Source of the DNA: Microbacterium amylolyticum
GTDB taxonomy: Bacteria > Actinomycetota > Actinomycetes > Actinomycetales > Microbacteriaceae
Direction: 5' to 3'
NCBI RefSeq assembly: GCF_011046975.1
Contig: NZ_CP049253.1
Span: forward strand, 496,001-560,000
Length of the DNA stretch: 64,000 bases
Both the position numbers and the translations under genes were made by a program. Positions within the stretch are counted from its first letter, which is position 1. The number at the start of each line of letters is the position of its first letter. Of the stretch, positions 1-64,000 are shown piece after piece. The notes beneath the pieces were generated by a model. The model had not been told where the DNA came from and made no database searches. It worked only from the letters and a program-made list of their open reading frames with translations.

Positions 1-534
1 GTGCGCGATGAGCTCGCCCGCTCCACGGACACGGCGCCCGGCCGGCTCGTCCCAGACCGTTCCGTCGTCGCGGCGGTCGCAGCTAATCCCCGGACCAAGA
101 ATCAGCTTGCCGGACTTCGAGAGTTCCAGGGCCGCGCCAGCCGAACAGAAATCGACCGCTGGTGGCAGGCCTTCGTCGACGGTCGCGAAACGACTGACCT
201 CCCGGCAGAGCGCATCCCCTCCGATGCATTGCCCCCGGTGAAGGCCTGGGCAGCCAAGCGGCCGGACGCCGATGCACGGCTGAAGGCCGCGAAACCCGCC
301 ATCGAAGCGCACGCCGAGTTCCTCTCAATTCCCACCGAGAATCTGCTCACACCCGAGCACCTCCGACGTGTCAGCTGGAATCCACCGGCTGACATCACCG
401 AGTCTTCTGTTGCCGCAGCTTTGCGTGATCAGGGGGCCCGCGCGTGGCAGGCGACGCAGACGGCACCGCTCATCGTGAGGGCGTTTGTTCAGGCGACGCA
501 ATCCGTTCCCGAGAGCCCGGACCTCGCTTCGTAG
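1..534 (+). CDS. Ribonuclease D-like 3'-5' exonuclease, C-terminal part (5' end outside window)
   Basis: The reading frame is open from the first base, so the N-terminal exonuclease domain lies outside the window. The visible 177 residues look like the HRDC-containing C-terminal half of actinobacterial RNase D: a segment with NPRTKNQLAGLREFQGR, then a helical stretch with LPPVKAWAAKRPDADARL and the IPTENLLTPEHLRR motif. The HRDC helices bind nucleic acid while the missing DEDD domain would trim RNA 3' ends. The first GTG is probably internal. The position directly before fadA, then dxs, is familiar in actinobacteria. The family call rests on recalled motif similarity. Confidence 0.75.
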   Translation: MRDELARSTDTAPGRLVPDRSVVAAVAANPRTKNQLAGLREFQGRASRTEIDRWWQAFVDGRETTDLPAERIPSDALPPVKAWAAKRPDADARLKAAKPAIEAHAEFLSIPTENLLTPEHLRRVSWNPPADITESSVAAALRDQGARAWQATQTAPLIVRAFVQATQSVPESPDLAS

Positions 535-575
535 GTATTCCCCAAGTAGTTGGCGCCCACGTAGTGGGGTTCCCA

Positions 576-581
576 TAGGCT
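576..581 (+). promoter_or_regulatory. Probable -10 box of fadA
   Basis: TAGGCT sits 30 nt before the GTG start of fadA and is followed by a purine-rich leader carrying the CAGGAGG ribosome site at 601-607. The same hexamer recurs as a -10 element elsewhere in the window. No convincing -35 is visible. Confidence 0.45.
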
Positions 582-611
582 GAGGGAGAACATTCGATCT
601 CAGGAGGCAAT

Positions 612-1823
612 GTGGCCCAGCTGACGGACGTCTACTTCGTCGACGGCGTACGAACCCCATTCGGGCGCGCCGGCGATAAGGGCATCTACGCTCATACCCG
701 CGCGGACGATCTTGTCGTCAAGTCGATCATCGGCTTGATGGAGCGCAACGCATCGGTTCCCAAGGACCGAATCGACGATGTGGCAATTGCCGCGACATCC
801 CAGACAGGCGACCAGGGCCTCACCCTCGGTCGTACAACCGCGATGCTCGCCGGACTCCCCATCTCCGTCCCCGGACTGGCAATCGAGCGCATGTGCGCCG
901 GAGCCCTCACGGCCGTGACAACAATGGGCGCGTCGATCGGCGTCGGCATGTACGACGTGGCTATCGCCGGTGGCGTCGAGCACATGGGGCGGCACCCTAT
1001 CGGGTCCAACGCTGACCCCAACCCCCGCTTCGTCGCCGAGAAGCTCGTCGACCCGCAGTCGCTCAATATGGGTGTCACGGCCGAACGCCTGCACGACCGT
1101 TTTCCGCAGTTGACTAAGGAGCGTGCGGACCGCTACGGGATGCTCAGCCAACAGAAGGTGCAAGAAGCGTACGACCGCGGCGACATCCAGAAGGATCTCG
1201 TCCCGGTTTCTGTGGCCGATGCTGACGGCGCGTTTTCGCTCGCAACGGTGGACCAGGGCCGCCGGCCCGAAACGACGCTTGAAGGACTCGGGGCGCTGAA
1301 AACGCCGTTCCGCCCCCACGGGCGCGTGACGGCCGGCACATCCTCACCTCTCACCGACGGCGCGACGGTCAGCCTTCTCGCCGGCGGAGATGCGGTCCGC
1401 GAACTCGGCCTCACGCCGAAGATGCGTATGGTCTCGTTCGGATTCGCCGGAGTTGAGGCCGAGGTCATGGGCATCGGACCGATTCCCTCGACCGAGAAGG
1501 CGCTCGCAAAAGCGGGCCTCACCATCGACGACATTGATCTGTTCGAGCTGAACGAAGCATTCGCCGTTCAGGTGCTCTCGTTCCTCGATCACTTCGGGGT
1601 CGCTGATGACGACCCGCGCGTCAACCCCTGGGGCGGCGCAATCGCTCTCGGCCACCCCCTCGCTGCCAGCGGCGTTCGGCTGATGATTCAGCTTGCCGCG
1701 CAGTTCGAACAGCGGCCGGACGTGCGGTATGGACTGACCGCCATGTGCGTTGGCCTCGGCCAGGGCGGCACCGTGATCTGGGAGAACCCGTTCTACACGG
1801 GCAAGAAGGCGAAGAGGAAGTGA
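612..1823 (+). CDS. fadA: Acetyl-CoA C-acyltransferase (thiolase, beta-oxidation)
   Basis: Thiolase of 403 residues catalysing thiolytic cleavage of 3-ketoacyl-CoA, the last step of fatty-acid beta-oxidation, in the cytoplasm. The nucleophile cysteine lies in IERMCAGALTAV (about residue 95), the C-terminal histidine motif is ELNEAFAVQ, the GGAIALGHPLAASG motif is intact and the second catalytic cysteine is in TAMCVGLGQGG. The GTG at 612 is chosen because CAGGAGG lies 4 nt upstream. fadB follows after 5 nt, so the two probably form one operon making the trifunctional beta-oxidation complex. Alternative: a biosynthetic acetyl-CoA acetyltransferase, less likely given the fadB partner. Confidence 0.93.
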   Translation: MAQLTDVYFVDGVRTPFGRAGDKGIYAHTRADDLVVKSIIGLMERNASVPKDRIDDVAIAATSQTGDQGLTLGRTTAMLAGLPISVPGLAIERMCAGALTAVTTMGASIGVGMYDVAIAGGVEHMGRHPIGSNADPNPRFVAEKLVDPQSLNMGVTAERLHDRFPQLTKERADRYGMLSQQKVQEAYDRGDIQKDLVPVSVADADGAFSLATVDQGRRPETTLEGLGALKTPFRPHGRVTAGTSSPLTDGATVSLLAGGDAVRELGLTPKMRMVSFGFAGVEAEVMGIGPIPSTEKALAKAGLTIDDIDLFELNEAFAVQVLSFLDHFGVADDDPRVNPWGGAIALGHPLAASGVRLMIQLAAQFEQRPDVRYGLTAMCVGLGQGGTVIWENPFYTGKKAKRK

Positions 1824-1828
1824 CCGCG

Positions 1829-3967
1829 ATGACGACGAACTACGATCAGATCGATTTCTCCGCCCTTGATGCGGCCGCCGAGGGCGAGGTCGTCACCCAC
1901 TCACTCGTGCGGGATGTTTCGCTCGCGTCCGGCCGCACGCTGGCGCTGATCACACTGCACAACGGCCAGGACTACAAGCGGCCGAACACGATCGGCCCGC
2001 GCACTCTCACGGAGCTCGACGGCGTCCTGGAAGATCTCAGGGCGCGCGCCGCAGCTTCAGAAATCGACGCAGTCGCGATCACCGGGAAGCCCTACATCTT
2101 CGCCGCTGGCGCAGATCTCTCGCAGATCTCGGCGCTGCAGACGAAGGACAACGCGCGCCTGATCGCGCAGCGTGGTCACCAGGTACTGGGCAAGCTGTCT
2201 GATCTTGGCGTGCCCTCGTTCGCCTTCGTCAATGGACTTGCCCTGGGCGGTGGTCTCGAGATCGCGCTGAACGCCACGTATCGGACGGTCGACTCCTCCG
2301 CCGCAGCTGTTGCCCTCCCCGAGGTCTTTCTCGGCATCATCCCCGGCTGGGGCGGGGCTTATCTGTTGCCGAACCTCATCGGCATCGAGAAGGCCCTCGA
2401 GGTCGTCATCTCAAACCCTCTCAAGCAGAACCGCACGCTCAAGCCCCAGCAGGCCTACGAGCTCGGTATGTTCGACGCCATCTTCTCGCCCGCGAACTAT
2501 CTCGAGGACTCTCTCTCCTGGGCGGATCGCGTGCTCGCGGGTGAGACGAAGGTCGAGCGTAACCATGTGCCCGGCACCATCGAGAAGAAGGTGAAGTGGC
2601 CTGCAGCGATCAAAATTGCCCGCGGCATGCTCGAGCAGAAGATCGGGACCGTTCCGCTGTCGCCGTATCGCGCTCTTGATCTGCTCGAGGCAGCGGCGAA
2701 GGGCACAAAGGAAGACGGATTCGCTCGCGAAGACGATGCGCTCGCCGACCTCATCACGGGCGATCAGTTCGCCGCGTCGATGTATGCGTTCGACCTCGTC
2801 CAGAAGCGCGCGAAGCGCCCCGTCGGCGCACCGGACAAAAAGCTGGCGCGCCCGGTATCGAAGGTCGGCGTCATCGGCGCCGGTCTCATGGCAAGCCAGT
2901 TCGCCCTTCTCTTCGTCCGCCGCTTGCAGGTACCCGTTGTCATCACCGATGTCTCTCAGGAGCGCGTCGACAAGGGCCTGAGCTACATTCGCGACGAAAT
3001 CGCGAAACTCGAAGCCAAGGGACGCCTGGACGCGGATGGGGCGAACCGCCTGCGTGCACTCGTCACGGGAACAACAGACAAGGCCGACTTCGCCGACTGC
3101 GACTTCGTCATTGAGGCCGTCTTCGAGGAGACGGGTGTGAAGCAGCAGGTCTTCCAGGAGATCGAAAAGCACGTCTCCCCCGAAGCCATCCTCGCGACCA
3201 ACACATCGTCGCTGTCTGTGGAAGAGATCGGCTCGGTGCTGAGCAACCCCGAACGGCTCGTCGGTTTCCACTTCTTCAACCCCGTTGCGGTGATGCCGTT
3301 GATCGAGGTTGTCAAGACTCCGCACACGAGCGAAGAGGCACTTGCGACAGCGTTCGTCACAGCGAAGAACCTGCGGAAGAACGCCATCGGCTCAGCAGAT
3401 GCGCCCGGCTTCATCGTCAACCGCCTTCTCGCGAAGGTGATGGGCGAGGCGGCGCGTGCCGTGGATGACGGAACCCCCGTGGCCGACGTCGAGGCGGCGT
3501 TCGCACCGCTCGGGCTTCCCATGGGCCCGTTCGCTCTCATCGACCTCGTCGGCTGGAAGGTGGCGGCGCACGTCCAGGACACCATGGTGCGCCACTTCCC
3601 CCACCGCTTCCACGCCTCAGCCAACTTGCACCGCCTTGCCGAACTCGACGCACCGCTAGAGCGCGACAAGAAGGGGCGCATTACGGGTTGGTCGAAGAAG
3701 GCGCAGAAGGTGCTCGAAACCGGCTCGTCGCCGGCATCGGCGGATGCGATCCTCGCCCGTGTCCAGGACGAACTGGCGCGTGAAATCCGGCTGATGCTGG
3801 ATGAAGGCGTCGTACCCGAGGTGCAGGACATCGACCTTGCCCTGATCCTTGGCGCCGGCTGGCCGTTCATTGATGGCGGGGCCACCCCGTACCTCGACCG
3901 TTCGGGAGCTTCTGAGCGGGCGGCGGGTGGGACGTTCCACACGCCCGCAATCCGCGGAATCTCCTAG
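1829..3967 (+). CDS. fadB: 3-hydroxyacyl-CoA dehydrogenase / enoyl-CoA hydratase fusion
   Basis: Bifunctional beta-oxidation enzyme of 712 residues. An N-terminal crotonase domain (about residues 25-225, with GKPYIFAAGADLSQI and the oxyanion segment NGLALGGGLEIALNA) hydrates enoyl-CoA. A Rossmann NAD-binding domain begins near residue 345 (VGVIGAGLMASQFA) and is followed by the HADH C-terminal domain with NTSSLSVEEI and VGFHFFNPVAVMPL. The ATG at 1829 is chosen because it lies 5 nt after fadA; a longer frame would overlap fadA. It ends at a large bidirectional hairpin shared with the convergent dxs. Confidence 0.94.
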   Translation: MTTNYDQIDFSALDAAAEGEVVTHSLVRDVSLASGRTLALITLHNGQDYKRPNTIGPRTLTELDGVLEDLRARAAASEIDAVAITGKPYIFAAGADLSQISALQTKDNARLIAQRGHQVLGKLSDLGVPSFAFVNGLALGGGLEIALNATYRTVDSSAAAVALPEVFLGIIPGWGGAYLLPNLIGIEKALEVVISNPLKQNRTLKPQQAYELGMFDAIFSPANYLEDSLSWADRVLAGETKVERNHVPGTIEKKVKWPAAIKIARGMLEQKIGTVPLSPYRALDLLEAAAKGTKEDGFAREDDALADLITGDQFAASMYAFDLVQKRAKRPVGAPDKKLARPVSKVGVIGAGLMASQFALLFVRRLQVPVVITDVSQERVDKGLSYIRDEIAKLEAKGRLDADGANRLRALVTGTTDKADFADCDFVIEAVFEETGVKQQVFQEIEKHVSPEAILATNTSSLSVEEIGSVLSNPERLVGFHFFNPVAVMPLIEVVKTPHTSEEALATAFVTAKNLRKNAIGSADAPGFIVNRLLAKVMGEAARAVDDGTPVADVEAAFAPLGLPMGPFALIDLVGWKVAAHVQDTMVRHFPHRFHASANLHRLAELDAPLERDKKGRITGWSKKAQKVLETGSSPASADAILARVQDELAREIRLMLDEGVVPEVQDIDLALILGAGWPFIDGGATPYLDRSGASERAAGGTFHTPAIRGIS

Positions 3968-3970
3968 CGA

Positions 3971-4022
3971 CAACGTAGAAAGCGGGTCCGGCGCATGTGC
4001 GCCGGACCCGCTTTCTACGTTG
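3971..4022. terminator. 25-bp perfect inverted repeat, bidirectional terminator between fadB and dxs
   Basis: The arms 3971-3995 and 3998-4022 are perfectly complementary with only TG between them. The repeat begins 4 nt after the fadB stop and ends exactly one base before the dxs stop codon, so it fills the whole convergent gap. There is no long T tract on either side. The likely role is termination of both genes. Confidence 0.8.
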
Positions 4023-5978
4023 CTAGCGCTTTGGACGAACCGGCTGGGTGCTGATCGCCCCCGTGCGCGTCATGGGAGCCTCTGAGCGGGCCACAGGAAC
4101 GCGAGTTCCCAAAACCTGAGAGACGACGTCCTGCGCAATTCTCGTGGCTGTCAGACCCGCATCGTCCAGGATCTCGCCACGCGAGGCGTGGTCAATGAAG
4201 GCATCGGGAAGCCCCAGCTCGTCGACGGCAGTGTCGATTCCCGCCTCTCGCAATACCTGGCGCACGCGCGTTCCGATGCCGCCGACGCGAATTCCGTCTT
4301 CGATCGTGATGACGAGTCGGTGACGATCAGCCAGACTCACGATCGACTCGGCCACCGGAACGACCCAGCGCGGGTCGACAACCGTCGCTCCGATCCCCTG
4401 CGCTTTGAGACGTCGAGCGACATCAAGGGCAATCGCGGCAAACGGACCGATTCCCACGAGGAGCACGTCTTCGTCGCCATCGCGGAAGAGCACGTCTGTT
4501 CCATCTGGTCGGCGCTCAATCGCCGCGATCTCGTCTCCGACGGCGCCCTTCGGAAAACGCACAACGGTGGGCGCATCATCAACGGCAACTGCCTCATCGA
4601 GCACCTCGCGCAGGCGCTCGGCATCACGCGGGGCGGCGATGCGGATGTTCGGCACAATGTGCAGGAGCGCAAGATCCCACATACCGTGATGACTGGGTCC
4701 GTCCGGTCCGGTGACACCGGAACGGTCGAGGACGAACGTGACACCGGCGCGATGCAGAGCCACGTCCATCAGTACCTGGTCGAACGCCCGATTGACGAAG
4801 GTCGAATAGAGGGCGACCACCGGGTGAAGCCCGCCGTAGGAGAGCCCCGCTGCCGTTGTGACCGCGTGTTGCTCCGCAATACCCACGTCGTACGTGCGCT
4901 CGGGGAATCGCTCGCTGAACGGGCCGAGGCCCGTTGGTCGCAGCATGGCAGCGGTGATCGCGATCACGTCGTCGCGACGCTCGCCGATATCAACGAGCTT
5001 CTCGGCGAAAACTTCGGTCCACCCTGTGCCGCCGGGCGCGCCGATCGCTTCGCCCGTCAGCGGGTCGATTCGTCCGACAGCATGGAACTGGTCGGCTTCG
5101 TTTTCGCGCGCCGGCTCGTATCCCCGCCCCTTCTCGGTAATCGCGTGAACGATCACGGGGGCGCTGTACGACTTGGCCAGCTCGAGTGTCTCCATCAGCG
5201 CGGGAAGATCATGTCCATCGACCGGTCCGAGGTACTTGATGTCCAGCTGCGCATAGAGGGCATCGTTGTTCGTGAAGCGCGTGAGGAAGCCGTGTGTTCC
5301 TCCGCGGACTCCCCGGTAGAACGCCCGACCAATCTTCCCGAATCGCCTCGCTGCTTTGCCCGACTTTTCGTCGAGGTCACGGTACGTGGACGCCGTACGA
5401 ACACGGTTGAGGTATCGGGCCATCCCGCCGATCGTCGGAGCGTAGGAGCGGCCGTTGTCGTTGACGACGATGACGAGATTCCGGTCGTTGTCGTCCGTGA
5501 TGTTATTGAGCGCCTCCCACGTCATTCCCCCCGTCAGGGCACCATCGCCGACGACGGCGACGACATGGCGGTCGTCGCGACCCGTCTGTGCAAAGCCACG
5601 TGAAATCCCGTCGGCCCAGCTCAACGAACTCGACGCGTGGGAGGACTCGACGACGTCGTGCTCGCTCTCAGAGCGCTGTGGGTACCCGGCAAGTCCGCCA
5701 CGCGAACGCAGGCCGTCGAAGTCCTGGCGCCCCGTGAGGAGCTTGTGCACATAGGACTGATGCCCCGTGTCCCAGACAATGGGGTCCCGCGGAGACTCGA
5801 ACACGCGGTGTAGCGCGATCGTCAGCTCAACGACGCCAAGGTTCGGCCCCAGGTGACCGCCCGTACGCGATACGTTCTCGACCAGAAACTCGCGCAGCTC
5901 TGCAGCGAGTTGTGTGAGTTCCTCGGGTGACAGGCGATCGAGGTCCCGCGGACCACTAATCCCATCTAACAGAGTCAT
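4023..5978 (-). CDS. dxs: 1-deoxy-D-xylulose-5-phosphate synthase
   Basis: Thiamine-diphosphate enzyme (651 residues) condensing pyruvate with glyceraldehyde-3-phosphate, the first step of the MEP isoprenoid pathway. Visible marks are GGHLGPNLGVVELT near the N-terminus, the ThDP motif VGDGALTGGMTWEALNN, the transketolase domain with DVGIAEQHAVTTAAGL, and a C-terminal transketolase domain. ATG 5978 is preferred over the GTG at 6023 because TATTCT lies 6 nt upstream of it, fitting a leaderless start, and because it begins at the conserved MTLLDGISGP. The last residues after the C-terminal domain form a short basic/threonine-rich tail. Confidence 0.95.
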   Translation of the reverse strand: MTLLDGISGPRDLDRLSPEELTQLAAELREFLVENVSRTGGHLGPNLGVVELTIALHRVFESPRDPIVWDTGHQSYVHKLLTGRQDFDGLRSRGGLAGYPQRSESEHDVVESSHASSSLSWADGISRGFAQTGRDDRHVVAVVGDGALTGGMTWEALNNITDDNDRNLVIVVNDNGRSYAPTIGGMARYLNRVRTASTYRDLDEKSGKAARRFGKIGRAFYRGVRGGTHGFLTRFTNNDALYAQLDIKYLGPVDGHDLPALMETLELAKSYSAPVIVHAITEKGRGYEPARENEADQFHAVGRIDPLTGEAIGAPGGTGWTEVFAEKLVDIGERRDDVIAITAAMLRPTGLGPFSERFPERTYDVGIAEQHAVTTAAGLSYGGLHPVVALYSTFVNRAFDQVLMDVALHRAGVTFVLDRSGVTGPDGPSHHGMWDLALLHIVPNIRIAAPRDAERLREVLDEAVAVDDAPTVVRFPKGAVGDEIAAIERRPDGTDVLFRDGDEDVLLVGIGPFAAIALDVARRLKAQGIGATVVDPRWVVPVAESIVSLADRHRLVITIEDGIRVGGIGTRVRQVLREAGIDTAVDELGLPDAFIDHASRGEILDDAGLTATRIAQDVVSQVLGTRVPVARSEAPMTRTGAISTQPVRPKR

Positions 5979-5984
5979 GATTCG

Positions 5985-5990
5985 AGAATA
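5985..5990 (-). promoter_or_regulatory. -10 box for leaderless dxs
   Basis: TATTCT on the minus strand, 6 nt upstream of the dxs ATG, with no ribosome binding site between. This spacing places the transcription start at the start codon. Confidence 0.55.
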
Positions 5991-6052
5991 CGCGGATGGC
6001 GTGGAGATCGGGTCCGCACACACGCAATGGGGATAGCCATACAGTACGAAAC

Positions 6053-6082
6053 TGCCCCTCCCGGCTTACGCCGGAAGGGGCA
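6053..6082 (-). terminator. Terminator hairpin after acnA
   Basis: TGCCCCT pairs with AGGGGCA and, across one mismatch, CCGGC pairs with GCCGG around a TTAC loop. It lies 20 nt past the acnA stop. The T tract after it on the minus strand is short (GTTTCG). Confidence 0.65.
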
Positions 6083-6102
6083 GAGACTCCTGCGTCCTGG
6101 GG

Positions 6103-8787
6103 TCAGACCAGGCTACGCAGCACGTACTGCAGAATGCCGCCGTTGCGGTAGTAGTCCGCTTCACCCGGAGTGTCGATGCGAACAACCGCGTCGAATTCCA
6201 CCGTCTTCTTACCGGCGGGCGAGTGCTCGCTCGGCTGCGCCGTGACACGAACCGTCTTGGGGGTGACGCCTTCGTTCAGCTCAGTGAGGCCCGTGATCGA
6301 GAAGGACTCGGTTCCGTCCAAGCCCAGCGACTCCACCGACTCACCCTCGGGGAACTGCAGCGGAACAACGCCCATTCCGATGAGGTTCGAACGGTGAATG
6401 CGCTCGAAGCTCTCGGTGATAACAGCCTTCACACCGAGAAGGCGCGTGCCCTTGGCTGCCCAGTCACGCGATGAACCGGAGCCGTACTCCTTGCCGCCGA
6501 GAACAACGAGGGGTGTGTCCTGCGCGGCATAGTTCTGCGCGGCGTCGTAGATGAACGACTGCGGAGCGCCTTCCTGCGTGAAGTCGCGGGTGTATCCACC
6601 CTCAACGCCATCCAGGAGCTGGTTGCGGAGACGAATGTTCGCGAACGTTCCGCGAATCATGACCTCGTGGTTACCGCGTCGCGAACCGTAGGAGTTGAAG
6701 TTCCTGCGCTCAATGCCGTGCTCCTGCAGGTAGCGGCCCGCGGGAGTATCGGCCTTGATCGCGCCGGCTGGCGAGATGTGGTCGGTGGTAACCGAGTCAC
6801 CGAGCTTCGCGAGAACTCGCGCGCCCTCAATGTCCGACACCGGGGTGAGCTCGAGCGTCATGCCGTCGAAGTACGGGGGCTTGCGCACGTACGTCGACTC
6901 GTCTGCCCACTCAAAGGTGTTTCCGGTGGGGGTCGGGAGGTTCTTCCAACGCTCGTCGCCCTCGAAAACGCCCGCGTACTGGCGCGTGAACATCTCAGTG
7001 TTGATCGACGAGTCAATCGTCGACTGCACCTCGTCGGCCGAGGGCCAGATGTCCTTGAGGTAGACATCGTTGCCGTCCTGGTCCTGGCCGAGCGCATCGT
7101 TGTCGAAGTCGAAGTTCATCGATCCCGCGAGCGCGTATGCGATGACCAGCGGCGGGGACGCCAGGTAGTTCATCTTCACGTCGGGGTTGATGCGACCCTC
7201 GAAGTTACGGTTACCCGAGAGGACCGCCGTCACGGCAAGGTCATTCTCGTTGATCGCTTCCGAGACCTCTTCGATGAGCGGACCGGAGTTACCGATGCAC
7301 GTGGTGCATCCATAGCCGACCGTGTAGAAGCCGAGCTTCTCCAGGTCTTCGTTGAGGCCGGCCTTCTCGTAGTACTCGGTGACGACCTTGGAACCCGGCG
7401 CCATCGTGGTCTTCACCCACGGCTGTGCCGTGAGTCCCTTGGCGACAGCGTTGCGGGCCAGCAGGCCGGCAGCAAGCATCACGGACGGGTTCGACGTGTT
7501 GGTGCAGGACGTGATCGCGGCGATCGTGACCGCGCCGTGGTCGATCGTGTACTCGCCCGTAACACCGGAAACGGCACTGGGCTTGGACGCAACGTCCGTG
7601 TAGACCGGGAGGTCCTTCGCGAACTGCTCCTTGGAGCGCGTGAGCTCGATGCGGTCCTGGGGACGCTTCGGGCCCGAAATCGACGGAACAACCGTCGACA
7701 GGTCCAGCTCGAGATACTCACTGAATGCGGGCTCGACCGACGGGTCGTGCCACATGTGCTGTTCCTTGGCGTATGCCTCGACCAGCGCGAGCTGCTCTTC
7801 GCTACGACCCGTGAGACGCAGGTAGTCGAGCGTGACGTCGTCGACGGGGAACATCGCGGCGGTCGACCCGAACTCGGGGCTCATGTTGCCGATCGTGGCA
7901 CGGTTCGCGAGCGGAACCTTGCCGACACCGTCGCCGTAGAACTCGACGAACTTTCCGACCACACCGTGCTGACGCAGCATGTCGGTGATGGTGAGAACGA
8001 CGTCGGTCGCCGTAACACCGGCGGGAATCTCGCCCGTCAGGCGGAAGCCGACGACCTTCGGGATGAGCATCGAAACAGGCTGGCCAAGCATGGCCGCCTC
8101 GGCCTCGATACCGCCGACGCCCCAGCCGAGCACGCCGAGGCCGTTGACCATCGTCGTGTGCGAGTCGGTGCCGACACACGTGTCGGGGTATGCCTGAACG
8201 ACGCCGTTGACCTCGCGCGTGTAAGTGGTGCGGGCCAGGTGCTCGATGTTGACCTGGTGCACGATGCCGGTTCCGGGCGGGACGACCTTGAAGTCGTCGA
8301 ACGCCGTCTGACCCCAGCGCAAGAACTGGTAGCGCTCGCCGTTGCGCTCGTACTCGATCTCGGTGTTGCGCTCGTACGCGTCGGCACGGCCGAACAGGTC
8401 GGCAATCACCGAGTGGTCGATCACGAGCTCGGCTGGTGCGAGCGGGTTGATCTTGGTGGGGTCGCCACCGAGATCAGCAACGGCCTCACGCATCGTCGCG
8501 AGGTCCACGATGCAGGGCACGCCGGTGAAGTCCTGCATCACCACGCGCGCCGGCGTGAACTGGATCTCGGAGCTGGTTTCGCCCTTGGCGTCCCAGTTTC
8601 CGATCGAAGCGATCTGCTCGCGGGTGACGTTCGCGCCGTCCTCCGTGCGGAGCAGGTTCTCGAGCAGCACCTTGAGGCTGTAGGGAAGCTTTTCGTATCC
8701 CTCGACCGCGTCAATGCGGTAAATCTCATAGTCGGTACTGCCGACAGTCAGGGTGCTCTTGGCACCGAAGCTATTCACCGTAGACAC
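6103..8787 (-). CDS. acnA: Aconitate hydratase A
   Basis: Iron-sulfur aconitase of 894 residues interconverting citrate and isocitrate in the TCA cycle. The 4Fe-4S ligands are visible as the [12 protein letters not shown] motif and the [13 protein letters not shown] motif; the swivel domain has the [14 protein letters not shown] signature. The length fits the AcnA family. GTG 8787 is chosen because GGAGGAGA lies 6 nt upstream. The gene stands alone between two hairpin or operator regions, with a long 5' leader (see 8828-8844 and 8912-8937). No acnR-type regulator is adjacent. Confidence 0.96.
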
Positions 8788-8827
8788 GGTTGTCTCCTCC
8801 TGGTCGACCGCGGCTTTGCGCCTCCCA

Positions 8828-8844
8828 TCTTGCTCTCAGCAAGA
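8828..8844 (-). other. Small hairpin in the acnA 5' leader
   Basis: TCTTGCT and AGCAAGA form a 7-bp stem with a 3-nt loop about 40 nt upstream of the acnA start. The leader between the putative -10 (8932-8937) and the start is about 140 nt, long for this genome. Its function is unknown. Confidence 0.45.
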
Positions 8845-8911
8845 GGTGACTGCTACCAAGGGCGCCCTAACAAGATCGCAGGTCTTGGACGCCCTCACCT
8901 TTCGGCGCAAA

Positions 8912-8937
8912 TTATCTTGATGTCGAGATAAATTCTA
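8912..8937 (-). promoter_or_regulatory. Inverted-repeat operator next to acnA -10 box
   Basis: TTATCTTGA-TG-TCGAGATAA (8912-8931) is an inverted repeat with one mismatch, immediately downstream on the minus strand of TAGAAT (8932-8937), a plausible acnA -10. A dimeric repressor bound here would cover the transcription start. The arm shape resembles operators of MarR-type regulators, but the regulator is not identifiable from this window. Confidence 0.5.
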
Positions 8938-8965
8938 CACGACACCGTCGACCAGAACACGCGGT

Positions 8966-9721
8966 CTACAGGGATTCGCGCGTGTCGGGCTCCGCCTTCT
9001 TTGGCGGGTAGAGGGCGCGCACCGCGAGCCATGTCACCGCAACGAGCGGCGCGAAAAGCGGAATTCCCATCACAAGCTTGACGGTTCCCAGCACCTGCAC
9101 GTCGGTTCCCGAGAGCCACATCGGGAACTGAACAGCCAGGCGAGCGATGAACAGTGTCGCCCACATGATCGCCAGCCAAAAGAACACCCGGCGCTTACGA
9201 CGGTCCTGCCGCCAGGCCAGGCCCTCGTCCATGAGGAAGCCGACGGCGAGGCCGATGAGTGACCAGCCGGCGAAAGCCGAGATCAAAAACGCCGATCCGT
9301 ACGCGACGTTCGTCAGGAATCCCGGGATGAAGTTGTCCTCCGCGCGCCCTGTGAACAGAACAAGAGCGCCGGCGACGCCGACGGCGATCAATCCCCCGAG
9401 AGCCGCGGACGGCGCCTGACGCTGCGCAAGGCGCGCGATCGTGAAGACCGCAGCCGCGGCGACCGACAGAACAACCGCAAGAACCAGCTGATCGCGCCAG
9501 ACGGTGAGGCTCACCAGGAACACCAGGAGCGGAAGAACGGACTCCACGATGCCACGGACACCGCCCATTGCCTTCCACACAACCTTGCCGGTTGTCGCGT
9601 CCTCAGCGGGGTCCAGCCCCGCCCGCCGCGCCGCCTGTCCGAGCGCGGCACTCAGCGACTCAGAGGGTCTGGTTTCCTGCGGCTGCTCCCCTTCGACCTC
9701 GCCGCGCTCCTGTTCGCTCAC
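8966..9721 (-). CDS. DUF3159 family membrane protein
   Basis: Integral membrane protein of 251 residues, unknown function, of a family confined to actinobacteria. After a charged N-terminus (to about residue 40) comes GKVVWKAMGGVRGIVESVLPLLVFL, the conserved family entry, then about five or six hydrophobic helices; the C-terminus is polar. The GTG start overlaps the stop of the upstream DUF3710 gene as GTGA, so the pair is translationally coupled and probably acts together. No enzyme motif is seen. Confidence 0.85.
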   Translation of the reverse strand: MSEQERGEVEGEQPQETRPSESLSAALGQAARRAGLDPAEDATTGKVVWKAMGGVRGIVESVLPLLVFLVSLTVWRDQLVLAVVLSVAAAAVFTIARLAQRQAPSAALGGLIAVGVAGALVLFTGRAEDNFIPGFLTNVAYGSAFLISAFAGWSLIGLAVGFLMDEGLAWRQDRRKRRVFFWLAIMWATLFIARLAVQFPMWLSGTDVQVLGTVKLVMGIPLFAPLVAVTWLAVRALYPPKKAEPDTRESL

Positions 9722-10329
9722 GAACCCGGCGTCGTCGGCATCGAGAGAGGAATCAGATCACGCGGCGGCATCGGCGAGGCTCCGCGAACGACGACGATGG
9801 AACGGAACAGATCCTCGATCTGTTCCGCCTTTCCGGGATCGCTTGCTCCCGCTCCGCCGATCACTCCGCGCAGGAACCAGCGCGGGCCGTCAACGCCGAC
9901 GAAGCGAGCGATGCGCGTTCCCCCCTCAGCAGCAGAGGCAGGGACCTCGGCGAGCAGCTCCGGGCCAAACGGGCCGTTACGTTCCTCGACACGGCCCCCT
10001 TGCTGCGACACCTGCGAGCGAATTTGCTCGCGCGTCTCATGCCACAATCCCTCGGACCGCGGAGCGGCGAACGGCTGCACCTGCAGCGTGGAGTCGGCGT
10101 AGTCGAGACCGACGGCCACGATGCGCTTGGTCTTCTCCTCCACCTCAAGACGCAGGTTGAGACCTTCGCGCGGAAGGATCTTCACCCCGCCGAGATCGAT
10201 GTACGGGCGGACGGGATTCGCTTCCGCCTCGTCGAACGGCCCAGCAGTGGCGCGGTCGGATGGAGCCGACTTTTCCGTCTGCTGGACTGTGGCCTGCGTC
10301 TCCTGCAGATCTTCGTTGTCGTCAGTCAT
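9718..10329 (-). CDS. DUF3710 family protein
   Basis: Soluble 203-residue protein of an actinobacterial family without known function. An acidic, glutamine-rich N-terminus precedes the conserved core PYIDLGGVKILPREGLNLRLEVE and the FVGVDGPRWFLRGVI segment. It lies 20 nt downstream of dut and overlaps the DUF3159 gene by 4 nt, giving a likely dut-DUF3710-DUF3159 operon. This order is common in actinobacteria, but its meaning is unknown. Confidence 0.85.
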   Translation of the reverse strand: MTDDNEDLQETQATVQQTEKSAPSDRATAGPFDEAEANPVRPYIDLGGVKILPREGLNLRLEVEEKTKRIVAVGLDYADSTLQVQPFAAPRSEGLWHETREQIRSQVSQQGGRVEERNGPFGPELLAEVPASAAEGGTRIARFVGVDGPRWFLRGVIGGAGASDPGKAEQIEDLFRSIVVVRGASPMPPRDLIPLSMPTTPGS

Positions 10330-10349
10330 TTTCTTGTTCTCCGTCTCGA

Positions 10350-10781
10350 TCAGCTGCCGCTGGATCCGAATCCGCCCTCACCGCGGACGCTGTCAGGCAG
10401 CTCCGCGGTTGGCACGAAGTTCGCACGGGCGACGGGCATGATGATCAGCTGGGCGATGCGGTCGCCCTCCGCAATGTCGTAGGGCTCGCGAGCATCCGTG
10501 TTCAGCAACGCCACCTTGATCTCGCCCCGGTAGCCGGCATCGATCGTTCCTGGCGAGTTGACGATCGTAATTCCGTGCTTCACGGCGAGACCGCTACGCG
10601 GCACAACGAAGGCCGCTATGCCCTCTGGCAGGGCGATGCGAACGCCCGTTCCCACAAGGGCTCGCTCGCCCGGATCAAGGCGAACACTTTCAGCGGCAAC
10701 GAGGTCGGCACCGGCGTCACCCGGGTGCGCATAGACGGGCACCTGCGGTGCGACAATGGGGATGTCCACGGAATCGGTCAC
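10350..10781 (-). CDS. dut: dUTP diphosphatase
   Basis: Trimeric dUTPase (143 residues) hydrolysing dUTP to dUMP and pyrophosphate, which keeps uracil out of DNA and feeds thymidylate synthesis. The family motifs are all present in order: AHPGDAGADL (motif 1), PRSGLAVKHG (2), NSPGTIDAGYRGEIKV (3), GDRIAQLIIMPV (4) and the glycine-rich C-terminal arm GEGGFGSSGS (5). GTG 10781 is chosen because the protein then has family length and TACCCT sits 6 nt upstream, consistent with a leaderless mRNA. A longer frame upstream would run through the divergent DUF3093 gene. Confidence 0.95.
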   Translation of the reverse strand: MTDSVDIPIVAPQVPVYAHPGDAGADLVAAESVRLDPGERALVGTGVRIALPEGIAAFVVPRSGLAVKHGITIVNSPGTIDAGYRGEIKVALLNTDAREPYDIAEGDRIAQLIIMPVARANFVPTAELPDSVRGEGGFGSSGS

Positions 10782-10787
10782 ACAGCG

Positions 10788-10793
10788 AGGGTA
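10788..10793 (-). promoter_or_regulatory. -10 box for leaderless dut
   Basis: TACCCT on the minus strand, 6 nt before the dut GTG. On the plus strand the same bases form the GAGGG of the putative DUF3093 ribosome site, so the two divergent signals share one sequence. Confidence 0.5.
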
Positions 10794-10799
10794 GTTCAC

Positions 10800-11288
10800 A
10801 TCAACGACACCGAGAGCACAGGACGCCCTGTTCCTGTCGACGTTACGTACCGCGAGCGCCTCACACCGTCGCTCTGGATCCTCGCGGGGGCGACCATTAT
10901 TGGCCCCATGTTGGCGCTGGTGTTCGTTCAGCTCGACGGAGCAATCGCGCTCGGGATCGGCGCGGCAGCGTCGATTGCGCTCGTAGCCGCGCTGGTGATC
11001 AGCGCTCCGCGCGTGTCCGTCGAAGCCGGTGAGCTCAGAGCTGGTCGCGCACACATTGCTGTCGACGACCTCGGTGAGCCGCGCGCGCTCATGGGTGACG
11101 AAGCCCGGCACGCCCGCACCGCTGGTATCGATCACCGCGGTTGGTACCTGATACGCGGAGGGATCGCCGGGGCGGTCGTTGTTCCCAACACCGATCCCGA
11201 CGATCCCGTCACGTCGTGGACGATCTCGACCCGCACTCCTGACCGCCTTGCGGCCGCAATTTTGAGAGCGCAGTCGACGATCTCCTAG
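10800..11288 (+). CDS. DUF3093 family membrane protein (start uncertain)
   Basis: Actinobacterial DUF3093 protein of about 162 residues. The conserved entry YRERLTPSLWIL is followed by two hydrophobic helices (IIGPMLALVFVQL and IALVAALVIS) and a soluble beta-rich tail with GWYLIRGGIAGAVVV. No ATG, GTG or TTG occurs between the dut start region and the conserved domain. An ATC at 10800 lies 8 nt after GAGGG (10787-10791), ideal spacing, so I place the start there. The alternative is the in-frame GTG at 10725, which would run inside dut on the opposite strand. Function unknown. Confidence 0.7.
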   Translation: MNDTESTGRPVPVDVTYRERLTPSLWILAGATIIGPMLALVFVQLDGAIALGIGAAASIALVAALVISAPRVSVEAGELRAGRAHIAVDDLGEPRALMGDEARHARTAGIDHRGWYLIRGGIAGAVVVPNTDPDDPVTSWTISTRTPDRLAAAILRAQSTIS

Positions 11289-11301
11289 CTCTACACGCTC
11301 C

Positions 11302-11595
11302 TCAAACGGAGCAGTCCTTGCAGATGAGGTCGTTGCCATCAACGTGGTCAAGCTGCGAGCGGTGCTTCACGAGGAAGCAGCCCATGCACGTGAACTCATC
11401 CTGCTGAGGGGGAAGAACGACCACGTCGAGCTCGACGTTCGAGAGGTCGTTACCGCCGAGAATGATGTCGGGGTTGTCGGCATCCTCGTTCTCGTTCGCC
11501 GCTGCTCGAGTAGAACGCGCCGCCTTCAGGGCCTCGATGGACTCGTTTCCTTCGTCCTCGTTCTTATTGCGCGGTGCGTCGTAATCTGTTGCCAT
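11302..11595 (-). CDS. DUF4193 family small zinc-ribbon-like protein
   Basis: Acidic 97-residue protein of a conserved actinobacterial family. The N-terminal half is charged and low complexity; the C-terminal half carries CMGCFLVKHRSQL and CKDC, two cysteine pairs that could bind one zinc, with basic residues between. Function unknown; a nucleic-acid or RNA polymerase partner role would fit but is not shown. It converges on DUF3093 with a 13-nt gap and no visible hairpin. Confidence 0.85.
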   Translation of the reverse strand: MATDYDAPRNKNEDEGNESIEALKAARSTRAAANENEDADNPDIILGGNDLSNVELDVVVLPPQQDEFTCMGCFLVKHRSQLDHVDGNDLICKDCSV

Positions 11596-11923
11596 CGCCG
11601 GGCGTCACTTCTTTCGCAAGATTCTGGGTGGGTCGGGGTGCTCCGCGCGATCCGCTCAACTCTCGAGCGACTCGTGGGGTGGTGTGCGTCGTTCGCTCAC
11701 GGTCGATGGATCGGAAGCAGGATCCGTGCGCGGGGCGGCGACAGTCTGCACGACGTCGCCGCGTTTGGCAAGTTATTCGAAAAAGACCGGCGCGCCTGTG
11801 ACGGCGCTGAGCGTGCTAACTGATGAAACGCACGGCGCGCCCAGAGTGTTCCCGATTTCCCCCGGCGCGCGTGGCACCATGTGTCCCGGGCGCCCGTGGG
11901 GCGTTTGCCGGAGAGGAGGCGAG

Positions 11924-12895
11924 ATGGAAAACCTGACCATCGTGGGCACCGAGGGTCTGAAACTCGTCCTCGCCACGGACAAGGGACAGCGCTTCACCCT
12001 CGATATCGATGACATGCTGCGATCCGAGATGCGCAAGGCGCGGACGGAAGCAGCGCCGGGTCCTCGCGAAACAGGACCGGGGCCGCGCGAGATACAGGCG
12101 CAGATCCGCGCCGGTCTCAGCGCCGAACACGTCGCTGAGATTCTTCAGTGCAGCATCGATCGGGTTCGCCTTTTCGAAGGTCCGGTTCTCGCCGAGCGTG
12201 AGCACATCGTCGGCCGCGCTCTCGCGATGCCCGTTCTCACGGACGTTCAGATCGACCGCGATGAAATGCCAACCTTCGGAACCGCGATTCGGGAGAAGCT
12301 CACCGATCTCGCCGCGGTGGGAGAACGATGGACGAGCTGGAAGACCGACGAGGAGTGGGTCGTCAAGCTCACCTTCACGGCAAGCGGCGTCGAGCACGAT
12401 GCCAGATGGACGTTTGATCCTCGCCGGAGCGCGCTCGCCCCCGCGAATGACGATGCGGCACAGCTCTCGCGCCAGGGCAAAGTGCCTGATGGCCTCATCC
12501 CCCGTCTGCGCGCACTCGACTCCGATGGCTCAAAGGACGATTCCTCGTTCGACAAGAACGCGTTTCAGATCGACGAGCAACAACCGGAACCTCAGGAAGA
12601 GAAGCCGGTAGACACGGCCGACCTTCTCGAGGCGCTCCGGCGCCGGCGTGGGCAGCGCGAAGCACCATCGTCGCCATCCGAGAGCGATAGCGCTGTCGCC
12701 CCACGCCCGCTCGCGATAATCGGGTCATCCCCCGAGCGAGAAGAGCGAAGCGAACCGTCTGCGCCGGAGGACGGCACACCGGACGCGACGCCCGATGACC
12801 AGAACACGACGCCCGTCGAGCCCTCGCGCCGCCGTGGCCGCCCTGCAATGCCGTCGTGGGACGAGATTGTCTTCGGGGCTCGCAGCGACGACTGA
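11924..12895 (+). CDS. sepH: Septation protein SepH (DUF3071)
   Basis: Cell-division regulator of 323 residues. In Streptomyces, SepH binds FtsZ and stimulates its assembly. The conserved DUF3071 domain (about residues 1-200) starts LTIVGTEGLKLVLATDKGQRFTL in outline, includes a helix-turn-helix-like segment IQAQIRAGLSAEHVAEIL, and ends with VKLTFTASG and ARWTFDPR. The C-terminal third is acidic and disordered, finishing with a basic RRRGRPAMPSWDEIVFG tail. ATG 11924 is chosen because GAGAGGAGG lies just upstream. Its stop TGA abuts the stop of the convergent gene within TGATCA. Confidence 0.9.
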   Translation: MENLTIVGTEGLKLVLATDKGQRFTLDIDDMLRSEMRKARTEAAPGPRETGPGPREIQAQIRAGLSAEHVAEILQCSIDRVRLFEGPVLAEREHIVGRALAMPVLTDVQIDRDEMPTFGTAIREKLTDLAAVGERWTSWKTDEEWVVKLTFTASGVEHDARWTFDPRRSALAPANDDAAQLSRQGKVPDGLIPRLRALDSDGSKDDSSFDKNAFQIDEQQPEPQEEKPVDTADLLEALRRRRGQREAPSSPSESDSAVAPRPLAIIGSSPEREERSEPSAPEDGTPDATPDDQNTTPVEPSRRRGRPAMPSWDEIVFGARSDD

Positions 12896-14023
12896 TCAGG
12901 CGTAGGCGCCGAGGCGAATGAGGGGAACGATCGTTTCCTCTGGCGTTGTCGAGCCGTGCTGTCCGATCATCAGCTGGGCACGCTTCTCCTCCAGACGGTC
13001 GTCGTAGAACGCCCACAGTCCACGTGCAGCAACGAGAACATCTCCGATGCGCCCGCGCACATGGTCGGCAACGTCTCCGAAGAGACCGGCGGCAATCGCT
13101 TCGTCTCGCGTGGACACCTCTGCCGTTCCCTCGGAGAGCTCACGCCACGAGTCCGCAACCTGCCGCGGGTCGATGCCGGGTTCGACGTACAGGTGAAGCA
13201 TGCGCGGCTCGCCTCCGATATGCCGAACACCCCCCAACCGTGGATCGCTGTCTTGCAGAAGAACGTGCCGGGTCCGGGGAACGTCGATCATGCCGTGGTC
13301 CGATGTGACGACCGCGCCCACTCTGTTCGACAGCTTCCCGGCAGCGTGCAGCGCTCCGTCGATCGACTCGAGCGTGCTGCGCCAGCGATCCGAATCGACA
13401 CCATACTTGTGCCCGGTCTGGTCGAGTTCAGGAAGGTAGCAGTAGACGAATACGCCATCACTCTGCTCAGCAAGAGCGATGGCGACACGCACGCGTTGTG
13501 CGAGATCGTCCTCCGCAACGTACTCAGCGCCGCGCATGAGCGCGCGTGTCAGCCCCGTTGATCGATACTTCGACATTCCGACGGCGTACGGCGTCAGGCC
13601 ACGTCGCACCGCCTGCTCGAAGATCGTCGCCGAGCGCTGCCACGTGTCCGGGTCTAGTCCGTCTTTTTCGTAGCCGTCGAGCTGATTCACGAGCAGATCT
13701 TGCTCCGGGTCCCGCACCCGATACCCGACGAGTCCATGCTGTCCCGGCCAGGCGCCGGTAAGAATCGTCGACAGCGCCGCAGCCGTCGTCGACGGGAAAA
13801 CGGTGCGCGCCACCTGTTTCTTCCCTCCGGCCTGCGACAGGAATCGGGCATGACCACGGTGGCTACGCAACTGAATCGCGCCCAGGCCATCAACCACGAA
13901 CATGATCGCCGAGCGAGCGGCGGGAAACCAGGCGGACTCCCCCGTTGTCGACAGGAGCATCTCAGACGCCACTCCGGCGAGATTTCGGGCCTCGGCAGGT
14001 GCCGCCGGTAGGATATTTTGCAT
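12896..14023 (-). CDS. Alkaline phosphatase superfamily / nucleotide pyrophosphatase-phosphodiesterase
   Basis: Protein of 375 residues of the type I phosphodiesterase group in the alkaline phosphatase superfamily. Metal and nucleophile motifs are visible: [11 protein letters not shown] (first Asp), [15 protein letters not shown] with the nucleophilic Thr, [13 protein letters not shown], and [14 protein letters not shown]. No signal peptide is evident, so it is probably cytoplasmic; the substrate is unknown. ATG 14023 starts directly at the conserved domain; the frame continues upstream but without homology. It is divergent from parC and convergent with sepH. Confidence 0.85.
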
Positions 14024-14131
14024 CCGGAACAGTCTCGCACAGCACCCGTAACGGCGCCCCAGGGCACCTCCGCGAGACGTCCGCCGCCCGTCGCATTCGC
14101 CGGGCGTCCCCCACCCCGTCAGAGAGGGCAC

Positions 14132-16576
14132 ATGGCGCGCAAGCAGGAAGCCACGGCACCGGTCGAGGAACGCATCGAGGACGTCCCGCTCGAAACTGAG
14201 ATGCAGGGCTCGTACCTCGAGTATGCGTACTCCGTGATTTACTCGCGCGCGCTCCCCGACGCACGAGATGGTCTGAAGCCGGTGCAGCGCCGCATCCTCT
14301 ACCAGATGGCCGAAATGGGCCTGCGGCCGGAAAAGGGCCATGTCAAAAGCGCCCGTGTCGTCGGCGAGGTGATGGGTAAGCTCCACCCCCACGGCGACAG
14401 CGCGATCTACGACGCCCTGGTCCGCCTCGCACAAGACTTCGCTCTGCGCGTCCCTCTCGTCGATGGGCATGGCAACTTCGGTTCGCTCGACGATGGGCCG
14501 GCCGCCGCCCGGTACACCGAGGCGCGCCTAGATCGCGCGGCGATGACGATGACGGAGAACCTCGACGAAGACGTCGTTGATTTCATCCCGAACTACGACG
14601 GCCAGTTCACGCAGCCGGCCGTCTTGCCGTCTGCGTATCCGAATCTCCTCGTCAACGGCGCCGCGGGCATCGCTGTCGGCATGGCAACGAACATGGCGCC
14701 CCACAATCTCATCGAGGTTGTGGCGGCGGCCACGCACCTGCTGGAAAACCCCGACGCGACAACAGAAGACCTCATGGAGTTCGTTCCAGGGCCGGACTTC
14801 CCTTCTGGCGGTGTCATCATGGGCCTCGACGGCGTGCGCGACGCGTATGAGACGGGTCGTGGCTCGGTCAAGGTGCGCGCAAAGGCGCAGATCGAGCAAA
14901 TCGGGCCGCGCCGCACCGGCATCATCATCACCGAGTTGCCCTACATGGTGGGCCCGGAACGTGTGATCGAGAAGCTCAAAGACGCTGTGCAGTCGAAGAA
15001 GCTCCAGGGCATCAGCGACGTGAACGATCTAACGGATCGTAAGCACGGGCTGCGCCTGGTCATCGGCGTCAAAACGGGTTTCGACCCCGAGGCTGTTCTT
15101 GAGCGGCTCTACCGGCTGACGCCCCTCGAAGACTCGTTCGGCTTCAACAACGTCGCGCTCGTCGATGGTCAGCCGTCGACACTCGGCCTCAAGGACCTTC
15201 TCGCTGTTTATGTCAATCACCGCGTTGAGGTTGTCACCCGCCGCTCGACGTACCGTCTGAACAAACGGCGGGATCGGCTCCACCTCGTCCGCGGGCTTCT
15301 GACGGCGATCCTCGACATCGACGAGGTGATCCAGGTCATCCGCACCTCTGAGACGAGCGAGGAGGCTCGATCGCGCCTGTGCCAGGTGTTCGACCTCGAT
15401 GAGACGCAGGCCGAGTACATTCTGGAACTCCGGCTGCGACGCCTCACCAAGTTCTCGCGGATCGAGCTCGAGAAAGAACAGGCCGAGCTCCTCGCCGAGA
15501 TCGCGGCTCTCGAGGAGCTGCTGGGCTCGGATGTCCTCATCCGCGCCCAGGTCGCGGCGGAACTCCAGGCCGTCTCTGATGAGCTCGGAACGCCGCGGCG
15601 CACCGTGCTCATGAACGCGAAGCCGCAACCGAAGCGGTCGGCAAAGACGGGCGACGCCGATTTGCAGATTGCCGACGGACCCACCCTCGTTGCCCTGTCG
15701 ACGACCGGCCGCGCCGTGCGCATCGAAACGAGCGAGGGGCAGCTGGTCGTGCCACCTGCGCGCCGGAGCAAACACGATGCCATTCTGCAGACCGTGGCGG
15801 GAACCATTCGCGGCGAGCTCGGTGCTCTCACGAGCAAGGGCCGGGTGATTCGCTTCCATCCGATTGATCTGCCCTCTGTTCCGTCATCGTCTATTTCGCT
15901 GAGCGCCGGCGTCAAGCTCCGCGACTACATCGGCCTCGTGGACAAATCAGAAGACGTCATCGGACTGCTGGCCTTCTCAAGCGACGTTCCCGTCGCCCTG
16001 GGGACATCGCAGGGCATCGTGAAGCGCATTGTCCCGTCGGCGCTTCCCGCAAACAAGACTGATCTTGAGGTCTTCGCTCTGAAAAAGGGCGACAGGGTCG
16101 TCGGTGCTGCCACCGCTCCTGACGAAACAGACCTCGTGTTCATCACATCGGATGCGCGTCTGTTGCGGTTCTCTGCAGATTCCGTGCGGCCGCAGGGCCC
16201 AACGGCTGGCGGAATGGCCGGCATCAAGTTGTCCGCGGGCGGATCGGCACTGTTCTTCGGCTCCGTTGTCGGTGACGGGAACGTCGTTGTGACGATCTCC
16301 TCGGGCGGAGAAACACTGTTGGGCACCGAACCCGGCCGGGCGAAGGTGAGCGACTTCGGAGAATTTCCCGCCAAGGGTCGCGCAACGGGTGGCGTGCGCA
16401 CCCACGCGTTCCTGAAGGGCGAGGATCGCCTGCAACTCGCATACGCCGGACCGGATCCCGCCTACGCGCTCGGCGCGCAGGGATCGGTGCGCAAGCTCCC
16501 GATGACGCTATCGAAGCGCGATGGTTCCGGTCAGGTTCTCGAGGCAGAGATCACCACGATCGGACGCTCGCTCTAA
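14132..16576 (+). CDS. parC: DNA topoisomerase IV subunit A
   Basis: Type IIA topoisomerase A subunit of 814 residues: the DNA-cleaving half of the decatenase that unlinks daughter chromosomes. The quinolone-region motif [19 protein letters not shown] is intact, the catalytic tyrosine is Tyr128 in RYTEARL, and the [17 protein letters not shown] and coiled-coil ([18 protein letters not shown]) segments follow. The C-terminal beta-pinwheel blades begin near residue 510. ATG 14132 has AGAGAGGG 4 nt upstream. The partner parE is convergent. A gyrA assignment is less likely because actinobacterial gyrA sits with gyrB near dnaA. Confidence 0.92.
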
Positions 16577-16610
16577 CTCGGACCCCGGCGCGTGGCGTCG
16601 GCGTCCGAGT
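16576..16610. terminator. Hairpin between convergent parC and parE
   Basis: ACTCGGAC (16576-16583) pairs with GTCCGAGT (16603-16610), directly after the parC stop; the loop is GC-rich and may extend the stem. There is no strong T tract. The remaining bases to 16732 hold nothing else I can name. Confidence 0.5.
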
Positions 16611-16732
16611 TCGTACGTCGTTTAGCCGCACCGCTACCGTGCTGACAACGAGGTGTGCGGACCCAGACGCGCCGTTGTTCCGTGCTCGGCATCAGCGCCA
16701 ATTGCGGTCAACAGCGGCCTGGCCGCATTCGC

Positions 16733-18826
16733 TTAGGCGTCGATGGCGTCCTTATCGAGGTTGGCTGCTCCCGCGACGATGAACTCGCGACGAGGAGCCA
16801 CCTCCGACCCCATCAGCATCTCGAAGACATGACCTGCCGCCTCAGCGTCGGCCATGCGGACGCGGCGAAGAAGCCGCCCGTCTCGGCTCATCGTCGTGTC
16901 TGCGAGCTGGTCGGCATCCATTTCGCCCAGGCCCTTGTAGCGCTGGATGGGTTCCTGCCACTTCTTGTTCTGACGCCGAAGCTTTGCAAGCAGCTGATTG
17001 AGCTCACGGTCGCTGTACGTGTAGAGCGTCTCGTTGGGCTTAGAACCGGGGTTCTGCACGATCACGCGATGAAGCGGGGGAACCGCCGCGTACACGCGTC
17101 CGTGTTCGATCAGCGGACGCATGTACCGGTAGAACAGCGTCAGCAGCAGGGTCCGAATGTGCGCGCCATCGACATCGGCGTCGCTCAGGACAATGATCTT
17201 TCCGTAGCGAGCGGCATCGATGTCAAAGGTGCGACCGGAGCCGGCACCGACGACCTGGATCAGCGCCGCGCACTCGGCGTTGGAGAGCATGTCTCCGATC
17301 GACGCCTTCTGCGTGTTAAGGATCTTTCCTCGAATCGGGAAGAGCGCCTGATACTCGCTGTCCCGTGCCTTGCGCGCCGTGCCCAAGGCCGAGTCACCCT
17401 CAACGATGAACAGCTCCGAGTTGGAAATGTCATGGGCGCGGCAATCGACGAGCTTGGCCGGTAGCGATGACGTCTCGAGGGCGTTCTTCCGGCGCTGGGT
17501 CTCCTTGTGCTGCCGCGCAGACAAGCGAGCCTTCATCTCGCTGACGACCTTGTCGAGCAGCATCGAGACCTGGTTCTTATCGTCGCGCTTGGTCGACGTG
17601 AAGCGCTCCTTCAGCCCCTCACGGACAACCTTGGCCACGATGGCGCGAACTGCCGGGGTGCCCAGGACCTCCTTGGTCTGTCCCTCAAACTGCGGCTCCG
17701 GCACCTCGACCGTCAAAACGGCCGTCATGCCGGCGAGAACATCGTCCTTCTCCAGCTTGTCGTTTCCCACCTTCAGGCGGCGGGCGTTCTTCTCGACCTC
17801 GGCACGCAACTGCTTTGTCAGCTCCTGTTCGAAGCCCTGCTGGTGCGTTCCGCCCTTCGGCGTCGAGATGATGTTCACAAACGACCGCGTGATCGAGTCG
17901 TAGCCCGTCCCCCACCGCAATGCGATGTCGACGCGGCACTCGCGCTGGACTTCCGTGGACTGCATGGAGCCGTCCGGCTGCAGCGTGGGAACGGTCTCTG
18001 CGAACGTTCCCGTGCCCTGTAGGCGCCAGGTATCGGTGACGGGAGCATCGGTGGCGAGGAAGTTCGCGAACTCGCTAATGCCGCCATCGAACCGATAGCT
18101 CGTCTCACGAAGACCAACATCCGGGTCGTCGATTCCGCGCTCATCGCGGAGCACGATTTCCAGGCCGGGAACAAGGAAGGCTGTCTGCCGAGCGCGTGTG
18201 ACGAGATCGTCGTACTGGAACGCCGCCTCTGGCGTAAAAATCTGACGGTCGGCCCAGTACCGAACCCGGGTGCCCGTCACCCCCTTGCGCGTTTTCCCGA
18301 TAACGCGCAGTTCACTTCCGGAGATAAAGGGGGAAAAAACGGCGTCTGGCCGCTTTTCTCCCTGATCGGCAAAGTTGCCCGGTTCGCCGCGACGGAACGA
18401 CATCGCATAGGTTTTGCCACCGCGGTCGACCTCGACATCGAGGCGCTCGCTCAGCGCATTGACAACCGATGCGCCAACGCCGTGAAGACCGCCCGATGCG
18501 GCGTAGGAGCCACCGCCGAACTTTCCTCCGGCGTGCAGCTTCGTGTAGACAACTTCGACGCCTGTGAGACCTGTGCGCGGCTCCACATCCACGGGCACAC
18601 CGCGGCCATCGTCGCGTACTTCGACGCTTCCGTCGGCACGGAGAATCACCGCGATGCGCTCACCGTGGCCGGCCACCGCTTCGTCAACGGAGTTGTCAAT
18701 GATCTCCCACAGGCAGTGCATGAGGCCGGGAGATCCGTTGGACCCGATGTACATCCCCGGACGTTTGCGAACGGCCTCGAGACCCTCGAGAACCTGCAGG
18801 TGATGGGCGGAGTACTCAGTTGTCAC
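16733..18826 (-). CDS. parE: DNA topoisomerase IV subunit B
   Basis: ATPase subunit (697 residues) partnering ParC. The GHKL ATP-binding domain shows EIIDNSVDEAVAGHG, VRDDGRGVPVD and GGKFGGGSYAASGGLHGVGASVVNALS; the transducer and the TOPRIM domain follow, with IVEGDSALGTARKARD and the metal motif SDADVDGAHIRTLLL. The extreme C-terminus has the QRYKGLGEMD motif. GTG 18826 gives family length and starts just before YSAHHLQVLEGLEAVRKRPG; TAGGAT lies 8 nt upstream. A longer frame exists without homology. Confidence 0.93.
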   Translation of the reverse strand: MTTEYSAHHLQVLEGLEAVRKRPGMYIGSNGSPGLMHCLWEIIDNSVDEAVAGHGERIAVILRADGSVEVRDDGRGVPVDVEPRTGLTGVEVVYTKLHAGGKFGGGSYAASGGLHGVGASVVNALSERLDVEVDRGGKTYAMSFRRGEPGNFADQGEKRPDAVFSPFISGSELRVIGKTRKGVTGTRVRYWADRQIFTPEAAFQYDDLVTRARQTAFLVPGLEIVLRDERGIDDPDVGLRETSYRFDGGISEFANFLATDAPVTDTWRLQGTGTFAETVPTLQPDGSMQSTEVQRECRVDIALRWGTGYDSITRSFVNIISTPKGGTHQQGFEQELTKQLRAEVEKNARRLKVGNDKLEKDDVLAGMTAVLTVEVPEPQFEGQTKEVLGTPAVRAIVAKVVREGLKERFTSTKRDDKNQVSMLLDKVVSEMKARLSARQHKETQRRKNALETSSLPAKLVDCRAHDISNSELFIVEGDSALGTARKARDSEYQALFPIRGKILNTQKASIGDMLSNAECAALIQVVGAGSGRTFDIDAARYGKIIVLSDADVDGAHIRTLLLTLFYRYMRPLIEHGRVYAAVPPLHRVIVQNPGSKPNETLYTYSDRELNQLLAKLRRQNKKWQEPIQRYKGLGEMDADQLADTTMSRDGRLLRRVRMADAEAAGHVFEMLMGSEVAPRREFIVAGAANLDKDAIDA

Positions 18827-18834
18827 AGTATTCG

Positions 18835-18840
18835 ATCCTA
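18835..18840 (-). promoter_or_regulatory. Possible -10 box of parE
   Basis: TAGGAT on the minus strand, 8 nt upstream of the parE GTG. It may serve as a -10 for a near-leaderless mRNA, or AGGAT may act as a weak ribosome site. Confidence 0.35.
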
Positions 18841-19005
18841 TCTTCGATTGCCGTGAGCGCTTCGGAGACACTCCCTCACAGCACCGGTGGTACGCCCTGG
18901 GCGAAACAGGGCGAGATCTCGGGCCCTCCCCAGCGCTACCCGTGGTTGTATTGACCGCAAGCGAATTCCGCTGACAGGTGATCTCGACACGAGGGAGGCA
19001 GCACG

Positions 19006-19221
19006 ATGACTGCAACGACGACGGCAGAGGCACCGGTCGAACATCGACTCTCAGCCCTGGACCGATGCGATGCGTGCGGCGCCCAGGCGTACATCGAAGC
19101 GGTCGTGGGAGGTAGTGCTCTGCTCTACTGCGCACACCACGGTCGCAAGTTCGAAGAAAAGCTACGCGCGGTTGCCGACAGCTGGCACGACGAAACAGGC
19201 AAGCTCGCCGCCGACGCGTAA
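19006..19221 (+). CDS. DUF7455-type small zinc-ribbon protein
   Basis: Protein of 71 residues with CDACGAQAYIEAV and LYCAHHGRKF, a Cys-x2-Cys plus Cys-x2-His pattern that could hold a zinc ion, and a short acidic tail. The family is widespread and conserved in actinobacteria, often close to the principal sigma factor and parE as here. Function unknown. GAGGGAGG lies about 7 nt upstream of the ATG. It is followed by a strong intrinsic terminator. Confidence 0.85.
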   Translation: MTATTTAEAPVEHRLSALDRCDACGAQAYIEAVVGGSALLYCAHHGRKFEEKLRAVADSWHDETGKLAADA

Positions 19222-19237
19222 CGCCCCATCCGATTTC

Positions 19238-19277
19238 ACGGCGCTCCTCCTGCTCGCAGGAGGAGCGCCGTTGTTTT
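19238..19277 (+). terminator. Intrinsic terminator after the DUF7455 gene
   Basis: A 15-bp perfect stem (19238-19252 with 19257-19271) with a CTCG loop is followed on the plus strand by TTGTTTTT. The T tract runs into the stop codon of the convergent racemase gene. Confidence 0.88.
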
Positions 19278-20317
19278 TAGGGGACGTAGCGCCGCGGAAC
19301 AAGCGGCGAAACGCGTAGCAGCGGTTCCTCGCCGACGGTGCCGATTGCCTCCCCCACATCGGTCGGCGTCATTTCGCCGCGTGTTCCGGGTCCGAAAACG
19401 ATCACCACATCATCGACGTTCGCATCGCGCCATCCCTCGATGCGCGTCTCGAACGTTTCGACGCTGATGATTCCTCGTGGTCCGACAGGAGTGGAAACGT
19501 GTGATCGTCCCGCCAACGATGACGCCAGGCCATCCGCCGAGCCGATCGCGATTGTGACGTCGTCTGCCGATACGTGCGAGACGCGCGCAACGAGCGTCGC
19601 AATCGGAGCAATTTCGGAGATGTCCGGCCCGCCTTCGGACCGAATACCGAAACAAAAGGCGCCAATGCGGGTGAGGTCATATCGGAACTCGGGGCGATGC
19701 CACGCGGCAGCGCTGGCCGCGAGATGGCGCACCTCGGGCTCGAGCCCCACGCTCTTTGCCACATCGACAGCGCGGTCGAACTCGGCGCGGGACACGTCAT
19801 CCTCCGCGTCACTCGCTTCCGCGATGTGGCTCCAGATCCCCACAACGCGCAGACATCCCGCCCGCTCCAGCGCATATGCCCGTCGGCAGAAGTTGTCCCA
19901 GTGCTCGGGCCGCACACCGTTGCGGTGAAGGCCCGTGTCGATCTTCAGGTGAACCCTCGCGACGATGCCGGTGTCGTCAGCGACAGTCGCGACCCGCTCC
20001 AGATAGTCGACGTCGCCCACCCCCAGCTCCAGTCCGCCCTCCAGAGCCTCCGCTGCTTCCGGAGCCGAGACGGTCATCCAGGCGAGAACGCGGGCGTCCT
20101 CCCCCGCTGTGCGTCGTGCCCGCAGAGAGCTGGGAAGGTCCATCCCGCCGAACCAGCGCGCGCCTGCCTCGTAGGCGGCTTGGACAATCGGCTCGACGCC
20201 CTGCGCATATGCATCGTCTTTAATCACGACGAGGACCTCCGCCGGTGCCATGCGTTCACGCACCGCAGCGACGTTTGTGCGCAGCTGCGCGAGATCGATG
20301 ATCAGCTCAGCACTCAT
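19277..20317 (-). CDS. Alanine-racemase-like protein with intact PLP barrel but no C-terminal catalytic tyrosine
   Basis: A 346-residue fold-type III PLP protein. The barrel is complete: PLP lysine K33 in VVIKDDAYAQG (canonical VVKADAYGHG), K125 and R132 in HLKIDTGLHRNG, H164 in IWSHIAEAS, and the PLP-contacting arginine in YDLTRIGAFCFG. The C-terminal domain is degenerate: after VARVSHV it lacks the stretch of about 20 residues that carries SYG and the catalytic tyrosine, and the conserved MDQ motif is gone. Its ATG overlaps the stop of the upstream gene as ATGA, and that neighbour carries exactly the missing tyrosine domain. I infer a subunit of a heteromeric amino-acid racemase. A decarboxylase or regulatory role is possible. 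Confidence 0.8.
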   Translation of the reverse strand: MSAELIIDLAQLRTNVAAVRERMAPAEVLVVIKDDAYAQGVEPIVQAAYEAGARWFGGMDLPSSLRARRTAGEDARVLAWMTVSAPEAAEALEGGLELGVGDVDYLERVATVADDTGIVARVHLKIDTGLHRNGVRPEHWDNFCRRAYALERAGCLRVVGIWSHIAEASDAEDDVSRAEFDRAVDVAKSVGLEPEVRHLAASAAAWHRPEFRYDLTRIGAFCFGIRSEGGPDISEIAPIATLVARVSHVSADDVTIAIGSADGLASSLAGRSHVSTPVGPRGIISVETFETRIEGWRDANVDDVVIVFGPGTRGEMTPTDVGEAIGTVGEEPLLRVSPLVPRRYVP

Positions 20318-20976
20318 GCCACAACCTCCCTGCGGTTCATAGCGCCGATCGTCGCAACGATCTCAATCGGTGTCAGCGCACTCGCCCGAGCCCAGTCGTC
20401 CAGAAACCCCGGTACCGCCGGGCCGAAGTACGTCGCCTCATCGCCGGTCGCCACCGGGGTGTCCCCCGTATCCACCACGCAAACGTCCATCGCGATTCTG
20501 CCGACAATCGGCATTTCTCGGCCGGCCAAGCGCAACGACACCTGTCCACCAATTGCCCGGACAACTCCCTGGGCATACCCACCGGAGACAAGTGCCGCGT
20601 TCGTCTCATGGGATGCACGGAATCGATACCCGTAGGAGACACCATCCCCCGAGCGGAGGGGCTTGGTCTGCAACACCGGCGCAACGAAACTCATTACCTG
20701 TTCGCCGTGGCCGGCGAGACCGAACACGGCGTCAGGATCAACCTCGCCCGACGACACGATGTCCAGGCCACACGTCCTGGCACGATCGACGTCTTGCGAA
20801 TCGACACGAGCAGAGGAAAATCCTGCCGCAATCGCCGCAGCAGCAACCGTGTCAAAACCGTGTCCGCACGCGTCACGGCGCAGATCGATCGCCCCGTTCG
20901 AGTCAAGCGCGCGAAGGTTTCGCTCGAGTGCCCCACGCGACACGCGTGTGTATGGGGCGCTCGCGCCCAGAGTCAT
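20314..20976 (-). CDS. Alanine racemase C-terminal-domain protein with collapsed, lysine-less barrel
   Basis: A 220-residue protein. Residues 10-75 still align with the start of the alanine racemase barrel, but the PLP motif reads RRDACGHG, so the lysine is replaced by arginine (R33), and roughly 150 residues of barrel are absent. The C-terminal domain is intact: SGDGVSYGYRF supplies the catalytic tyrosine (Y115), and GYAQG and VGRIAMDVCVVD match the canonical GYADG and GRI.MDQ. Two start codons are possible (20985 and 20976); 20976 has GGGGGG at ribosome-site spacing. It is co-translated with the barrel gene by a 4-nt overlap and probably forms a heterodimer with it. Confidence 0.8.
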   Translation of the reverse strand: MTLGASAPYTRVSRGALERNLRALDSNGAIDLRRDACGHGFDTVAAAAIAAGFSSARVDSQDVDRARTCGLDIVSSGEVDPDAVFGLAGHGEQVMSFVAPVLQTKPLRSGDGVSYGYRFRASHETNAALVSGGYAQGVVRAIGGQVSLRLAGREMPIVGRIAMDVCVVDTGDTPVATGDEATYFGPAVPGFLDDWARASALTPIEIVATIGAMNRREVVA

Positions 20977-21069
20977 CGAAACCATCCCCCCTACACTATG
21001 ACGGGTCCCCGTGATCATGCCCAAGACCGGGCCGCGGGGCCAGACATCACCCGCCGACCCGGAGGATCC

Positions 21070-22095
21070 ATGCCCGCCAACGGCCTCGCCATCGGACCAA
21101 AGCTGCGCTATCTCGCGGAGCGCGCGCGCCGTATCGACATCGGATCGGTTATCGACCGCGCAAAAGAAGTCCGTGATCAGCACGGACAAGCTGTTCCCGC
21201 CACGGTGTGGGACATGCTGTGGTCAGCGGCAAAGCACGATGTCGCCTTCCAGGACTACGTCGACTTCGACTTCGCGATGCTGACGAAGGCGGAGCGGGAG
21301 ACCTTCATGACGCATCCCGTGTCGATGCAGCTCGCTCAGCAGTACTCACAGCCCGCCGGCCGGGCGATCTTCGAAGACAAGATCGCCTTTAACCGCCGCT
21401 TTTCCAACTACATTCAGCGCGAGTGGTTGGTGGTGAAAGAAGACAACGCCGACGAGGTGCGTTCCTTCGTCGAAAGCCAAGGAACGATCATCGCAAAGGT
21501 GCCGGTAAGCCATATGGGTCTGGGCGTGCGCCGGTACCACGCGAAGGACATCACCGACTGGAGTGCGTTTCACCGTCGTCTTCTCGACGGCGATGAGCGC
21601 CTGCTCGAGGAGATCATCGCCCAGCACGACGATCTCGCGGCGGTCTGCCCCGGAACCGTGAACACGACACGAATCGTCGGCTTCTACGACGGAACAGATG
21701 TCCATACGCTGGCGGTTTCGCAGAAGTTCGGTCGTGGCGAGGTCAGCGACCAGATGTCATACGGCGGCTTCTATACGATGCTCGACCCCGACACCGGTCA
21801 CTCGCTCAGCGCCGGGTACGACTCACACGGCCACGTGCATCACACGCACCCCGACAGTGGGTTCCGCATCGCAGACTTCCAGCTCCCTCACTTCGCCGAG
21901 GCGATCGCGCTGATCGACCGTGCGGCCCGCGAGGTACCCGAGGTTCAGTACGCCGGCTGGGACGTCGTGGTGACCGCGAACGGCGCTGATCTCGTCGAGG
22001 GCAACTGGGGCGCGGGGGTCTACGAAAATAAGCCCAGCGTCTCGGGCGTGCGCACAGGGCACAAGCCGCGATACCGCGCTGCCATCGGCTTCTGA
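21070..22095 (+). CDS. Sugar-transfer-associated ATP-grasp protein (TupA-like)
   Basis: A 341-residue ATP-grasp ligase-fold protein. The N-terminal helical part (about 1-110) is followed by the ATP-grasp core with WLVVKEDNADEVRSFV, IIAKVPVSHMGLGV, NTTRIVGFYDG, and the metal-binding GWDVVVTANG plus LVEGNWGAG (Glu-x-Asn). Such proteins couple ATP hydrolysis to forming an amide, often in cell-surface polymer synthesis; the substrate here is unknown. ATG 21070 has CGGAGGATCC just upstream. It is divergent from the split racemase pair with an 85-93 nt shared promoter region, suggesting joint control. Confidence 0.75.
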   Translation: MPANGLAIGPKLRYLAERARRIDIGSVIDRAKEVRDQHGQAVPATVWDMLWSAAKHDVAFQDYVDFDFAMLTKAERETFMTHPVSMQLAQQYSQPAGRAIFEDKIAFNRRFSNYIQREWLVVKEDNADEVRSFVESQGTIIAKVPVSHMGLGVRRYHAKDITDWSAFHRRLLDGDERLLEEIIAQHDDLAAVCPGTVNTTRIVGFYDGTDVHTLAVSQKFGRGEVSDQMSYGGFYTMLDPDTGHSLSAGYDSHGHVHHTHPDSGFRIADFQLPHFAEAIALIDRAAREVPEVQYAGWDVVVTANGADLVEGNWGAGVYENKPSVSGVRTGHKPRYRAAIGF

Positions 22096-22104
22096 CACGT
22101 CAAA

Positions 22105-22144
22105 ACAACAGTGGGCGTCTCCGGAAGGAGACGCCCACTGTTGT
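22105..22144. terminator. 18-bp perfect hairpin, bidirectional terminator
   Basis: The arms 22105-22122 and 22127-22144 are perfectly complementary around a GGAA tetraloop. It sits between the convergent ATP-grasp and CofE-like genes, with an A/T-rich edge on the left (CAAAA), which gives a short T run on the minus strand. Confidence 0.82.
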
Positions 22145-22150
22145 GCACTA

Positions 22151-22842
22151 TCAGTTCTTGCGAATGATGCCCATCGGCGTCGACTGGTGACCCTGACCCA
22201 GCGGATTATCGCTGAGGATCGTCACGAGCGTGCGCTCACCGGTCTTGTCGAGCGTCGAACCGAGAATGTTCCCGCCAATGTCGTTGATATCAACGACGGC
22301 AACATCACAGCCGACGAGCTTCTTCACATCGGCGGCAACCCCGTTCGGGCGCTCAGGACCCAGAACGACGGCGTTGTTATACGGCGGAATCGTGTTCGGC
22401 GTCGGGCCGTCGATCGCGCGCGCCTTGTCGCCGGCAATGCGGTAGAAATCCCCGCTACGGCCGAACACCTTCGTGACAGCAGAAACCGCCGCTGCGAAGA
22501 GGATGCGAACAGTGCCCACCTCGCGCAGCGCGAACTCCATCGTCTCGGGAATCCCGAGCCCGATTCCGTAGGCCGTTTTCGTGACGTACTTCGACAAGAA
22601 CCGGGCCAGGGGCCGCGGTTCGATCTCGTCCATCATGTAGGAGCGACCCTGCATGATCGCAACGATCTTTTCCGTCACGAAGAGAACGTCGCCGTCCTGA
22701 ACGGATGCCGCCGCGTACTCCGTGATGATGTCTTCCAGTTGGTCGCCAGGCATCACAACGCGCGTGCGCAGCGGAATCCGCTGGTACGACACACCATCAA
22801 CAACTACCTCGAGGGACTTCCCCTCGTTCGCTTCGGCCGGCA

Positions 22843-22843
<1 letters not shown>
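22151..22843 (-). CDS. CofE/FbiB-type coenzyme F420:glutamate ligase family protein
   Basis: A 230-residue protein of the F420-0:gamma-glutamyl ligase family (PF01996-like). Characteristic pieces are GDVLFVTEKIVAIMQGRS, the ARFLSKYV segment, GDKARAIDGPTPNTIPPYNN, and ADVKKLVGCDVAVVDINDIGGN with acidic metal ligands. Authentic CofE adds glutamate to F420-0 using GTP. No other F420 gene lies in the window, and this may be a paralogue acting on another acid. Its ATG overlaps the rpoD stop as TAATG, so it is translated from the sigma-factor message. Confidence 0.75.
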
Positions 22844-24126
<1,283 letters not shown>

Positions 24127-24334
24127 GTTTCGCCTTTCACCAGGGCCACCGCGCGCCAGCGCCCCGGGTGTGTTCGAGCACGATTAAGACCCTTGTCAAG
24201 TGCGATGGCGGTGGCCATCAAAATCGACAACGGGTCGGAGCCTTATTCTCTCACATGTCGTCGCGTGTTTTTGACATGCTTCGGCCAGCCCGTGTCCGAG
24301 ACAACGATCATCCCGATCACGGTATTCCCTCAGG

Positions 24335-25279
24335 TCACGACTTACCAGGGCCCTGTTCATCTTCTGGCCGATTGGCCAAGTAGCGTTCCAGCTCCGCAGC
24401 CAGCTCATCGGCCGTCGGGATGTCGCCTTCTTCAAGCCCCGCTCCGAACCCCTCGTTCACAGGGCCTCCGCGCCAGTCCCCCGCCATGTACGCGTCATAG
24501 CGTTCTTCGAGCGATTCGACCATTCGCCGCAGCTCGTCGTTTCGGGTGATCTGCTCATCGACCTTCGCGAGATACTCGCGGTTTTCCTCACGAACGGAAT
24601 CGAGACTGAAAACAAGTCCCGTCGCTGTCATCAGCTTGTCGAGGGCGGCAAGCGTCGCGCCGGGATAGTCCGTCTCAGCCAAATAGTGCGGGACGAGCAA
24701 GACGAAGCCAGTCACGGGGAAGCCGCCCTCAGACATCCGCAGTTCCAAAAGGTGCCCAGCGGTTCCTGGCGCCTGCGTATGCGGCTTCCAGACAGAATGC
24801 GCCTGGATGAGGTCGTTCCGTGTGCCGCTGACGGTAGTTCCGAGCTGTCGCGTGTGAGGAACCGGCATCGCGATCGCATGCAACCACGTCATTCCCTGAA
24901 TATCGAACTCACCAGCCAACTGGATGACGACTTCAATGAACGACTCCCAGGCGAAGTCCGGTTCGTATCCCGATAACAGGAGGAACGGCTGTCCGAGCGC
25001 ATCGTGAACGAGGGAGAGCTCAAGACGGGGCGGACGAAACTCAGAAATATGGTCCTGATCGAAAGTGATGATCGGGCGACGCGCCCGGTAGTCGAGAAGG
25101 GCATCGTTTCGGAAGATCGCCACCGGATGCGCGACGAGATCTTCTCGCGTGTATTCGACGATGCTCCCGACGGTTCCTCCGGCGTCACTAAACCCGGTCA
25201 ACACAACGATCAACGGAAGGCGCGGCGGCACAACGGGCGCGTTCGACACGCGCTCGAAGATGTCGAAGGTACGGGGCAT
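24335..25279 (-). CDS. PAC2 family protein
   Basis: A 314-residue protein of the PAC2 family (related to eukaryotic proteasome assembly chaperone 2 and archaeal homologues). It shows LPLIVVLTGFSDAGGTVGSI at the N-terminus, FDQDHISEFRPPRLEL, LLLSGYEPDFAWESF, WLHAIAMPVPHTR and HYLAETDYPGATLAAL; the C-terminus is an acidic helical tail. Its role in bacteria is not established. The ATG has GGAGAG in front, and TAGCAT lies 6 nt upstream, so either leadered or leaderless initiation is possible. It is divergent from pepA. Confidence 0.85.
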   Translation of the reverse strand: MPRTFDIFERVSNAPVVPPRLPLIVVLTGFSDAGGTVGSIVEYTREDLVAHPVAIFRNDALLDYRARRPIITFDQDHISEFRPPRLELSLVHDALGQPFLLLSGYEPDFAWESFIEVVIQLAGEFDIQGMTWLHAIAMPVPHTRQLGTTVSGTRNDLIQAHSVWKPHTQAPGTAGHLLELRMSEGGFPVTGFVLLVPHYLAETDYPGATLAALDKLMTATGLVFSLDSVREENREYLAKVDEQITRNDELRRMVESLEERYDAYMAGDWRGGPVNEGFGAGLEEGDIPTADELAAELERYLANRPEDEQGPGKS

Positions 25280-25285
25280 CTCTCC

Positions 25286-25291
25286 ATGCTA
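25286..25291 (-). promoter_or_regulatory. -10 box upstream of the PAC2 gene
   Basis: TAGCAT on the minus strand, 6 nt upstream of the ATG; the intervening GGAGAG could also bind a ribosome. Confidence 0.4.
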
Positions 25292-25361
25292 CGAGGCACA
25301 GACACCGACGGGGCCGACAGCACGCTTCCTTCACTACGCCCTCTCCCCCCGTACCAATACC

Positions 25362-25367
25362 TAGGAT
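25362..25367 (+). promoter_or_regulatory. -10 box for leaderless pepA
   Basis: TAGGAT lies 7 nt upstream of the ATG at 25375. It decides between the two candidate starts: the alternative ATG at 25366 lies inside this box. Confidence 0.5.
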
Positions 25368-25374
25368 GGGTGCT

Positions 25375-26862
25375 ATGCCTCTTCCCGAGATCGCAATCAC
25401 ACACGATTCCTTCCCCGCAGAAGAGGCCGACGCGCTCATCCTCGCGCTTCCGTCTCTCGGCGACGATGCGCTTGAGGATTTCGCCGGCCTCCGTCCCGCT
25501 CTTGACGCTGTCGGTTTCACCGGCGCAAAGGGCACTTACGCCCGCGTCTATGCCCAGGAGTTCTCTCTCCTGCCGCTCGCCGTCGTCGGGCTCGGCGATG
25601 ACGCGACCGTGACAACGGTGCGCGAATCGGTCGGCGCCGGTGTGCGCCAGCTCACGGGCTTCGACGTTGTTGCCGTCTCGGTCGCCGCGCGCGTCGACGA
25701 CGCATGGCGCGGCGCCGCCGAAGGAGCGGTGCTCGGCGGATACAGCTTCTCGTCTTACAAGAGCGATAGCGATGAAAAGAAGGCGAAAAAGCGACGCGCG
25801 GCGAAGGTTCTCATCCACGCGCCGTCCCTCATCAGCGATGCCGATCTGGCCGTCGCCCGCGTACAGGGCGAGGCCGTCGCACTCGTGAAAGATCTTGTCT
25901 CCACCCCTGGGGCGGACCAGTCGCCTGAGCAGCTCGCGGACTTCGCCGTGTCATCTACGGCGGATCTGCCCATCCAGACAACTGTCTGGGACGAGAATGC
26001 ACTCGCCGACGGCGGCTTCGGGGGAATCCTCGGTGTCGGCCGTGGATCGGACGCTCCCCCTCGCCTCGTCCGGGTCGACTACGCCCCCGAATCGGCCGAG
26101 CACCATGTCGCCCTCGTCGGAAAGGGCATCACGTTCGACACCGGCGGCCTTTCGCTCAAGCCCGCGGCGTCGATGGTCGGAATGCAGGAAGACATGACCG
26201 GCGCCGCCGAGGTCCTTGCTGTCGTCCGTGCCGCCGCGCAACTCGAGCTTCCCGTGCGCGTAACGGCGTGGATGTGCATCGCGGAGAACATGCCCTCTGG
26301 ACGCGCCACCCGACCAGGCGACGTTCTGACGCTAGCCAATGGCACAACCGTCGAGGTGACGAACACCGACGCCGAAGGCCGCTTGGTCCTCGCGGATGGT
26401 CTCGTGGCCGCGAGCCGAGAGAACCCCGACGTCATCGTGGATGTCGCCACGCTGACGGGCGCCATGATCATCGCTCTCGGAACGCGTCACACCGGCATTA
26501 TGGGCGAGGACGCTGCTGTTGATGCTTTCCTGCGCGCCGCTGATCGCACCGGCGAGCTCGCGTGGGCACTGCCACTGCCGGAGCACATGGAAGACGAACT
26601 CGACTCGCGGATCGCCGATATGCAGAACGCAAACGTCGGCAACCGGGCCGCGGGCTCGCTCTACGCCGGATTGTTCCTGCGCCGTTTCGTCGGCACACGC
26701 GACGGTGAGCCTGACGGCCCGCGCATTCCCTGGGTGCACCTCGACATCGCTGGGTCCTCCATGAGCTCATCGAGCGCTTTCGGCTTCACCGACAAGGGCC
26801 CGACAGGTGCCACCACCCGTGCTCTCATCGACTTCGTCGCCGCCGGCGGCCAGGTCGTCTGA
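25375..26862 (+). CDS. pepA: Leucyl aminopeptidase (M17)
   Basis: Cytosolic aminopeptidase of 495 residues that removes N-terminal residues from peptides, using two metal ions. The C-terminal catalytic domain shows GKGITFDTGGLSLKP, CIAENMPSG, and the signature NTDAEGRLVLADGL with the metal ligands; the N-terminal domain is the usual variable M17 cap. ATG 25375 is chosen on the -10 spacing. The downstream lpdA begins 19 nt after the stop, so the two may be co-transcribed. Confidence 0.94.
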   Translation: MPLPEIAITHDSFPAEEADALILALPSLGDDALEDFAGLRPALDAVGFTGAKGTYARVYAQEFSLLPLAVVGLGDDATVTTVRESVGAGVRQLTGFDVVAVSVAARVDDAWRGAAEGAVLGGYSFSSYKSDSDEKKAKKRRAAKVLIHAPSLISDADLAVARVQGEAVALVKDLVSTPGADQSPEQLADFAVSSTADLPIQTTVWDENALADGGFGGILGVGRGSDAPPRLVRVDYAPESAEHHVALVGKGITFDTGGLSLKPAASMVGMQEDMTGAAEVLAVVRAAAQLELPVRVTAWMCIAENMPSGRATRPGDVLTLANGTTVEVTNTDAEGRLVLADGLVAASRENPDVIVDVATLTGAMIIALGTRHTGIMGEDAAVDAFLRAADRTGELAWALPLPEHMEDELDSRIADMQNANVGNRAAGSLYAGLFLRRFVGTRDGEPDGPRIPWVHLDIAGSSMSSSSAFGFTDKGPTGATTRALIDFVAAGGQVV

Positions 26863-26881
26863 CTGAGAGAGGCACGTCTTC

Positions 26882-28291
26882 GTGACGGATCACACGTTCG
26901 ACCTCGTTGTGCTCGGAGGGGGAAGCGGCGGCTACGCCGCCGCTTTGCGCGCCTCCGAACTCGGCAGTTCCGTTGCGCTCGTCGAGCGCGACCTTCTCGG
27001 AGGCACGTGCCTGCACCGCGGGTGCGTCCCCACCAAGGCGCTTCTGCACACGGCCGAGGTTGCGGACTCCGTGCAACACGCCGCGGCCGTCGGCGTCGAT
27101 GCAACGCTTTCCGGCATCGACGCGGCGGCGGCGCGCGCGTGGCGCGAAAAACTCGTCTCCGGCAAGCATCGCGGCCTGACCTCGCTCGTCGCGGCGCGTG
27201 GCATCACCGTATTTTCGGGTGAAGGCCGCGTGGAACAGACGGAAGGCGGCCCCGCCGTTCGCGTCGGAGAAGATCTCCTGCGCGGAACGGACGTTGTCGT
27301 CGCAACAGGAGCGACAAGTCGCCCCCTCCCCGATGTTCTTTTCGGCGGGCGTGTGCTCGATTCCGAGCGTGCCCTCGCGCTCGAGGAGATCCCGTCGCGC
27401 GTGACGATTATCGGCGGCGGCGTCATCGGTGTCGAGTTTGCCAGCGCCTGGCGTTCGCTGGGCGCCGAGGTCACGATCCTCGAGATGGCGGATTCTCTGA
27501 TCCCCAACGAGGACGAAGCGCTGATTCGCGCTCTCACAACCGCGTACCGTCGCCGCGGCATCACCGTCGAAACGGGGGTGACCATCACGCAGGTCGCGCC
27601 GTCGGAGAGTGGGGTCGACGTCGCCGTGACACGCGCGGGAGGCGAACAGACCACGATCAGCTCAGACTGGTTACTCGTTGCCATCGGCCGCACTCCCGCC
27701 ACGGACGACCTCGGACTTGACGACATCGGCGTGACGCGCTCCCGCGCGTTCATCGATGTCGACGCTCAGCTCCGCACGACGTCTCCACACGTCTGGGCTG
27801 TTGGCGATATCGTGCCAGGGCCGCAGCTCGCGCACCGTGGTTTTCGGCACGGTCTTTTCGTCGCTGAGACGATCGCGGGACGCCGTACGGCGCCCCTCGA
27901 TGACACGGCCATTCCTCGCGTCACCTACTCCTCTCCCGAGATTGCCTCGGTGGGACTGACGGAGCGTCAAGCCGCAGAACGGCACGGATCCGAACGCATC
28001 GAGACGACCACATACAACCTGGCGGGAAACGCGAAGGCCGAGATCGTTTCGGCCGGCTCCGCTGTCGCGAGCGGTCTGGCCAAAGTCATCCGCGTTATCG
28101 ACGGCCCGATCATCGGCGTGCATCTCGCAGGTGAGCGCGTCGGCGAGCTCATCACCGAGGGACAGCTGGCCGTTGCGTGGGAGGCGCACCCTGAGGATCT
28201 GGCCCCCCTCGTACACGCACACCCGTCTCAGAGTGAAGCGCTGGGTGAGGCCTTTCTGACGCTTGCCGGCTCTCCCTTGCACTCCCTGTGA
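26882..28291 (+). CDS. lpdA: Dihydrolipoyl dehydrogenase (E3)
   Basis: FAD flavoprotein of 469 residues that reoxidises dihydrolipoyl groups of 2-oxo-acid dehydrogenase complexes with NAD. The FAD motif VVLGGGSGGYAAAL, redox-active disulfide GGTCLHRGCVPTK, NAD motif IIGGGVIGVEFASA, second FAD motif VWAVGDIVPGPQLAHRG and the dimerisation-domain HAHPSQSEALGE histidine-glutamate pair are all present. GTG 26882 has GAGAGAGG about 10 nt upstream. It is followed, after a short gap with its own promoter-like sequence, by the E2 gene whose lipoyl groups it serves. Confidence 0.95.
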   Translation: MTDHTFDLVVLGGGSGGYAAALRASELGSSVALVERDLLGGTCLHRGCVPTKALLHTAEVADSVQHAAAVGVDATLSGIDAAAARAWREKLVSGKHRGLTSLVAARGITVFSGEGRVEQTEGGPAVRVGEDLLRGTDVVVATGATSRPLPDVLFGGRVLDSERALALEEIPSRVTIIGGGVIGVEFASAWRSLGAEVTILEMADSLIPNEDEALIRALTTAYRRRGITVETGVTITQVAPSESGVDVAVTRAGGEQTTISSDWLLVAIGRTPATDDLGLDDIGVTRSRAFIDVDAQLRTTSPHVWAVGDIVPGPQLAHRGFRHGLFVAETIAGRRTAPLDDTAIPRVTYSSPEIASVGLTERQAAERHGSERIETTTYNLAGNAKAEIVSAGSAVASGLAKVIRVIDGPIIGVHLAGERVGELITEGQLAVAWEAHPEDLAPLVHAHPSQSEALGEAFLTLAGSPLHSL

Positions 28292-28323
28292 TCTCATGCC
28301 GGTTATCGACCGGCGAAATCCCC

Positions 28324-28329
28324 TAAGCT
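28324..28329 (+). promoter_or_regulatory. Probable -10 box of sucB
   Basis: TAAGCT in the 76-nt gap between lpdA and sucB, 38 nt before the ATG; a weak 6-bp hairpin (28298-28314) lies upstream of it. The gene can therefore be transcribed separately from lpdA. Confidence 0.4.
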
Positions 28330-28367
28330 GAATCACGCACTCCACACGTTCTGAAGGAGACTCGATT

Positions 28368-30443
28368 ATGAGCACTTCCGTTGTCCTCCCCGCTCTCGGC
28401 GAGAGCGTCACTGAGGGAACGGTCACCCGCTGGCTGAAGCAGGTCGGCGACACCGTCGAGGTCGATGAGCCTCTCCTCGAGGTGGCGACCGACAAGGTCG
28501 ACACCGAGATCCCCTCGCCGGTTGCCGGCGTGCTCGAGTCGATCCTGGTTGAGGAAGACGAAACTGTCGAGGTTGGCGCTGAGCTCGCCACCGTCGGTGA
28601 TGGTTCGTCCGCCTCCAACGAGTCTTCCGCTCCGGATGCCGAGACCGCTTCGAAAGAAGAGAGCGCATCACCTGCTCCCGCTGAAGAAGAGGCTTCTGCC
28701 CCGCAAGAAGCTCCCCGCGAGGAATCGTCCGGCTCGAATGACGCTGTCGACGTGACCCTCCCCGAACTGGGCGAATCTGTCACCGAGGGCACCGTCACCC
28801 GCTGGCTGAAGCAGGTCGGCGACACGGTCGAGGTCGACGAGCCGCTGCTCGAGATCGCCACCGACAAGGTCGACACCGAGGTACCCTCTCCCGTTGCGGG
28901 AACGGTTCTCGAACTGCTCGCAGACGAAGACGACACCGTCGAAATCGGCGCCGTTCTTGCACGAGTGGGCTCGGGCGCTCCCGCACCCGAAGCAGAGTCC
29001 GCACCCGAGGAGGAGTCCGCTCCCGCGGAAGAGCCCAAGGCACCCGCTGCTCCGGAGCCCCAGGCAGAAGCACCTGCTCCCGCAGCACCGAAAGAGCCCG
29101 CGTCCGCTGAGTCCGATGACGCTGTCGACGTGACCCTCCCCGAACTGGGCGAGTCTGTCACCGAGGGCACCGTCACCCGCTGGCTGAAGCAGGTCGGCGA
29201 CACGGTCGAGGTCGACGAGCCGCTGCTCGAGATCGCCACCGACAAGGTCGACACCGAGGTACCCTCTCCCGTTGCGGGAACGGTTCTCGAACTGCTCGCA
29301 GACGAAGACGACACCGTCGAAATCGGCGCCGTTCTTGCACGAGTGGGCTCCGGCGCTCCCGCACCCGAAGCAGAGTCCGCACCCGAGGAGGAGTCCGCTC
29401 CCGCGGAAGAGCCCAAGGCGCCCGCTGCTCCGGAGCCCCAGGCAGAAGCACCTGCTCCCGCAGCACCGAAAGAGCCCGCTCCCCAGGCAGCTCCCGCGAA
29501 GCAGGCTTCGGCGCCGGCAGCTCCGGCTGGCAACGACAAGGTCTATGTGACCCCCCTCGTTCGCAAGCTCGCGGCGCAGCACGGTGTTGACCTGGAAACG
29601 GTGTCTGGTTCCGGCGTCGGCGGACGCATCCGCAAGGAAGACGTTTTGAACGCGGCGAAGTCGTCGCCTGCCTCTGCTGCTCCGGCAGCCCCGGCAGCGA
29701 AGCCCGCCGCCACGGTGGAGCCGTCGCCGCTGCGCGGAACGTCCCAGCCCTTCACGCGCCTGCGCAAGGTTCTGGCGAAGCGCGCCGTGGAGTCGATGAA
29801 CTCGACCGCTCAGCTGACGACGGTCGTCGAGATCGACGTGACCAAGCTCGCCGCGTTCCGCGACTCGGTCAAGGTCGAGTTCCTCGAGAAGACGGGCAAC
29901 AAGCTCTCCTTCATGCCGTTCTTCGCTCTTGCGGCTGTCGAGGGCCTCCAGCAGTTCCCGATCATCAACTCCACGGTTGACGGTGAAACGGTTGTCTATC
30001 CCGAGACCGAGAACCTGTCGATCGCGGTTGACACGGAGAAGGGTCTCTACACGCCCGTTCTTCGCGACGCCGCTTCGAAGAACCTCAACGAGATCGCGGG
30101 TGGCATCGCCGATCTGGCCCAGCGCACGCGCGATGGCCAGCTCAAGCCCGATGACCTCTCGGGTGGAACGTTCACACTGACGAACACGGGATCGCGTGGC
30201 GCGCTGTTTGACACGCCTGTTGTCTTCCTTCCCCAGTCGGCGATCCTCGGTACCGGCATCGTCTACAAGCGCCCCGGCGTTGTGAAGGCGGATGGACAGG
30301 AAACGATCGGTATCCGTTCGTACGTCTACTTCGCGCTGTCGTACGACCACCGAACAATCGATGGCGCCGACGCGGCGCGCTACCTCTCGGCCGTCAAGGC
30401 GCGCCTCGAGGCAGCAGACTTCGAGGGCAACCTCGGCATGTAA
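28368..30443 (+). CDS. sucB: 2-oxo-acid dehydrogenase E2 (dihydrolipoamide acyltransferase) with three lipoyl domains
   Basis: E2 core subunit of 691 residues. Three lipoyl domains (about 1-78, 127-202 and 253-328) each carry ATDKVDTE with the lipoylated lysine, K43, K167 and K293. Proline/alanine/glutamate-rich linkers separate them. A peripheral subunit-binding domain (about 390-430, VTPLVRKLAAQHGVDL) and the catalytic domain (about 455-691) ending with SYDHRTIDGADAARYL, the HxxxDG site, follow. In actinobacteria this E2 is usually shared by pyruvate and 2-oxoglutarate dehydrogenase activities. AAGGAGA precedes the ATG. Domains 2 and 3 are nearly identical in DNA. Confidence 0.94.
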   Translation: MSTSVVLPALGESVTEGTVTRWLKQVGDTVEVDEPLLEVATDKVDTEIPSPVAGVLESILVEEDETVEVGAELATVGDGSSASNESSAPDAETASKEESASPAPAEEEASAPQEAPREESSGSNDAVDVTLPELGESVTEGTVTRWLKQVGDTVEVDEPLLEIATDKVDTEVPSPVAGTVLELLADEDDTVEIGAVLARVGSGAPAPEAESAPEEESAPAEEPKAPAAPEPQAEAPAPAAPKEPASAESDDAVDVTLPELGESVTEGTVTRWLKQVGDTVEVDEPLLEIATDKVDTEVPSPVAGTVLELLADEDDTVEIGAVLARVGSGAPAPEAESAPEEESAPAEEPKAPAAPEPQAEAPAPAAPKEPAPQAAPAKQASAPAAPAGNDKVYVTPLVRKLAAQHGVDLETVSGSGVGGRIRKEDVLNAAKSSPASAAPAAPAAKPAATVEPSPLRGTSQPFTRLRKVLAKRAVESMNSTAQLTTVVEIDVTKLAAFRDSVKVEFLEKTGNKLSFMPFFALAAVEGLQQFPIINSTVDGETVVYPETENLSIAVDTEKGLYTPVLRDAASKNLNEIAGGIADLAQRTRDGQLKPDDLSGGTFTLTNTGSRGALFDTPVVFLPQSAILGTGIVYKRPGVVKADGQETIGIRSYVYFALSYDHRTIDGADAARYLSAVKARLEAADFEGNLGM
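28740..29479 (+). repeat. 362-nt in-frame tandem duplication (lipoyl domain plus linker) within sucB
   Basis: Copy A 28740-29101 and copy B 29118-29479 are offset by 378 nt (126 codons). By direct comparison they differ at only three bases, all synonymous third positions. The first lipoyl domain (from 28368) is clearly more diverged. This indicates a recent duplication or ongoing gene conversion. Confidence 0.92.
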
Positions 30444-30453
30444 CTCACCGATT

Positions 30454-30491
30454 CGATGGGCCCGGTTGGCATCAGCTGACCGGGCCCATCG
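30454..30491. terminator. Bidirectional hairpin between sucB and 30504-31799
   Basis: CGATGGGCCCGGT (30454-30466) pairs perfectly with ACCGGGCCCATCG (30479-30491), 13 bp, 10 nt after the sucB stop. The T run is weak (GTTT). Confidence 0.75.
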
Positions 30492-30503
30492 GCGTTTACC
30501 GCC

Positions 30504-31799
30504 CTACTCATAGGCGTCACGGATTTTCCACCCACGCCCCTGTTTCTCGATGACGAACAGGGTGCGGGCATTGTCGGATGAGCTGACCTCAAGAACGGCC
30601 ACGCCCCCATAATCGTCGATGAGGGCGATGGAACGCTCCTGTGCCGGGCGAGCAACGGCGCCGCTTCGCGGGATGGGGGTGTCATCCACGAATAGCGTCT
30701 CGCACGTTGTTGGACAGGCATCCCATGACAGCAGCAGACGCTCAGCGCCACCCAGCGCGTCCTCATCGACCGCAGCCGCCGCCCCGGTCACGGAAGATGC
30801 CGCAGGTTCGGCGACCACGTCACGGGGCGCGGCGATCTCCGGCGATGCCCGTGCTGAGGATGGCCCCGTGGGCCACAGCAGTCCGCCCGCCAGCACTGCG
30901 GCGCCCGCCACAGCCGCGACGATAAGCGGAGCGCGTTTGGCAGGCTTCTGGTCACTGGGGTTCGTCGTGGCTTGTTTCCGTGGTCGTTTTGCCGATCGCC
31001 CTGGCACCGCCCGCACAATCATGGCAACGGTTTCGGCGTAGAGATCGGCGATTCTGCCGTCGACGTGCCGCTCCAACAGATCGCGGACAAAGTGCGAGGC
31101 GGCGGGCTCCTCCTCAAGGTCGATCTGTCGGGGAGCCGTGACGTCGCGCGCCGGGGCGTGCTCAGCAAGAGGCTGTGGTGCCGCGGCCTCGAACAGGCTC
31201 CCCTCGATATCATCCAGGCGGCGCGACAGAAGCTGCGGGCGCTCGAGCGCCTCTGTGATCGTATCCGCGTGGCGAGCGAGCACCCGGTCGTCACACGCAT
31301 CGATCGTCCGCGAGATGATCACCCGCGCGGACGCTCTCGCGGCTTCGCCCTGCTCGCTGAGAACAAAGATCGGTCGTCGCTCCGTTGTTAACCACCACTC
31401 ACCGGTCGCGTCTGCTCCAACGCGAGCATCCTCCAGCTCGACGATGCCTCTGAGCAGTGAAACCGCAATCGTGACAACCTCACCGCGAGACCATCCTGAT
31501 CTGGCGCTGTCTCGCCGTCCGCACATGGTGGTGAGCGACTCAGCCACATCGGAAACGATGACATCGTGCCCGTCCACGCGGCGCACAACGTCGAGGGGCG
31601 CCAGAACGTGCTGCGCTGTTCCCATCTGCCACCCCTGCCAGCGTCGAAGCTCGGCAGCGTCAACAAGAAGCACGGGACCCGCGCTATCGACGACGGCACG
31701 TGTGCAGGCGAACGGCGCTTCTCCCGCGCCGAGCCGTCGTACCCGATGCACGACGCTCGTTAACGGATCGCCGTGCTGAGATCGCGTCGCAGTAGTCAT
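30504..31799 (-). CDS. Single-pass membrane protein of unknown function, possible pseudokinase
   Basis: A 431-residue protein that I do not recognise firmly. The N-terminal 190 residues vaguely follow a protein-kinase layout: HVLAPLDVVRRVDGHDVIVSD like a hinge region, GEVVTIAVSLLRGIVELEDARV like helix E, and GADATGEWWLTTERRPIFVL where a catalytic loop would be, but no HRD or DFG residues. A linker and a basic patch (SAKRPRKQATTNPSDQKPAK) precede one transmembrane helix (about 295-315), then an alanine-rich external part with a Cys pair (CPTTC). ATG 31799 is chosen. It converges on sucB and is divergent from DUF4191. Confidence 0.55.
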   Translation of the reverse strand: MTTATRSQHGDPLTSVVHRVRRLGAGEAPFACTRAVVDSAGPVLLVDAAELRRWQGWQMGTAQHVLAPLDVVRRVDGHDVIVSDVAESLTTMCGRRDSARSGWSRGEVVTIAVSLLRGIVELEDARVGADATGEWWLTTERRPIFVLSEQGEAARASARVIISRTIDACDDRVLARHADTITEALERPQLLSRRLDDIEGSLFEAAAPQPLAEHAPARDVTAPRQIDLEEEPAASHFVRDLLERHVDGRIADLYAETVAMIVRAVPGRSAKRPRKQATTNPSDQKPAKRAPLIVAAVAGAAVLAGGLLWPTGPSSARASPEIAAPRDVVAEPAASSVTGAAAAVDEDALGGAERLLLSWDACPTTCETLFVDDTPIPRSGAVARPAQERSIALIDDYGGVAVLEVSSSDNARTLFVIEKQGRGWKIRDAYE

Positions 31800-31923
31800 G
31801 CGCCGATTCTGCACGCGAATCTCGGCCCCCAGCGATCACGCTCGGCGATCTGTGGAGGGAATCTGCTGTTTCACCCTGTGAACGTGCTTCAGCGCCGTGG
31901 ATCACGAGGTCACCGTGTCCCGG

Positions 31924-31929
31924 TAAACT
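31924..31929 (+). promoter_or_regulatory. -10 box for leaderless DUF4191 gene
   Basis: TAAACT, 6 nt upstream of the ATG at 31936, with no ribosome binding site between. Confidence 0.5.
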
Positions 31930-31935
31930 GTCTGT

Positions 31936-32649
31936 ATGGCAGCACGCACCTCCCAGCCGGAGAAACGACCAGGGTTCCTGGCGACGATCAAGAGCCTCTT
32001 CAGCTTTACGCGCGAAGAGTTCGCCTGGGTCACCTGGGTTCTCCCCCTCATTGTCCTCGGCGGCATCGGTATCGGCGTTGCGATCGCCGTGTTCACGGGC
32101 CAGCCGTGGTGGGGATACATCCTCTGGGTGTTCTTCGGAATCATGCTCGGCTTTATCTTCGGCATGCTGCTGCTGAACAGGCTCGCGACGAAGGCCATGT
32201 ACCGGAAGATCGACGGAATGCCCGGTGGCGCTGGCCACGTGATCGGAAACATGCTCGGTCGCAAGTGGCGCGGCGAGGATATGCCGGTTCAGGTGAACCC
32301 GAAGACCCAGGATGCCGTGTACCGCGCGGTCGGTCGTGGCGGGGTTGTTCTCGTTGGCGAGGGCTCGCGCGGCCGCCTCGAGAAGCTCGTCAAGAAGGAA
32401 ACCACCGCGGCGAAGCGGATTACGCACGGAGCCGTCCCCGTCGAGGTCTTCTACATCGGACACGGCGAAGGCGACACCCCCGTTGCCGAGCTCGCAAAAG
32501 CCATCAAGAAGCTGCCGAAGGTCATCGACAAGGCGGGCATGCAACAGCTCATCGCCCGCACCGATTCGATCAACCAGAACGCGATGTCAAGTATGCCGAT
32601 CCCCAAGGGAATCGACCCGATGAAGGTTCGGGCACCAAAGCCGCGATAG
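31936..32649 (+). CDS. DUF4191 family membrane protein
   Basis: An actinobacterial conserved protein of 237 residues with a basic amphipathic N-terminus, two adjacent transmembrane helices (about 33-58 and 62-82) and a cytoplasmic C-terminal domain starting YRKIDGMPGGAGHVIG and containing GRGGVVLVGEGSRGRLEKLVKKE. In many actinobacteria the gene sits beside lipA or glnA; here it is near glnA. Function unknown. The gene is followed by an intrinsic terminator. Confidence 0.85.
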   Translation: MAARTSQPEKRPGFLATIKSLFSFTREEFAWVTWVLPLIVLGGIGIGVAIAVFTGQPWWGYILWVFFGIMLGFIFGMLLLNRLATKAMYRKIDGMPGGAGHVIGNMLGRKWRGEDMPVQVNPKTQDAVYRAVGRGGVVLVGEGSRGRLEKLVKKETTAAKRITHGAVPVEVFYIGHGEGDTPVAELAKAIKKLPKVIDKAGMQQLIARTDSINQNAMSSMPIPKGIDPMKVRAPKPR

Positions 32650-32663
32650 AACCTCTCATGACG

Positions 32664-32695
32664 AAAGCGCCCCGCATCGGACGGGGCGCTTTTGT
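32664..32695 (+). terminator. Intrinsic terminator after DUF4191
   Basis: AAAGCGCCCCG pairs with CGGGGCGCTTT (11 bp, 32664-32674 with 32682-32692), then TTGTTGTGT. It can also act for the convergent parA gene. Confidence 0.8.
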
Positions 32696-32707
32696 TGTGT
32701 GCGCGTG

Positions 32708-33457
32708 CTATCCGCGAGAAACCGTGTGCCAGAGCGCGGCAAAAGCCCGCCCCGCCTCAGACCGTGGCGCGAACTGCTGAAGCGCAGCCCGACGTTCCGC
32801 CATGCGCTCAACGACGACTGATGCGGGAACGACGATGTCGCTCATTCCCTCAATACGTGCCGGCAACTCGGTCGCCGCGTCGCGGTGGCTTCTCTTGCGA
32901 CGATCAACCTGGTTCAAGAACGCTACGAGCCGGGCGTCCGTCTTCTGTGTCGCGATGAAAGCGCGAACCTGGTCGTACGAGCGCAGCGAGAGCAGCGCCG
33001 GAGCAAGCGGTGTGACAACGACGTCTGATGCGCGCACGGCGTTCTCGGCCACGAGAGACACACCTGGCGGCGTATCGAGGATGACGACGTCATAGACGTC
33101 CCGGAGAGGCTCCAAGGCGCGTCCGAGCCGCGCAGAGGATCTCTTGTGGCCGTCGAGGGCAACATCAAGATCACGGTAGGACAGGTCGGCCGGAAGCACC
33201 TCAAGGTTGCGGACGGCCGTCGGGCGCGTCGCGCGTTCGAGCGACTTTTCCCCAAGAATCACCGCTTCAGCGCCACCACGGAGCTTCTGTTTCACCCCGA
33301 GCAACCACGTTGCCGCCGCTTGTGGATCGAGATCCCACAGCAGAACGCGGTTTCCTTCCTCCGCAGCGAGCACGGCGAGGTTAACCGCTGACGTCGTTTT
33401 CCCGACGCCGCCCTTGGTGCTGTAGGCAGTGATGATGTGTGGGGGCACGAGATCCAT
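32708..33457 (-). CDS. ParA/MinD-type ATPase
   Basis: A deviant-Walker ATPase of 249 residues. The Walker A KGGVGKTTSAVNLA, the Walker A-prime region LLWDLDPQAAATW and Walker B VVILDTPPGVS are intact. Such proteins position chromosomes, plasmids or protein clusters by patterned ATP hydrolysis. No ParB-like gene is adjacent, so its cargo is unknown; it is not the oriC-linked parA. The ATG lies only 13 nt past the glnA terminator stem, leaving almost no room for its own promoter. Confidence 0.85.
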   Translation of the reverse strand: MDLVPPHIITAYSTKGGVGKTTSAVNLAVLAAEEGNRVLLWDLDPQAAATWLLGVKQKLRGGAEAVILGEKSLERATRPTAVRNLEVLPADLSYRDLDVALDGHKRSSARLGRALEPLRDVYDVVILDTPPGVSLVAENAVRASDVVVTPLAPALLSLRSYDQVRAFIATQKTDARLVAFLNQVDRRKRSHRDAATELPARIEGMSDIVVPASVVVERMAERRAALQQFAPRSEAGRAFAALWHTVSRG

Positions 33458-33470
33458 CCTGTCGAAAACG

Positions 33471-33505
33471 GCGAACGCCCCGAGGAGATTCCTCGGGGCG
33501 TTCGC
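33471..33505 (-). terminator. Terminator hairpin after glnA
   Basis: A 16-bp perfect stem (33471-33486 with 33490-33505) with a 3-nt loop. On the minus strand it is followed by CGTTTTCGACAGG, so its T tract merges into the parA ribosome site. Confidence 0.8.
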
Positions 33506-33538
33506 GCGGTGAACCGATCGTCGATTCGCTACGGCTGA

Positions 33539-34963
33539 TTACACGCCGTAGTACAGCTCGAACTCGAACGGGTGAGGGCGCTGAGCCATCGGAATGATCT
33601 CGTTCTCGTACTTGTAGTCGATCCAGGTCTCGATGAGCTCTTCCGTGAACACGCCGCCCTCAAGGAGGAATGCGTGGTCCTTACGGAGCTCCTCGAGGGA
33701 CTCGGCGAGGCCGCCGGGAACCTGAGGAATGCCCTTGGCCTCCTCAGGGGGAAGCTCGTAGAGGTCCTTGTCGACGGGCGCGTGAGGCTCGATGCGGTTC
33801 TTGATACCGTCAAGACCAGCCATGAGCTGCGCAGCGAACGCGAGGTAGGGGTTACCCGAGGAGTCGGGCGCCCGGAACTCGATGCGCTTCGCCTTCGGGT
33901 TGGAGCCCGTGATCGGGATACGGATAGCTGCCGAGCGGTTACCCGCCGAGTAGACCAGGTTCACGGGCGCCTCGAAGCCCTTGACCAGACGGTGGTAGCT
34001 GTTCAGCGTGGGGTTGGTGAATGCCAGGACCGCGGGAGCGTGCTTGAGCAGGCCACCGATGTACCAGCGCGCAACGTCGCTGAGCTGGCCGTAGCCCTGC
34101 TCGTCGAAGAACAGCGGCTTGCCATCGAGCCACAGGGACTGGTGCGTGTGCATACCCGAGCCGTTGTCGCCGAAGAGCGGCTTGGGCATGAACGTGGCCG
34201 TCTTGCCCCACTCTTCTGCCGTGTTCTTCACGATGTACTTGAACTTGAGCATGTCGTCCGCCGCGTGGACCATCGTGTCGAAGCGGTAGTTGATCTCGGC
34301 CTGACCGGCCGACCCGACCTCGTGGTGCGAGCGCTCGACCTCAAGGCCGACCTCGGTCAGCTTGAGCACGATGTCATCGCGGATGTCAGCCTGCTTGTCG
34401 ACAGGCGACACAGGGAAGTAGCCACCCTTGAAGGGCGTCTTGTTACCGAGGTTGCCGCCCTCTTCCTTGCGGCCGGTGTTCCATGCAGCCTCTTCGGAGT
34501 CGACCGAGTAGAAGCTCTTGCCCTCAGAAATCGAGTAACGCACATCGTCGAAGATGAAGAACTCGGCCTCGGGAGCGAAGAACGCGGTGTCGGCGATGCC
34601 GGTGGAAGCGAGGTACTTCTCGGCCTTCTTCGCAACCTGACGCGGGTCCTTCGAGTAGATCTCGCCGTTGCGGGGGTTGTAGATGTCGAACACCATCACG
34701 AGTGTCTTGTTCTCGCGGAAGGGGTCGAGGTATGCGGTCGACACGTCGGGGATGAGCTGCATGTCCGACTCGTCGATGCTCGCGAAGCCGCGAATCGAGG
34801 AGCCATCGAACATCTGACCGACGGTGAAGAACTCCTCGTCAACGGTCGATGCCGGAATGTTGAAGTGCTGCTGCACACCAGGGAGATCGGTGAAACGGAT
34901 GTCAAGGAACTTGACGTCCTCGTCCTTGATGAACTTCAGGACCTCGGAAGAGTCTTTGAACAT
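33539..34963 (-). CDS. glnA: Glutamine synthetase, type I
   Basis: The main ammonia-assimilating glutamine synthetase (474 residues), forming glutamine from glutamate, ammonia and ATP as a dodecamer. Catalytic motifs include [13 protein letters not shown], the ATP site [14 protein letters not shown] and [17 protein letters not shown]. The adenylylation site is visible as [17 protein letters not shown], tyrosine 402, the target of GlnE encoded at 35591. ATG 34963 is chosen because GGAGCC precedes it and the family start [12 protein letters not shown] follows. A GlnR-type operator lies upstream at 35037-35074. Confidence 0.96.
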
Positions 34964-35020
34964 GGAGGCTCCAGATTGGTGGGACTTCGGGCGGCCATCC
35001 TGTTGAGGGATGACCCGTGA

Positions 35021-35026
35021 AAGGTA
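35021..35026 (-). promoter_or_regulatory. Probable -10 box of glnA
   Basis: TACCTT on the minus strand, between the GlnR-type box and the glnA start; it predicts a leader of about 50 nt. The spacing from the operator would suit an activator bound at or just above the -35 position. Confidence 0.45.
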
Positions 35027-35036
35027 TCCGAGACGC

Positions 35037-35074
35037 ATTGCTCAGCGGTGTCCCGAATGTTTCCTGCATGTTAC
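35037..35074 (-). promoter_or_regulatory. GlnR-type nitrogen-control operator upstream of glnA
   Basis: On the minus strand the sequence reads GTAAC-N6-GAAAC-N6-GACAC-N6-GCAAT. The Streptomyces GlnR consensus is gTnAc-N6-GaAAc repeated after another N6, so the first pair is a full match and the second pair is partial, all at exact 6-nt spacing. GlnR is the OmpR-type global nitrogen regulator of actinobacteria; its gene is not in the window. I infer nitrogen-dependent control of glnA. Confidence 0.7.
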
Positions 35075-35159
35075 GTGGATGATCGCCGTAAGCGCGAATC
35101 CACTCACACGCGCCACGTGCACCCTGCGGCCTGCTCAGCCTCGGTCGAGAAACCGCCCG

Positions 35160-35165
35160 TAGGCT
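35160..35165 (+). promoter_or_regulatory. -10 box for leaderless RDD gene
   Basis: TAGGCT, 7 nt upstream of the GTG at 35173, no ribosome site between. Confidence 0.5.
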
Positions 35166-35172
35166 GTGTCGG

Positions 35173-35574
35173 GTGAGTTCGCACGAGCGTGAATACGACT
35201 ATCCCGGCAAGTCGATTGGGCTCCCCCGCAGTGGGTCCGGGAGCATCGCCCCCCTCTCGCGGCGCGTTGGCGCATTCGTCACCGACTGGGTAGCTGTCGT
35301 TCTGCTGTCTGTTGCGTTCTTCGACTACAGCTGGTGGTCGACGCTGATGATCTTCGTCATCATCCAGGCGCTCTTTCTCCCGACGGCGAATGGCAGCCCC
35401 GGCCACCGCATCTGGCGGCTGCGCGTTGTCCGTCGCGACGGCAGCTGGGTCGGTCCGTGGCGTCCGTTTCTTCGGTCGATCCTGATCGTTCTCGTCATCC
35501 CCGCGGTCGTGTGGGACGAGAATCAGCGCGGCTTGCACGACCTTCTGTCCGACACCATGGTGGTACGCGCATAA
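35173..35574 (+). CDS. RDD family membrane protein
   Basis: A 133-residue membrane protein with the RDD-domain pattern: PLSRRVGAFVTDWVAVVLLSVAFF (first helix with the Arg and Asp of the family name), a second helix LMIFVIIQALFL, the conserved SPGHRIWRLRVVRRDG loop, a third hydrophobic segment SILIVLVIPAVVW, and a terminal HDLLSDTMVV motif. RDD proteins are putative small-ion or metabolite exchangers; substrate unknown. It converges on glnE with a 16-nt gap containing a 5-bp mini-hairpin. Confidence 0.85.
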   Translation: MSSHEREYDYPGKSIGLPRSGSGSIAPLSRRVGAFVTDWVAVVLLSVAFFDYSWWSTLMIFVIIQALFLPTANGSPGHRIWRLRVVRRDGSWVGPWRPFLRSILIVLVIPAVVWDENQRGLHDLLSDTMVVRA

Positions 35575-35590
35575 GGCACGCGCGGTGCCA

Positions 35591-38500
35591 CTAGAGGTCG
35601 TAGAAGGTGTCCTCGTAAACGCGGCGGGCCTTTCTCGCCGTCCGGAGCCATTCTTCTTCCACCTCGGCCGCAGATCCCGGTGGGTACTCCAGGATTCGGG
35701 CGATGCCGTCGAGCTGCGTGTTGTCTGTCGGAAGGACGTCGCTCGTTCGGCCGGTCAGAAGCGTGTTCGCCGACCGTAGCCGCGTCGCAAGGCGCCACGA
35801 GGCACCGAGAGTGCGCGCCTGCTCTGCCGTGAGGAGATCCGCCTCGTAGACGGCCTCGAGCGCCTTCAGCGTTCGCGGCGTGCGCAACTCATCGTTTGCG
35901 CCCGCGTGAACATGTTGAATGAGCTGAACGAGCCACTCAACGTCGCTCAGGCCACCCGGTCCGAGCTTCAGGTGCCGCGCGGGATCTACTCCCCCGGGCA
36001 TGCGCTCGGATTCAACACGCGCTTTGATGCGCTTGATCTCCCGAACATCCGACGTCTTTGCATCGGCGGGATAGCGCACCTCGTCGGCCAGGGTCATGAA
36101 GTCATCCAGAAGAGAAGAGGCTCCAGCGACCGGGCGTGCCCGCAACAGAGCCTGAGCCTCCCAGGAGACCGACCACCGCGAATAGTAGGCCCGATATGCG
36201 TCCAGCGAGCGCACGATCGGCCCCTTCCGCCCTTCGGGACGCAACTCGGCATCAAGCTCGATGGGGACCCGGCCGTCTTCCACTGCCTCACGAAGTCGCG
36301 CAACAATCGCGCGGGCATACGCCTCGGCACGCTCGCGTTCGACATCGCCGGCGCGGAAGACGTACAGCACATCGGTGTCCGAACCGAATCCCACTTCTGC
36401 ACCGCCGTAGCGCCCCATGCCAATGATCGCGAACTCCAGTGAACGGTCCTCGGCGGGGATCACCTCCCGCTGCACGGCGTGAAGCGCGGCCTGAAGAGTG
36501 ACATCGGTGATCGTCGTGATCGCCGTTGTCACGTCGCGAATGGACAACACGCCAACGATCGATCCCATCGCGGTGCGCAGGAGCTCGCGACGCCGGATCC
36601 CCCTCACCGCGGTCATCGCGTCCTTGAGCGTCGGCCGGCGCTTCTGAATTGCTCGCGCCTCCTGGTCGAGCACCTCATACGTTCGGGGGCGCAACTGCTC
36701 ATCGCTGTCAAGCCACGCAACCGACTCGGGGATCCACTCCATGAGTTCACCGACGTAACGCGACCCGCTGAGCAGCGTTGTCAGCGACTGAGCGGCACCA
36801 GCGGAATCGCGAAGCATCCGCAAGAACCAGGGGCTGTTGCCGAGGCGCTCGCTGATCCGGCGATAGGCAACAAGGCCGTAGTCGGGATCGACGCCCTCGG
36901 CGAACCACCGGAGCATCACGGGCATCAGCGTGCGCTGCACGGTGGCCTTGCGGCTGACACCGCGTGTGAGCGCACCGATGTGACGAAGAGCGCTCTTCGC
37001 GTCGCGGAAGCCGATCGCCGCGAGGCGTGCGTGTGCCTCTTCGCCCGTGAGGTGCCCGGCGTCGTCGGACATCGTCGCCACGGCCGTGAGTAGTGGTCGG
37101 TAGAACAGCCGCACGTGGATGTCCCGCACTTCAGCCTTGACGCGACGCCATGTTTTGACGACGTCGTCCGCTGTCCCTCCCGCTGCCCGAGGATCCGGGT
37201 CAAACATTCCCGTGGCGCGAGCGAGGATTCGGAGTTGCTCGTCGTCATCGGGCATGAGGTGCGTTCTGCGCAACTGCTGCAACTGCAACCGGTGCTCGAG
37301 CAGGCGAAGAATGCGGTAGTCGGTGGCGAAGGACGCCGCATCGGCACGGCCGATGTACCCGCGGTCCATGAGCAGATCGAGCGCGTCGAGGGTTCCGCGC
37401 GTGCGCACAGAATCGTCCGTCTGCCCGTGTACAAGCTGAAGGAGCTGCACCGTGAACTCAACGTCTCGAAGCCCACCGGCACCGAGCTTAAGCTGACGCT
37501 CGGCCTCGCTATCCGCGATGTGATCACTCACGCGTTCGCGCATCGCTTGAACGCTCGGGACGAATCCTTCGCGCGAAGCGCTCTGCCACACCATCGGCCG
37601 CGTCGCATCCACATACGCCTGCGCGAGATCGTGATCGCCCGCCAGGGCGCGCGCTTTCAGGAGCGCCTGAAACTCCCACGAGTGAGCCCAGCGCTGGTAG
37701 TACGCGATGTGCGACTCGAGCGTCCGAACGAGCGCTCCCTGCCTTCCCTCCGGACGTAGGTTCGCGTCGACTTCCCACAGAGGAGGTTCCGTTTCGAAGC
37801 TGCTGATGCCGCGCATCGTCTGCTTCGCCAGATCCGTCGAAATGTCGATGATCTGCTGCTCTGAAAGCTCGGCGCCCTCTGCGCTGCCGCCAACAAAAAT
37901 CACGTCAACGTCAGAAACGTAGTTGAGCTCCTGTGCCCCGGCCTTTCCCATTCCGACGATGCCGAGCTTCACGGCACGCACGTCCTCAACGGGATAGCGC
38001 GTCGATCCCAATGTTTCCGTGGAAATGGCAGTTCGCGCGACGGCCAGCGAAGCATCAAGAGCGGCGCCCGACGCGTCGGAAAGAGCAGAGGCAACCGCCC
38101 GCATGGCCTCAACAGGATCGGGCGCGGACAGGTCATATGCCGCAATACGCATCAGCACACGCCGGTAAGACACGCGGAGAGCGTTCCACGCATCCTCACC
38201 GGCGCTCGCCGCGAATCCCTCTCGTTCGCCAACCGACTCGCGGAGCTCGCGACGCATGTCCTCCGCATTCGGCAGATGTGCGCCAGCTGTCAACAAATCC
38301 CGTGCATGCGCGGGATGGCGGAGCAGGAACTGTCCGAACCCTTGCGAGGCGCCGAGCACGCGCCACGCCGTGACAGATCCATCATCGTCCGTCAGCACAT
38401 CACGAATCGGAGACGCATCCCGCCTGGCTACCGAGACGAGGGCGTTGACCGCCCCGTCGGGGTCGGCCGCAACGCGCGCGTCTTCCATGAGGCGCTCCCG

Positions 38501-38614
38501 CGCCACGCCCGAGAGCTCCGCGAGCTCGTCAATGGCGTTCGCGGATGCGCTCAGCTCCGCGAAGCCCGCCTTGGCGAGCGTGGAGCGGATGGATCGACGT
38601 TCTGGCAGAGTCAC
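35591..38614 (-). CDS. glnE: Bifunctional glutamine synthetase adenylyltransferase/adenylyl-removing enzyme
   Basis: A 1007-residue enzyme that adenylylates (inactivates) and deadenylylates glutamine synthetase on its regulatory tyrosine. Two nucleotidyltransferase domains are visible: the first with ELNYVSDVDVIFV near residue 230 and the second with GFGSDTDVLYVF near residue 740, each followed by a long helical domain (GGLRDVEFTVQLLQL and GGLSDVEWLVQLIQH). Its substrate, GlnA with the intact tyrosine site, is encoded 0.6 kb away. The start lies 4 nt after the glnA2 stop, forming a glnA2-glnE operon. Confidence 0.96.
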   Translation of the reverse strand: MTLPERRSIRSTLAKAGFAELSASANAIDELAELSGVARERLMEDARVAADPDGAVNALVSVARRDASPIRDVLTDDDGSVTAWRVLGASQGFGQFLLRHPAHARDLLTAGAHLPNAEDMRRELRESVGEREGFAASAGEDAWNALRVSYRRVLMRIAAYDLSAPDPVEAMRAVASALSDASGAALDASLAVARTAISTETLGSTRYPVEDVRAVKLGIVGMGKAGAQELNYVSDVDVIFVGGSAEGAELSEQQIIDISTDLAKQTMRGISSFETEPPLWEVDANLRPEGRQGALVRTLESHIAYYQRWAHSWEFQALLKARALAGDHDLAQAYVDATRPMVWQSASREGFVPSVQAMRERVSDHIADSEAERQLKLGAGGLRDVEFTVQLLQLVHGQTDDSVRTRGTLDALDLLMDRGYIGRADAASFATDYRILRLLEHRLQLQQLRRTHLMPDDDEQLRILARATGMFDPDPRAAGGTADDVVKTWRRVKAEVRDIHVRLFYRPLLTAVATMSDDAGHLTGEEAHARLAAIGFRDAKSALRHIGALTRGVSRKATVQRTLMPVMLRWFAEGVDPDYGLVAYRRISERLGNSPWFLRMLRDSAGAAQSLTTLLSGSRYVGELMEWIPESVAWLDSDEQLRPRTYEVLDQEARAIQKRRPTLKDAMTAVRGIRRRELLRTAMGSIVGVLSIRDVTTAITTITDVTLQAALHAVQREVIPAEDRSLEFAIIGMGRYGGAEVGFGSDTDVLYVFRAGDVERERAEAYARAIVARLREAVEDGRVPIELDAELRPEGRKGPIVRSLDAYRAYYSRWSVSWEAQALLRARPVAGASSLLDDFMTLADEVRYPADAKTSDVREIKRIKARVESERMPGGVDPARHLKLGPGGLSDVEWLVQLIQHVHAGANDELRTPRTLKALEAVYEADLLTAEQARTLGASWRLATRLRSANTLLTGRTSDVLPTDNTQLDGIARILEYPPGSAAEVEEEWLRTARKARRVYEDTFYDL

Positions 38615-38618
38615 CGGC

Positions 38619-39953
38619 TCAAATGATGTCGAGCGTCGTCTTGAGCTCGTACGACGTCACCTGCGCACGGTACTGCTCGAACTCACGACGCTTGTTGGCG
38701 AGAACATAGCTGAAGACCTGCTCGCCCAGCGTTTCGGCGACCAGTTCGGATTCCTCCATGCGCCCGATGGCCTGGTCAAGGCTGGACGGCAACGGGCGGT
38801 ATCCGAGTGCCCGCCGCTCTGACTCGCTCAGCAGCCAGATGTTGTCCTCTGCCTCCGGCGGCAGCTCATATTCGTTCTCGATGCCCTTGAGGCCGGCGGA
38901 GAGCATCAGCGCATACGCCAGATACGGGTTGGCTGCGGAGTCGACGCCACGGTGCTCGATCCGCGCGGACTGGCCCTTGCCGGGCTTGTACATGGGAACG
39001 CGCACGAGAGCCGAACGGTTGTTGTGCCCCCAGGCAACGTAGCTGGGAGCTTCGTCGCCACCCCAGACGCGCTTGTAGGAGTTCACGAACTGGTTCAGCA
39101 CGAGAGAAATCTCGTCGCTGTGCTTGAGCAGACCGGCGATGAAATGACGCCCCGTCTGCGACAGCTGATGCGTTGCCGATTCTTCGTACATCGCGTTGGT
39201 GTCGCCCTCAAAAAGCGACATGTGCGTGTGCATTCCGCTTCCCGGAGCTCCGGCGAGCGGCTTTGGCATGAACGTGGCGTAGACGCCCTGTTCGATGGCA
39301 ACTTCCTTCACCACCGTACGGAAGGTCATGATGTTGTCCGCCATGGTCAGACCATCCGCGTATCGCAAGTCAATTTCGTTCTGTCCCGGGCCGCCCTCGT
39401 GGTGGCTGTACTCGACAGAGATGCCCAGGTCTTCCAGCATGCGCACGGCGCGGCGGCGGAAATCGTGGGCCGTTCCCCCGGGAACGTTGTCGAAATATCC
39501 GGCCTGATCGACCGGAACTGGAGGCTCACCCGGCGCACCCTTCTTGAAGAGATAGAACTCCATCTCAGGGTGTGTGTAGAAGGTGAAACCCGCATCGGCA
39601 GCGCGCGAGAGCGTGCGCTTGAGGACATTTCGCGGGTCTGACACGGCCGGCAAACCATCGGGCGTCGTGAGGTCGCAGAACATACGAGCCGTCGGATCGA
39701 CGTCGCCTCGCCATGGGAGGAGCTGGAACGTTGTGGGGTCGGGGTGTGCCAGCAGATCGCTCTCGTGCACGCGCGTGAGGCCCTCGATCGCCGAGCCGTC
39801 GAATCCGATTCCCTCGGAGAACGCGCCCTCCACCTCGGCGGGAGCGATCGCAACCGATTTCAACGTGCCGATAACATCCGTGAACCATAGGCGGACGAAC
39901 TTCACGCCGCGTTCCTCGATCGTCCGGAGCACGAAATCCTGCTGCTTGTCCAT
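38619..39953 (-). CDS. glnA2: Glutamine synthetase, type I paralogue GlnA2
   Basis: A second GSI-family protein (444 residues). It has the catalytic motifs FTDVIGTLKSV, GFDGSAIEG, GSGMHTHMSLF and RIEHRGVDSAANPYLAY, but the region of the adenylylation tyrosine reads ENEYELPPEAEDNIW, diverged from the GlnE target sequence, and the insertion typical of GSI-beta is shorter. Homologues in mycobacteria and streptomycetes are glutamine synthetases or gamma-glutamylpolyamine synthetases, so the substrate is not certain. It heads the operon with glnE, and TAGGGT lies 6 nt upstream of the ATG. Confidence 0.9.
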   Translation of the reverse strand: MDKQQDFVLRTIEERGVKFVRLWFTDVIGTLKSVAIAPAEVEGAFSEGIGFDGSAIEGLTRVHESDLLAHPDPTTFQLLPWRGDVDPTARMFCDLTTPDGLPAVSDPRNVLKRTLSRAADAGFTFYTHPEMEFYLFKKGAPGEPPVPVDQAGYFDNVPGGTAHDFRRRAVRMLEDLGISVEYSHHEGGPGQNEIDLRYADGLTMADNIMTFRTVVKEVAIEQGVYATFMPKPLAGAPGSGMHTHMSLFEGDTNAMYEESATHQLSQTGRHFIAGLLKHSDEISLVLNQFVNSYKRVWGGDEAPSYVAWGHNNRSALVRVPMYKPGKGQSARIEHRGVDSAANPYLAYALMLSAGLKGIENEYELPPEAEDNIWLLSESERRALGYRPLPSSLDQAIGRMEESELVAETLGEQVFSYVLANKRREFEQYRAQVTSYELKTTLDII

Positions 39954-39959
39954 ACGATC

Positions 39960-39965
39960 ACCCTA
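39960..39965 (-). promoter_or_regulatory. -10 box for leaderless glnA2-glnE
   Basis: TAGGGT on the minus strand, 6 nt before the ATG. No GlnR-type box is visible here, unlike glnA. Confidence 0.5.
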
Positions 39966-39993
39966 GGGCATCACGGGGACGGGATCGTGGCGT

Positions 39994-40188
39994 TTAGGAC
40001 CCTCCCTCACGCCATTCTTTTTCAGCTTCTTCGTCCTCCCGCCACGCGTCGGCGCGCTCGCGGAGGATGTCGGGAGCACGCGCGGCCTCATCCCGCGTGG
40101 AAAATGGGCCTGCAAGCTCAAGAGAGCCGGACTGTTTGCCCTCTTCGACCTCACCGGTTCGCATGTTGTACCAGAACTCCGTCGCCAT
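39994..40188 (-). CDS. Small SPOR-annotated actinobacterial protein
   Basis: A 64-residue acidic protein: EFWYNMRTGEVEEGKQS, then AGPFSTRDEAARAPDILRERADAWREDEEAEKEW. Similar small actinobacterial proteins are usually annotated as SPOR-domain proteins (SPOR domains bind denuded peptidoglycan glycans), because the GPFSTRDEA stretch resembles the repeat of that domain, but the full domain is longer. Function unknown. Its ATG lies 9 nt after the lnt stop; TAACGT, 6 nt upstream, could also give an independent leaderless transcript. Confidence 0.75.
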   Translation of the reverse strand: MATEFWYNMRTGEVEEGKQSGSLELAGPFSTRDEAARAPDILRERADAWREDEEAEKEWREGGS

Positions 40189-40194
40189 CCTTCT

Positions 40195-40200
40195 ACGTTA
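40195..40200 (-). promoter_or_regulatory. -10 box for the small SPOR-like gene
   Basis: TAACGT on the minus strand overlaps the lnt stop codon and lies 6 nt before the ATG; AGAAGG between them could also be a ribosome site. Confidence 0.35.
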
Positions 40201-41799
40201 GGTCGACGTATGGTGCGACACGCCAGAGGAGGCTTTCGGCGCCATTCTCCGGCCGCGGATACCGCACGCGATCAGGCCGGCGAGCGGCAGGAGAATCAGC
40301 GCCACACGAATCCCCTGGCCGGCAACGACCGCGGGCGTGAGCCCCTCCCTGAGCTCAACGTCGGCGATGATCAGGCCTGGTTCGTTCTCGGGGATTTCCG
40401 CAGTTGTCGTGCCGTCGGACGAGATCACCTGGCTGGTTCCCACTGTGGAGATGTTCACGACGCTGCGACCCGTTTCGATCGCGCGCATGCGGGCGAAGGC
40501 GAGCTGCTGCTGGTTCTCATCCGTACCGCGGAAGTCGGCGTTGTTCGTCTGGAACATATACACCTGTGCACCGCCATGCGCACCCTCCCAGACAAGATCG
40601 TCGAAGAGGACATCGAAGCAAATCGCGAGGCCGATAGGAACGGGCCCGGATGCCGTGGGAACGGTAATCACGGGTTCGTCGCGTCCCGGCTCGTATTCGC
40701 GCTGAATCATTTCGATCAGAGACGGAACGACACGAGCGTAGAGCTCGCGTTGCGGAACATACTCACCGAACGGCACCGGGTACCGTTTTGCGTGCTGCTC
40801 CCCCGGGCCGTCCTGCGTCCACAGCATCGACGTATTGAAGATCAACTCGCCATTCGCCATCGCCGCGTTCAACAGAATCGGTGCGCCGAGCTGCCGCACG
40901 GCACCATCGAGTTCGCGCATTGCATCACGGTTGCGCAGCGGATCGGCGTCCACTCCACCCTCCGGCCAGAGAACCACGTCGACGCTGTCGTCTGCGATGG
41001 GCGCCGATGCGCGCAGTTGGGCGTTCAGAACATCCAGGTACTCGCGCTGATCAAGGTACGCAGCAGGCCCGTCACCCTGCACCGCTCCCACGCGAATCGA
41101 GCCTGCATCCGCGGTAGGGAACTGCGGAACGACCGCGAGCAGCACGAGGAGTCCGGCGGGCCAGCAGGGCGCGAGCCAACTTCGGCGCGCCGTTGGCTGG
41201 CGCGCCGTGACGCGAACTGCCTCGATGGTGCTTGTCACGACGAGCACCATCACAAAAGTGAGACCCGCGACGCCTGTCCACGACGCAACCGGAGCGAGCG
41301 GGCCCTCTGCCTGGCTCATCCCCAGGCGTCCCCACGGAAAGCCTCCGTAGGGCCACGACCCCATGATCAGCTCACGCGTGGTCCAGACGCCAGCGGAAAG
41401 GAGCGCCGTCACGACAATCCGAGCTGGCCCGTCGGCGATTGCTCGTGGCACCCACCGGTACACCAGCATGATGAGAATTGCGCCAAGGCCCGTAAACACC
41501 GTCTCAACGGAGGCGAGTGCCACCCACGGAATCCATCGCAGCGGATGGTCGCCGAGAAAGCTCGCGGCCCAATCGACGTGAGGGAAGTAGAAGCAGGTGC
41601 CGAAGGCAACGCCCGTGAAGAACGCACCGACCGAGCTCCGGCCGATCAGGGAAACGAGCCCCAATGCGACCGCAACAAAAGCGAGCGGCCATATTCCCAG
41701 CGAGGGGAACGAGGCGTCGAGGGCGAGGCCGCCGGCAGCTGCAGCCACGAGGGCCGCCCAGAGCGGGAGAACGGGCCGAACGGAGGAATTCTGGTGCAC
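40198..41799 (-). CDS. lnt: Apolipoprotein N-acyltransferase
   Basis: A 533-residue membrane enzyme that adds the third acyl chain to lipoproteins. Six or so N-terminal transmembrane helices (about 10-215) precede the nitrilase-like domain. The catalytic triad is visible: Glu280 in WPEGG, Lys in AKRYPVPFGEYVP, and Cys in AICFDVLF. One more helix closes the protein. Lipoprotein substrates are encoded at 43345 and 54058. GTG 41799 has TAGGCT 7 nt upstream, a leaderless arrangement, and rimM ends 23 nt upstream. Confidence 0.93.
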   Translation of the reverse strand: MHQNSSVRPVLPLWAALVAAAAGGLALDASFPSLGIWPLAFVAVALGLVSLIGRSSVGAFFTGVAFGTCFYFPHVDWAASFLGDHPLRWIPWVALASVETVFTGLGAILIMLVYRWVPRAIADGPARIVVTALLSAGVWTTRELIMGSWPYGGFPWGRLGMSQAEGPLAPVASWTGVAGLTFVMVLVVTSTIEAVRVTARQPTARRSWLAPCWPAGLLVLLAVVPQFPTADAGSIRVGAVQGDGPAAYLDQREYLDVLNAQLRASAPIADDSVDVVLWPEGGVDADPLRNRDAMRELDGAVRQLGAPILLNAAMANGELIFNTSMLWTQDGPGEQHAKRYPVPFGEYVPQRELYARVVPSLIEMIQREYEPGRDEPVITVPTASGPVPIGLAICFDVLFDDLVWEGAHGGAQVYMFQTNNADFRGTDENQQQLAFARMRAIETGRSVVNISTVGTSQVISSDGTTTAEIPENEPGLIIADVELREGLTPAVVAGQGIRVALILLPLAGLIACGIRGRRMAPKASSGVSHHTST

Positions 41800-41806
41800 C
41801 CGAACG

Positions 41807-41812
41807 AGCCTA
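41807..41812 (-). promoter_or_regulatory. -10 box for leaderless lnt
   Basis: TAGGCT on the minus strand, 7 nt before the GTG, in the 23-nt gap behind rimM. It implies lnt need not depend on the ribosomal operon for expression. Confidence 0.5.
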
Positions 41813-41822
41813 TTCGACAGAC

Positions 41823-42395
41823 CTAAGCCTGCTCGGCCCCGTGATCTTCTTCGAGATCTTCTAGCAGCCCTGGCGGCGGGGTCAGAATGACACGTCCGGC
41901 TGCGAGGTCTACCTCGGGGACGATCGCCTGGACAAACGGCACCATGAGCTCGCGATTATCGTCACCGATGATGAGCAGATCCTGCGCTGGCAGGTGCTCG
42001 ACGCGGATGATGCGCCCAACGCTCGTACCATCGCGAACGGCGTCAAGTCCGATCAGTTGATGGTCGTACCAGGCTTCTGGCTCGTCGGACGGCTGGTCTT
42101 CCTGGTGGTCGACCCAGAGGATCGCGCGCACGAGGCTCTCGGCCTCCGTGCGGTCTTCGACTCCCGAGAAGAAGATGATGGGGCTCTGATTCATCCAGCG
42201 GAACTCGCTGACGACGACGGTCTTGCGGTGCCACTTCGAGTGTTCAGGAACCTGAAGGGTGAACGTCGCGCCCGGCGTGAACCGGCCGTCGGGATCATCC
42301 GTGTAAAGCTCGAGCTTCAACGCGCCCTTCAGTCCGTGCGCTTTGAGCACACGGGCGACGCGGAGCTGGTTCTTGGGGACCTTGGCGGTGGTCAT
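41823..42395 (-). CDS. rimM: 16S rRNA processing protein RimM
   Basis: A 190-residue ribosome maturation factor that binds S19 during 30S head assembly. The N-terminal RimM domain begins QLRVARVLKAHGLKGALKLELYTDD in outline, and the PRC-barrel domain (about 100-180) has EAWYDHQLIGLDAV and VPFVQAIVPEVDLAAGRV. The start overlaps the khpA stop by one base (TGATG), so translation is coupled. The usual downstream genes trmD and rplS are not here; lnt follows instead. Confidence 0.93.
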   Translation of the reverse strand: MTTAKVPKNQLRVARVLKAHGLKGALKLELYTDDPDGRFTPGATFTLQVPEHSKWHRKTVVVSEFRWMNQSPIIFFSGVEDRTEAESLVRAILWVDHQEDQPSDEPEAWYDHQLIGLDAVRDGTSVGRIIRVEHLPAQDLLIIGDDNRELMVPFVQAIVPEVDLAAGRVILTPPPGLLEDLEEDHGAEQA

Positions 42396-42625
42396 CAGTC
42401 GTCGGCGACGTCAACGCGCACGCGACGGTCGGACGCGAGGGCAGAAACGACGGTTCGCAGCGCTTTGGCTGTGCGGCCGCCGCGCCCGATCACGCGTCCC
42501 CTGTCGGCCTCGGAGACGTGGACTTCTAGCACGTCACCTCGAGGCGATGAGGTCTCGTCGATACGGACGGCGTCGGGTTCGTCGACGATGCCCTTGACGA
42601 TGTGTTCGAGCGCAGCAGCCAGCAC
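42395..42625 (-). CDS. khpA: KH-domain RNA-binding protein KhpA
   Basis: A 76-residue single KH domain protein with the signature VIGRGGRTAKALRTVV (the GxxG loop is GRGG). KhpA, with its partner KhpB, is a small RNA-binding factor affecting cell size in Gram-positive bacteria. It sits in its canonical place between rpsP (8 nt upstream) and rimM (one-base overlap). Confidence 0.92.
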   Translation of the reverse strand: MLAAALEHIVKGIVDEPDAVRIDETSSPRGDVLEVHVSEADRGRVIGRGGRTAKALRTVVSALASDRRVRVDVADD

Positions 42626-42633
42626 GATGCGAA

Positions 42634-43053
42634 TTACTCCGCGGACTCGGTGGCGTCAGCCGCGGGAGCCTCGGCAGCAGCCGTTGCGGGCTCCTCTGCC
42701 TTCTTCGCCTGGGGCTTAACAACCGACTTCTTGGAGGAGTCGGCCGAGTAGGCCTCCTTCTCACCAGCAACCTTGAGCGTGCTCTTGGCGTCCTTGTCGC
42801 CCTTGAACTTGCCCCAGTCACCCGTGATCTTGAGGATGGCAGCAACCTGCTCTGTCGGCTGTGCGCCAACGGAGAGCCAGTACTGCGCACGCTCGGAGTC
42901 GACCTCGATGAACGAGGGGTTCTCGATGGGGTGGTACTTACCGATCTCCTCGATCACACGACCATCGCGCTTGGTGCGCGAGTCGGCGACGACGATGCGG
43001 TAGTACGGCGCACGGATCTTGCCGAGTCGCTTCAGACGGATCTTGACAGCCAC
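42634..43053 (-). CDS. rpsP: 30S ribosomal protein S16, with C-terminal extension
   Basis: Small-subunit protein of 139 residues. The S16 core (about residues 1-85: [20 protein letters not shown], then [15 protein letters not shown] and [17 protein letters not shown]) is complete. The last 50 residues are a lysine then alanine/glutamate-rich tail, longer than the roughly 80-90 residues of most bacteria and typical of actinobacteria. GTG 43053 is chosen because AGGAG lies upstream and the protein starts [13 protein letters not shown]. It heads the rpsP-khpA-rimM operon. Confidence 0.96.
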
Positions 43054-43279
43054 GATTCTCCTGTGGTTTGAAAGTGGTGAACAAACTGATCGCCCTGCGC
43101 GTGGGGTCATGCACGCTGGCGGAAGCTCACAAAGGGTTGGTCGCTGCGCCAGATAGAGGGTCGAGCGCGCGTTCCAACTCTTCATTCTGCCAGATCGCCC
43201 GGCGGAGCGCGAACCATGCGGCTCCGCGTTTCCTGGTGATCTGCGAGAAACCCGCATTCAGTTTGCAAATCAGCGTGTA
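43054..43279. other. Intergenic region holding rpsP leader and promoter
   Basis: This 226-nt gap separates the divergent rpsP operon and the iron operon. On the minus strand CAGAAT at 43184-43189 could be the rpsP -10, giving a leader of about 120 nt. A 7-bp stem GCGGAGC/GCTCCGC (43202-43208 with 43221-43227) lies further upstream. No small ORF with a credible start stands out. Confidence 0.4.
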
Positions 43280-43298
43280 TTAGGTAAGCCTTGCCTCT
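43280..43298 (+). promoter_or_regulatory. DtxR/IdeR-type iron box
   Basis: TTAGGTAAGCCTTGCCTCT matches 16 of 19 positions of the consensus TWAGGTWAGSCTWACCTWA bound by iron-dependent DtxR/IdeR repressors; the left half is perfect. It lies 46 nt before the start of the siderophore operon. I infer derepression in iron starvation. Confidence 0.85.
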
Positions 43299-43344
43299 GC
43301 TCCACAGTTGGGGGAGCTCACCGTCACTTTGAGGAGAGGCGCAC

Positions 43345-44376
43345 GTGCGCACATCACGCTGGATCGCCGCATCTGCTGTCGCGGCCCTGTCAATCGGCGT
43401 CGCCGCCTGCGGAACAAATAGTGTTCCCGAGGAGAACGCTGGCGACGCAACGCCGGCTGCGGCAGGCACAACGGTTGTTGAACACGCCTACGGTTCCACA
43501 CCGATCAACGGTCAGCCTGAGCGGGTCGCCGCGATCGGCTGGGGCAATGCCGAGGTCGCCCTTGCGCTCGGAATCGTTCCGGTCGGAATGGCCGAACAGT
43601 CGTACGGCGACGAAGACGGGGACGGCGTCCTCGGCTGGTCAGCGAGCGCCATCACGGAACTCGGCGGAGAAACGCCGGTCCTGTTCGATCAGACCGACGG
43701 TGTCGATTACGAGGCAATCGCCGCCACGGCACCCGAGGTCATCCTCGCCGCCTCGTCGGGAATCACCCAGGAAGAGTACGACGAGCTCAGCCGTATCGCA
43801 CCGACGATCGCCTTCCCCGGACTGCCCTGGGGAACCACCTGGCGCGACACGATTCTCACCAACGCTGCCGGGCTCGGACGCAAGGCTGAAGGCGAGGCGC
43901 TCGTCGACAGCTTCGAGGAGTCCCTTGCCGCCGTGAGAGAGTCCCACCCGGAGTTCGCCGGGACAACCGCCGCATGGCTCTACTTCACGCCCAGCGATCT
44001 CGGCCAGGTCGGCGTTTACACGGCAAACGACTCGCGCGCCGCATACCTCGAAGACCTCGGCCTCGAACACGCCCCGAGCGTGCTGGATCTCTCGGAAGGA
44101 TCCACCTCCTTCTACGAAACGATCAGCGCCGAAAACGCCGACATGCTCGCGGACGCCGATGTGATTATCGGCTATGGCAATGACGAGCTCCTCACCGCTT
44201 TGCAGGCGGATCCCCTTCTCGGCGCCATCCCCGCAATCGAGCGTGGTTCGGTTGTTCTCATCGAAGACGGCAGCCCCCTTTCGGCTGCTGTTTCGCCCCC
44301 GTCTGCGCTCACGCTCGACGCGTTCCTGGACGAGTACGTCGGGTTGATCTCAGACGCCGTCCCATCGGGCGAGTGA
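43345..44376 (+). CDS. Ferric-siderophore ABC transporter, substrate-binding lipoprotein
   Basis: A 343-residue FhuD/FecB-type (class III) binding protein. The signal peptide ends with lipobox GVAAC, Cys22 being lipidated. The mature part starts with a threonine/alanine linker, then GSTPINGQPERVAAIGWGNAEVALALG, the family's N-lobe pattern, followed by VDYEAIAATAPEVILAASSG and a long connecting helix. It captures an iron-siderophore outside the cell; the ligand is not predictable. GAGGAGAGG precedes GTG 43345. It heads a five-gene operon under the iron box. Confidence 0.9.
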   Translation: MRTSRWIAASAVAALSIGVAACGTNSVPEENAGDATPAAAGTTVVEHAYGSTPINGQPERVAAIGWGNAEVALALGIVPVGMAEQSYGDEDGDGVLGWSASAITELGGETPVLFDQTDGVDYEAIAATAPEVILAASSGITQEEYDELSRIAPTIAFPGLPWGTTWRDTILTNAAGLGRKAEGEALVDSFEESLAAVRESHPEFAGTTAAWLYFTPSDLGQVGVYTANDSRAAYLEDLGLEHAPSVLDLSEGSTSFYETISAENADMLADADVIIGYGNDELLTALQADPLLGAIPAIERGSVVLIEDGSPLSAAVSPPSALTLDAFLDEYVGLISDAVPSGE

Positions 44377-45407
44377 CACAACGCACAGGAGCGCCGGGCC
44401 GGGCAGGGAACACTTCCCGCGCCCGGCGCGACGCTCCGATCGTGGCGGCGTTCGCCGTTGTGATTGCCGCTGCGCTTTCTGTCTCGTTCGGGGCGCGGGA
44501 CGTCGAGATCAGCGACATCTGGGTTGCTCTGTCATCCAGCGATACGTCCGATTTCTCGGTCGTCGCCGTTCGTGAACGCCTGCCGCGAACCGTTCTCGCC
44601 CTTGTGGCCGGCGCCGCGCTCGGAATAGCGGGCGCGCTGATGCAAGCAATCACCCGAAATCCCCTTGCCGACCCCGGAATTCTCGGCATCAACACCGGCG
44701 CAGCGCTCTTCGTCGTCAGCGGAATCGCCTTCTTCGGTATACAGACGCTGAATCAGTACATCTGGCTGGCGCTCGCAGGGGCGGCGCTGACAGCGCTGCT
44801 CGTCTACGCCATCGGCTCATCGGGTCGAGGAGGCGCCACGCCACTCAAACTCGCGCTTGCCGGCGCCGCCACAACGGCCGCCCTGTCGTCACTCGTGAGC
44901 GCCGTCCTCCTCCCCCGCACCGAGGTCATGAATGTCTTCCGCTTTTGGCAGGTAGGCAGCGTCTCCGGCGCCGAGTGGCCAGCGCTTGCGCAGATCGCCC
45001 CGCTGCTCGCCGGAGCCGCTCTGCTCGGATTCGCCCTCTGTGGGCCGATCAATGCCCTTGCGCTGGGCGACGATGTCGCAGCGGGGCTGGGGGTGAACGT
45101 GGCGGCCGTTCGTGCCCTCGCGGCCGTCGCGGGCGTTGTTCTGTGCGGAACCGTCACAGCCGTCGCCGGCCCGATTGCGTTCGTCGGCCTCATGGTTCCG
45201 CACGCCGTACGGCCCCTGACCGGCCCGGACATGCGCTGGCTCCTCCCTACCTCAGCGCTGGCAGGCGCCGTTCTACTCACGGTCGCGGATGTCATCGGGC
45301 GCATCCTCGGACGTCCGGGCGAACTCGAAGCCGGCATCGTGACCGTTGCCCTCGGCGCTCCCGTTCTGATCATGATCGCGCGACGGGCAAAGGTGCGTGA
45401 ACTGTGA
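44373..45407 (+). CDS. FecCD-family siderophore permease (first)
   Basis: A 344-residue inner-membrane permease of the BtuC/FecCD family with about nine or ten helices. Family marks are RLPRTVLALVAGAALGIAGALMQAITRNPLADPGILGIN and the late GPIAFVGLMVPHAVR segment with the coupling helix that touches the ATPase. The GTG start overlaps the binding-protein stop (GTGA). With the next gene it should form a heterodimeric channel. Confidence 0.93.
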   Translation: MTQRTGAPGRAGNTSRARRDAPIVAAFAVVIAAALSVSFGARDVEISDIWVALSSSDTSDFSVVAVRERLPRTVLALVAGAALGIAGALMQAITRNPLADPGILGINTGAALFVVSGIAFFGIQTLNQYIWLALAGAALTALLVYAIGSSGRGGATPLKLALAGAATTAALSSLVSAVLLPRTEVMNVFRFWQVGSVSGAEWPALAQIAPLLAGAALLGFALCGPINALALGDDVAAGLGVNVAAVRALAAVAGVVLCGTVTAVAGPIAFVGLMVPHAVRPLTGPDMRWLLPTSALAGAVLLTVADVIGRILGRPGELEAGIVTVALGAPVLIMIARRAKVREL

Positions 45408-46447
45408 GCGCTGTGCAGGGACTTTCCGTCGCCACGCGCGCGATCCGAGAAACCCGCTCGCGCACCGCGCGCCACCGCCGCCGCACGATCGGCGCACTCA
45501 CGGTGATCACGGTGGCGCTCTTCTTCGCGGCTCTGTCGATCGGTGACACCGTCTACGGAGCAGACGTCGTTCTCGCCGTGTTGCGGGGTGATGACGTCCC
45601 CGGTGCCTCCTACGCGATTGGGGAGCGGCGCCTTCCGCGGGCGCTCATTGCTGTTCTCGCGGGTGCCTCCTTCGGCATTGCCGGAACGACATTCCAGACG
45701 ATGCTCCGCAATCCGCTCGCCAGCCCCGATGTGATCGGCATCACCTCCGGGGCGGGCGCGGCCGCCGTGGCCTGCATCGTGGTCTTCGGGTTCTCTGGCA
45801 CGGTCGCGATGACGACGGCGTTGATCGCCGGCCTCATCACGGCACTGGCCATCACCCTTCTCGCCCGCGGCGGCCCCGCGACCGGCGCCCGGCTCATCCT
45901 GATCGGCATCGGCGTTGGCGCGCTCCTCGACGCCGTTGTCCAGTATCTGCTGCTCCGCGCCGACCAGTGGAACGTCCCTGCCGCCTTGCGCTGGCTGAGC
46001 GGATCGTTGAATCAGAGCTCCTGGAGTGCGCTCTGGCCGCTCCTCATCGCCGTCGCCGCTCTTCTTCCTCTGGCGCTCGTGCTCGGACGCTCGCTGCGCC
46101 CCCTCGAACTCGGTGACGACACGGCTTCCGCACTCGGGATTCGTCTTCAGCCCACACGTCTCGCCCTCATTCTGTGCGCCGTTGGGCTCGTATCCTTCGC
46201 GACCGCAACAACCGGTCCGATTGCTTTTGTTGCCTTCCTCTCGGGACCGATTGCTCGTGGGCTCACCGGCCGAGCCGGATCGCCGATGATCCCCGCCGCG
46301 CTTGTCGGAGCGTGCCTTGTGCTTGCTGCTGACCTCGTTGGGCAACACGCGCTTCCGGTGACATATCCCGTCGGTGTCGTCACGGGCGTCGTCGGTGCGC
46401 CCTACCTCCTCATCCTGCTCACCCGCATGAACCGGACACGCTCATGA
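45404..46447 (+). CDS. FecCD-family siderophore permease (second)
   Basis: A 347-residue partner permease. It shows ERRLPRALIAVLAGASFGIAGTTFQTMLRNPLASPDVIG and TGPIAFVAFLSGPIARGL, the same family landmarks as its neighbour but clearly diverged, so the two arose by an old duplication. A basic N-terminal stretch (RSRTARHRRRTIG) precedes the first helix. GTG start, 4-nt overlap with the upstream permease and ATGA overlap with the ATPase. Confidence 0.93.
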   Translation: MSAVQGLSVATRAIRETRSRTARHRRRTIGALTVITVALFFAALSIGDTVYGADVVLAVLRGDDVPGASYAIGERRLPRALIAVLAGASFGIAGTTFQTMLRNPLASPDVIGITSGAGAAAVACIVVFGFSGTVAMTTALIAGLITALAITLLARGGPATGARLILIGIGVGALLDAVVQYLLLRADQWNVPAALRWLSGSLNQSSWSALWPLLIAVAALLPLALVLGRSLRPLELGDDTASALGIRLQPTRLALILCAVGLVSFATATTGPIAFVAFLSGPIARGLTGRAGSPMIPAALVGACLVLAADLVGQHALPVTYPVGVVTGVVGAPYLLILLTRMNRTRS

Positions 46448-47283
46448 CAACAGACCACGCCCTCATCACAACGAATCTCAGCTCCGGCTACGACGGTCGG
46501 ACCGTCACCACGGGAATCGACCTGGCCGTTCCTCCCGCTAAGATCAGCGTGATCGTCGGAGCCAACGCGTGCGGAAAGTCAACGCTGCTGAAAACGATGG
46601 CGCGCCTCCTTCCCCCATTGCAGGGTTCGGTTTTCCTCGACGGGAAGGCCATTCAGAAGACGCCGAGCCGTGAGCTGGCACGCACGCTGGGCCTGCTTCC
46701 ACAAACCCCCCTCGCGCCCGAGGGCATCACGGTAGCCGATCTGGTCAGCAGGGGCAGACACCCGCACCAAAAGCTGTTCCGCTCGTGGACGGCGCATGAC
46801 GAACGCGCGGTCGCCGAGGCATTGACCCAGACGGGCACCGCCGAGCTCGCCGGGCGAGCAGTCGATGAGCTCTCGGGAGGACAACGACAGCGCGTGTGGA
46901 TCGCGATGGCGCTCGCCCAAGAAACTGATGTGCTCCTCCTGGACGAGCCGACGACGTATCTGGACCTCGCGCACCAGGTGGAGGTGCTCGATCTCCTAAC
47001 AGACCTCAATCGGTCACGCGGAACCACGATCGTCATGGTGCTCCACGACATCAACCTCGCTGCACGCTACGCCGACCATCTCTTCGCACTGCGCGATGGG
47101 CATCTCGTCGCCGACGGTTCACCGAACGATGTCCTTTCCGAGAAGCTCATCTTCGATGTTTTCGGCTTGCAGTCAACCGTGATGTCGGATCCGGTGTCGC
47201 TGACACCACTGGTCCTCCCCCGCGGACGGCACCACGTGCTCTCCGCGGATCTGACACCCCAAAGCGAAGGAGTCTCTCCGTGA
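46444..47283 (+). CDS. Siderophore ABC transporter ATP-binding protein
   Basis: A 279-residue FepC/FhuC-type ATPase. Walker A reads GANACGKSTLLKT (Gly-x4-Gly-Lys-Ser with A-C in the loop), the Q-loop LLPQTPLAPEG, the signature DELSGGQRQRVWIAMAL, Walker B VLLLDEPTTYLD and the H-loop VLHDINLA follow in order. It energises the two FecCD permeases. The coding region begins in ATGA and ends in GTGA overlaps, so all five operon genes are translationally coupled. Confidence 0.94.
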   Translation: MTTDHALITTNLSSGYDGRTVTTGIDLAVPPAKISVIVGANACGKSTLLKTMARLLPPLQGSVFLDGKAIQKTPSRELARTLGLLPQTPLAPEGITVADLVSRGRHPHQKLFRSWTAHDERAVAEALTQTGTAELAGRAVDELSGGQRQRVWIAMALAQETDVLLLDEPTTYLDLAHQVEVLDLLTDLNRSRGTTIVMVLHDINLAARYADHLFALRDGHLVADGSPNDVLSEKLIFDVFGLQSTVMSDPVSLTPLVLPRGRHHVLSADLTPQSEGVSP

Positions 47284-48179
47284 CCGATCCTCTCCCCATG
47301 CGGTTCTTCCGCGTCACTGTGACGCGAGTGAACGACATCACCCCGAGCTTTCGGCGTGTGACATTCACGGGCGATGACATCGACGAATACGGCGACCCCG
47401 GCTTCGATCAGCGCGTCAAGATCGTGTTTCCCACGCCGACCGCACCTCTCGAGGCGATGCCGATGGGCACCGACTGGTACACGGAGTACCGCAATATGGA
47501 AGCATCCCTCCGCCCTGTCTTTCGCACCTACACCACCCGCGCCGTGAGAAAGGGTGAGGTGGACATCGACATGGTGCGCCACGCCGTTGATGGTCCGGCC
47601 TCGGAATGGATCGATACGGTCGAGCCCGGCGACGAGGTGTTAATCCTCGGTCCGACCGTCCACAGCAACGGCAACATGGGTGTGGATTTTGTCCCACCGG
47701 CGCACATCGATGATCTGCTGCTTGTGGGTGATGAAACGGCAGCTCCGGCGATCGCCGTGATTCTCGAGCAGCTCCCTCGCGATGCGCGCGGCGTCGTGGT
47801 CCTTGAGGTACCGGACGACAGGGACTGCGCGTATCTGCCCGCGCATCCCGGATTTCAGATCCACGCGATGGGCCGGGGATCGACCCCACGCCACGCACAG
47901 CTGACCGCCGCCGTTGAGCGACACGCGGCTGCTCTCTGCCCCGATGGTCGAGGGTCAGATGTCGAGGAGATTGATATCGACCGCGACATTCTGTGGGAAG
48001 TGCCCCGAACCGCGAAGGGTGGAGCCGCCCTCAAGAGCGCTCCGCTGTACGCCTGGGTGGCTGGAGAGGCCTCGGCGGTGAAGCTCATCCGGCGCCACCT
48101 CGTGCGCGAGATCGGGATCGACCGCCGCGCCGTTGCCTTCATGGGCTATTGGCGCGAGGGACGAGCCGAAGGCCAGTAA
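47280..48179 (+). CDS. Siderophore-interacting protein (ferric-siderophore reductase)
   Basis: A 299-residue flavoprotein of the ViuB/SIP family that reduces ferric siderophores inside the cell to release Fe2+. The N-terminal FAD-binding barrel shows FRRVTFTGDDIDEYG and PVFRTYTTRAVR (the RxYT FAD motif), the NAD(P)H-binding part has LLVGDETAAPAIAVILEQL, and the SIP C-terminus has YAWVAGEASAVKLIRRHLVREIGIDR and the terminal GYWREGRAEGQ. GTG 47280 overlaps the ATPase stop. A terminator hairpin follows at 48186. Confidence 0.93.
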   Translation: MTDPLPMRFFRVTVTRVNDITPSFRRVTFTGDDIDEYGDPGFDQRVKIVFPTPTAPLEAMPMGTDWYTEYRNMEASLRPVFRTYTTRAVRKGEVDIDMVRHAVDGPASEWIDTVEPGDEVLILGPTVHSNGNMGVDFVPPAHIDDLLLVGDETAAPAIAVILEQLPRDARGVVVLEVPDDRDCAYLPAHPGFQIHAMGRGSTPRHAQLTAAVERHAAALCPDGRGSDVEEIDIDRDILWEVPRTAKGGAALKSAPLYAWVAGEASAVKLIRRHLVREIGIDRRAVAFMGYWREGRAEGQ

Positions 48180-48185
48180 CGCACA

Positions 48186-48229
48186 GCGAGCGGTTCCGGC
48201 CCCCAAAAGGTGGATCCGGAACCGCTCGC
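48186..48229. terminator. Bidirectional hairpin between the siderophore operon and glpD
   Basis: GCGAGCGGTTCCGG (48186-48199) pairs perfectly with CCGGAACCGCTCGC (48216-48229), 14 bp, with a 16-nt loop; located 6 nt after one stop and 11 nt from the other. No T tract. Confidence 0.72.
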
Positions 48230-48240
48230 GTCATCGCTCG

Positions 48241-49971
48241 TTAGCGGGCGCCTGCCATGTCCTCTGAGTCGACGTCAACTCCGTGCTCCTCGCGCAGCGT
48301 TGTCGCCGTTCGACGAACCTCCTCCGCACGACGCTCGTCGTCCCATCCGAGAAGCGGCGCAAGCGCGGTCGAAATCGCCTCAAGCTCAGCGCGCGTGGCA
48401 TCACCGGTGAAGGCGATCGACGTGCGCCGGAACAGCACGTCTGTCAGGTGCACGACGTGCTCGCGCTCCACCATCCAGAGTAACTCACGCGTTGACAGGG
48501 CGTTTGTTCCAACGGGCTCGTCGTGGTCGTCCTCGATGAGGTCCCAAACACGCTCCGCGCGGGTTCCGTATCGCTGAAGCAGAATGTCCCCACGGTCTCC
48601 GGCGCCGGGGACGCGAGAACGAAGCCACACCTCGCGGCTGCGATCGGAGAGGGGGTAGTCCCGTCCCCCACCAATAGCCCGGCCCTTCGTCTTCACGACA
48701 CGCGGCACGCTGAGCATGTCGAGCACAACGTCACCCAGCGATTCGCCGAGCGCGCGGAACGTGGTCCACTTCCCTCCGACAAGGCTCACGACCGGGGTAC
48801 GGTCGTCACCCGCCTTGCCACTGGTCTCTACGCGATAGTCGCGCGAGATTTGCCCGGCACGCGACGCATCGCTGGCAGGGAGCGGACGAATTCCGCTGAA
48901 GCGATAGACGATCTGATCCCGGGAAACGGGGATATCGGGGAACACACTCGCCACCAGCTCGAAGAAGTAGTCAACCTCTTCTTCTGTGCAGCGTGCGGGC
49001 TCGCGGGGGTCGGCGGGGATATCGGTTGTTCCCACCATCACGCGACCCTTGAGCGGGTAGATGAGAACGACACGGCCATCGGAGTGCTCGAAGAAGATCT
49101 CACGGCCGCCAGTCGCCTCGGAAAGCTCGGGGTTGTCGAGAACGATGTGCGAGCCCTTCGTTCCCCCCATGAAGCCAGTCGGTTCACCGAACGCCTCGTT
49201 CGTGAGGTCGGTCCACGGGCCCGAGGCATTGACGATCACATCAGCCGCGATCGTGAACTCGGTTCCCGTCTCGCGGTCCCGCACAACGACGCCGTTGTCT
49301 GTTCGTCCGATTGCCTCGACGTAGTTGAGAGCACGTGCACGGCGATTCGCCTCGAGACCATCGTTCAGCACGTCCAGAGCAAGGCGCTCGGGGTCGTGCA
49401 TCGACGCGTCGAAGTACGTGGCGGTGTACTTCAGGTCCTTGTTCAGGCGAGGAAGCTCCGCGAGCGATGCTTTGCGTCCGCGGAATCGGTGCCACGGGGT
49501 GGATCGTCCTGCGCTCGCGAAGACGTCGTACAGAACGAGGCCGACCTTAATCAGGAGCGCGCCGCGCTCCGTCTGCTTCACGGACTTGCGGCGGAAGAAG
49601 AACTGCATCGGCGCGTTGAGGAGGCCCGACCAGAACGAGTAGATCGGGATCGTCGTTCGCAGCGGTTTCACGAAGTGCGGCGCCGTCTTCAGGAGGTCGT
49701 TTCGCTCCGTAACGGACTCGTGCACGAGTCGGAACTCGCCGTTCTCGAGGTAGCGAATGCCGCCGTGCACCATGTGGCTTGAGGCTGCGGAAGCGCCGGA
49801 GGCGAAGTCATCCCGTTCGATGAGGACAACGTCAACGCCCTGCAACGCCAGATCACGGAACGTGGCGATGCCGTTGATCCCGCCGCCAACGATAACGACT
49901 TGCGCGCGACCGCGGTCGCGGACGTCAGCAACCTGCTGACGCTCTTGTGTGCTCTGCGTTGAGGTACCCAT
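48241..49971 (-). CDS. glpD: Glycerol-3-phosphate dehydrogenase, FAD-dependent
   Basis: A 576-residue membrane-associated flavoprotein oxidising glycerol-3-phosphate to dihydroxyacetone phosphate and feeding electrons to quinones. The FAD motif VVIVGGGINGIATFRDLALQG, the ASGASAASSHMVHGGIRYLE segment, VNASGPWTDLTNEAFG and IRPLPASD identify it; the C-terminal helical domain (DAO_C) closes the protein. ATG 49971 gives a start shortly before the flavin motif; a longer frame upstream has no homology. It is monocistronic, convergent with the siderophore operon; glpF and glpK are not in the window. Confidence 0.94.
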   Translation of the reverse strand: MGTSTQSTQERQQVADVRDRGRAQVVIVGGGINGIATFRDLALQGVDVVLIERDDFASGASAASSHMVHGGIRYLENGEFRLVHESVTERNDLLKTAPHFVKPLRTTIPIYSFWSGLLNAPMQFFFRRKSVKQTERGALLIKVGLVLYDVFASAGRSTPWHRFRGRKASLAELPRLNKDLKYTATYFDASMHDPERLALDVLNDGLEANRRARALNYVEAIGRTDNGVVVRDRETGTEFTIAADVIVNASGPWTDLTNEAFGEPTGFMGGTKGSHIVLDNPELSEATGGREIFFEHSDGRVVLIYPLKGRVMVGTTDIPADPREPARCTEEEVDYFFELVASVFPDIPVSRDQIVYRFSGIRPLPASDASRAGQISRDYRVETSGKAGDDRTPVVSLVGGKWTTFRALGESLGDVVLDMLSVPRVVKTKGRAIGGGRDYPLSDRSREVWLRSRVPGAGDRGDILLQRYGTRAERVWDLIEDDHDEPVGTNALSTRELLWMVEREHVVHLTDVLFRRTSIAFTGDATRAELEAISTALAPLLGWDDERRAEEVRRTATTLREEHGVDVDSEDMAGAR

Positions 49972-50084
49972 ACGACTACTCTGCGCGGGTCGGGAATTCC
50001 GCGCAAGACGATCGCACAAACGTGCAGGGGATCCATCGCTCCCGAGAATCCGCCCTGCCAGACGCATCAGAATCAGAGAACGAA

Positions 50085-50118
50085 TGAGGGCCGCGGGGCT
50101 GATGCCCTGCGGCCCTCA
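50085..50118 (-). terminator. Terminator hairpin after ffh
   Basis: A stem of 15 pairs (50085-50099 with 50104-50118, one G-T wobble) with a 4-nt loop, 9 nt beyond the ffh stop. On the minus strand it is followed by TTCGTTC. Confidence 0.75.
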
Positions 50119-50127
50119 CACGAGAGG

Positions 50128-51684
50128 TCAGTTCTTGCCGAATAGCTTTTGAATCTCGGCCAGCTCCGCTTCGCTCGCCTGCGGAGCGCCGCCCCCCAGC
50201 CCAAAGCCCGAGCCCGAAGCGGTCACAGGAGCATCGTCGCCTTGCTGAGCGCGCTTGGCCGGGTTACCGGAACGCTTTTGCGGTGGCCCACCGGCCTTTT
50301 TGACCTTCTTGCGCTTCGATGACGCCCCTGGCTTCATGCCCGGCATCGCTCCCATGCCCGGAATTCCTGCCGATTCCCCGCGCGCGACCTTCTTCATCAT
50401 CTTGGCGGCCTGCTCGAAGCGATTCACGAGCTGGTTGACCTCAGTCACGGTCACACCCGAGCCGCGGGCGATCCTCGCACGACGCGATCCGTTCAGAACC
50501 TTCGTGTTGTGGCGCTCCGCCGGGGTCATCGAACGGATGATCGCTTCTGTACGGCCGATCTCGCTGTCGTCGAAGTTGTCGAGCTGCTGTTTCATCTGGC
50601 CGCCCATGCCCGGCAGCATGCCGAGCATCTTCTTCATCGACCCCATCTTCTTGAGCTGCTGCATCTGCTCAAGGAAATCGTCGAGAGTAAAAGCGTCGGT
50701 CGCGAGTTTCTCGGCAACCTTTCGCGCTTCTTCTTCGTCGAAGTTCTGCTGGGCCTGCTCGATCAGGGTGAGGATGTCACCGAGATCAAGAATGCGGCTG
50801 GCCATACGATCGGGGTGGAAGTCTTCCAGATCGTCGAGGCCTTCACCGGTAGAGGCGAAAACGATCGGGCGCTGGGTCAGTGACGCCACGGAGAGCGCGG
50901 CGCCGCCACGCGTGTCGCCGTCGAGCTTCGACAGAACAACACCCGTGAAGTCAACGCCCTCCAGGAAGGCCTTCGCGGTATTCGCCGCATCCTGACCAAT
51001 CATCGAGTCGATGACGAAGAGAACCTCGTCCGGACGGGTCGCGGTGCGGATGTTCGATGCCTGCCGCATCAGTTCCTCATCGATACCGAGCCGTCCGGCG
51101 GTGTCGATGATGACGGTGTCGTACTGCTTTTGCTTGGCGTGTTCGACGCCCGCTTTCGACACCGCGATCGGGTCACCGACGCCGTTGCCTGGCTCGGGCG
51201 CGAAAATGCTGGCATCCGCCTGCTCGGCGACAACCTGCAACTGGTTCACGGCATTCGGTCGCTGAAGGTCGGCCGCCACCAGAAGCGGTGTGTGCCCGTC
51301 CTTCTGCAGCTTTTTCGCGAGCTTGCCGGCGAATGTCGTCTTACCCGAGCCCTGAAGGCCGGCAAGCATGATGACGGTCGGGGGTGTTTTGGCGAACTGC
51401 AGCTTTCGCTGCTCACCACCCAAGATGCCGACGAGTTCCTCATTGACGATCTGGACGACCTGCTGAGCCGGGTTGAGCGCCTTATTAACCTCGTCCCCGA
51501 GCGCGCGCTCGCGCACCTTCGCCGTGAACGCCTTCACGACCTCAAGGGCGACGTCGGCGTCCAGCAGAGCGCGCCGAATCTCGCGCACCGTGCCGTCGAC
51601 ATCTGCCGCGGAAAGCTTTCCCTTCGTACGAAGGTTTTTGAATGTCTCGGTGAGACGCGAGGAGAGATCGCCGAATGCAGCCAT
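50128..51684 (-). CDS. ffh: Signal recognition particle protein Ffh (SRP54)
   Basis: The 518-residue GTPase that binds signal sequences and SRP RNA for co-translational membrane targeting. N domain about 1-85, G domain with GLQGSGKTTFAGKLAKKL near residue 110, DTAGRLGIDEELM, and LDGDTRGGAALS; the methionine-rich M domain follows (MEQMQQLKKMGSMKKMLGMLPGM pieces) with the RNA-binding RIARGSGV helix. A glycine/alanine tail of about 45 residues ends it. TAAAAT (51694-51699) lies 9 nt upstream of the ATG, a near-leaderless promoter. Its receptor ftsY is at 59520. Confidence 0.96.
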   Translation of the reverse strand: MAAFGDLSSRLTETFKNLRTKGKLSAADVDGTVREIRRALLDADVALEVVKAFTAKVRERALGDEVNKALNPAQQVVQIVNEELVGILGGEQRKLQFAKTPPTVIMLAGLQGSGKTTFAGKLAKKLQKDGHTPLLVAADLQRPNAVNQLQVVAEQADASIFAPEPGNGVGDPIAVSKAGVEHAKQKQYDTVIIDTAGRLGIDEELMRQASNIRTATRPDEVLFVIDSMIGQDAANTAKAFLEGVDFTGVVLSKLDGDTRGGAALSVASLTQRPIVFASTGEGLDDLEDFHPDRMASRILDLGDILTLIEQAQQNFDEEEARKVAEKLATDAFTLDDFLEQMQQLKKMGSMKKMLGMLPGMGGQMKQQLDNFDDSEIGRTEAIIRSMTPAERHNTKVLNGSRRARIARGSGVTVTEVNQLVNRFEQAAKMMKKVARGESAGIPGMGAMPGMKPGASSKRKKVKKAGGPPQKRSGNPAKRAQQGDDAPVTASGSGFGLGGGAPQASEAELAEIQKLFGKN

Positions 51685-51704
51685 GATGAGGCGATTTTAC
51701 CGCG

Positions 51705-52265
51705 TTATGAGCGACCAACCTCCGATACGGCTTTCAGCGCGCGTCGGACGTGTGCATCGAGCAGCTCCGTTCCCGCTCCGCTGAGCGCCCACGAGCGCAG
51801 CGCAGCGATGACAGCGGCGCCATACGCTCCCCCGAATACGGCGGCCTCCATGGGGCGCAGGCCCGCCGCCTCGAGAGAACGTGCCGCAATCGTGGCGATG
51901 CGACTCATCCGCACCGCCGACTCCACCTCGAGGTGCTGTTCGATCCGCATTGCGGCGCCGTTCGCGAATGCCAGAGCGAGAGCGTCGGGGGCAAAGCCGT
52001 CTGCGAGGTGCCCGATTGCTTCCTCGACGTTCATCCCGGAATCAACCGCATCGCGGACTCGGTCGATTCTCTCGTCCAGCCCGCCCCACAGCAGCTCGGC
52101 CTTCGTGGACGCGTAGTTGAAGAAACTTGATCGCGCCACGCCCGCCCGACGCGCAATCTCCGTTACGGAGGTCTCGTCGTAACCACTCTCAAGAAAGAGC
52201 TCACACGCCGCCTCCGCCAGCATTTCTCGCGTGATGGCCTTCGGTCGACCTCGTGGTTTTGTCAC
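51705..52265 (-). CDS. TetR family transcriptional regulator
   Basis: A 186-residue regulator. The N-terminal TetR helix-turn-helix is clear: ITREMLAEAACELFLESGYDETSVTEIARRAGVARSSFFNYASTKAELL in outline (residues 10-58). The C-terminal ligand domain is alanine-rich and unassigned. GTG 52265 is preferred to the GTG at 52286 because TACGCT lies 6 nt upstream, fitting a leaderless start, and the basic TKPRGRPK start is typical. It is divergent from lipB with 81 nt between, so lipBA is one candidate target; the ffh gene follows. Confidence 0.88.
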   Translation of the reverse strand: MTKPRGRPKAITREMLAEAACELFLESGYDETSVTEIARRAGVARSSFFNYASTKAELLWGGLDERIDRVRDAVDSGMNVEEAIGHLADGFAPDALALAFANGAAMRIEQHLEVESAVRMSRIATIAARSLEAAGLRPMEAAVFGGAYGAAVIAALRSWALSGAGTELLDAHVRRALKAVSEVGRS

Positions 52266-52271
52266 TCGTTG

Positions 52272-52277
52272 AGCGTA
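52272..52277 (-). promoter_or_regulatory. -10 box for leaderless TetR gene
   Basis: TACGCT on the minus strand, 6 nt before GTG 52265; it decides the start choice. Confidence 0.45.
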
Positions 52278-52346
52278 CGACGCCACGCCTCATACAGACA
52301 TCAGGGTCTATTCTTGGACGCAGTGCAACAATCACCAGGAGAAGCG

Positions 52347-52982
52347 ATGATCGATGTAGTCGAGGCCGGCTTCGCGCCCACCCTCATCCCCTACCTCGAA
52401 GGGTGGGAGCTCCAGAAACGGATTCATAGCGAGGTCGTCCGCGGCGAGCGCCCCGAGACGCTGATCCTCCTCGAACACGAATCGGTCTTCACCGCCGGTT
52501 CGCGAACGCTCGACAGCGAACGGCCCGCACACAGCTCAATCCCTGTCATCGATGTCGATCGCGGCGGAAAGATCACGTGGCACGGACCAGGGCAGCTCAT
52601 CGGCTACCCGATTATGCGCGTTGCGGAACGTGGAGACGCGGTCACCCTGGTACGCCGCATCGAGACCCTCCTCATCGGGGTCGCTGAGGATCTGGGTATC
52701 GAGGCCACCCGCATCAGAGGACGCAGCGGCGTATGGACGCCCGATGGTGCGGCGAAGATCGCGGCGATCGGAATGCGCGTCGAAAAGGGCGTCACGATGC
52801 ACGGCTTCGCACTGAACTGCGCGGGCTCACTCGCCGCCTACGACGACATCGTCGCCTGCGGCATCACCGACGCTGGCGTCACAACGCTGTCGCTCCTGAG
52901 CGGACGTGAGATTTCGCCCGCGCAGGTGAAGGACGCTGTCTCGGGCGCCTTCCGCAACGAGATGGAAAGGATTCCCGCATGA
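52347..52982 (+). CDS. lipB: Lipoyl(octanoyl) transferase
   Basis: A 211-residue enzyme that moves octanoyl groups from acyl carrier protein to lipoyl domains. Visible motifs are [15 protein letters not shown], the [18 protein letters not shown] core, the catalytic-lysine region [24 protein letters not shown] and the active-site cysteine in [25 protein letters not shown] precedes ATG 52347. lipA overlaps its stop by 4 nt. Together they make the cofactor on the lipoyl domains of SucB (28368). Confidence 0.95.
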
Positions 52983-53968
52983 CAACGGCCCCCAACGGGA
53001 GAAAACTGCTGCGGCTCGAAGTGCGCAACGCAGAAACGCCAATCGAGAAGAAGCCGGAGTGGATCAAAACGCGTGTGAAACAGGGGCCCGAATATCGGGA
53101 CCTCCAGGCGCTCGTCAAGAGTGAAGACCTGCACACGGTCTGCCAGGAGGCGGGGTGTCCGAACATCTTCGAGTGCTGGGAGGACCGCGAGGCAACGTTC
53201 CTCATCGGCGGCTCGCAGTGCACAAGGCGATGTGATTTCTGCCAGATCGACACGGGCAAGCCGGCCGACTATGACACGGACGAGCCGCGCCGCGTTGCGG
53301 AGTCGGTCCAGCGCATGGGCCTGCGGTACGCCACCGTCACGAGCGTCGCCCGCGATGATCTTCCCGATGAGGGCGCATGGCTTAATGCGGAGACGGTTCG
53401 GCTCATCCACGAAAAGAACCCCGAGACGGGCGTGGAGCTCCTCGCGAACGATATGTCCGGTAACCCCGCACATTTGAGCCAGGTGTTCGATGCGCGCCCC
53501 GAGGTGTTCGCTCACAACGTCGAGACGGTTCCCCGGGTGTTCAAGCGGATCCGGCCCGCGTTCACGTACGAGCGCTCCCTCGGGGTGCTCACCCAGGGAC
53601 GCGACGCCGGGCTGATCACCAAGTCCAACCTGATTCTCGGCATGGGAGAAGAGCCAGAGGAAGTCGTCGACGCGCTGCGTGATCTGCGGGAAGCAGGGTG
53701 CGACATCATCACACTGACGCAGTATCTGCGCCCCTCCCCTCGTCACCTGCCCGTTCAGCGCTGGGTAAAGCCGAGCGAGTTTGTCGAGCTGAAGAACGTG
53801 GCCGAGGACATGGGCTTTCTCGGTGTTCTGGCGGGTCCGCTCGTGCGGTCGTCGTACCGCGCCGGGCGTCTCTGGGCGAAGTCCATGCGCGAAAAGGGAC
53901 GAGAGATTCCTCCCCATCTCGCGCACATCGCGGAAAGCGCGGAAACGGAGTTCGCCCAGGCGGTGTAG
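52979..53968 (+). CDS. lipA: Lipoyl synthase
   Basis: A 329-residue radical SAM enzyme inserting two sulfurs into octanoyl groups. The auxiliary cluster cysteines are in [14 protein letters not shown], the radical SAM CxxxCxxC motif is CTRRCDFC, and the C-terminal RSSYRAG serine ligand motif is present. The ATG overlaps the lipB stop (ATGA), giving tight coupling of the two steps. A large hairpin at 54003 separates it from the transporter operon. Confidence 0.96.
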
Positions 53969-54002
53969 CCCCGGCTGGAATACCACGCAGCACGCGCGGG
54001 TT

Positions 54003-54040
54003 AGGGTGGACGTCGGTCTTTTCTGGACCGCGTCCACCCT
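54003..54040 (+). terminator. Hairpin between lipA and the peptide-type ABC operon
   Basis: AGGGTGGACG pairs with CGTCCACCCT, and inside it CGGTC pairs with GACCG, about 15 pairs with one bulge and a TTTTCTG loop. It ends 17 nt before the start of the binding-protein gene, so it may be a lipA terminator or an attenuator in the transporter leader. Confidence 0.6.
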
Positions 54041-54057
54041 TTGCCCTCTGGGGAGCC

Positions 54058-55692
54058 ATGCGCACTACTCATTTTGCTTTTCCCGTTCTTTCGCTCGCGG
54101 CCGTGGCGGCCCTCGTGGCTGGGTGCACCTCCAGCAACGATCTGGCTGGCGAGAGCACAGCCGTCGACGGCGGGACGCTCGTCTATGCGACCGGCGATGC
54201 GGAGCCCAGCTGCCTCGACCCGCATGTTGGCGGAAACTACCCTCAGGCCCTGATCTCGACGCAGTACCTCGAGCCGCTCTTCGGCCGTTCGGCTGACGGA
54301 ACCATCGTTCCGTGGCTCGCACAGTCGGCCGAAGCATCAGAGGATGGCCTCACCTGGGACATCACCCTGACCGAGGGTGTGTCGTTCTCGGACGGAACGG
54401 CCTTCAACGCCGAGGCCGTCAAGGTCAACATCGAGCGACTCCAGGACCCCGACACCGCCAGCTCAACCGGCTACCTCGCCGTCGAGCAGGTCGACGAGGT
54501 TGTCGTCATCGATGACACACACGTGCGTTTGCTCCTGTCGACGCCAAAATCGGCCCTGCCAGAAGTGCTCAGCCAGCAGTGGACCGCGATGCAGTCTCCG
54601 ACCGCCCTCGCGCGCGACGTTGAGGCCAACTGCCAGGCTCCGGTCGGAACGGGGCCCTTCGTCGTTGAGAGCTGGACCCCACAGGAACAGGTCTCGCTCG
54701 TTCGCAACGATGCGTATGTCTCCACCAACCCGGCAGCCGACCACGACGGCCCCGCGCACCTCGATCGTATTGAGTGGCGCTTTATCCCCGACGCCGCAAC
54801 GCGCCAGGCAGCGCTGAGCTCCGGCGAGGTGAACGTGATCGACAATCCTCTTCCCTCGGACATCGCTGCGGCGAGTGCCCAGGGCATTGGTCACATTGAT
54901 GCGCCGCGCCCCGCATCGTCGAACCGCATCGAGCTGAACACGGCGCAGACACCGTTCGATGACGAGCGCGTTCGTGAAGCGTTCGCCCGCAGCGCGGATC
55001 CTGATCCCGGGATCGATACCCTCTTCGCGGGAGTTACCACTCGCTCGTACTCGGCGCTGTCGAGCGTGGAGCCGGCCGCGTACTCCGATGAGGCGCTGTT
55101 TTCTGTCGACATCGACCGCTCCAACGCGCTGCTCGATGAGGCGGGCTGGACGGAACGCGACGATGACGGAACGCGGATGAAGGACGGTCAGCGACTTTCC
55201 GTTCGCTTCCCCGTTTCGACGAACCAGTCGACCGCCGCCGAACAGTCGCTGTTTGAGCAGATTCAGTCAAACACCGCCGGCGTCGGCTTCGATGTGCAGC
55301 TGACCCCGATGGATCTTTCCAGCTGGTACGGCGCGCTCGGTGAGCACGCATACGAGGCTGTTTCGGCGCCCTATACAACGGTGGGCCCCGACGTTCTGCG
55401 GATTCTGTATCACTCCGATGGCACGATCCCCGCTCCGTCGGGATACTTCGCCAACCACGCGATGCTGCGCGTCGATGAGCTGGACGAGGCGCTCGAGGCT
55501 GCTCTGGCCACAACAGACGAGGACGAGCGGACAGCGCTCTACGCAGAGGCCCAGGAGATCATTCTCGGCACCTACGCGATCGTTCCCCTCTACGACCAGC
55601 AGAACCACTTCCTGACCCGGGGTGTCACCGGAGTAGAAACCCTCCACACCATTTCGACGCCGACGATGATCAATGCTCAGCTGACGGAATGA
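54058..55692 (+). CDS. Peptide/nickel-type ABC transporter, substrate-binding lipoprotein
   Basis: A 544-residue family 5 solute-binding protein. The signal peptide ends LVAGC with Cys23 as lipid anchor. The mature protein shows GGTLVYATGDAEPSCLDPH, the ANGTIVPWLAQSAE-like segment, YAEAQEIILGTYAIVPLYDQQ and other DppA/OppA landmarks. The ligand could be a peptide, a metal chelate or another small molecule. ATG 54058 follows GGGGAG. It heads a four-gene operon in which every junction is an ATGA overlap. Confidence 0.9.
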   Translation: MRTTHFAFPVLSLAAVAALVAGCTSSNDLAGESTAVDGGTLVYATGDAEPSCLDPHVGGNYPQALISTQYLEPLFGRSADGTIVPWLAQSAEASEDGLTWDITLTEGVSFSDGTAFNAEAVKVNIERLQDPDTASSTGYLAVEQVDEVVVIDDTHVRLLLSTPKSALPEVLSQQWTAMQSPTALARDVEANCQAPVGTGPFVVESWTPQEQVSLVRNDAYVSTNPAADHDGPAHLDRIEWRFIPDAATRQAALSSGEVNVIDNPLPSDIAAASAQGIGHIDAPRPASSNRIELNTAQTPFDDERVREAFARSADPDPGIDTLFAGVTTRSYSALSSVEPAAYSDEALFSVDIDRSNALLDEAGWTERDDDGTRMKDGQRLSVRFPVSTNQSTAAEQSLFEQIQSNTAGVGFDVQLTPMDLSSWYGALGEHAYEAVSAPYTTVGPDVLRILYHSDGTIPAPSGYFANHAMLRVDELDEALEAALATTDEDERTALYAEAQEIILGTYAIVPLYDQQNHFLTRGVTGVETLHTISTPTMINAQLTE

Positions 55693-56678
55693 TCGCGGTA
55701 CTGCGCTGGACCACGGCGAAGGCGGCGTCCGCCGTCGTCGTGGTCTGGATCGTTGCGACGCTCGTTTTCTTCGCCGTTCGCGCCTCCGGGGACCCGCTCG
55801 AGGCGATCCTCGGCGGACCGGGGTCGCAGGCAGGACCGGAGACGATCGCCGCGGCGACAGCGCGGTATGGGCTCGACCAGCCCCTGGTGACGCAGTATCT
55901 GCTGCAACTACGCGACATCGCCACTTTGCAGCTGGGAGACTCGTACGCTCGTCGGCAGCCTGTTGCAGAGCTGGTTATCGCACAACTCCCCTCCACGCTC
56001 CTGCTGGCTGCCCTTGCGCTCGCCCTGGCGTGGGCGCTGTCCATCTCAGGGGCGCTGATCCAGGCGGTGTCCCGCGGAGTGGCCGGACGGGCGGCAGCGG
56101 CCGTTCTCCGCGGATGTGAGATCGTCGCGAGCGTGATGCCACAGTTCTGGCTGGGGGCGGTCCTCATCATGGTGTTCGCCGCCGGTCTGGGCTGGCTTCC
56201 CGCCACGAGCACGGGAACCTCCCCCGCATCCCTCGTGCTGCCCGTTGTCACTCTCGCCGTTCCGATCGCAGGGTTTCTCTCTCAGGTCTCGCGGGATGCA
56301 CTCGCAGAAGCGGACCAGGCACCTTTCGCGATCACGGCCAGAGCGCGCGGCGCCAGCGAGACACGGGTGCTACTACGTCACACTCTGCGGCATGCGGCGC
56401 TTCCGGCGCTTTCTCTCTCCGGTTGGGCCTTCGGCAACCTCCTCTCGGGTGCCGTTGTCGTCGAGGTGCTCTTCGCTCGCCCCGGGCTCGGCCGGCTCCT
56501 GCAGGATGCGGCCGTACAACGGGACGTGCCCGTGATGATTGGCGCGGTGGCAATCGTGGCGATTGCCTATGTGATCGTTGTCATCATTACCGATGCTCTC
56601 GAGCTCGTCGTTGATCCTCGATTGCGGCGTCAACACGTGTCGAAACAGCGCTCTCCGGAGCTCGGGGTCGGCTCATGA
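55689..56678 (+). CDS. ABC transporter permease (DppB type)
   Basis: A 329-residue permease with an N-terminal helix, an extracellular loop (DPLEAILGGPGSQAGPETIAAATARYGLDQPL pieces), then five more helices and the ABC coupling motif ARARGASETRVLLRHTLRHAALP. This is the classical DppB-like subunit. Overlaps the binding-protein gene by 4 nt and the next permease by 4 nt. Confidence 0.92.
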   Translation: MIAVLRWTTAKAASAVVVVWIVATLVFFAVRASGDPLEAILGGPGSQAGPETIAAATARYGLDQPLVTQYLLQLRDIATLQLGDSYARRQPVAELVIAQLPSTLLLAALALALAWALSISGALIQAVSRGVAGRAAAAVLRGCEIVASVMPQFWLGAVLIMVFAAGLGWLPATSTGTSPASLVLPVVTLAVPIAGFLSQVSRDALAEADQAPFAITARARGASETRVLLRHTLRHAALPALSLSGWAFGNLLSGAVVVEVLFARPGLGRLLQDAAVQRDVPVMIGAVAIVAIAYVIVVIITDALELVVDPRLRRQHVSKQRSPELGVGS

Positions 56679-57487
56679 CATATCTGCTCGGCAGACTCGG
56701 CGTTCCCGGGATCCTTGCGGCGTGTGTTGTCGCGCTCATCATCGGCGCCGTCGCCTTCCCCGGCATCCTTGCTCCAGGAAACCCGCTCGCGGTCTCTCCC
56801 GCGGACGGATTCCAGGCGCCGTCGCTGCCTCACCCCTTCGGCACCGATGAGTCAGGGCGAGACGTTCTCACCCGTGTCATCCACGGAGCATCAGCATCCG
56901 CTGGTATCGGCCTTGCCGCCACAAGCCTCGGCATGGGAGTGGGCCTTGTGCTGGGGTTCGCCTCCGGAGCCGGACCGCGGTTGCTCGATCGTGGGTTGGC
57001 CCGCATCATCGAAGTTCTCTATGCGCTGCCCACCCTGGTCATGGCGCTGCTCTTCGTCGCCATCATGGGCGCCGGCACGACGAGCTCCGTTCTCGCCATC
57101 GGTCTGGCAACCGCGCCGGGGTACGCCCGCATCATTCGCTCGCGTGTGAGAAGTGTCGTGCGGAGTGACTATGTCGCATATGCCCGCCATGAGGGAGCCT
57201 CTGCCGCAACAGCCCTCGTGCGGCATGTTGTTCCGAACACTCTCGGTCCCCTCATCGCGATGATCACGCTCGGGGTCGGACAGGCGATCGTCTGGGTGTC
57301 AGCCCTGAGCTTTTTGGGTCTTGGCGCCGAGCCGCCGAGTCCCGAGTGGGGATCGATGCTCAACGCTGGTCGTGTCTACATTTCGTCCGCATGGTGGATG
57401 ACACTGTTCCCCGGACTAGCCATCGTTGTCACAGCCACCGCACTGACCGTTCTGGGACGCCGGCTGTCAGGAGGGAGCGGAACATGA
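56675..57487 (+). CDS. ABC transporter permease (DppC type)
   Basis: A 270-residue DppC-type permease. HPFGTDESGRDVLTRVIHGA at the start of the conserved domain and YARHEGASAATALVRHVVPNTLGP, the coupling loop, identify it; WVSALSFLGLGAEPPSPEWG is the usual periplasmic end. ATG 56675 overlaps the upstream permease stop; its own stop overlaps the ATPase start. Confidence 0.92.
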   Translation: MTYLLGRLGVPGILAACVVALIIGAVAFPGILAPGNPLAVSPADGFQAPSLPHPFGTDESGRDVLTRVIHGASASAGIGLAATSLGMGVGLVLGFASGAGPRLLDRGLARIIEVLYALPTLVMALLFVAIMGAGTTSSVLAIGLATAPGYARIIRSRVRSVVRSDYVAYARHEGASAATALVRHVVPNTLGPLIAMITLGVGQAIVWVSALSFLGLGAEPPSPEWGSMLNAGRVYISSAWWMTLFPGLAIVVTATALTVLGRRLSGGSGT

Positions 57488-58986
57488 CGCTTCTGCGCGT
57501 TCAGGGCCTCTCGGTGTCGATGCGCGGCGCCGGAGAGATCTTGAGCAGGATCTCACTGTCCGTCGAACCCGGCTCGGCGCTCGGCATTGTCGGCGAATCG
57601 GGTGCGGGGAAGTCAGTTCTTGCCCGCACCCTGCTGGGACTCACGCAGGCAGAACCCTCCGCGCGCGTTTCCGCGTCCGAGCTCTCGTTCGACGGAGCGG
57701 ATCTGCGACGCGCCTCACAGCGCACGTGGCGCCGTCTGCGCGGCCGGCACATCGGCCTCGTCCTGCAGGACGCTCTGCAATCACTCGACCCCCTGCGAAC
57801 GATCGAACGGGAGGTCGGTGAGTCCCTCGCCATTCAGCGGGTTCCGCGCGCAGAACGGCGCACGCGTGTCGTCGCCGCATTAACACGGGCGGGCCTCCCC
57901 GACGCCGCGTCGCATCTGCGCCAACGGTCCGAAGATCTCTCGGGAGGTATGCGACAGCGGGTCCTCATCGCGTCCGCGATCGTCGGAGGAACCCGGTTGA
58001 TCATCGCGGACGAGCCGACAACGGCGCTCGACGCGACGACCGCGGTGAAGGTGCTCGACCTCCTCTCCTCCCTGCGCGATCAGGGCGCCGGAGTGATCCT
58101 CATCACGCATGATGTCGCGGCCATCCGCCGCGTCGCCGATCACGTCGCCGTTCTCGACAGGGGAAGGATCGTTGACAGCGGAACCGCACGGCGCGTCCTT
58201 ACCTCCCCTGGCCACGCCACAACGCAGGCGCTTCTCGCCGCTGTTCCACACGGAGCGAAAGCGGACACCCACGTGGCACAGCCGAGTGCGACCCCTCGCC
58301 TCGCCGCACGGGACATCACCCGCCGGTACGGCGACGTCACCGCCGTCGATAGTGTTTCCCTCGCGGTCGCTGACGGCGAGGTCATGGGCGTTGTCGGAGA
58401 GTCCGGATCCGGCAAAACAACCCTCGCGCGGATCCTCGTCGGTCAGGAGCAGCCGGACACCGGCCAGGTGACGCACGAAGGCGCTCGCATCCGCCTCATC
58501 CCCCAGGACCCTCTCGGCTCTTTCGATCCGCGATTCACGGTCGAACGAATTCTCCGTCATGCTCGCCGCTCGGACGCCCCCGAGCCGGCGGAGTTGCTAA
58601 AAACGGTCGGCCTGGACGCCACGGTGCTCCGCCGCGTGCCTCGGTTCCTCTCGGGCGGCCAGCGTCAGCGCGTCGCGATCGCTCGCGCTCTGGCTGCGCG
58701 GCCGGACATTCTGGTGTGCGATGAGCCGGTTTCCGCCCTCGATATGACGACACAGGCCGGAATCCTGAACCTGCTTCTCGACCTGCAGAAGCGTGAACGG
58801 CTCTCGATGATTCTGATTTCTCACGACCTCGCAGTGGTGAGAAAGCTCAGCGACCGGGTCATCGTGATGCGGCATGGGCGCATCGTGGACGAAGGCACAA
58901 CCGAGGACGTCTTCCGCGCACCCACGAACGCCTTTACGCGGGAACTCATCGCGGCGTCAGACCCCGGTGTCAATCCGCGTTCGTGA
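57484..58986 (+). CDS. Fused double ABC ATPase (DppD-DppF type)
   Basis: A 500-residue fusion of two ABC ATPase domains. Domain 1 (about 1-245): Walker A GESGAGKSVLART, signature DLSGGMRQRVLIA, Walker B LIIADEPTTALD. Domain 2 (about 265-495): Walker A GESGSGKTTLARI, signature FLSGGQRQRVAIARAL, Walker B ILVCDEPVSALD. Both domains look catalytically complete. The usual separate D and F ATPases are here one polypeptide, completing the importer. ATG 57484 overlaps the permease stop. The end overlaps the convergent DUF2004 gene by 17 nt. Confidence 0.92.
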   Translation: MTLLRVQGLSVSMRGAGEILSRISLSVEPGSALGIVGESGAGKSVLARTLLGLTQAEPSARVSASELSFDGADLRRASQRTWRRLRGRHIGLVLQDALQSLDPLRTIEREVGESLAIQRVPRAERRTRVVAALTRAGLPDAASHLRQRSEDLSGGMRQRVLIASAIVGGTRLIIADEPTTALDATTAVKVLDLLSSLRDQGAGVILITHDVAAIRRVADHVAVLDRGRIVDSGTARRVLTSPGHATTQALLAAVPHGAKADTHVAQPSATPRLAARDITRRYGDVTAVDSVSLAVADGEVMGVVGESGSGKTTLARILVGQEQPDTGQVTHEGARIRLIPQDPLGSFDPRFTVERILRHARRSDAPEPAELLKTVGLDATVLRRVPRFLSGGQRQRVAIARALAARPDILVCDEPVSALDMTTQAGILNLLLDLQKRERLSMILISHDLAVVRKLSDRVIVMRHGRIVDEGTTEDVFRAPTNAFTRELIAASDPGVNPRS

Positions 58987-59470
58987 CCGACTGAACCGTG
59001 CCGTCGCTGCCGAAGTTCACGAGAAGAATGTCGTCCGTCTCATCGGGGTCGAGCGCATACTCCAAAACAGCGAACGGGTCGGAGCCGCCATGCTCGTCGG
59101 GCAGAATCGTCATGCTCATGAGCGTGAGCGAACGGATAATGTCGACGGGCGCATCGCCGGAAACATCGACCAAGATGTCATCGATCGATCGCCCATAGCG
59201 CTCCGTCATCATCAGGATGAACTCTGTGACGTCGCTCGCGCGATTGTCGACCTCCCCCAGCATCGCGTTGCGCGCGCGGCTATCGACTTCTTCCAGACCT
59301 GCCACCATGGACGCCGCAGCATCCAGGCCATCCATGGTCACGTCGAGTTCGTCAGGCGCGGTGAGATCGACCGTGACCCGCATATCCCCCAGATCGACGT
59401 TCTCCGACCAGAAGATCGCGCCGTCTGGCCCCGTCTCGAGAAGCCCGAAGAAGTCGTGTTCGATCGCCAT
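58970..59470 (-). CDS. DUF2004 family protein
   Basis: An acidic 166-residue cytoplasmic protein: IEHDFFGLLETGPDGAIFWSENVDLGD at the N-terminus and MSMTILPDEHGGSDPFAVLEYALDPDETDDILLVNF near the end match the DUF2004 family as I recall it. Function unknown. ATG 59470 begins at the conserved MAIEHDFF; an upstream in-frame ATG at 59491 is possible. Its 3' end overlaps the convergent ABC ATPase gene by 17 nt, so no terminator fits between them. Confidence 0.7.
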   Translation of the reverse strand: MAIEHDFFGLLETGPDGAIFWSENVDLGDMRVTVDLTAPDELDVTMDGLDAAASMVAGLEEVDSRARNAMLGEVDNRASDVTEFILMMTERYGRSIDDILVDVSGDAPVDIIRSLTLMSMTILPDEHGGSDPFAVLEYALDPDETDDILLVNFGSDGTVQSVTNAD

Positions 59471-59519
59471 GCCCCTAGCCAACCACTTCATGGCGGCGTT
59501 TGGGGCCATATGCGGCGTG

Positions 59520-60389
59520 TCAGCTCACCAGCTGGGCCGCGAAAACGTGAGGAGTGAAGCCCGTCAGGTCACCGATACCCTCGCCCTGGCCGAGAAGTTT
59601 CACCGGGATGCCCGTTCGCTCCTGGACCGCGAGAACGAATCCGCCCTTGGCAGAACCGTCCAGCTTCGTCAGAACGAGACCCGTCACACCGGCGTGTTCG
59701 AGGAACGCCTCGGCCTGCCGAACGCCGTTTTGCCCTGTTGTTGCGTCGAGGACGAGGAGCACTTCACTGATGGGCGCCCGCTTCTCGATGACCCGGCGCA
59801 CCTTTGACAGCTCGTCCATCAGCCCGGCCTTTGTGTGCAGACGTCCGGCCGTGTCGATCAGCACGATCTCGGTTCCCGTGCGCTGGGCGTACTCGATCGT
59901 CTGGAAAGCGACAGAAGCCGGGTCCTGCCCCTCGCGCTCGGGGCGAACGATCGCGGCACCGCCGCGCTCCGCCCATGTCGCGAGCTGCTCGACAGCGGCT
60001 GCTCGGAAGGTATCGGCAGCGCCGACGACGATGGAACGGCCGTACCGCTTCAGGAAGTTCGCGAACTTGCCGATCGTGGTGGTCTTTCCCACACCGTTCA
60101 CCCCGACAACAAGCACAACAGCTGGTCGTTCGGTGAGCATGAGCGTCGAGTCGAACTTCGAGAATCGCTCTTCGAGGCTCTCCGTCAACATGCGACGGAG
60201 GTCTTTGGGATCGGTCGTCTGATAGCGGGCGACCTTCTCACGGAGGTCGTCAACGATCTCCTCCGTGATGTCCGGACCGAAATCAGCCGTGATCAGCGCT
60301 GATTCGAGGTCCTCCCATGTGTTCTCGTCGATCGTCTCTTTTACGAACATTCCGCGCAATGCGCGGCCGAGGGACCACTTCTCCGCCAT
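59520..60389 (-). CDS. ftsY: Signal recognition particle receptor FtsY
   Basis: A 289-residue SRP GTPase that receives Ffh-bound ribosomes at the membrane. NG domains only: GVNGVGKTTTIGKFANFL near residue 97, DTFRAAAVEQLATWAER, DTAGRLHTKAGLMDEL, LDGSAKGGFVLAV. The long acidic A domain of E. coli FtsY is absent, normal for Gram-positives. TAGGCT lies 7 nt upstream of the ATG, so the message is probably leaderless. Confidence 0.95.
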   Translation of the reverse strand: MAEKWSLGRALRGMFVKETIDENTWEDLESALITADFGPDITEEIVDDLREKVARYQTTDPKDLRRMLTESLEERFSKFDSTLMLTERPAVVLVVGVNGVGKTTTIGKFANFLKRYGRSIVVGAADTFRAAAVEQLATWAERGGAAIVRPEREGQDPASVAFQTIEYAQRTGTEIVLIDTAGRLHTKAGLMDELSKVRRVIEKRAPISEVLLVLDATTGQNGVRQAEAFLEHAGVTGLVLTKLDGSAKGGFVLAVQERTGIPVKLLGQGEGIGDLTGFTPHVFAAQLVS

Positions 60390-60396
60390 AAGAAAC

Positions 60397-60402
60397 AGCC
60401 TA
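60397..60402 (-). promoter_or_regulatory. -10 box for leaderless ftsY
   Basis: TAGGCT on the minus strand, 7 nt upstream of the ATG; no ribosome site intervenes. Confidence 0.5.
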
Positions 60403-60460
60403 GTATCTTGCGTTCGGAGAACCCTGCGGCTGTCAGCGTCCGGTCTCTCGCTCCGGGAAC

Positions 60461-60500
60461 AAAAAACGCAAGAGGCCCCGCCGAAGCGGGGCCTCTTGCG
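60461..60500 (-). terminator. Intrinsic terminator after rpmE2
   Basis: A perfect 15-bp stem (60467-60481 with 60486-60500) with a CGAA loop, followed on the minus strand by TTTTTT (60461-60466). It is the best rho-independent terminator in the window. Confidence 0.9.
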
Positions 60501-60513
60501 AGAAAATCGGAGC

Positions 60514-60765
60514 TTACTTGCCGCCGAAGTTCTTGAAGCGCTGGTTGAACTTCTCGACTCGGCCGGCCGAGTCCATGATGCGCTGCTTGCCCGTGTAGAA
60601 CGGGTGCGATGCCGACGAGATCTCGACGTCGATCACCGGGTACTCGACGCCGTCGAGCTCGATGGTCTTGTCGCTCTTCGCCGTCGAGCGCGTCAGGAAC
60701 GTCTCGCCCGAGCCGAGGTCGCGGAACACGACCGGCGTGTACGTGGGGTGAATGTCAGTCTTCAT
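60514..60765 (-). CDS. rpmE2: 50S ribosomal protein L31, type B
   Basis: An 83-residue L31 of the zinc-free type: [16 protein letters not shown] lacks the Cys pair of type A, and [28 protein letters not shown] is the conserved end. Type B paralogues commonly replace the zinc form under zinc limitation in bacteria with both; whether a type A copy exists elsewhere is not visible here, and no Zur box was recognised. AAGGACA precedes ATG 60765. Confidence 0.95.
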
Positions 60766-60872
60766 GGATTGTCCTTGCGGGAGCGGTTCTGTGGAAAGAA
60801 AAGTCTGTGGGTTCCGCGGCCGACATCGGCACACTGGCACCAGCAGGCAAGCCTACCAGATTGACCCTGTGA

Positions 60873-61670
60873 TCACTGGGAGGCGGGTGCTTCGGCGCGT
60901 GCGACCCAGCGCCCGCCGTACTCGACGACGGCAATCGGGATCCCAAACGTCTCGCTCAAGTTCTCGCGCGTGAGAATCTCGCGGATTGGCCCCTGAGCGA
61001 CCGCACGCCCCTCACGCATCAGCAACACGTGTGTGAAGCCAACGGGAATCTCCTCAACATGATGGGTCACCATCACCATCGCCGGAGTACCGGGAGCCTT
61101 CGCGTACTCGCTGAGCAAACCGAGAAGGACCTCTCGTGAGCCGAGGTCGAGACTCGACGTCGGCTCGTCTAAGAGCAGCAACTCGGGATCAGTCATCACA
61201 GCGCGGGCGATCTGAACCCGCTTGCGTTCACCGTCGCTCAACGTGCCGAAGGTGCGATCGGCGAATTCTCCGAGCTGCCATTCCTCCAGAACGCGACGCG
61301 CACGGCGTTCGTCGATCGACTCGTACTCTTCGTTCCAGCGCCCCGTCACCGAGTACGCGGCTGTCAGGACGACATTCAGCACCGTCTCCCCCGCCGGGAT
61401 GCGGCGCGCAAGCGCGCTCGACGCGAAGCCGATGAGCGGGCGGAGCGCAAAGATATCGGTGCGCCCCAGGCGCTCACCGAGAATGTCGACCGTTCCGCTG
61501 GATGGGTACAGGAGAGTATCGGCCATCTGCAACAGCGAGGTCTTACCGGCGCCATTCGGTCCGAGAATCACCCATCGCTCATCGTCGCGGACGCGCCAGG
61601 TCACCTGGTCGACGATGTGGCGGTTGTCCCGACGCACGGAGACGCCGTTCATCTCGAGCACAGAGGTCAT
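60873..61670 (-). CDS. Stand-alone ABC transporter ATP-binding protein
   Basis: A 265-residue ATPase with Walker A GPNGAGKTSLLQM, signature TLSDGERKRVQIARAV (S-D-G-E in place of SGGQ), Walker B LLLLDEPTSSLD and H-loop VTHHVEEI. The RWVILGPNG start and SDGE signature resemble the YlmA/ModF-like lone ATPases with no permease beside them. Its partner or substrate is unknown. TAGGCT lies 6 nt before the ATG. Confidence 0.85.
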   Translation of the reverse strand: MTSVLEMNGVSVRRDNRHIVDQVTWRVRDDERWVILGPNGAGKTSLLQMADTLLYPSSGTVDILGERLGRTDIFALRPLIGFASSALARRIPAGETVLNVVLTAAYSVTGRWNEEYESIDERRARRVLEEWQLGEFADRTFGTLSDGERKRVQIARAVMTDPELLLLDEPTSSLDLGSREVLLGLLSEYAKAPGTPAMVMVTHHVEEIPVGFTHVLLMREGRAVAQGPIREILTRENLSETFGIPIAVVEYGGRWVARAEAPASQ

Positions 61671-61676
61671 ACGCCA

Positions 61677-61682
61677 AGCCTA
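61677..61682 (-). promoter_or_regulatory. -10 box for leaderless ABC ATPase gene
   Basis: TAGGCT on the minus strand, 6 nt upstream of the ATG at 61670. Confidence 0.5.
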
Positions 61683-61717
61683 TCCGCACGCATGCGGACG
61701 GACCTCGCACACGCCGC

Positions 61718-61723
61718 TACTGT
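61718..61723 (+). promoter_or_regulatory. -10 box for leaderless serB
   Basis: TACTGT, 7 nt before GTG 61731; the alternative in-frame GTG at 61722 overlaps the box, favouring 61731. Confidence 0.45.
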
Positions 61724-61730
61724 GGTTCCC

Positions 61731-62363
61731 GTGACTGCACGCTTTCTCGTCGTTCTCGACGCCGACTCCACCCTCATCCGCAACGAGGTCATCGAGCTCA
61801 TCGCCGATGAAGCCGGGCGCGGCGAAGAAGTCGCCGCCGCGACAGAGGCGGCGATGCGCGGAGAAGTGGACTTCGCGACGAGCCTGCGGACCCGCGTTGC
61901 TGCCCTCGCCGGCGTTCCCCTCGAGCGGTTCGAACGTGTTTTGGCCCGTATCGAACCGACCCCCGGGGTAACCGACCTCATCGATGCCGTGCATGATCGC
62001 GGCGGAGAAGTCGGCGTCGTTTCGGGTGGTTTTCACGAGATCCTCGACACGCTTGCTCCACGCCTCGAGGTAGACATGTGGCGCGCCAACCGACTGGCCG
62101 TCGCCGAGGGAAAGCTCACAGGAGAGGTCGATGGCGCCATCGTCGACGCGCAGGCGAAAGCCGATCAGCTCGCGGACTGGGCTGATCAGCTCGGGCTTGC
62201 CCGGCATCGGACGATCGCCATCGGCGACGGCGCAAACGATCTCGCCATGATTGCCGCGGCGGGGCTCGGCATCGCGTTCAACGCCAAGCCCGCGGTTCGC
62301 GCTGCAGCGCCGATCGTCGTGGGGCCTGTCGATCTTGCGGCCATCATTCCGCTTCTCCCGTAG
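61731..62363 (+). CDS. serB: Phosphoserine phosphatase
   Basis: A 210-residue HAD-superfamily phosphatase, the last step of serine synthesis. The nucleophile motif is LDADSTLI (Asp-x-Asp), motif II lies in VGVVSGGFHEILD, and motif III/IV is AIGDGANDLAMIAAAGLGIAF. Only the catalytic domain is present, without N-terminal ACT domains, as in short SerB forms. GTG 61731 starts directly before the first motif. No strong terminator is seen after it; a 7-bp stem CAGCGGC/GCCGCTG spans 62372-62410 with a long loop. Confidence 0.9.
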   Translation: MTARFLVVLDADSTLIRNEVIELIADEAGRGEEVAAATEAAMRGEVDFATSLRTRVAALAGVPLERFERVLARIEPTPGVTDLIDAVHDRGGEVGVVSGGFHEILDTLAPRLEVDMWRANRLAVAEGKLTGEVDGAIVDAQAKADQLADWADQLGLARHRTIAIGDGANDLAMIAAAGLGIAFNAKPAVRAAAPIVVGPVDLAAIIPLLP

Positions 62364-62424
62364 GGCTCACCCAGCGGCCGCGTCCCCCAGAAAATGACGT
62401 CGCGCCGCTGAGCGAACCCGCCCG

Positions 62425-63144
62425 TCAGTGCCCCATGCCGAGACCGCCGTCAACGGGGATCACGGCGCCCGAAATGTATCCGGCGTCCTCCCCCGCCAGC
62501 CACGACACGACACCGGCAACCTCCTCGGTCGTTCCGTAGCGACCCGCAGGAATCTGCTTCCGATACGCGGCCTGGGTCGCGTCATCCAGCTCGGCGGTCA
62601 TATCCGATTCGATAAAGCCGGGCGCAACGACGTTCGCAGTGATGCCGCGGCCGCCGAGCTCACGCGTGATGGCGCGCGCGAAGCCGACGAGACCGGCCTT
62701 CGATGACGAGTAGTTTGCCTGACCGGCCACCCCGAAGAGGCCGGAGACGCTAGAGATCAGAATGATCCGCCCGTGCCGAGCCTTGATCATGCTCTTAATC
62801 GCGCGCTTCACCGTACGGAACGCTCCGCCGAGGTTCGTGTCGACAACGGCCGAGAAGTCATCGTCACTCATGCGCATCAGCAGAGTGTCCTTCGTGATCC
62901 CGGCGTTGGCGACAACGGTGGTGACCGGGCCGAGTTCCTTCTCCACTTCGGCGATCGCCGCGTCGAGTGATGCTCCGTCGTTAACATCAGCGGCGACGGT
63001 CAGAACACCTTCCGGCCCCTGTCCGTTGCGTGCCGTCACGGCAACGCGAAACCCGTCGGCGACAAGTCGCTCGGCAATGGCCCGCCCGATTCCGCGGTTG
63101 CCTCCGGTAACGAGGGCGACGCGGGCAGTGGCTGCTGCGCTCAT
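62425..63144 (-). CDS. fabG: 3-oxoacyl-[ACP] reductase
   Basis: A 239-residue short-chain dehydrogenase of fatty-acid synthesis that reduces 3-ketoacyl-ACP with NADPH. Cofactor motif VTGGNRGIGRAIAERL, the NAG motif VVANAGITKDTLLMRM, the catalytic serine in ILISSVSGLFG and YxxxK in NYSSSKAG. The usual YSASKAG reads YSSSKAG, still with Tyr and Lys. The end GGLGMGH is typical of FabG. ATG 63144 has AGGAGC upstream. Another short-chain dehydrogenase activity cannot be excluded. Confidence 0.88.
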   Translation of the reverse strand: MSAAATARVALVTGGNRGIGRAIAERLVADGFRVAVTARNGQGPEGVLTVAADVNDGASLDAAIAEVEKELGPVTTVVANAGITKDTLLMRMSDDDFSAVVDTNLGGAFRTVKRAIKSMIKARHGRIILISSVSGLFGVAGQANYSSSKAGLVGFARAITRELGGRGITANVVAPGFIESDMTAELDDATQAAYRKQIPAGRYGTTEEVAGVVSWLAGEDAGYISGAVIPVDGGLGMGH

Positions 63145-63286
63145 GTGGTGCTCCTGAAGTCGAGAGAAGATGCGCACACCAGCCTAATGTCGCCCACAGC
63201 ATGGCCACGTTGCTCACCCGTTGCGGAAGGCTCGCAGCTCGATCACCGCGCCGTAAGCTGGTCTGGACATCACCGGGGAGGACACC

Positions 63287-63802
63287 ATGTCGCAGAATCA
63301 GCCGGATCCGTTTTCCGAGAACACCGTACCGATCGTTCCGCCGCACGGGCAGCAGCCGGTCGTTGCGCCGCACGGGCAGCAGCCGGTCGTTGCGCCGGTG
63401 ACGACGCCGTACGGGTCGACGCCTCAGTACGCACCACCTCCCGGATCGACGCCAATGAACCCCGCATACACGCGACCAGCGGCGCGAACAAACGGGCTGG
63501 CCGTTGCGTCGATGATCTTCGGATTCGTGGCCCCCGCTTCGTGGATGTTGTTCTGGCTGTGGTTCATTCCCGTCCTCGGCTGGATCCTCATGGTCGCCGC
63601 CCCGGTTGCGCCTCTCTTGGCGGTGATCTTCGGTCACATCGCGACATCCCAGATCAAACGCACCGGCGACAGCGGCCGGGGTATGGCGATCACGGGCCTC
63701 ATCTTCGGCTACGTGGCCATCGCCTTCACCCTGCTCGCGTTGGCCGCCGCCGCCATTATCTTCGGAGGACTGTTCGCTTTCGCCACGTCTACCGGCTTCT
63801 AG
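63287..63802 (+). CDS. DUF4190 family membrane protein with N-terminal proline-rich repeats
   Basis: A 171-residue protein. Residues 1-65 are proline/glutamine-rich and disordered, with PHGQQPVVA repeated twice in tandem (27-nt DNA repeat at 63341). The DUF4190 domain starts NGLAVASMIFGF and has two or three transmembrane helices with the conserved IFGHIATSQIKRTGDSGRGMAITGLIFGY loop. Such proteins are of unknown role, often in actinobacterial membranes. GGGGAGG precedes ATG 63287; TAAGCT at 63254-63259 may be the -10. Confidence 0.85.
   Translation: MSQNQPDPFSENTVPIVPPHGQQPVVAPHGQQPVVAPVTTPYGSTPQYAPPPGSTPMNPAYTRPAARTNGLAVASMIFGFVAPASWMLFWLWFIPVLGWILMVAAPVAPLLAVIFGHIATSQIKRTGDSGRGMAITGLIFGYVAIAFTLLALAAAAIIFGGLFAFATSTGF
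63341..63394 (+). repeat. 27-nt exact tandem repeat, two copies, in the DUF4190 gene
   Basis: 63341-63367 and 63368-63394 are identical and in frame, coding the PHGQQPVVA unit twice in the disordered N-terminus. Copy number is likely to vary between strains. Confidence 0.9.
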
Positions 63803-63815
63803 CGCGCCGGCGCCA

Positions 63816-63845
63816 TCTGCGCGACGAGCTCGTTCGCGGCGCAGA
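63816..63845 (+). terminator. Possible terminator after the DUF4190 gene
   Basis: TCTGCGC (63816-63822) pairs with GCGCAGA (63839-63845); the interior is partly self-complementary. No T tract follows, so this is a weak call. Confidence 0.35.
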
Positions 63846-63890
63846 CGCGGGGTTTCGACTGCGCGTAGAATTAACGCATCGTGAAGAGCC

Positions 63891-64000
63891 GCACACCTCG
63901 CCCCCAGAGTGCCACGTCGATCGGCGCAGCGCCGATCGACGATCAGACCCTGCGCATGCGCAACTACGTCATCACCATGGGGATCCGGCTCGGGTGTTTC
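63891..64000 (+). CDS. DUF3099 family protein, N-terminal fragment (runs off the window)
   Basis: The frame starts at GTG 63891 and is open to the last base, giving 36 full codons. The fragment ends LRMRNYVITMGIRLGCF, the recognisable entry of the first transmembrane helix of DUF3099 proteins of actinobacteria. TAGAAT at 63876-63881 could be the -10 with a very short leader. Function unknown. Confidence 0.7.

Follow-up and report, generated by a model that had tools for sequence, protein, structure and literature searches.

Two overlapping genes of Microbacterium amylolyticum very probably code for the two halves of a PLP racemase, an obligate heterodimer that derives from the alanine racemase family and whose single active site is a composite of both chains. 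They lie in a window of 64,000 nucleotides, the whole stretch of DNA that was analysed (contig NZ_CP049253.1, positions 496,001 to 560,000). PMC3485190 and PMC3245724, in the parts available, describe solved alanine racemase homodimers in which one subunit supplies Lys39 and its partner Tyr265. On this reading the long subunit would give the barrel, the PLP lysine K33 and an acidic gate residue, E330, while the short subunit, a reduced paralog, would cap the mouth of that barrel with its C-domain and donate Y115 and the MD motif. The second, symmetry-related site, made of the short barrel and the long C-domain, would be dead. Complementary loss of residues, co-occurrence, selection and natural fusions can each be read from the sequences. 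Features are collected in Table 1.

Table 1. The long and short genes, their key codons and two neighbouring genes, in window positions
Feature	Position	Strand	Remarks
Long (K-donor) subunit	19277..20317	-	346 aa; complete PLP barrel; the loop with the catalytic tyrosine is missing from the C-domain
Short (Y-donor) subunit	20314..20976	-	220 aa; first beta-alpha barrel units as a remnant, plus intact C-domain
ATGA stop-start overlap of long and short genes	20314..20317	-	4 bases in common
Codon K33, PLP lysine (= Geobacillus Alr K39), long subunit	20219..20221	-	
Codon E330, long subunit, at the alanine-gate Tyr354 site	19328..19330	-	
Codon Y115, catalytic tyrosine (= Geobacillus Alr Y265), short subunit	20632..20634	-	
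Codon R33, short subunit, where the PLP lysine is lost	20878..20880	-	
ATP-grasp gene (ATPgrasp_ST, PF14397), divergent neighbour	20608..22095	+	Open-frame bounds, true start further in; putative functional link
F420-0:gamma-glutamyl-ligase-like gene (PF01996), neighbour	22151..22843	-	Putative functional link

An earlier note on this DNA had described two genes sharing an ATGA overlap, one keeping the lysine side of alanine racemase without SYG or MD, the other keeping Y115 and IAMD with an arginine in place of the lysine. Coordinates and bases, read again, agree with this throughout, and the codons and Pfam domains bear out the division of residues. The long protein (P0001) has K33, Y37, K125, R132, H164 and R217, and neither an SYG nor an MD motif. 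The short protein (P0002) has Y115 within VSYGY, Y134 and M163-D164, with R33 at the PLP-lysine site. Pfam matched the long protein to a full Ala_racemase_N (155.1 bits) and a weak Ala_racemase_C (29.3 bits), and the short protein to Ala_racemase_C alone (93.5 bits). An Ala_racemase_N barrel with the PLP lysine is thus found in the long protein and not in the short; an Ala_racemase_C domain with the catalytic tyrosine is found in the short, the long having the domain minus the tyrosine. Neither polypeptide carries both K and Y as a canonical alr does, and the inner-gate Tyr354 is E330 here. Both proteins fall under the 168-bit cut-off of the NCBIfam alr model (TIGR00492 equivalog), the long at 122.3 and the short at 76.3 bits. 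Judged by these features, the pair is placed outside the canonical alr equivalog, yet derived from that family, and it very likely works like the enzymes of the family. Annotation pipelines name such products plainly "alanine racemase" or "alanine racemase C-terminal domain-containing protein". A search for a separate alr, proposed in the same note, found one with both catalytic residues elsewhere in the window's genome (G000 C1:1093476-1094546).

The complementary loss extends far beyond the window. Residues are numbered as in Geobacillus Alr (K39, Y43, K129, R136, H166, R219, Y265, M312, D313, Y354), and the detailed comparison set held 44 pair loci, 43 fetched plus the window. K39, Y43, K129, R136, H166 and R219 were kept in 44/44 long proteins, none of which (0/44) had Tyr at the Y265 column. 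Tyr265 and Met312 were present in 43/43 short proteins, with Asp or Asn at position 313, and 42 of the 43 lacked lysine at the K39 column; the exception, L110, has a stretch without a recognisable barrel there. Database proteins repeat the pattern. Of the 120 proteins listed in one search, 91 were short and 29 were full-length comparators. Y265 and M312 were found in 91/91 short proteins, position 313 was D in 88 and N in 3, and the K39 site was never Lys (0/91), being R in 90/91 and S in 1/91. The 120 listed in a second search comprised 119 true long proteins (115 unfused and 4 in fusions) and P0231, a full-length protein with its tyrosine intact; P0231 and the 29 from the first search make up 30 full-length comparators. 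All six lysine-side residues were present in 149/149 long-class proteins, i.e., the 119 true long proteins and the 30 comparators. The tyrosine motif [VAIT]SY[GDN] was missing from 116/119 true long proteins; the other three (P0122, P0124 and P0212) are fusions, in which the motif sits in the short half.

The arginine of the short proteins (P0002 and 90/91 database proteins) lies in an otherwise well conserved DLRxDAxGHG, though the barrel is no longer catalytic. In one clade of five loci (L102, L106, L110, L111 and L118), no trace of the barrel can be recognised in the short protein, suggesting that there a C-domain by itself may suffice to donate the tyrosine. The absence of the remnant from this clade therefore leaves the strong conservation of R33 in the other clades without explanation.

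A family survey, also proposed in the earlier note, found the long-short pair, at a single chromosomal site, in at least 45 of 150 Microbacteriaceae genomes; a pattern recurring this widely is therefore not due to chance. No genome with a single partner was found among the matches listed for this draw. In G124 and G012 a contig end falls inside the second partner, whose remaining piece is legible; rare orphan partners may exist beyond the matches listed. All but one of the 44 pair loci lay near a sigA-like, gyrB/parE-like or gyrA/parC-like gene, the exception being on a 4.4-kb contig. With start codons picked by script, spacing in 43 measurable pairs was a 4-nt overlap in 30, a 1-nt overlap in 3, an 8–10-nt overlap in 4 and a gap of 5–52 nt in 6. 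Ratios of dN/dS in nine comparisons of related genomes were 0.15–0.42 for the short gene and 0.10–0.26 for the long, with dS up to 1.8.

A scan of genome contigs gave, among 80 loci listed, four pair loci (L158, L159, L160 and L162), one full-length tandem (L161), one alr in pieces in two frames (L232) and 74 lone alr-like frames. The pair is present in M. testaceum StLB037. L232, from Clavibacter sp. BS5, runs across two overlapping frames with the barrel apart from the C-domain, an arrangement that could be a frameshift, a sequencing error or another split. In a class-wide survey of 296 genomes, among the matches listed, the pair occupied 7 of 30 fetched loci, every one in the window's genus, and the remaining 23 each held one full-length frame. 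One genome of the window's genus, G410, had just one full-length alr among the matches listed.

Nature has also joined the two halves in one chain. Among the database proteins listed, 21 are such fusions. Six, of 601–684 aa, have a first barrel that is reduced; in ten, of 716–745 aa, the first half is near full size (the K39 motif has Ser in the 7/10 where it is recognisable). One more measures 807 aa, and the remaining four are partial. Y265 is in the first half in 20/20 fusions with the site covered and K39 in the second half in 21/21, while K39 is absent from 17/17 aligned first halves (S in 12, R in 4, G in 1). P0245, from Parafrigoribacterium mesophilum, is found on a contig of 2.1 Mb; many of the others are recorded without an isolate name and on short contigs, in which a frame error could pass for a fusion. 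The fusion alignment model was built from the 21 fusions and 47 short proteins. AlphaFold2 predicted a 601-aa fusion as a confident single unit (pLDDT 94.2, pTM 0.92); a structure search with this model compared it to single Alr chains, the rows listed covering essentially only the long half. From the genes we infer the complex itself and its racemase activity. The earlier note's proposal of an obligate heterodimer with a single active site thus gains support from complementary loss, co-occurrence, gene overlap, dN/dS, the fusions and, at the level of prediction, the fusion model.

Other readings of the two genes were weighed. Either one, annotated singly, resembles a defective enzyme, as would be expected of two pseudogenised alr copies retained by chance; we hold decay of this kind to be extremely improbable and reject it on dN/dS values well under 1 in all nine comparisons, on co-occurrence and on the retention of catalytic residues by 91 short proteins and 119 long ones from the database. 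The long protein might instead be an independent homodimeric PLP enzyme catalysing some other, tyrosine-free reaction, with the short protein as its regulator or folding partner. It does have the whole PLP-binding side, fold type III includes many enzymes other than racemases, and the residue profile leaves room for activity of the long subunit on its own. However, the short protein conserves the exact catalytic face of the C-domain (the Y265, M312 and D313 positions), which a regulator would not need, and the natural fusions hold to the same division of roles, so this reading is improbable, if less so than decay. A heterodimer could also be real and act on alanine or serine, as a second supply of D-Ala or D-Ser, a possibility that overlaps with our preferred explanation. 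The family is that of alanine racemase, and a Tyr354-type (Ala-type) split version occurs elsewhere (see below); against it stand the Glu or Asp that replaces the gate tyrosine in 119/119 long proteins and the canonical alr already in the window's genome. We regard an alanine or serine substrate as rather unlikely. Since the genome has a canonical alr as well, D-Ala is probably not the product of the preferred heterodimer.

The gate residue bears on the likely substrate. Tyr354, in helix 10 of the same subunit as Lys39, is reported in the available part of PMC3485190 to help confine canonical enzymes to alanine, and to be replaced in lysine and broad-specificity racemases. The site is Glu in 77/119 and Asp in 42/119 true long proteins and acidic in 43/43 fetched loci where covered; the 30 full-length comparators have Tyr in 27, Trp in 2 and Asp in 1 (P0231). 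An acidic gate would suit a substrate with a side-chain amine. This gate, together with murT/gatD or other ligase neighbours, is therefore the ground for proposing supply of D-Orn, D-Lys or D-Dab: the substrate would be one of the diamino acids Orn, Lys and 2,4-diaminobutyrate, with the D form destined for the cross-bridge of B-type peptidoglycan. The chances for and against this are about evenly poised, the proposal drawing on one gate residue, neighbouring genes and the published wall chemistry of genera rather than of the window's organism. Against a diamino substrate, Lys129 is retained, unlike in the known lysine racemases of PMC3485190, and at least some Microbacterium species are reported, in the available part of PMC10757982, to use L-Lys.

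Ligase genes, murT/gatD among them, often lie beside the pair. A murT and/or gatD gene lies beside 27/44 pair loci, and an F420-ligase-like gene beside 14/44, one of which has murT/gatD too. An ATP-grasp gene is beside 11/44, each time together with the F420-ligase-like gene. None of these neighbours was present at 4/44 loci, two of them at contig ends. According to the available part of PMC6085368, MurT/GatD adds the amide to the D-Glu residue of the wall precursor, and its operon is called universal in Actinobacteria. A profile search found no MurT_C match in the window's genome; at E 0.001, MurT_C matched in 102/150 family genomes, with many matches weak. The F420-ligase-like gene and its usual ATP-grasp companion may stand in for MurT/GatD, or they may serve to attach the bridge residue.

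Walls described in the available part of PMC7033078 contain D-Orn in Homoserinimonas, D-Lys in Frigoribacterium, Dab in Glaciihabitans and Lys in Parafrigoribacterium, with counter-cases in Lysinibacter (L-Lys) and Compostimonas (L-Dab). Microbacterium walls are reported to contain D-Orn, L-Lys or Dab, with D-Orn in 3/4 species of the M. testaceum clade (PMC10757982, in part), and a D-Ala-D-Dab peptide is reported from the Rhodoluna wall (PMC4156110, in part). Pair or fusion proteins are on record for Homoserinimonas aerilata, a Glaciihabitans, a Frigoribacterium and Parafrigoribacterium mesophilum. A D-diamino acid racemase serving the cross-bridge would fit this wall chemistry.

The ancestry of the pair was approached with trees of each domain. 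Redundant canonical sequences (L010, L012, L015, L023, L029, L030, L032 and L035) and L139, a duplicate of L295, were left out before tree building. In the barrel tree (114/123 rows, by a quick method with imperfect rooting, two short proteins with a barrel remnant forming very long branches), the 44 long proteins and full-length acidic-gate paralogs made one supported group (SH-aLRT 97). In other genera, those paralogs immediately follow a canonical alr. For the C-domain tree we also required Tyr at Y265 and at least 100 filled columns per row, which removed genus g50. In this tree, of 109 rows but just 130 columns and with many weak forks, short proteins stood apart from the acidic group (97) and joined the first genes of L147/L155-type tandems at 86; they therefore look descended from the first, canonical-type gene. 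The pair thus seems, from these trees, to descend from two paralogs, a Tyr354-type canonical alr and an acidic-gate paralog.

Among the full-length tandems, L147, L155, L156, L157 and L161 (Curtobacterium pusillum) have matched odd residues. In the four of these that were tabulated, one protein has Cys in place of Lys129 and its partner has Asn, Thr or Gly there. All five tandems have SYD instead of SYG in the acidic protein and MN instead of MD in the other. By its residues, such a tandem is possibly a two-site heterodimer.

A mirror image of the pair occurs in genus g78 (G077 and G140), where the alr locus is itself a split pair in the order long-short. Its long barrel is canonical (TINYE), and its short C-domain falls inside the acidic group (98) of the C-domain tree. 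In these two genomes, 99% complete, each Ala_racemase_C match is part of a split pair, and there is no intact alr. All Ala_racemase_C matches of genus g21 (G020 and G100) and of G136 of genus g74 lie within one fused long-short protein, while G073 of g74 has the fused protein, a sigA-locus pair and a divergent full-length protein. D-Ala could come from elsewhere, through D-amino acid transaminase or the other Ala_racemase_N proteins that were seen; with such routes possible, a missing intact alr is therefore no proof of function. In genus g50 (G049 and G119) a single frame holds the barrel, a dead C-domain and a live C-domain. These two frames, L296 and L297, continue after the live C-domain with a P-loop domain (motif GPLGAGKTT), which we take to resemble TsaE; the frame would be an alr-tsaE fusion or a read-through.

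We tentatively suggest, holding it to be somewhat short of probable, that an ancestral alr tandem of Tyr354 and acidic genes formed a two-site heterodimer, in which one site served alanine and the other a diamino acid, and was resolved as two mirror-image single-site pairs. At the sigA locus the acidic paralog would have kept the lysine, and at the g78 alr locus the canonical protein, its partner turning into the donor of the tyrosine in each case; one genus would run on two such single-site pairs without an ordinary alr, and others would have fused the halves into racemases of a single chain.

Compared with homodimeric Alr (PF01168 and PF00842; Lys39, Tyr265'), the pair has K and Y on separate gene products, one complete catalytic set instead of two, and an acid in place of Tyr354. 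The Lyr and Bar racemases, as far as PMC3485190 describes them in the available part, resemble the pair in replacing Tyr354 in helix 10, a region reported to set specificity. Unlike the pair, they are homodimers with both catalytic residues, have lost the Lys129 equivalent (kept here as K125), and have Thr or Ala at the gate rather than an acid. Full-length alr tandems of other genera (L144-L154; C. pusillum L161) share the pair's gene order, and their second gene has an acidic gate (TIGDE in L144-L146 and L148-L154) and groups with the long subunit, but both tandem genes keep Lys39 and Tyr265. Trypanosome AdoMetDC with its prozyme and deoxyhypusine synthase are active enzymes that require a catalytically dead paralog, in folds unrelated to Alr. 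We know of no such dead-paralog heteromer among fold-type III racemases, and among the papers listed by searches of open-access PMC text, none indicates a heterodimeric or split alanine racemase in its title or the opening of its abstract.

If the interpretation as a heterodimer is correct, a textbook shared-site homodimer would have become a single-site heterodimer more than once. Its intermediates would still be living, as the full-length tandem, the dead full-size barrel, the shrunken barrel, the lone C-domain and the fusion. They would form a natural series for the origin of a pseudoenzyme and for why subunits turn obligate. B-type peptidoglycan is a chemotaxonomic hallmark of the Microbacteriaceae, and the pair would also be a candidate source of its D-Orn, D-Lys or D-Dab.
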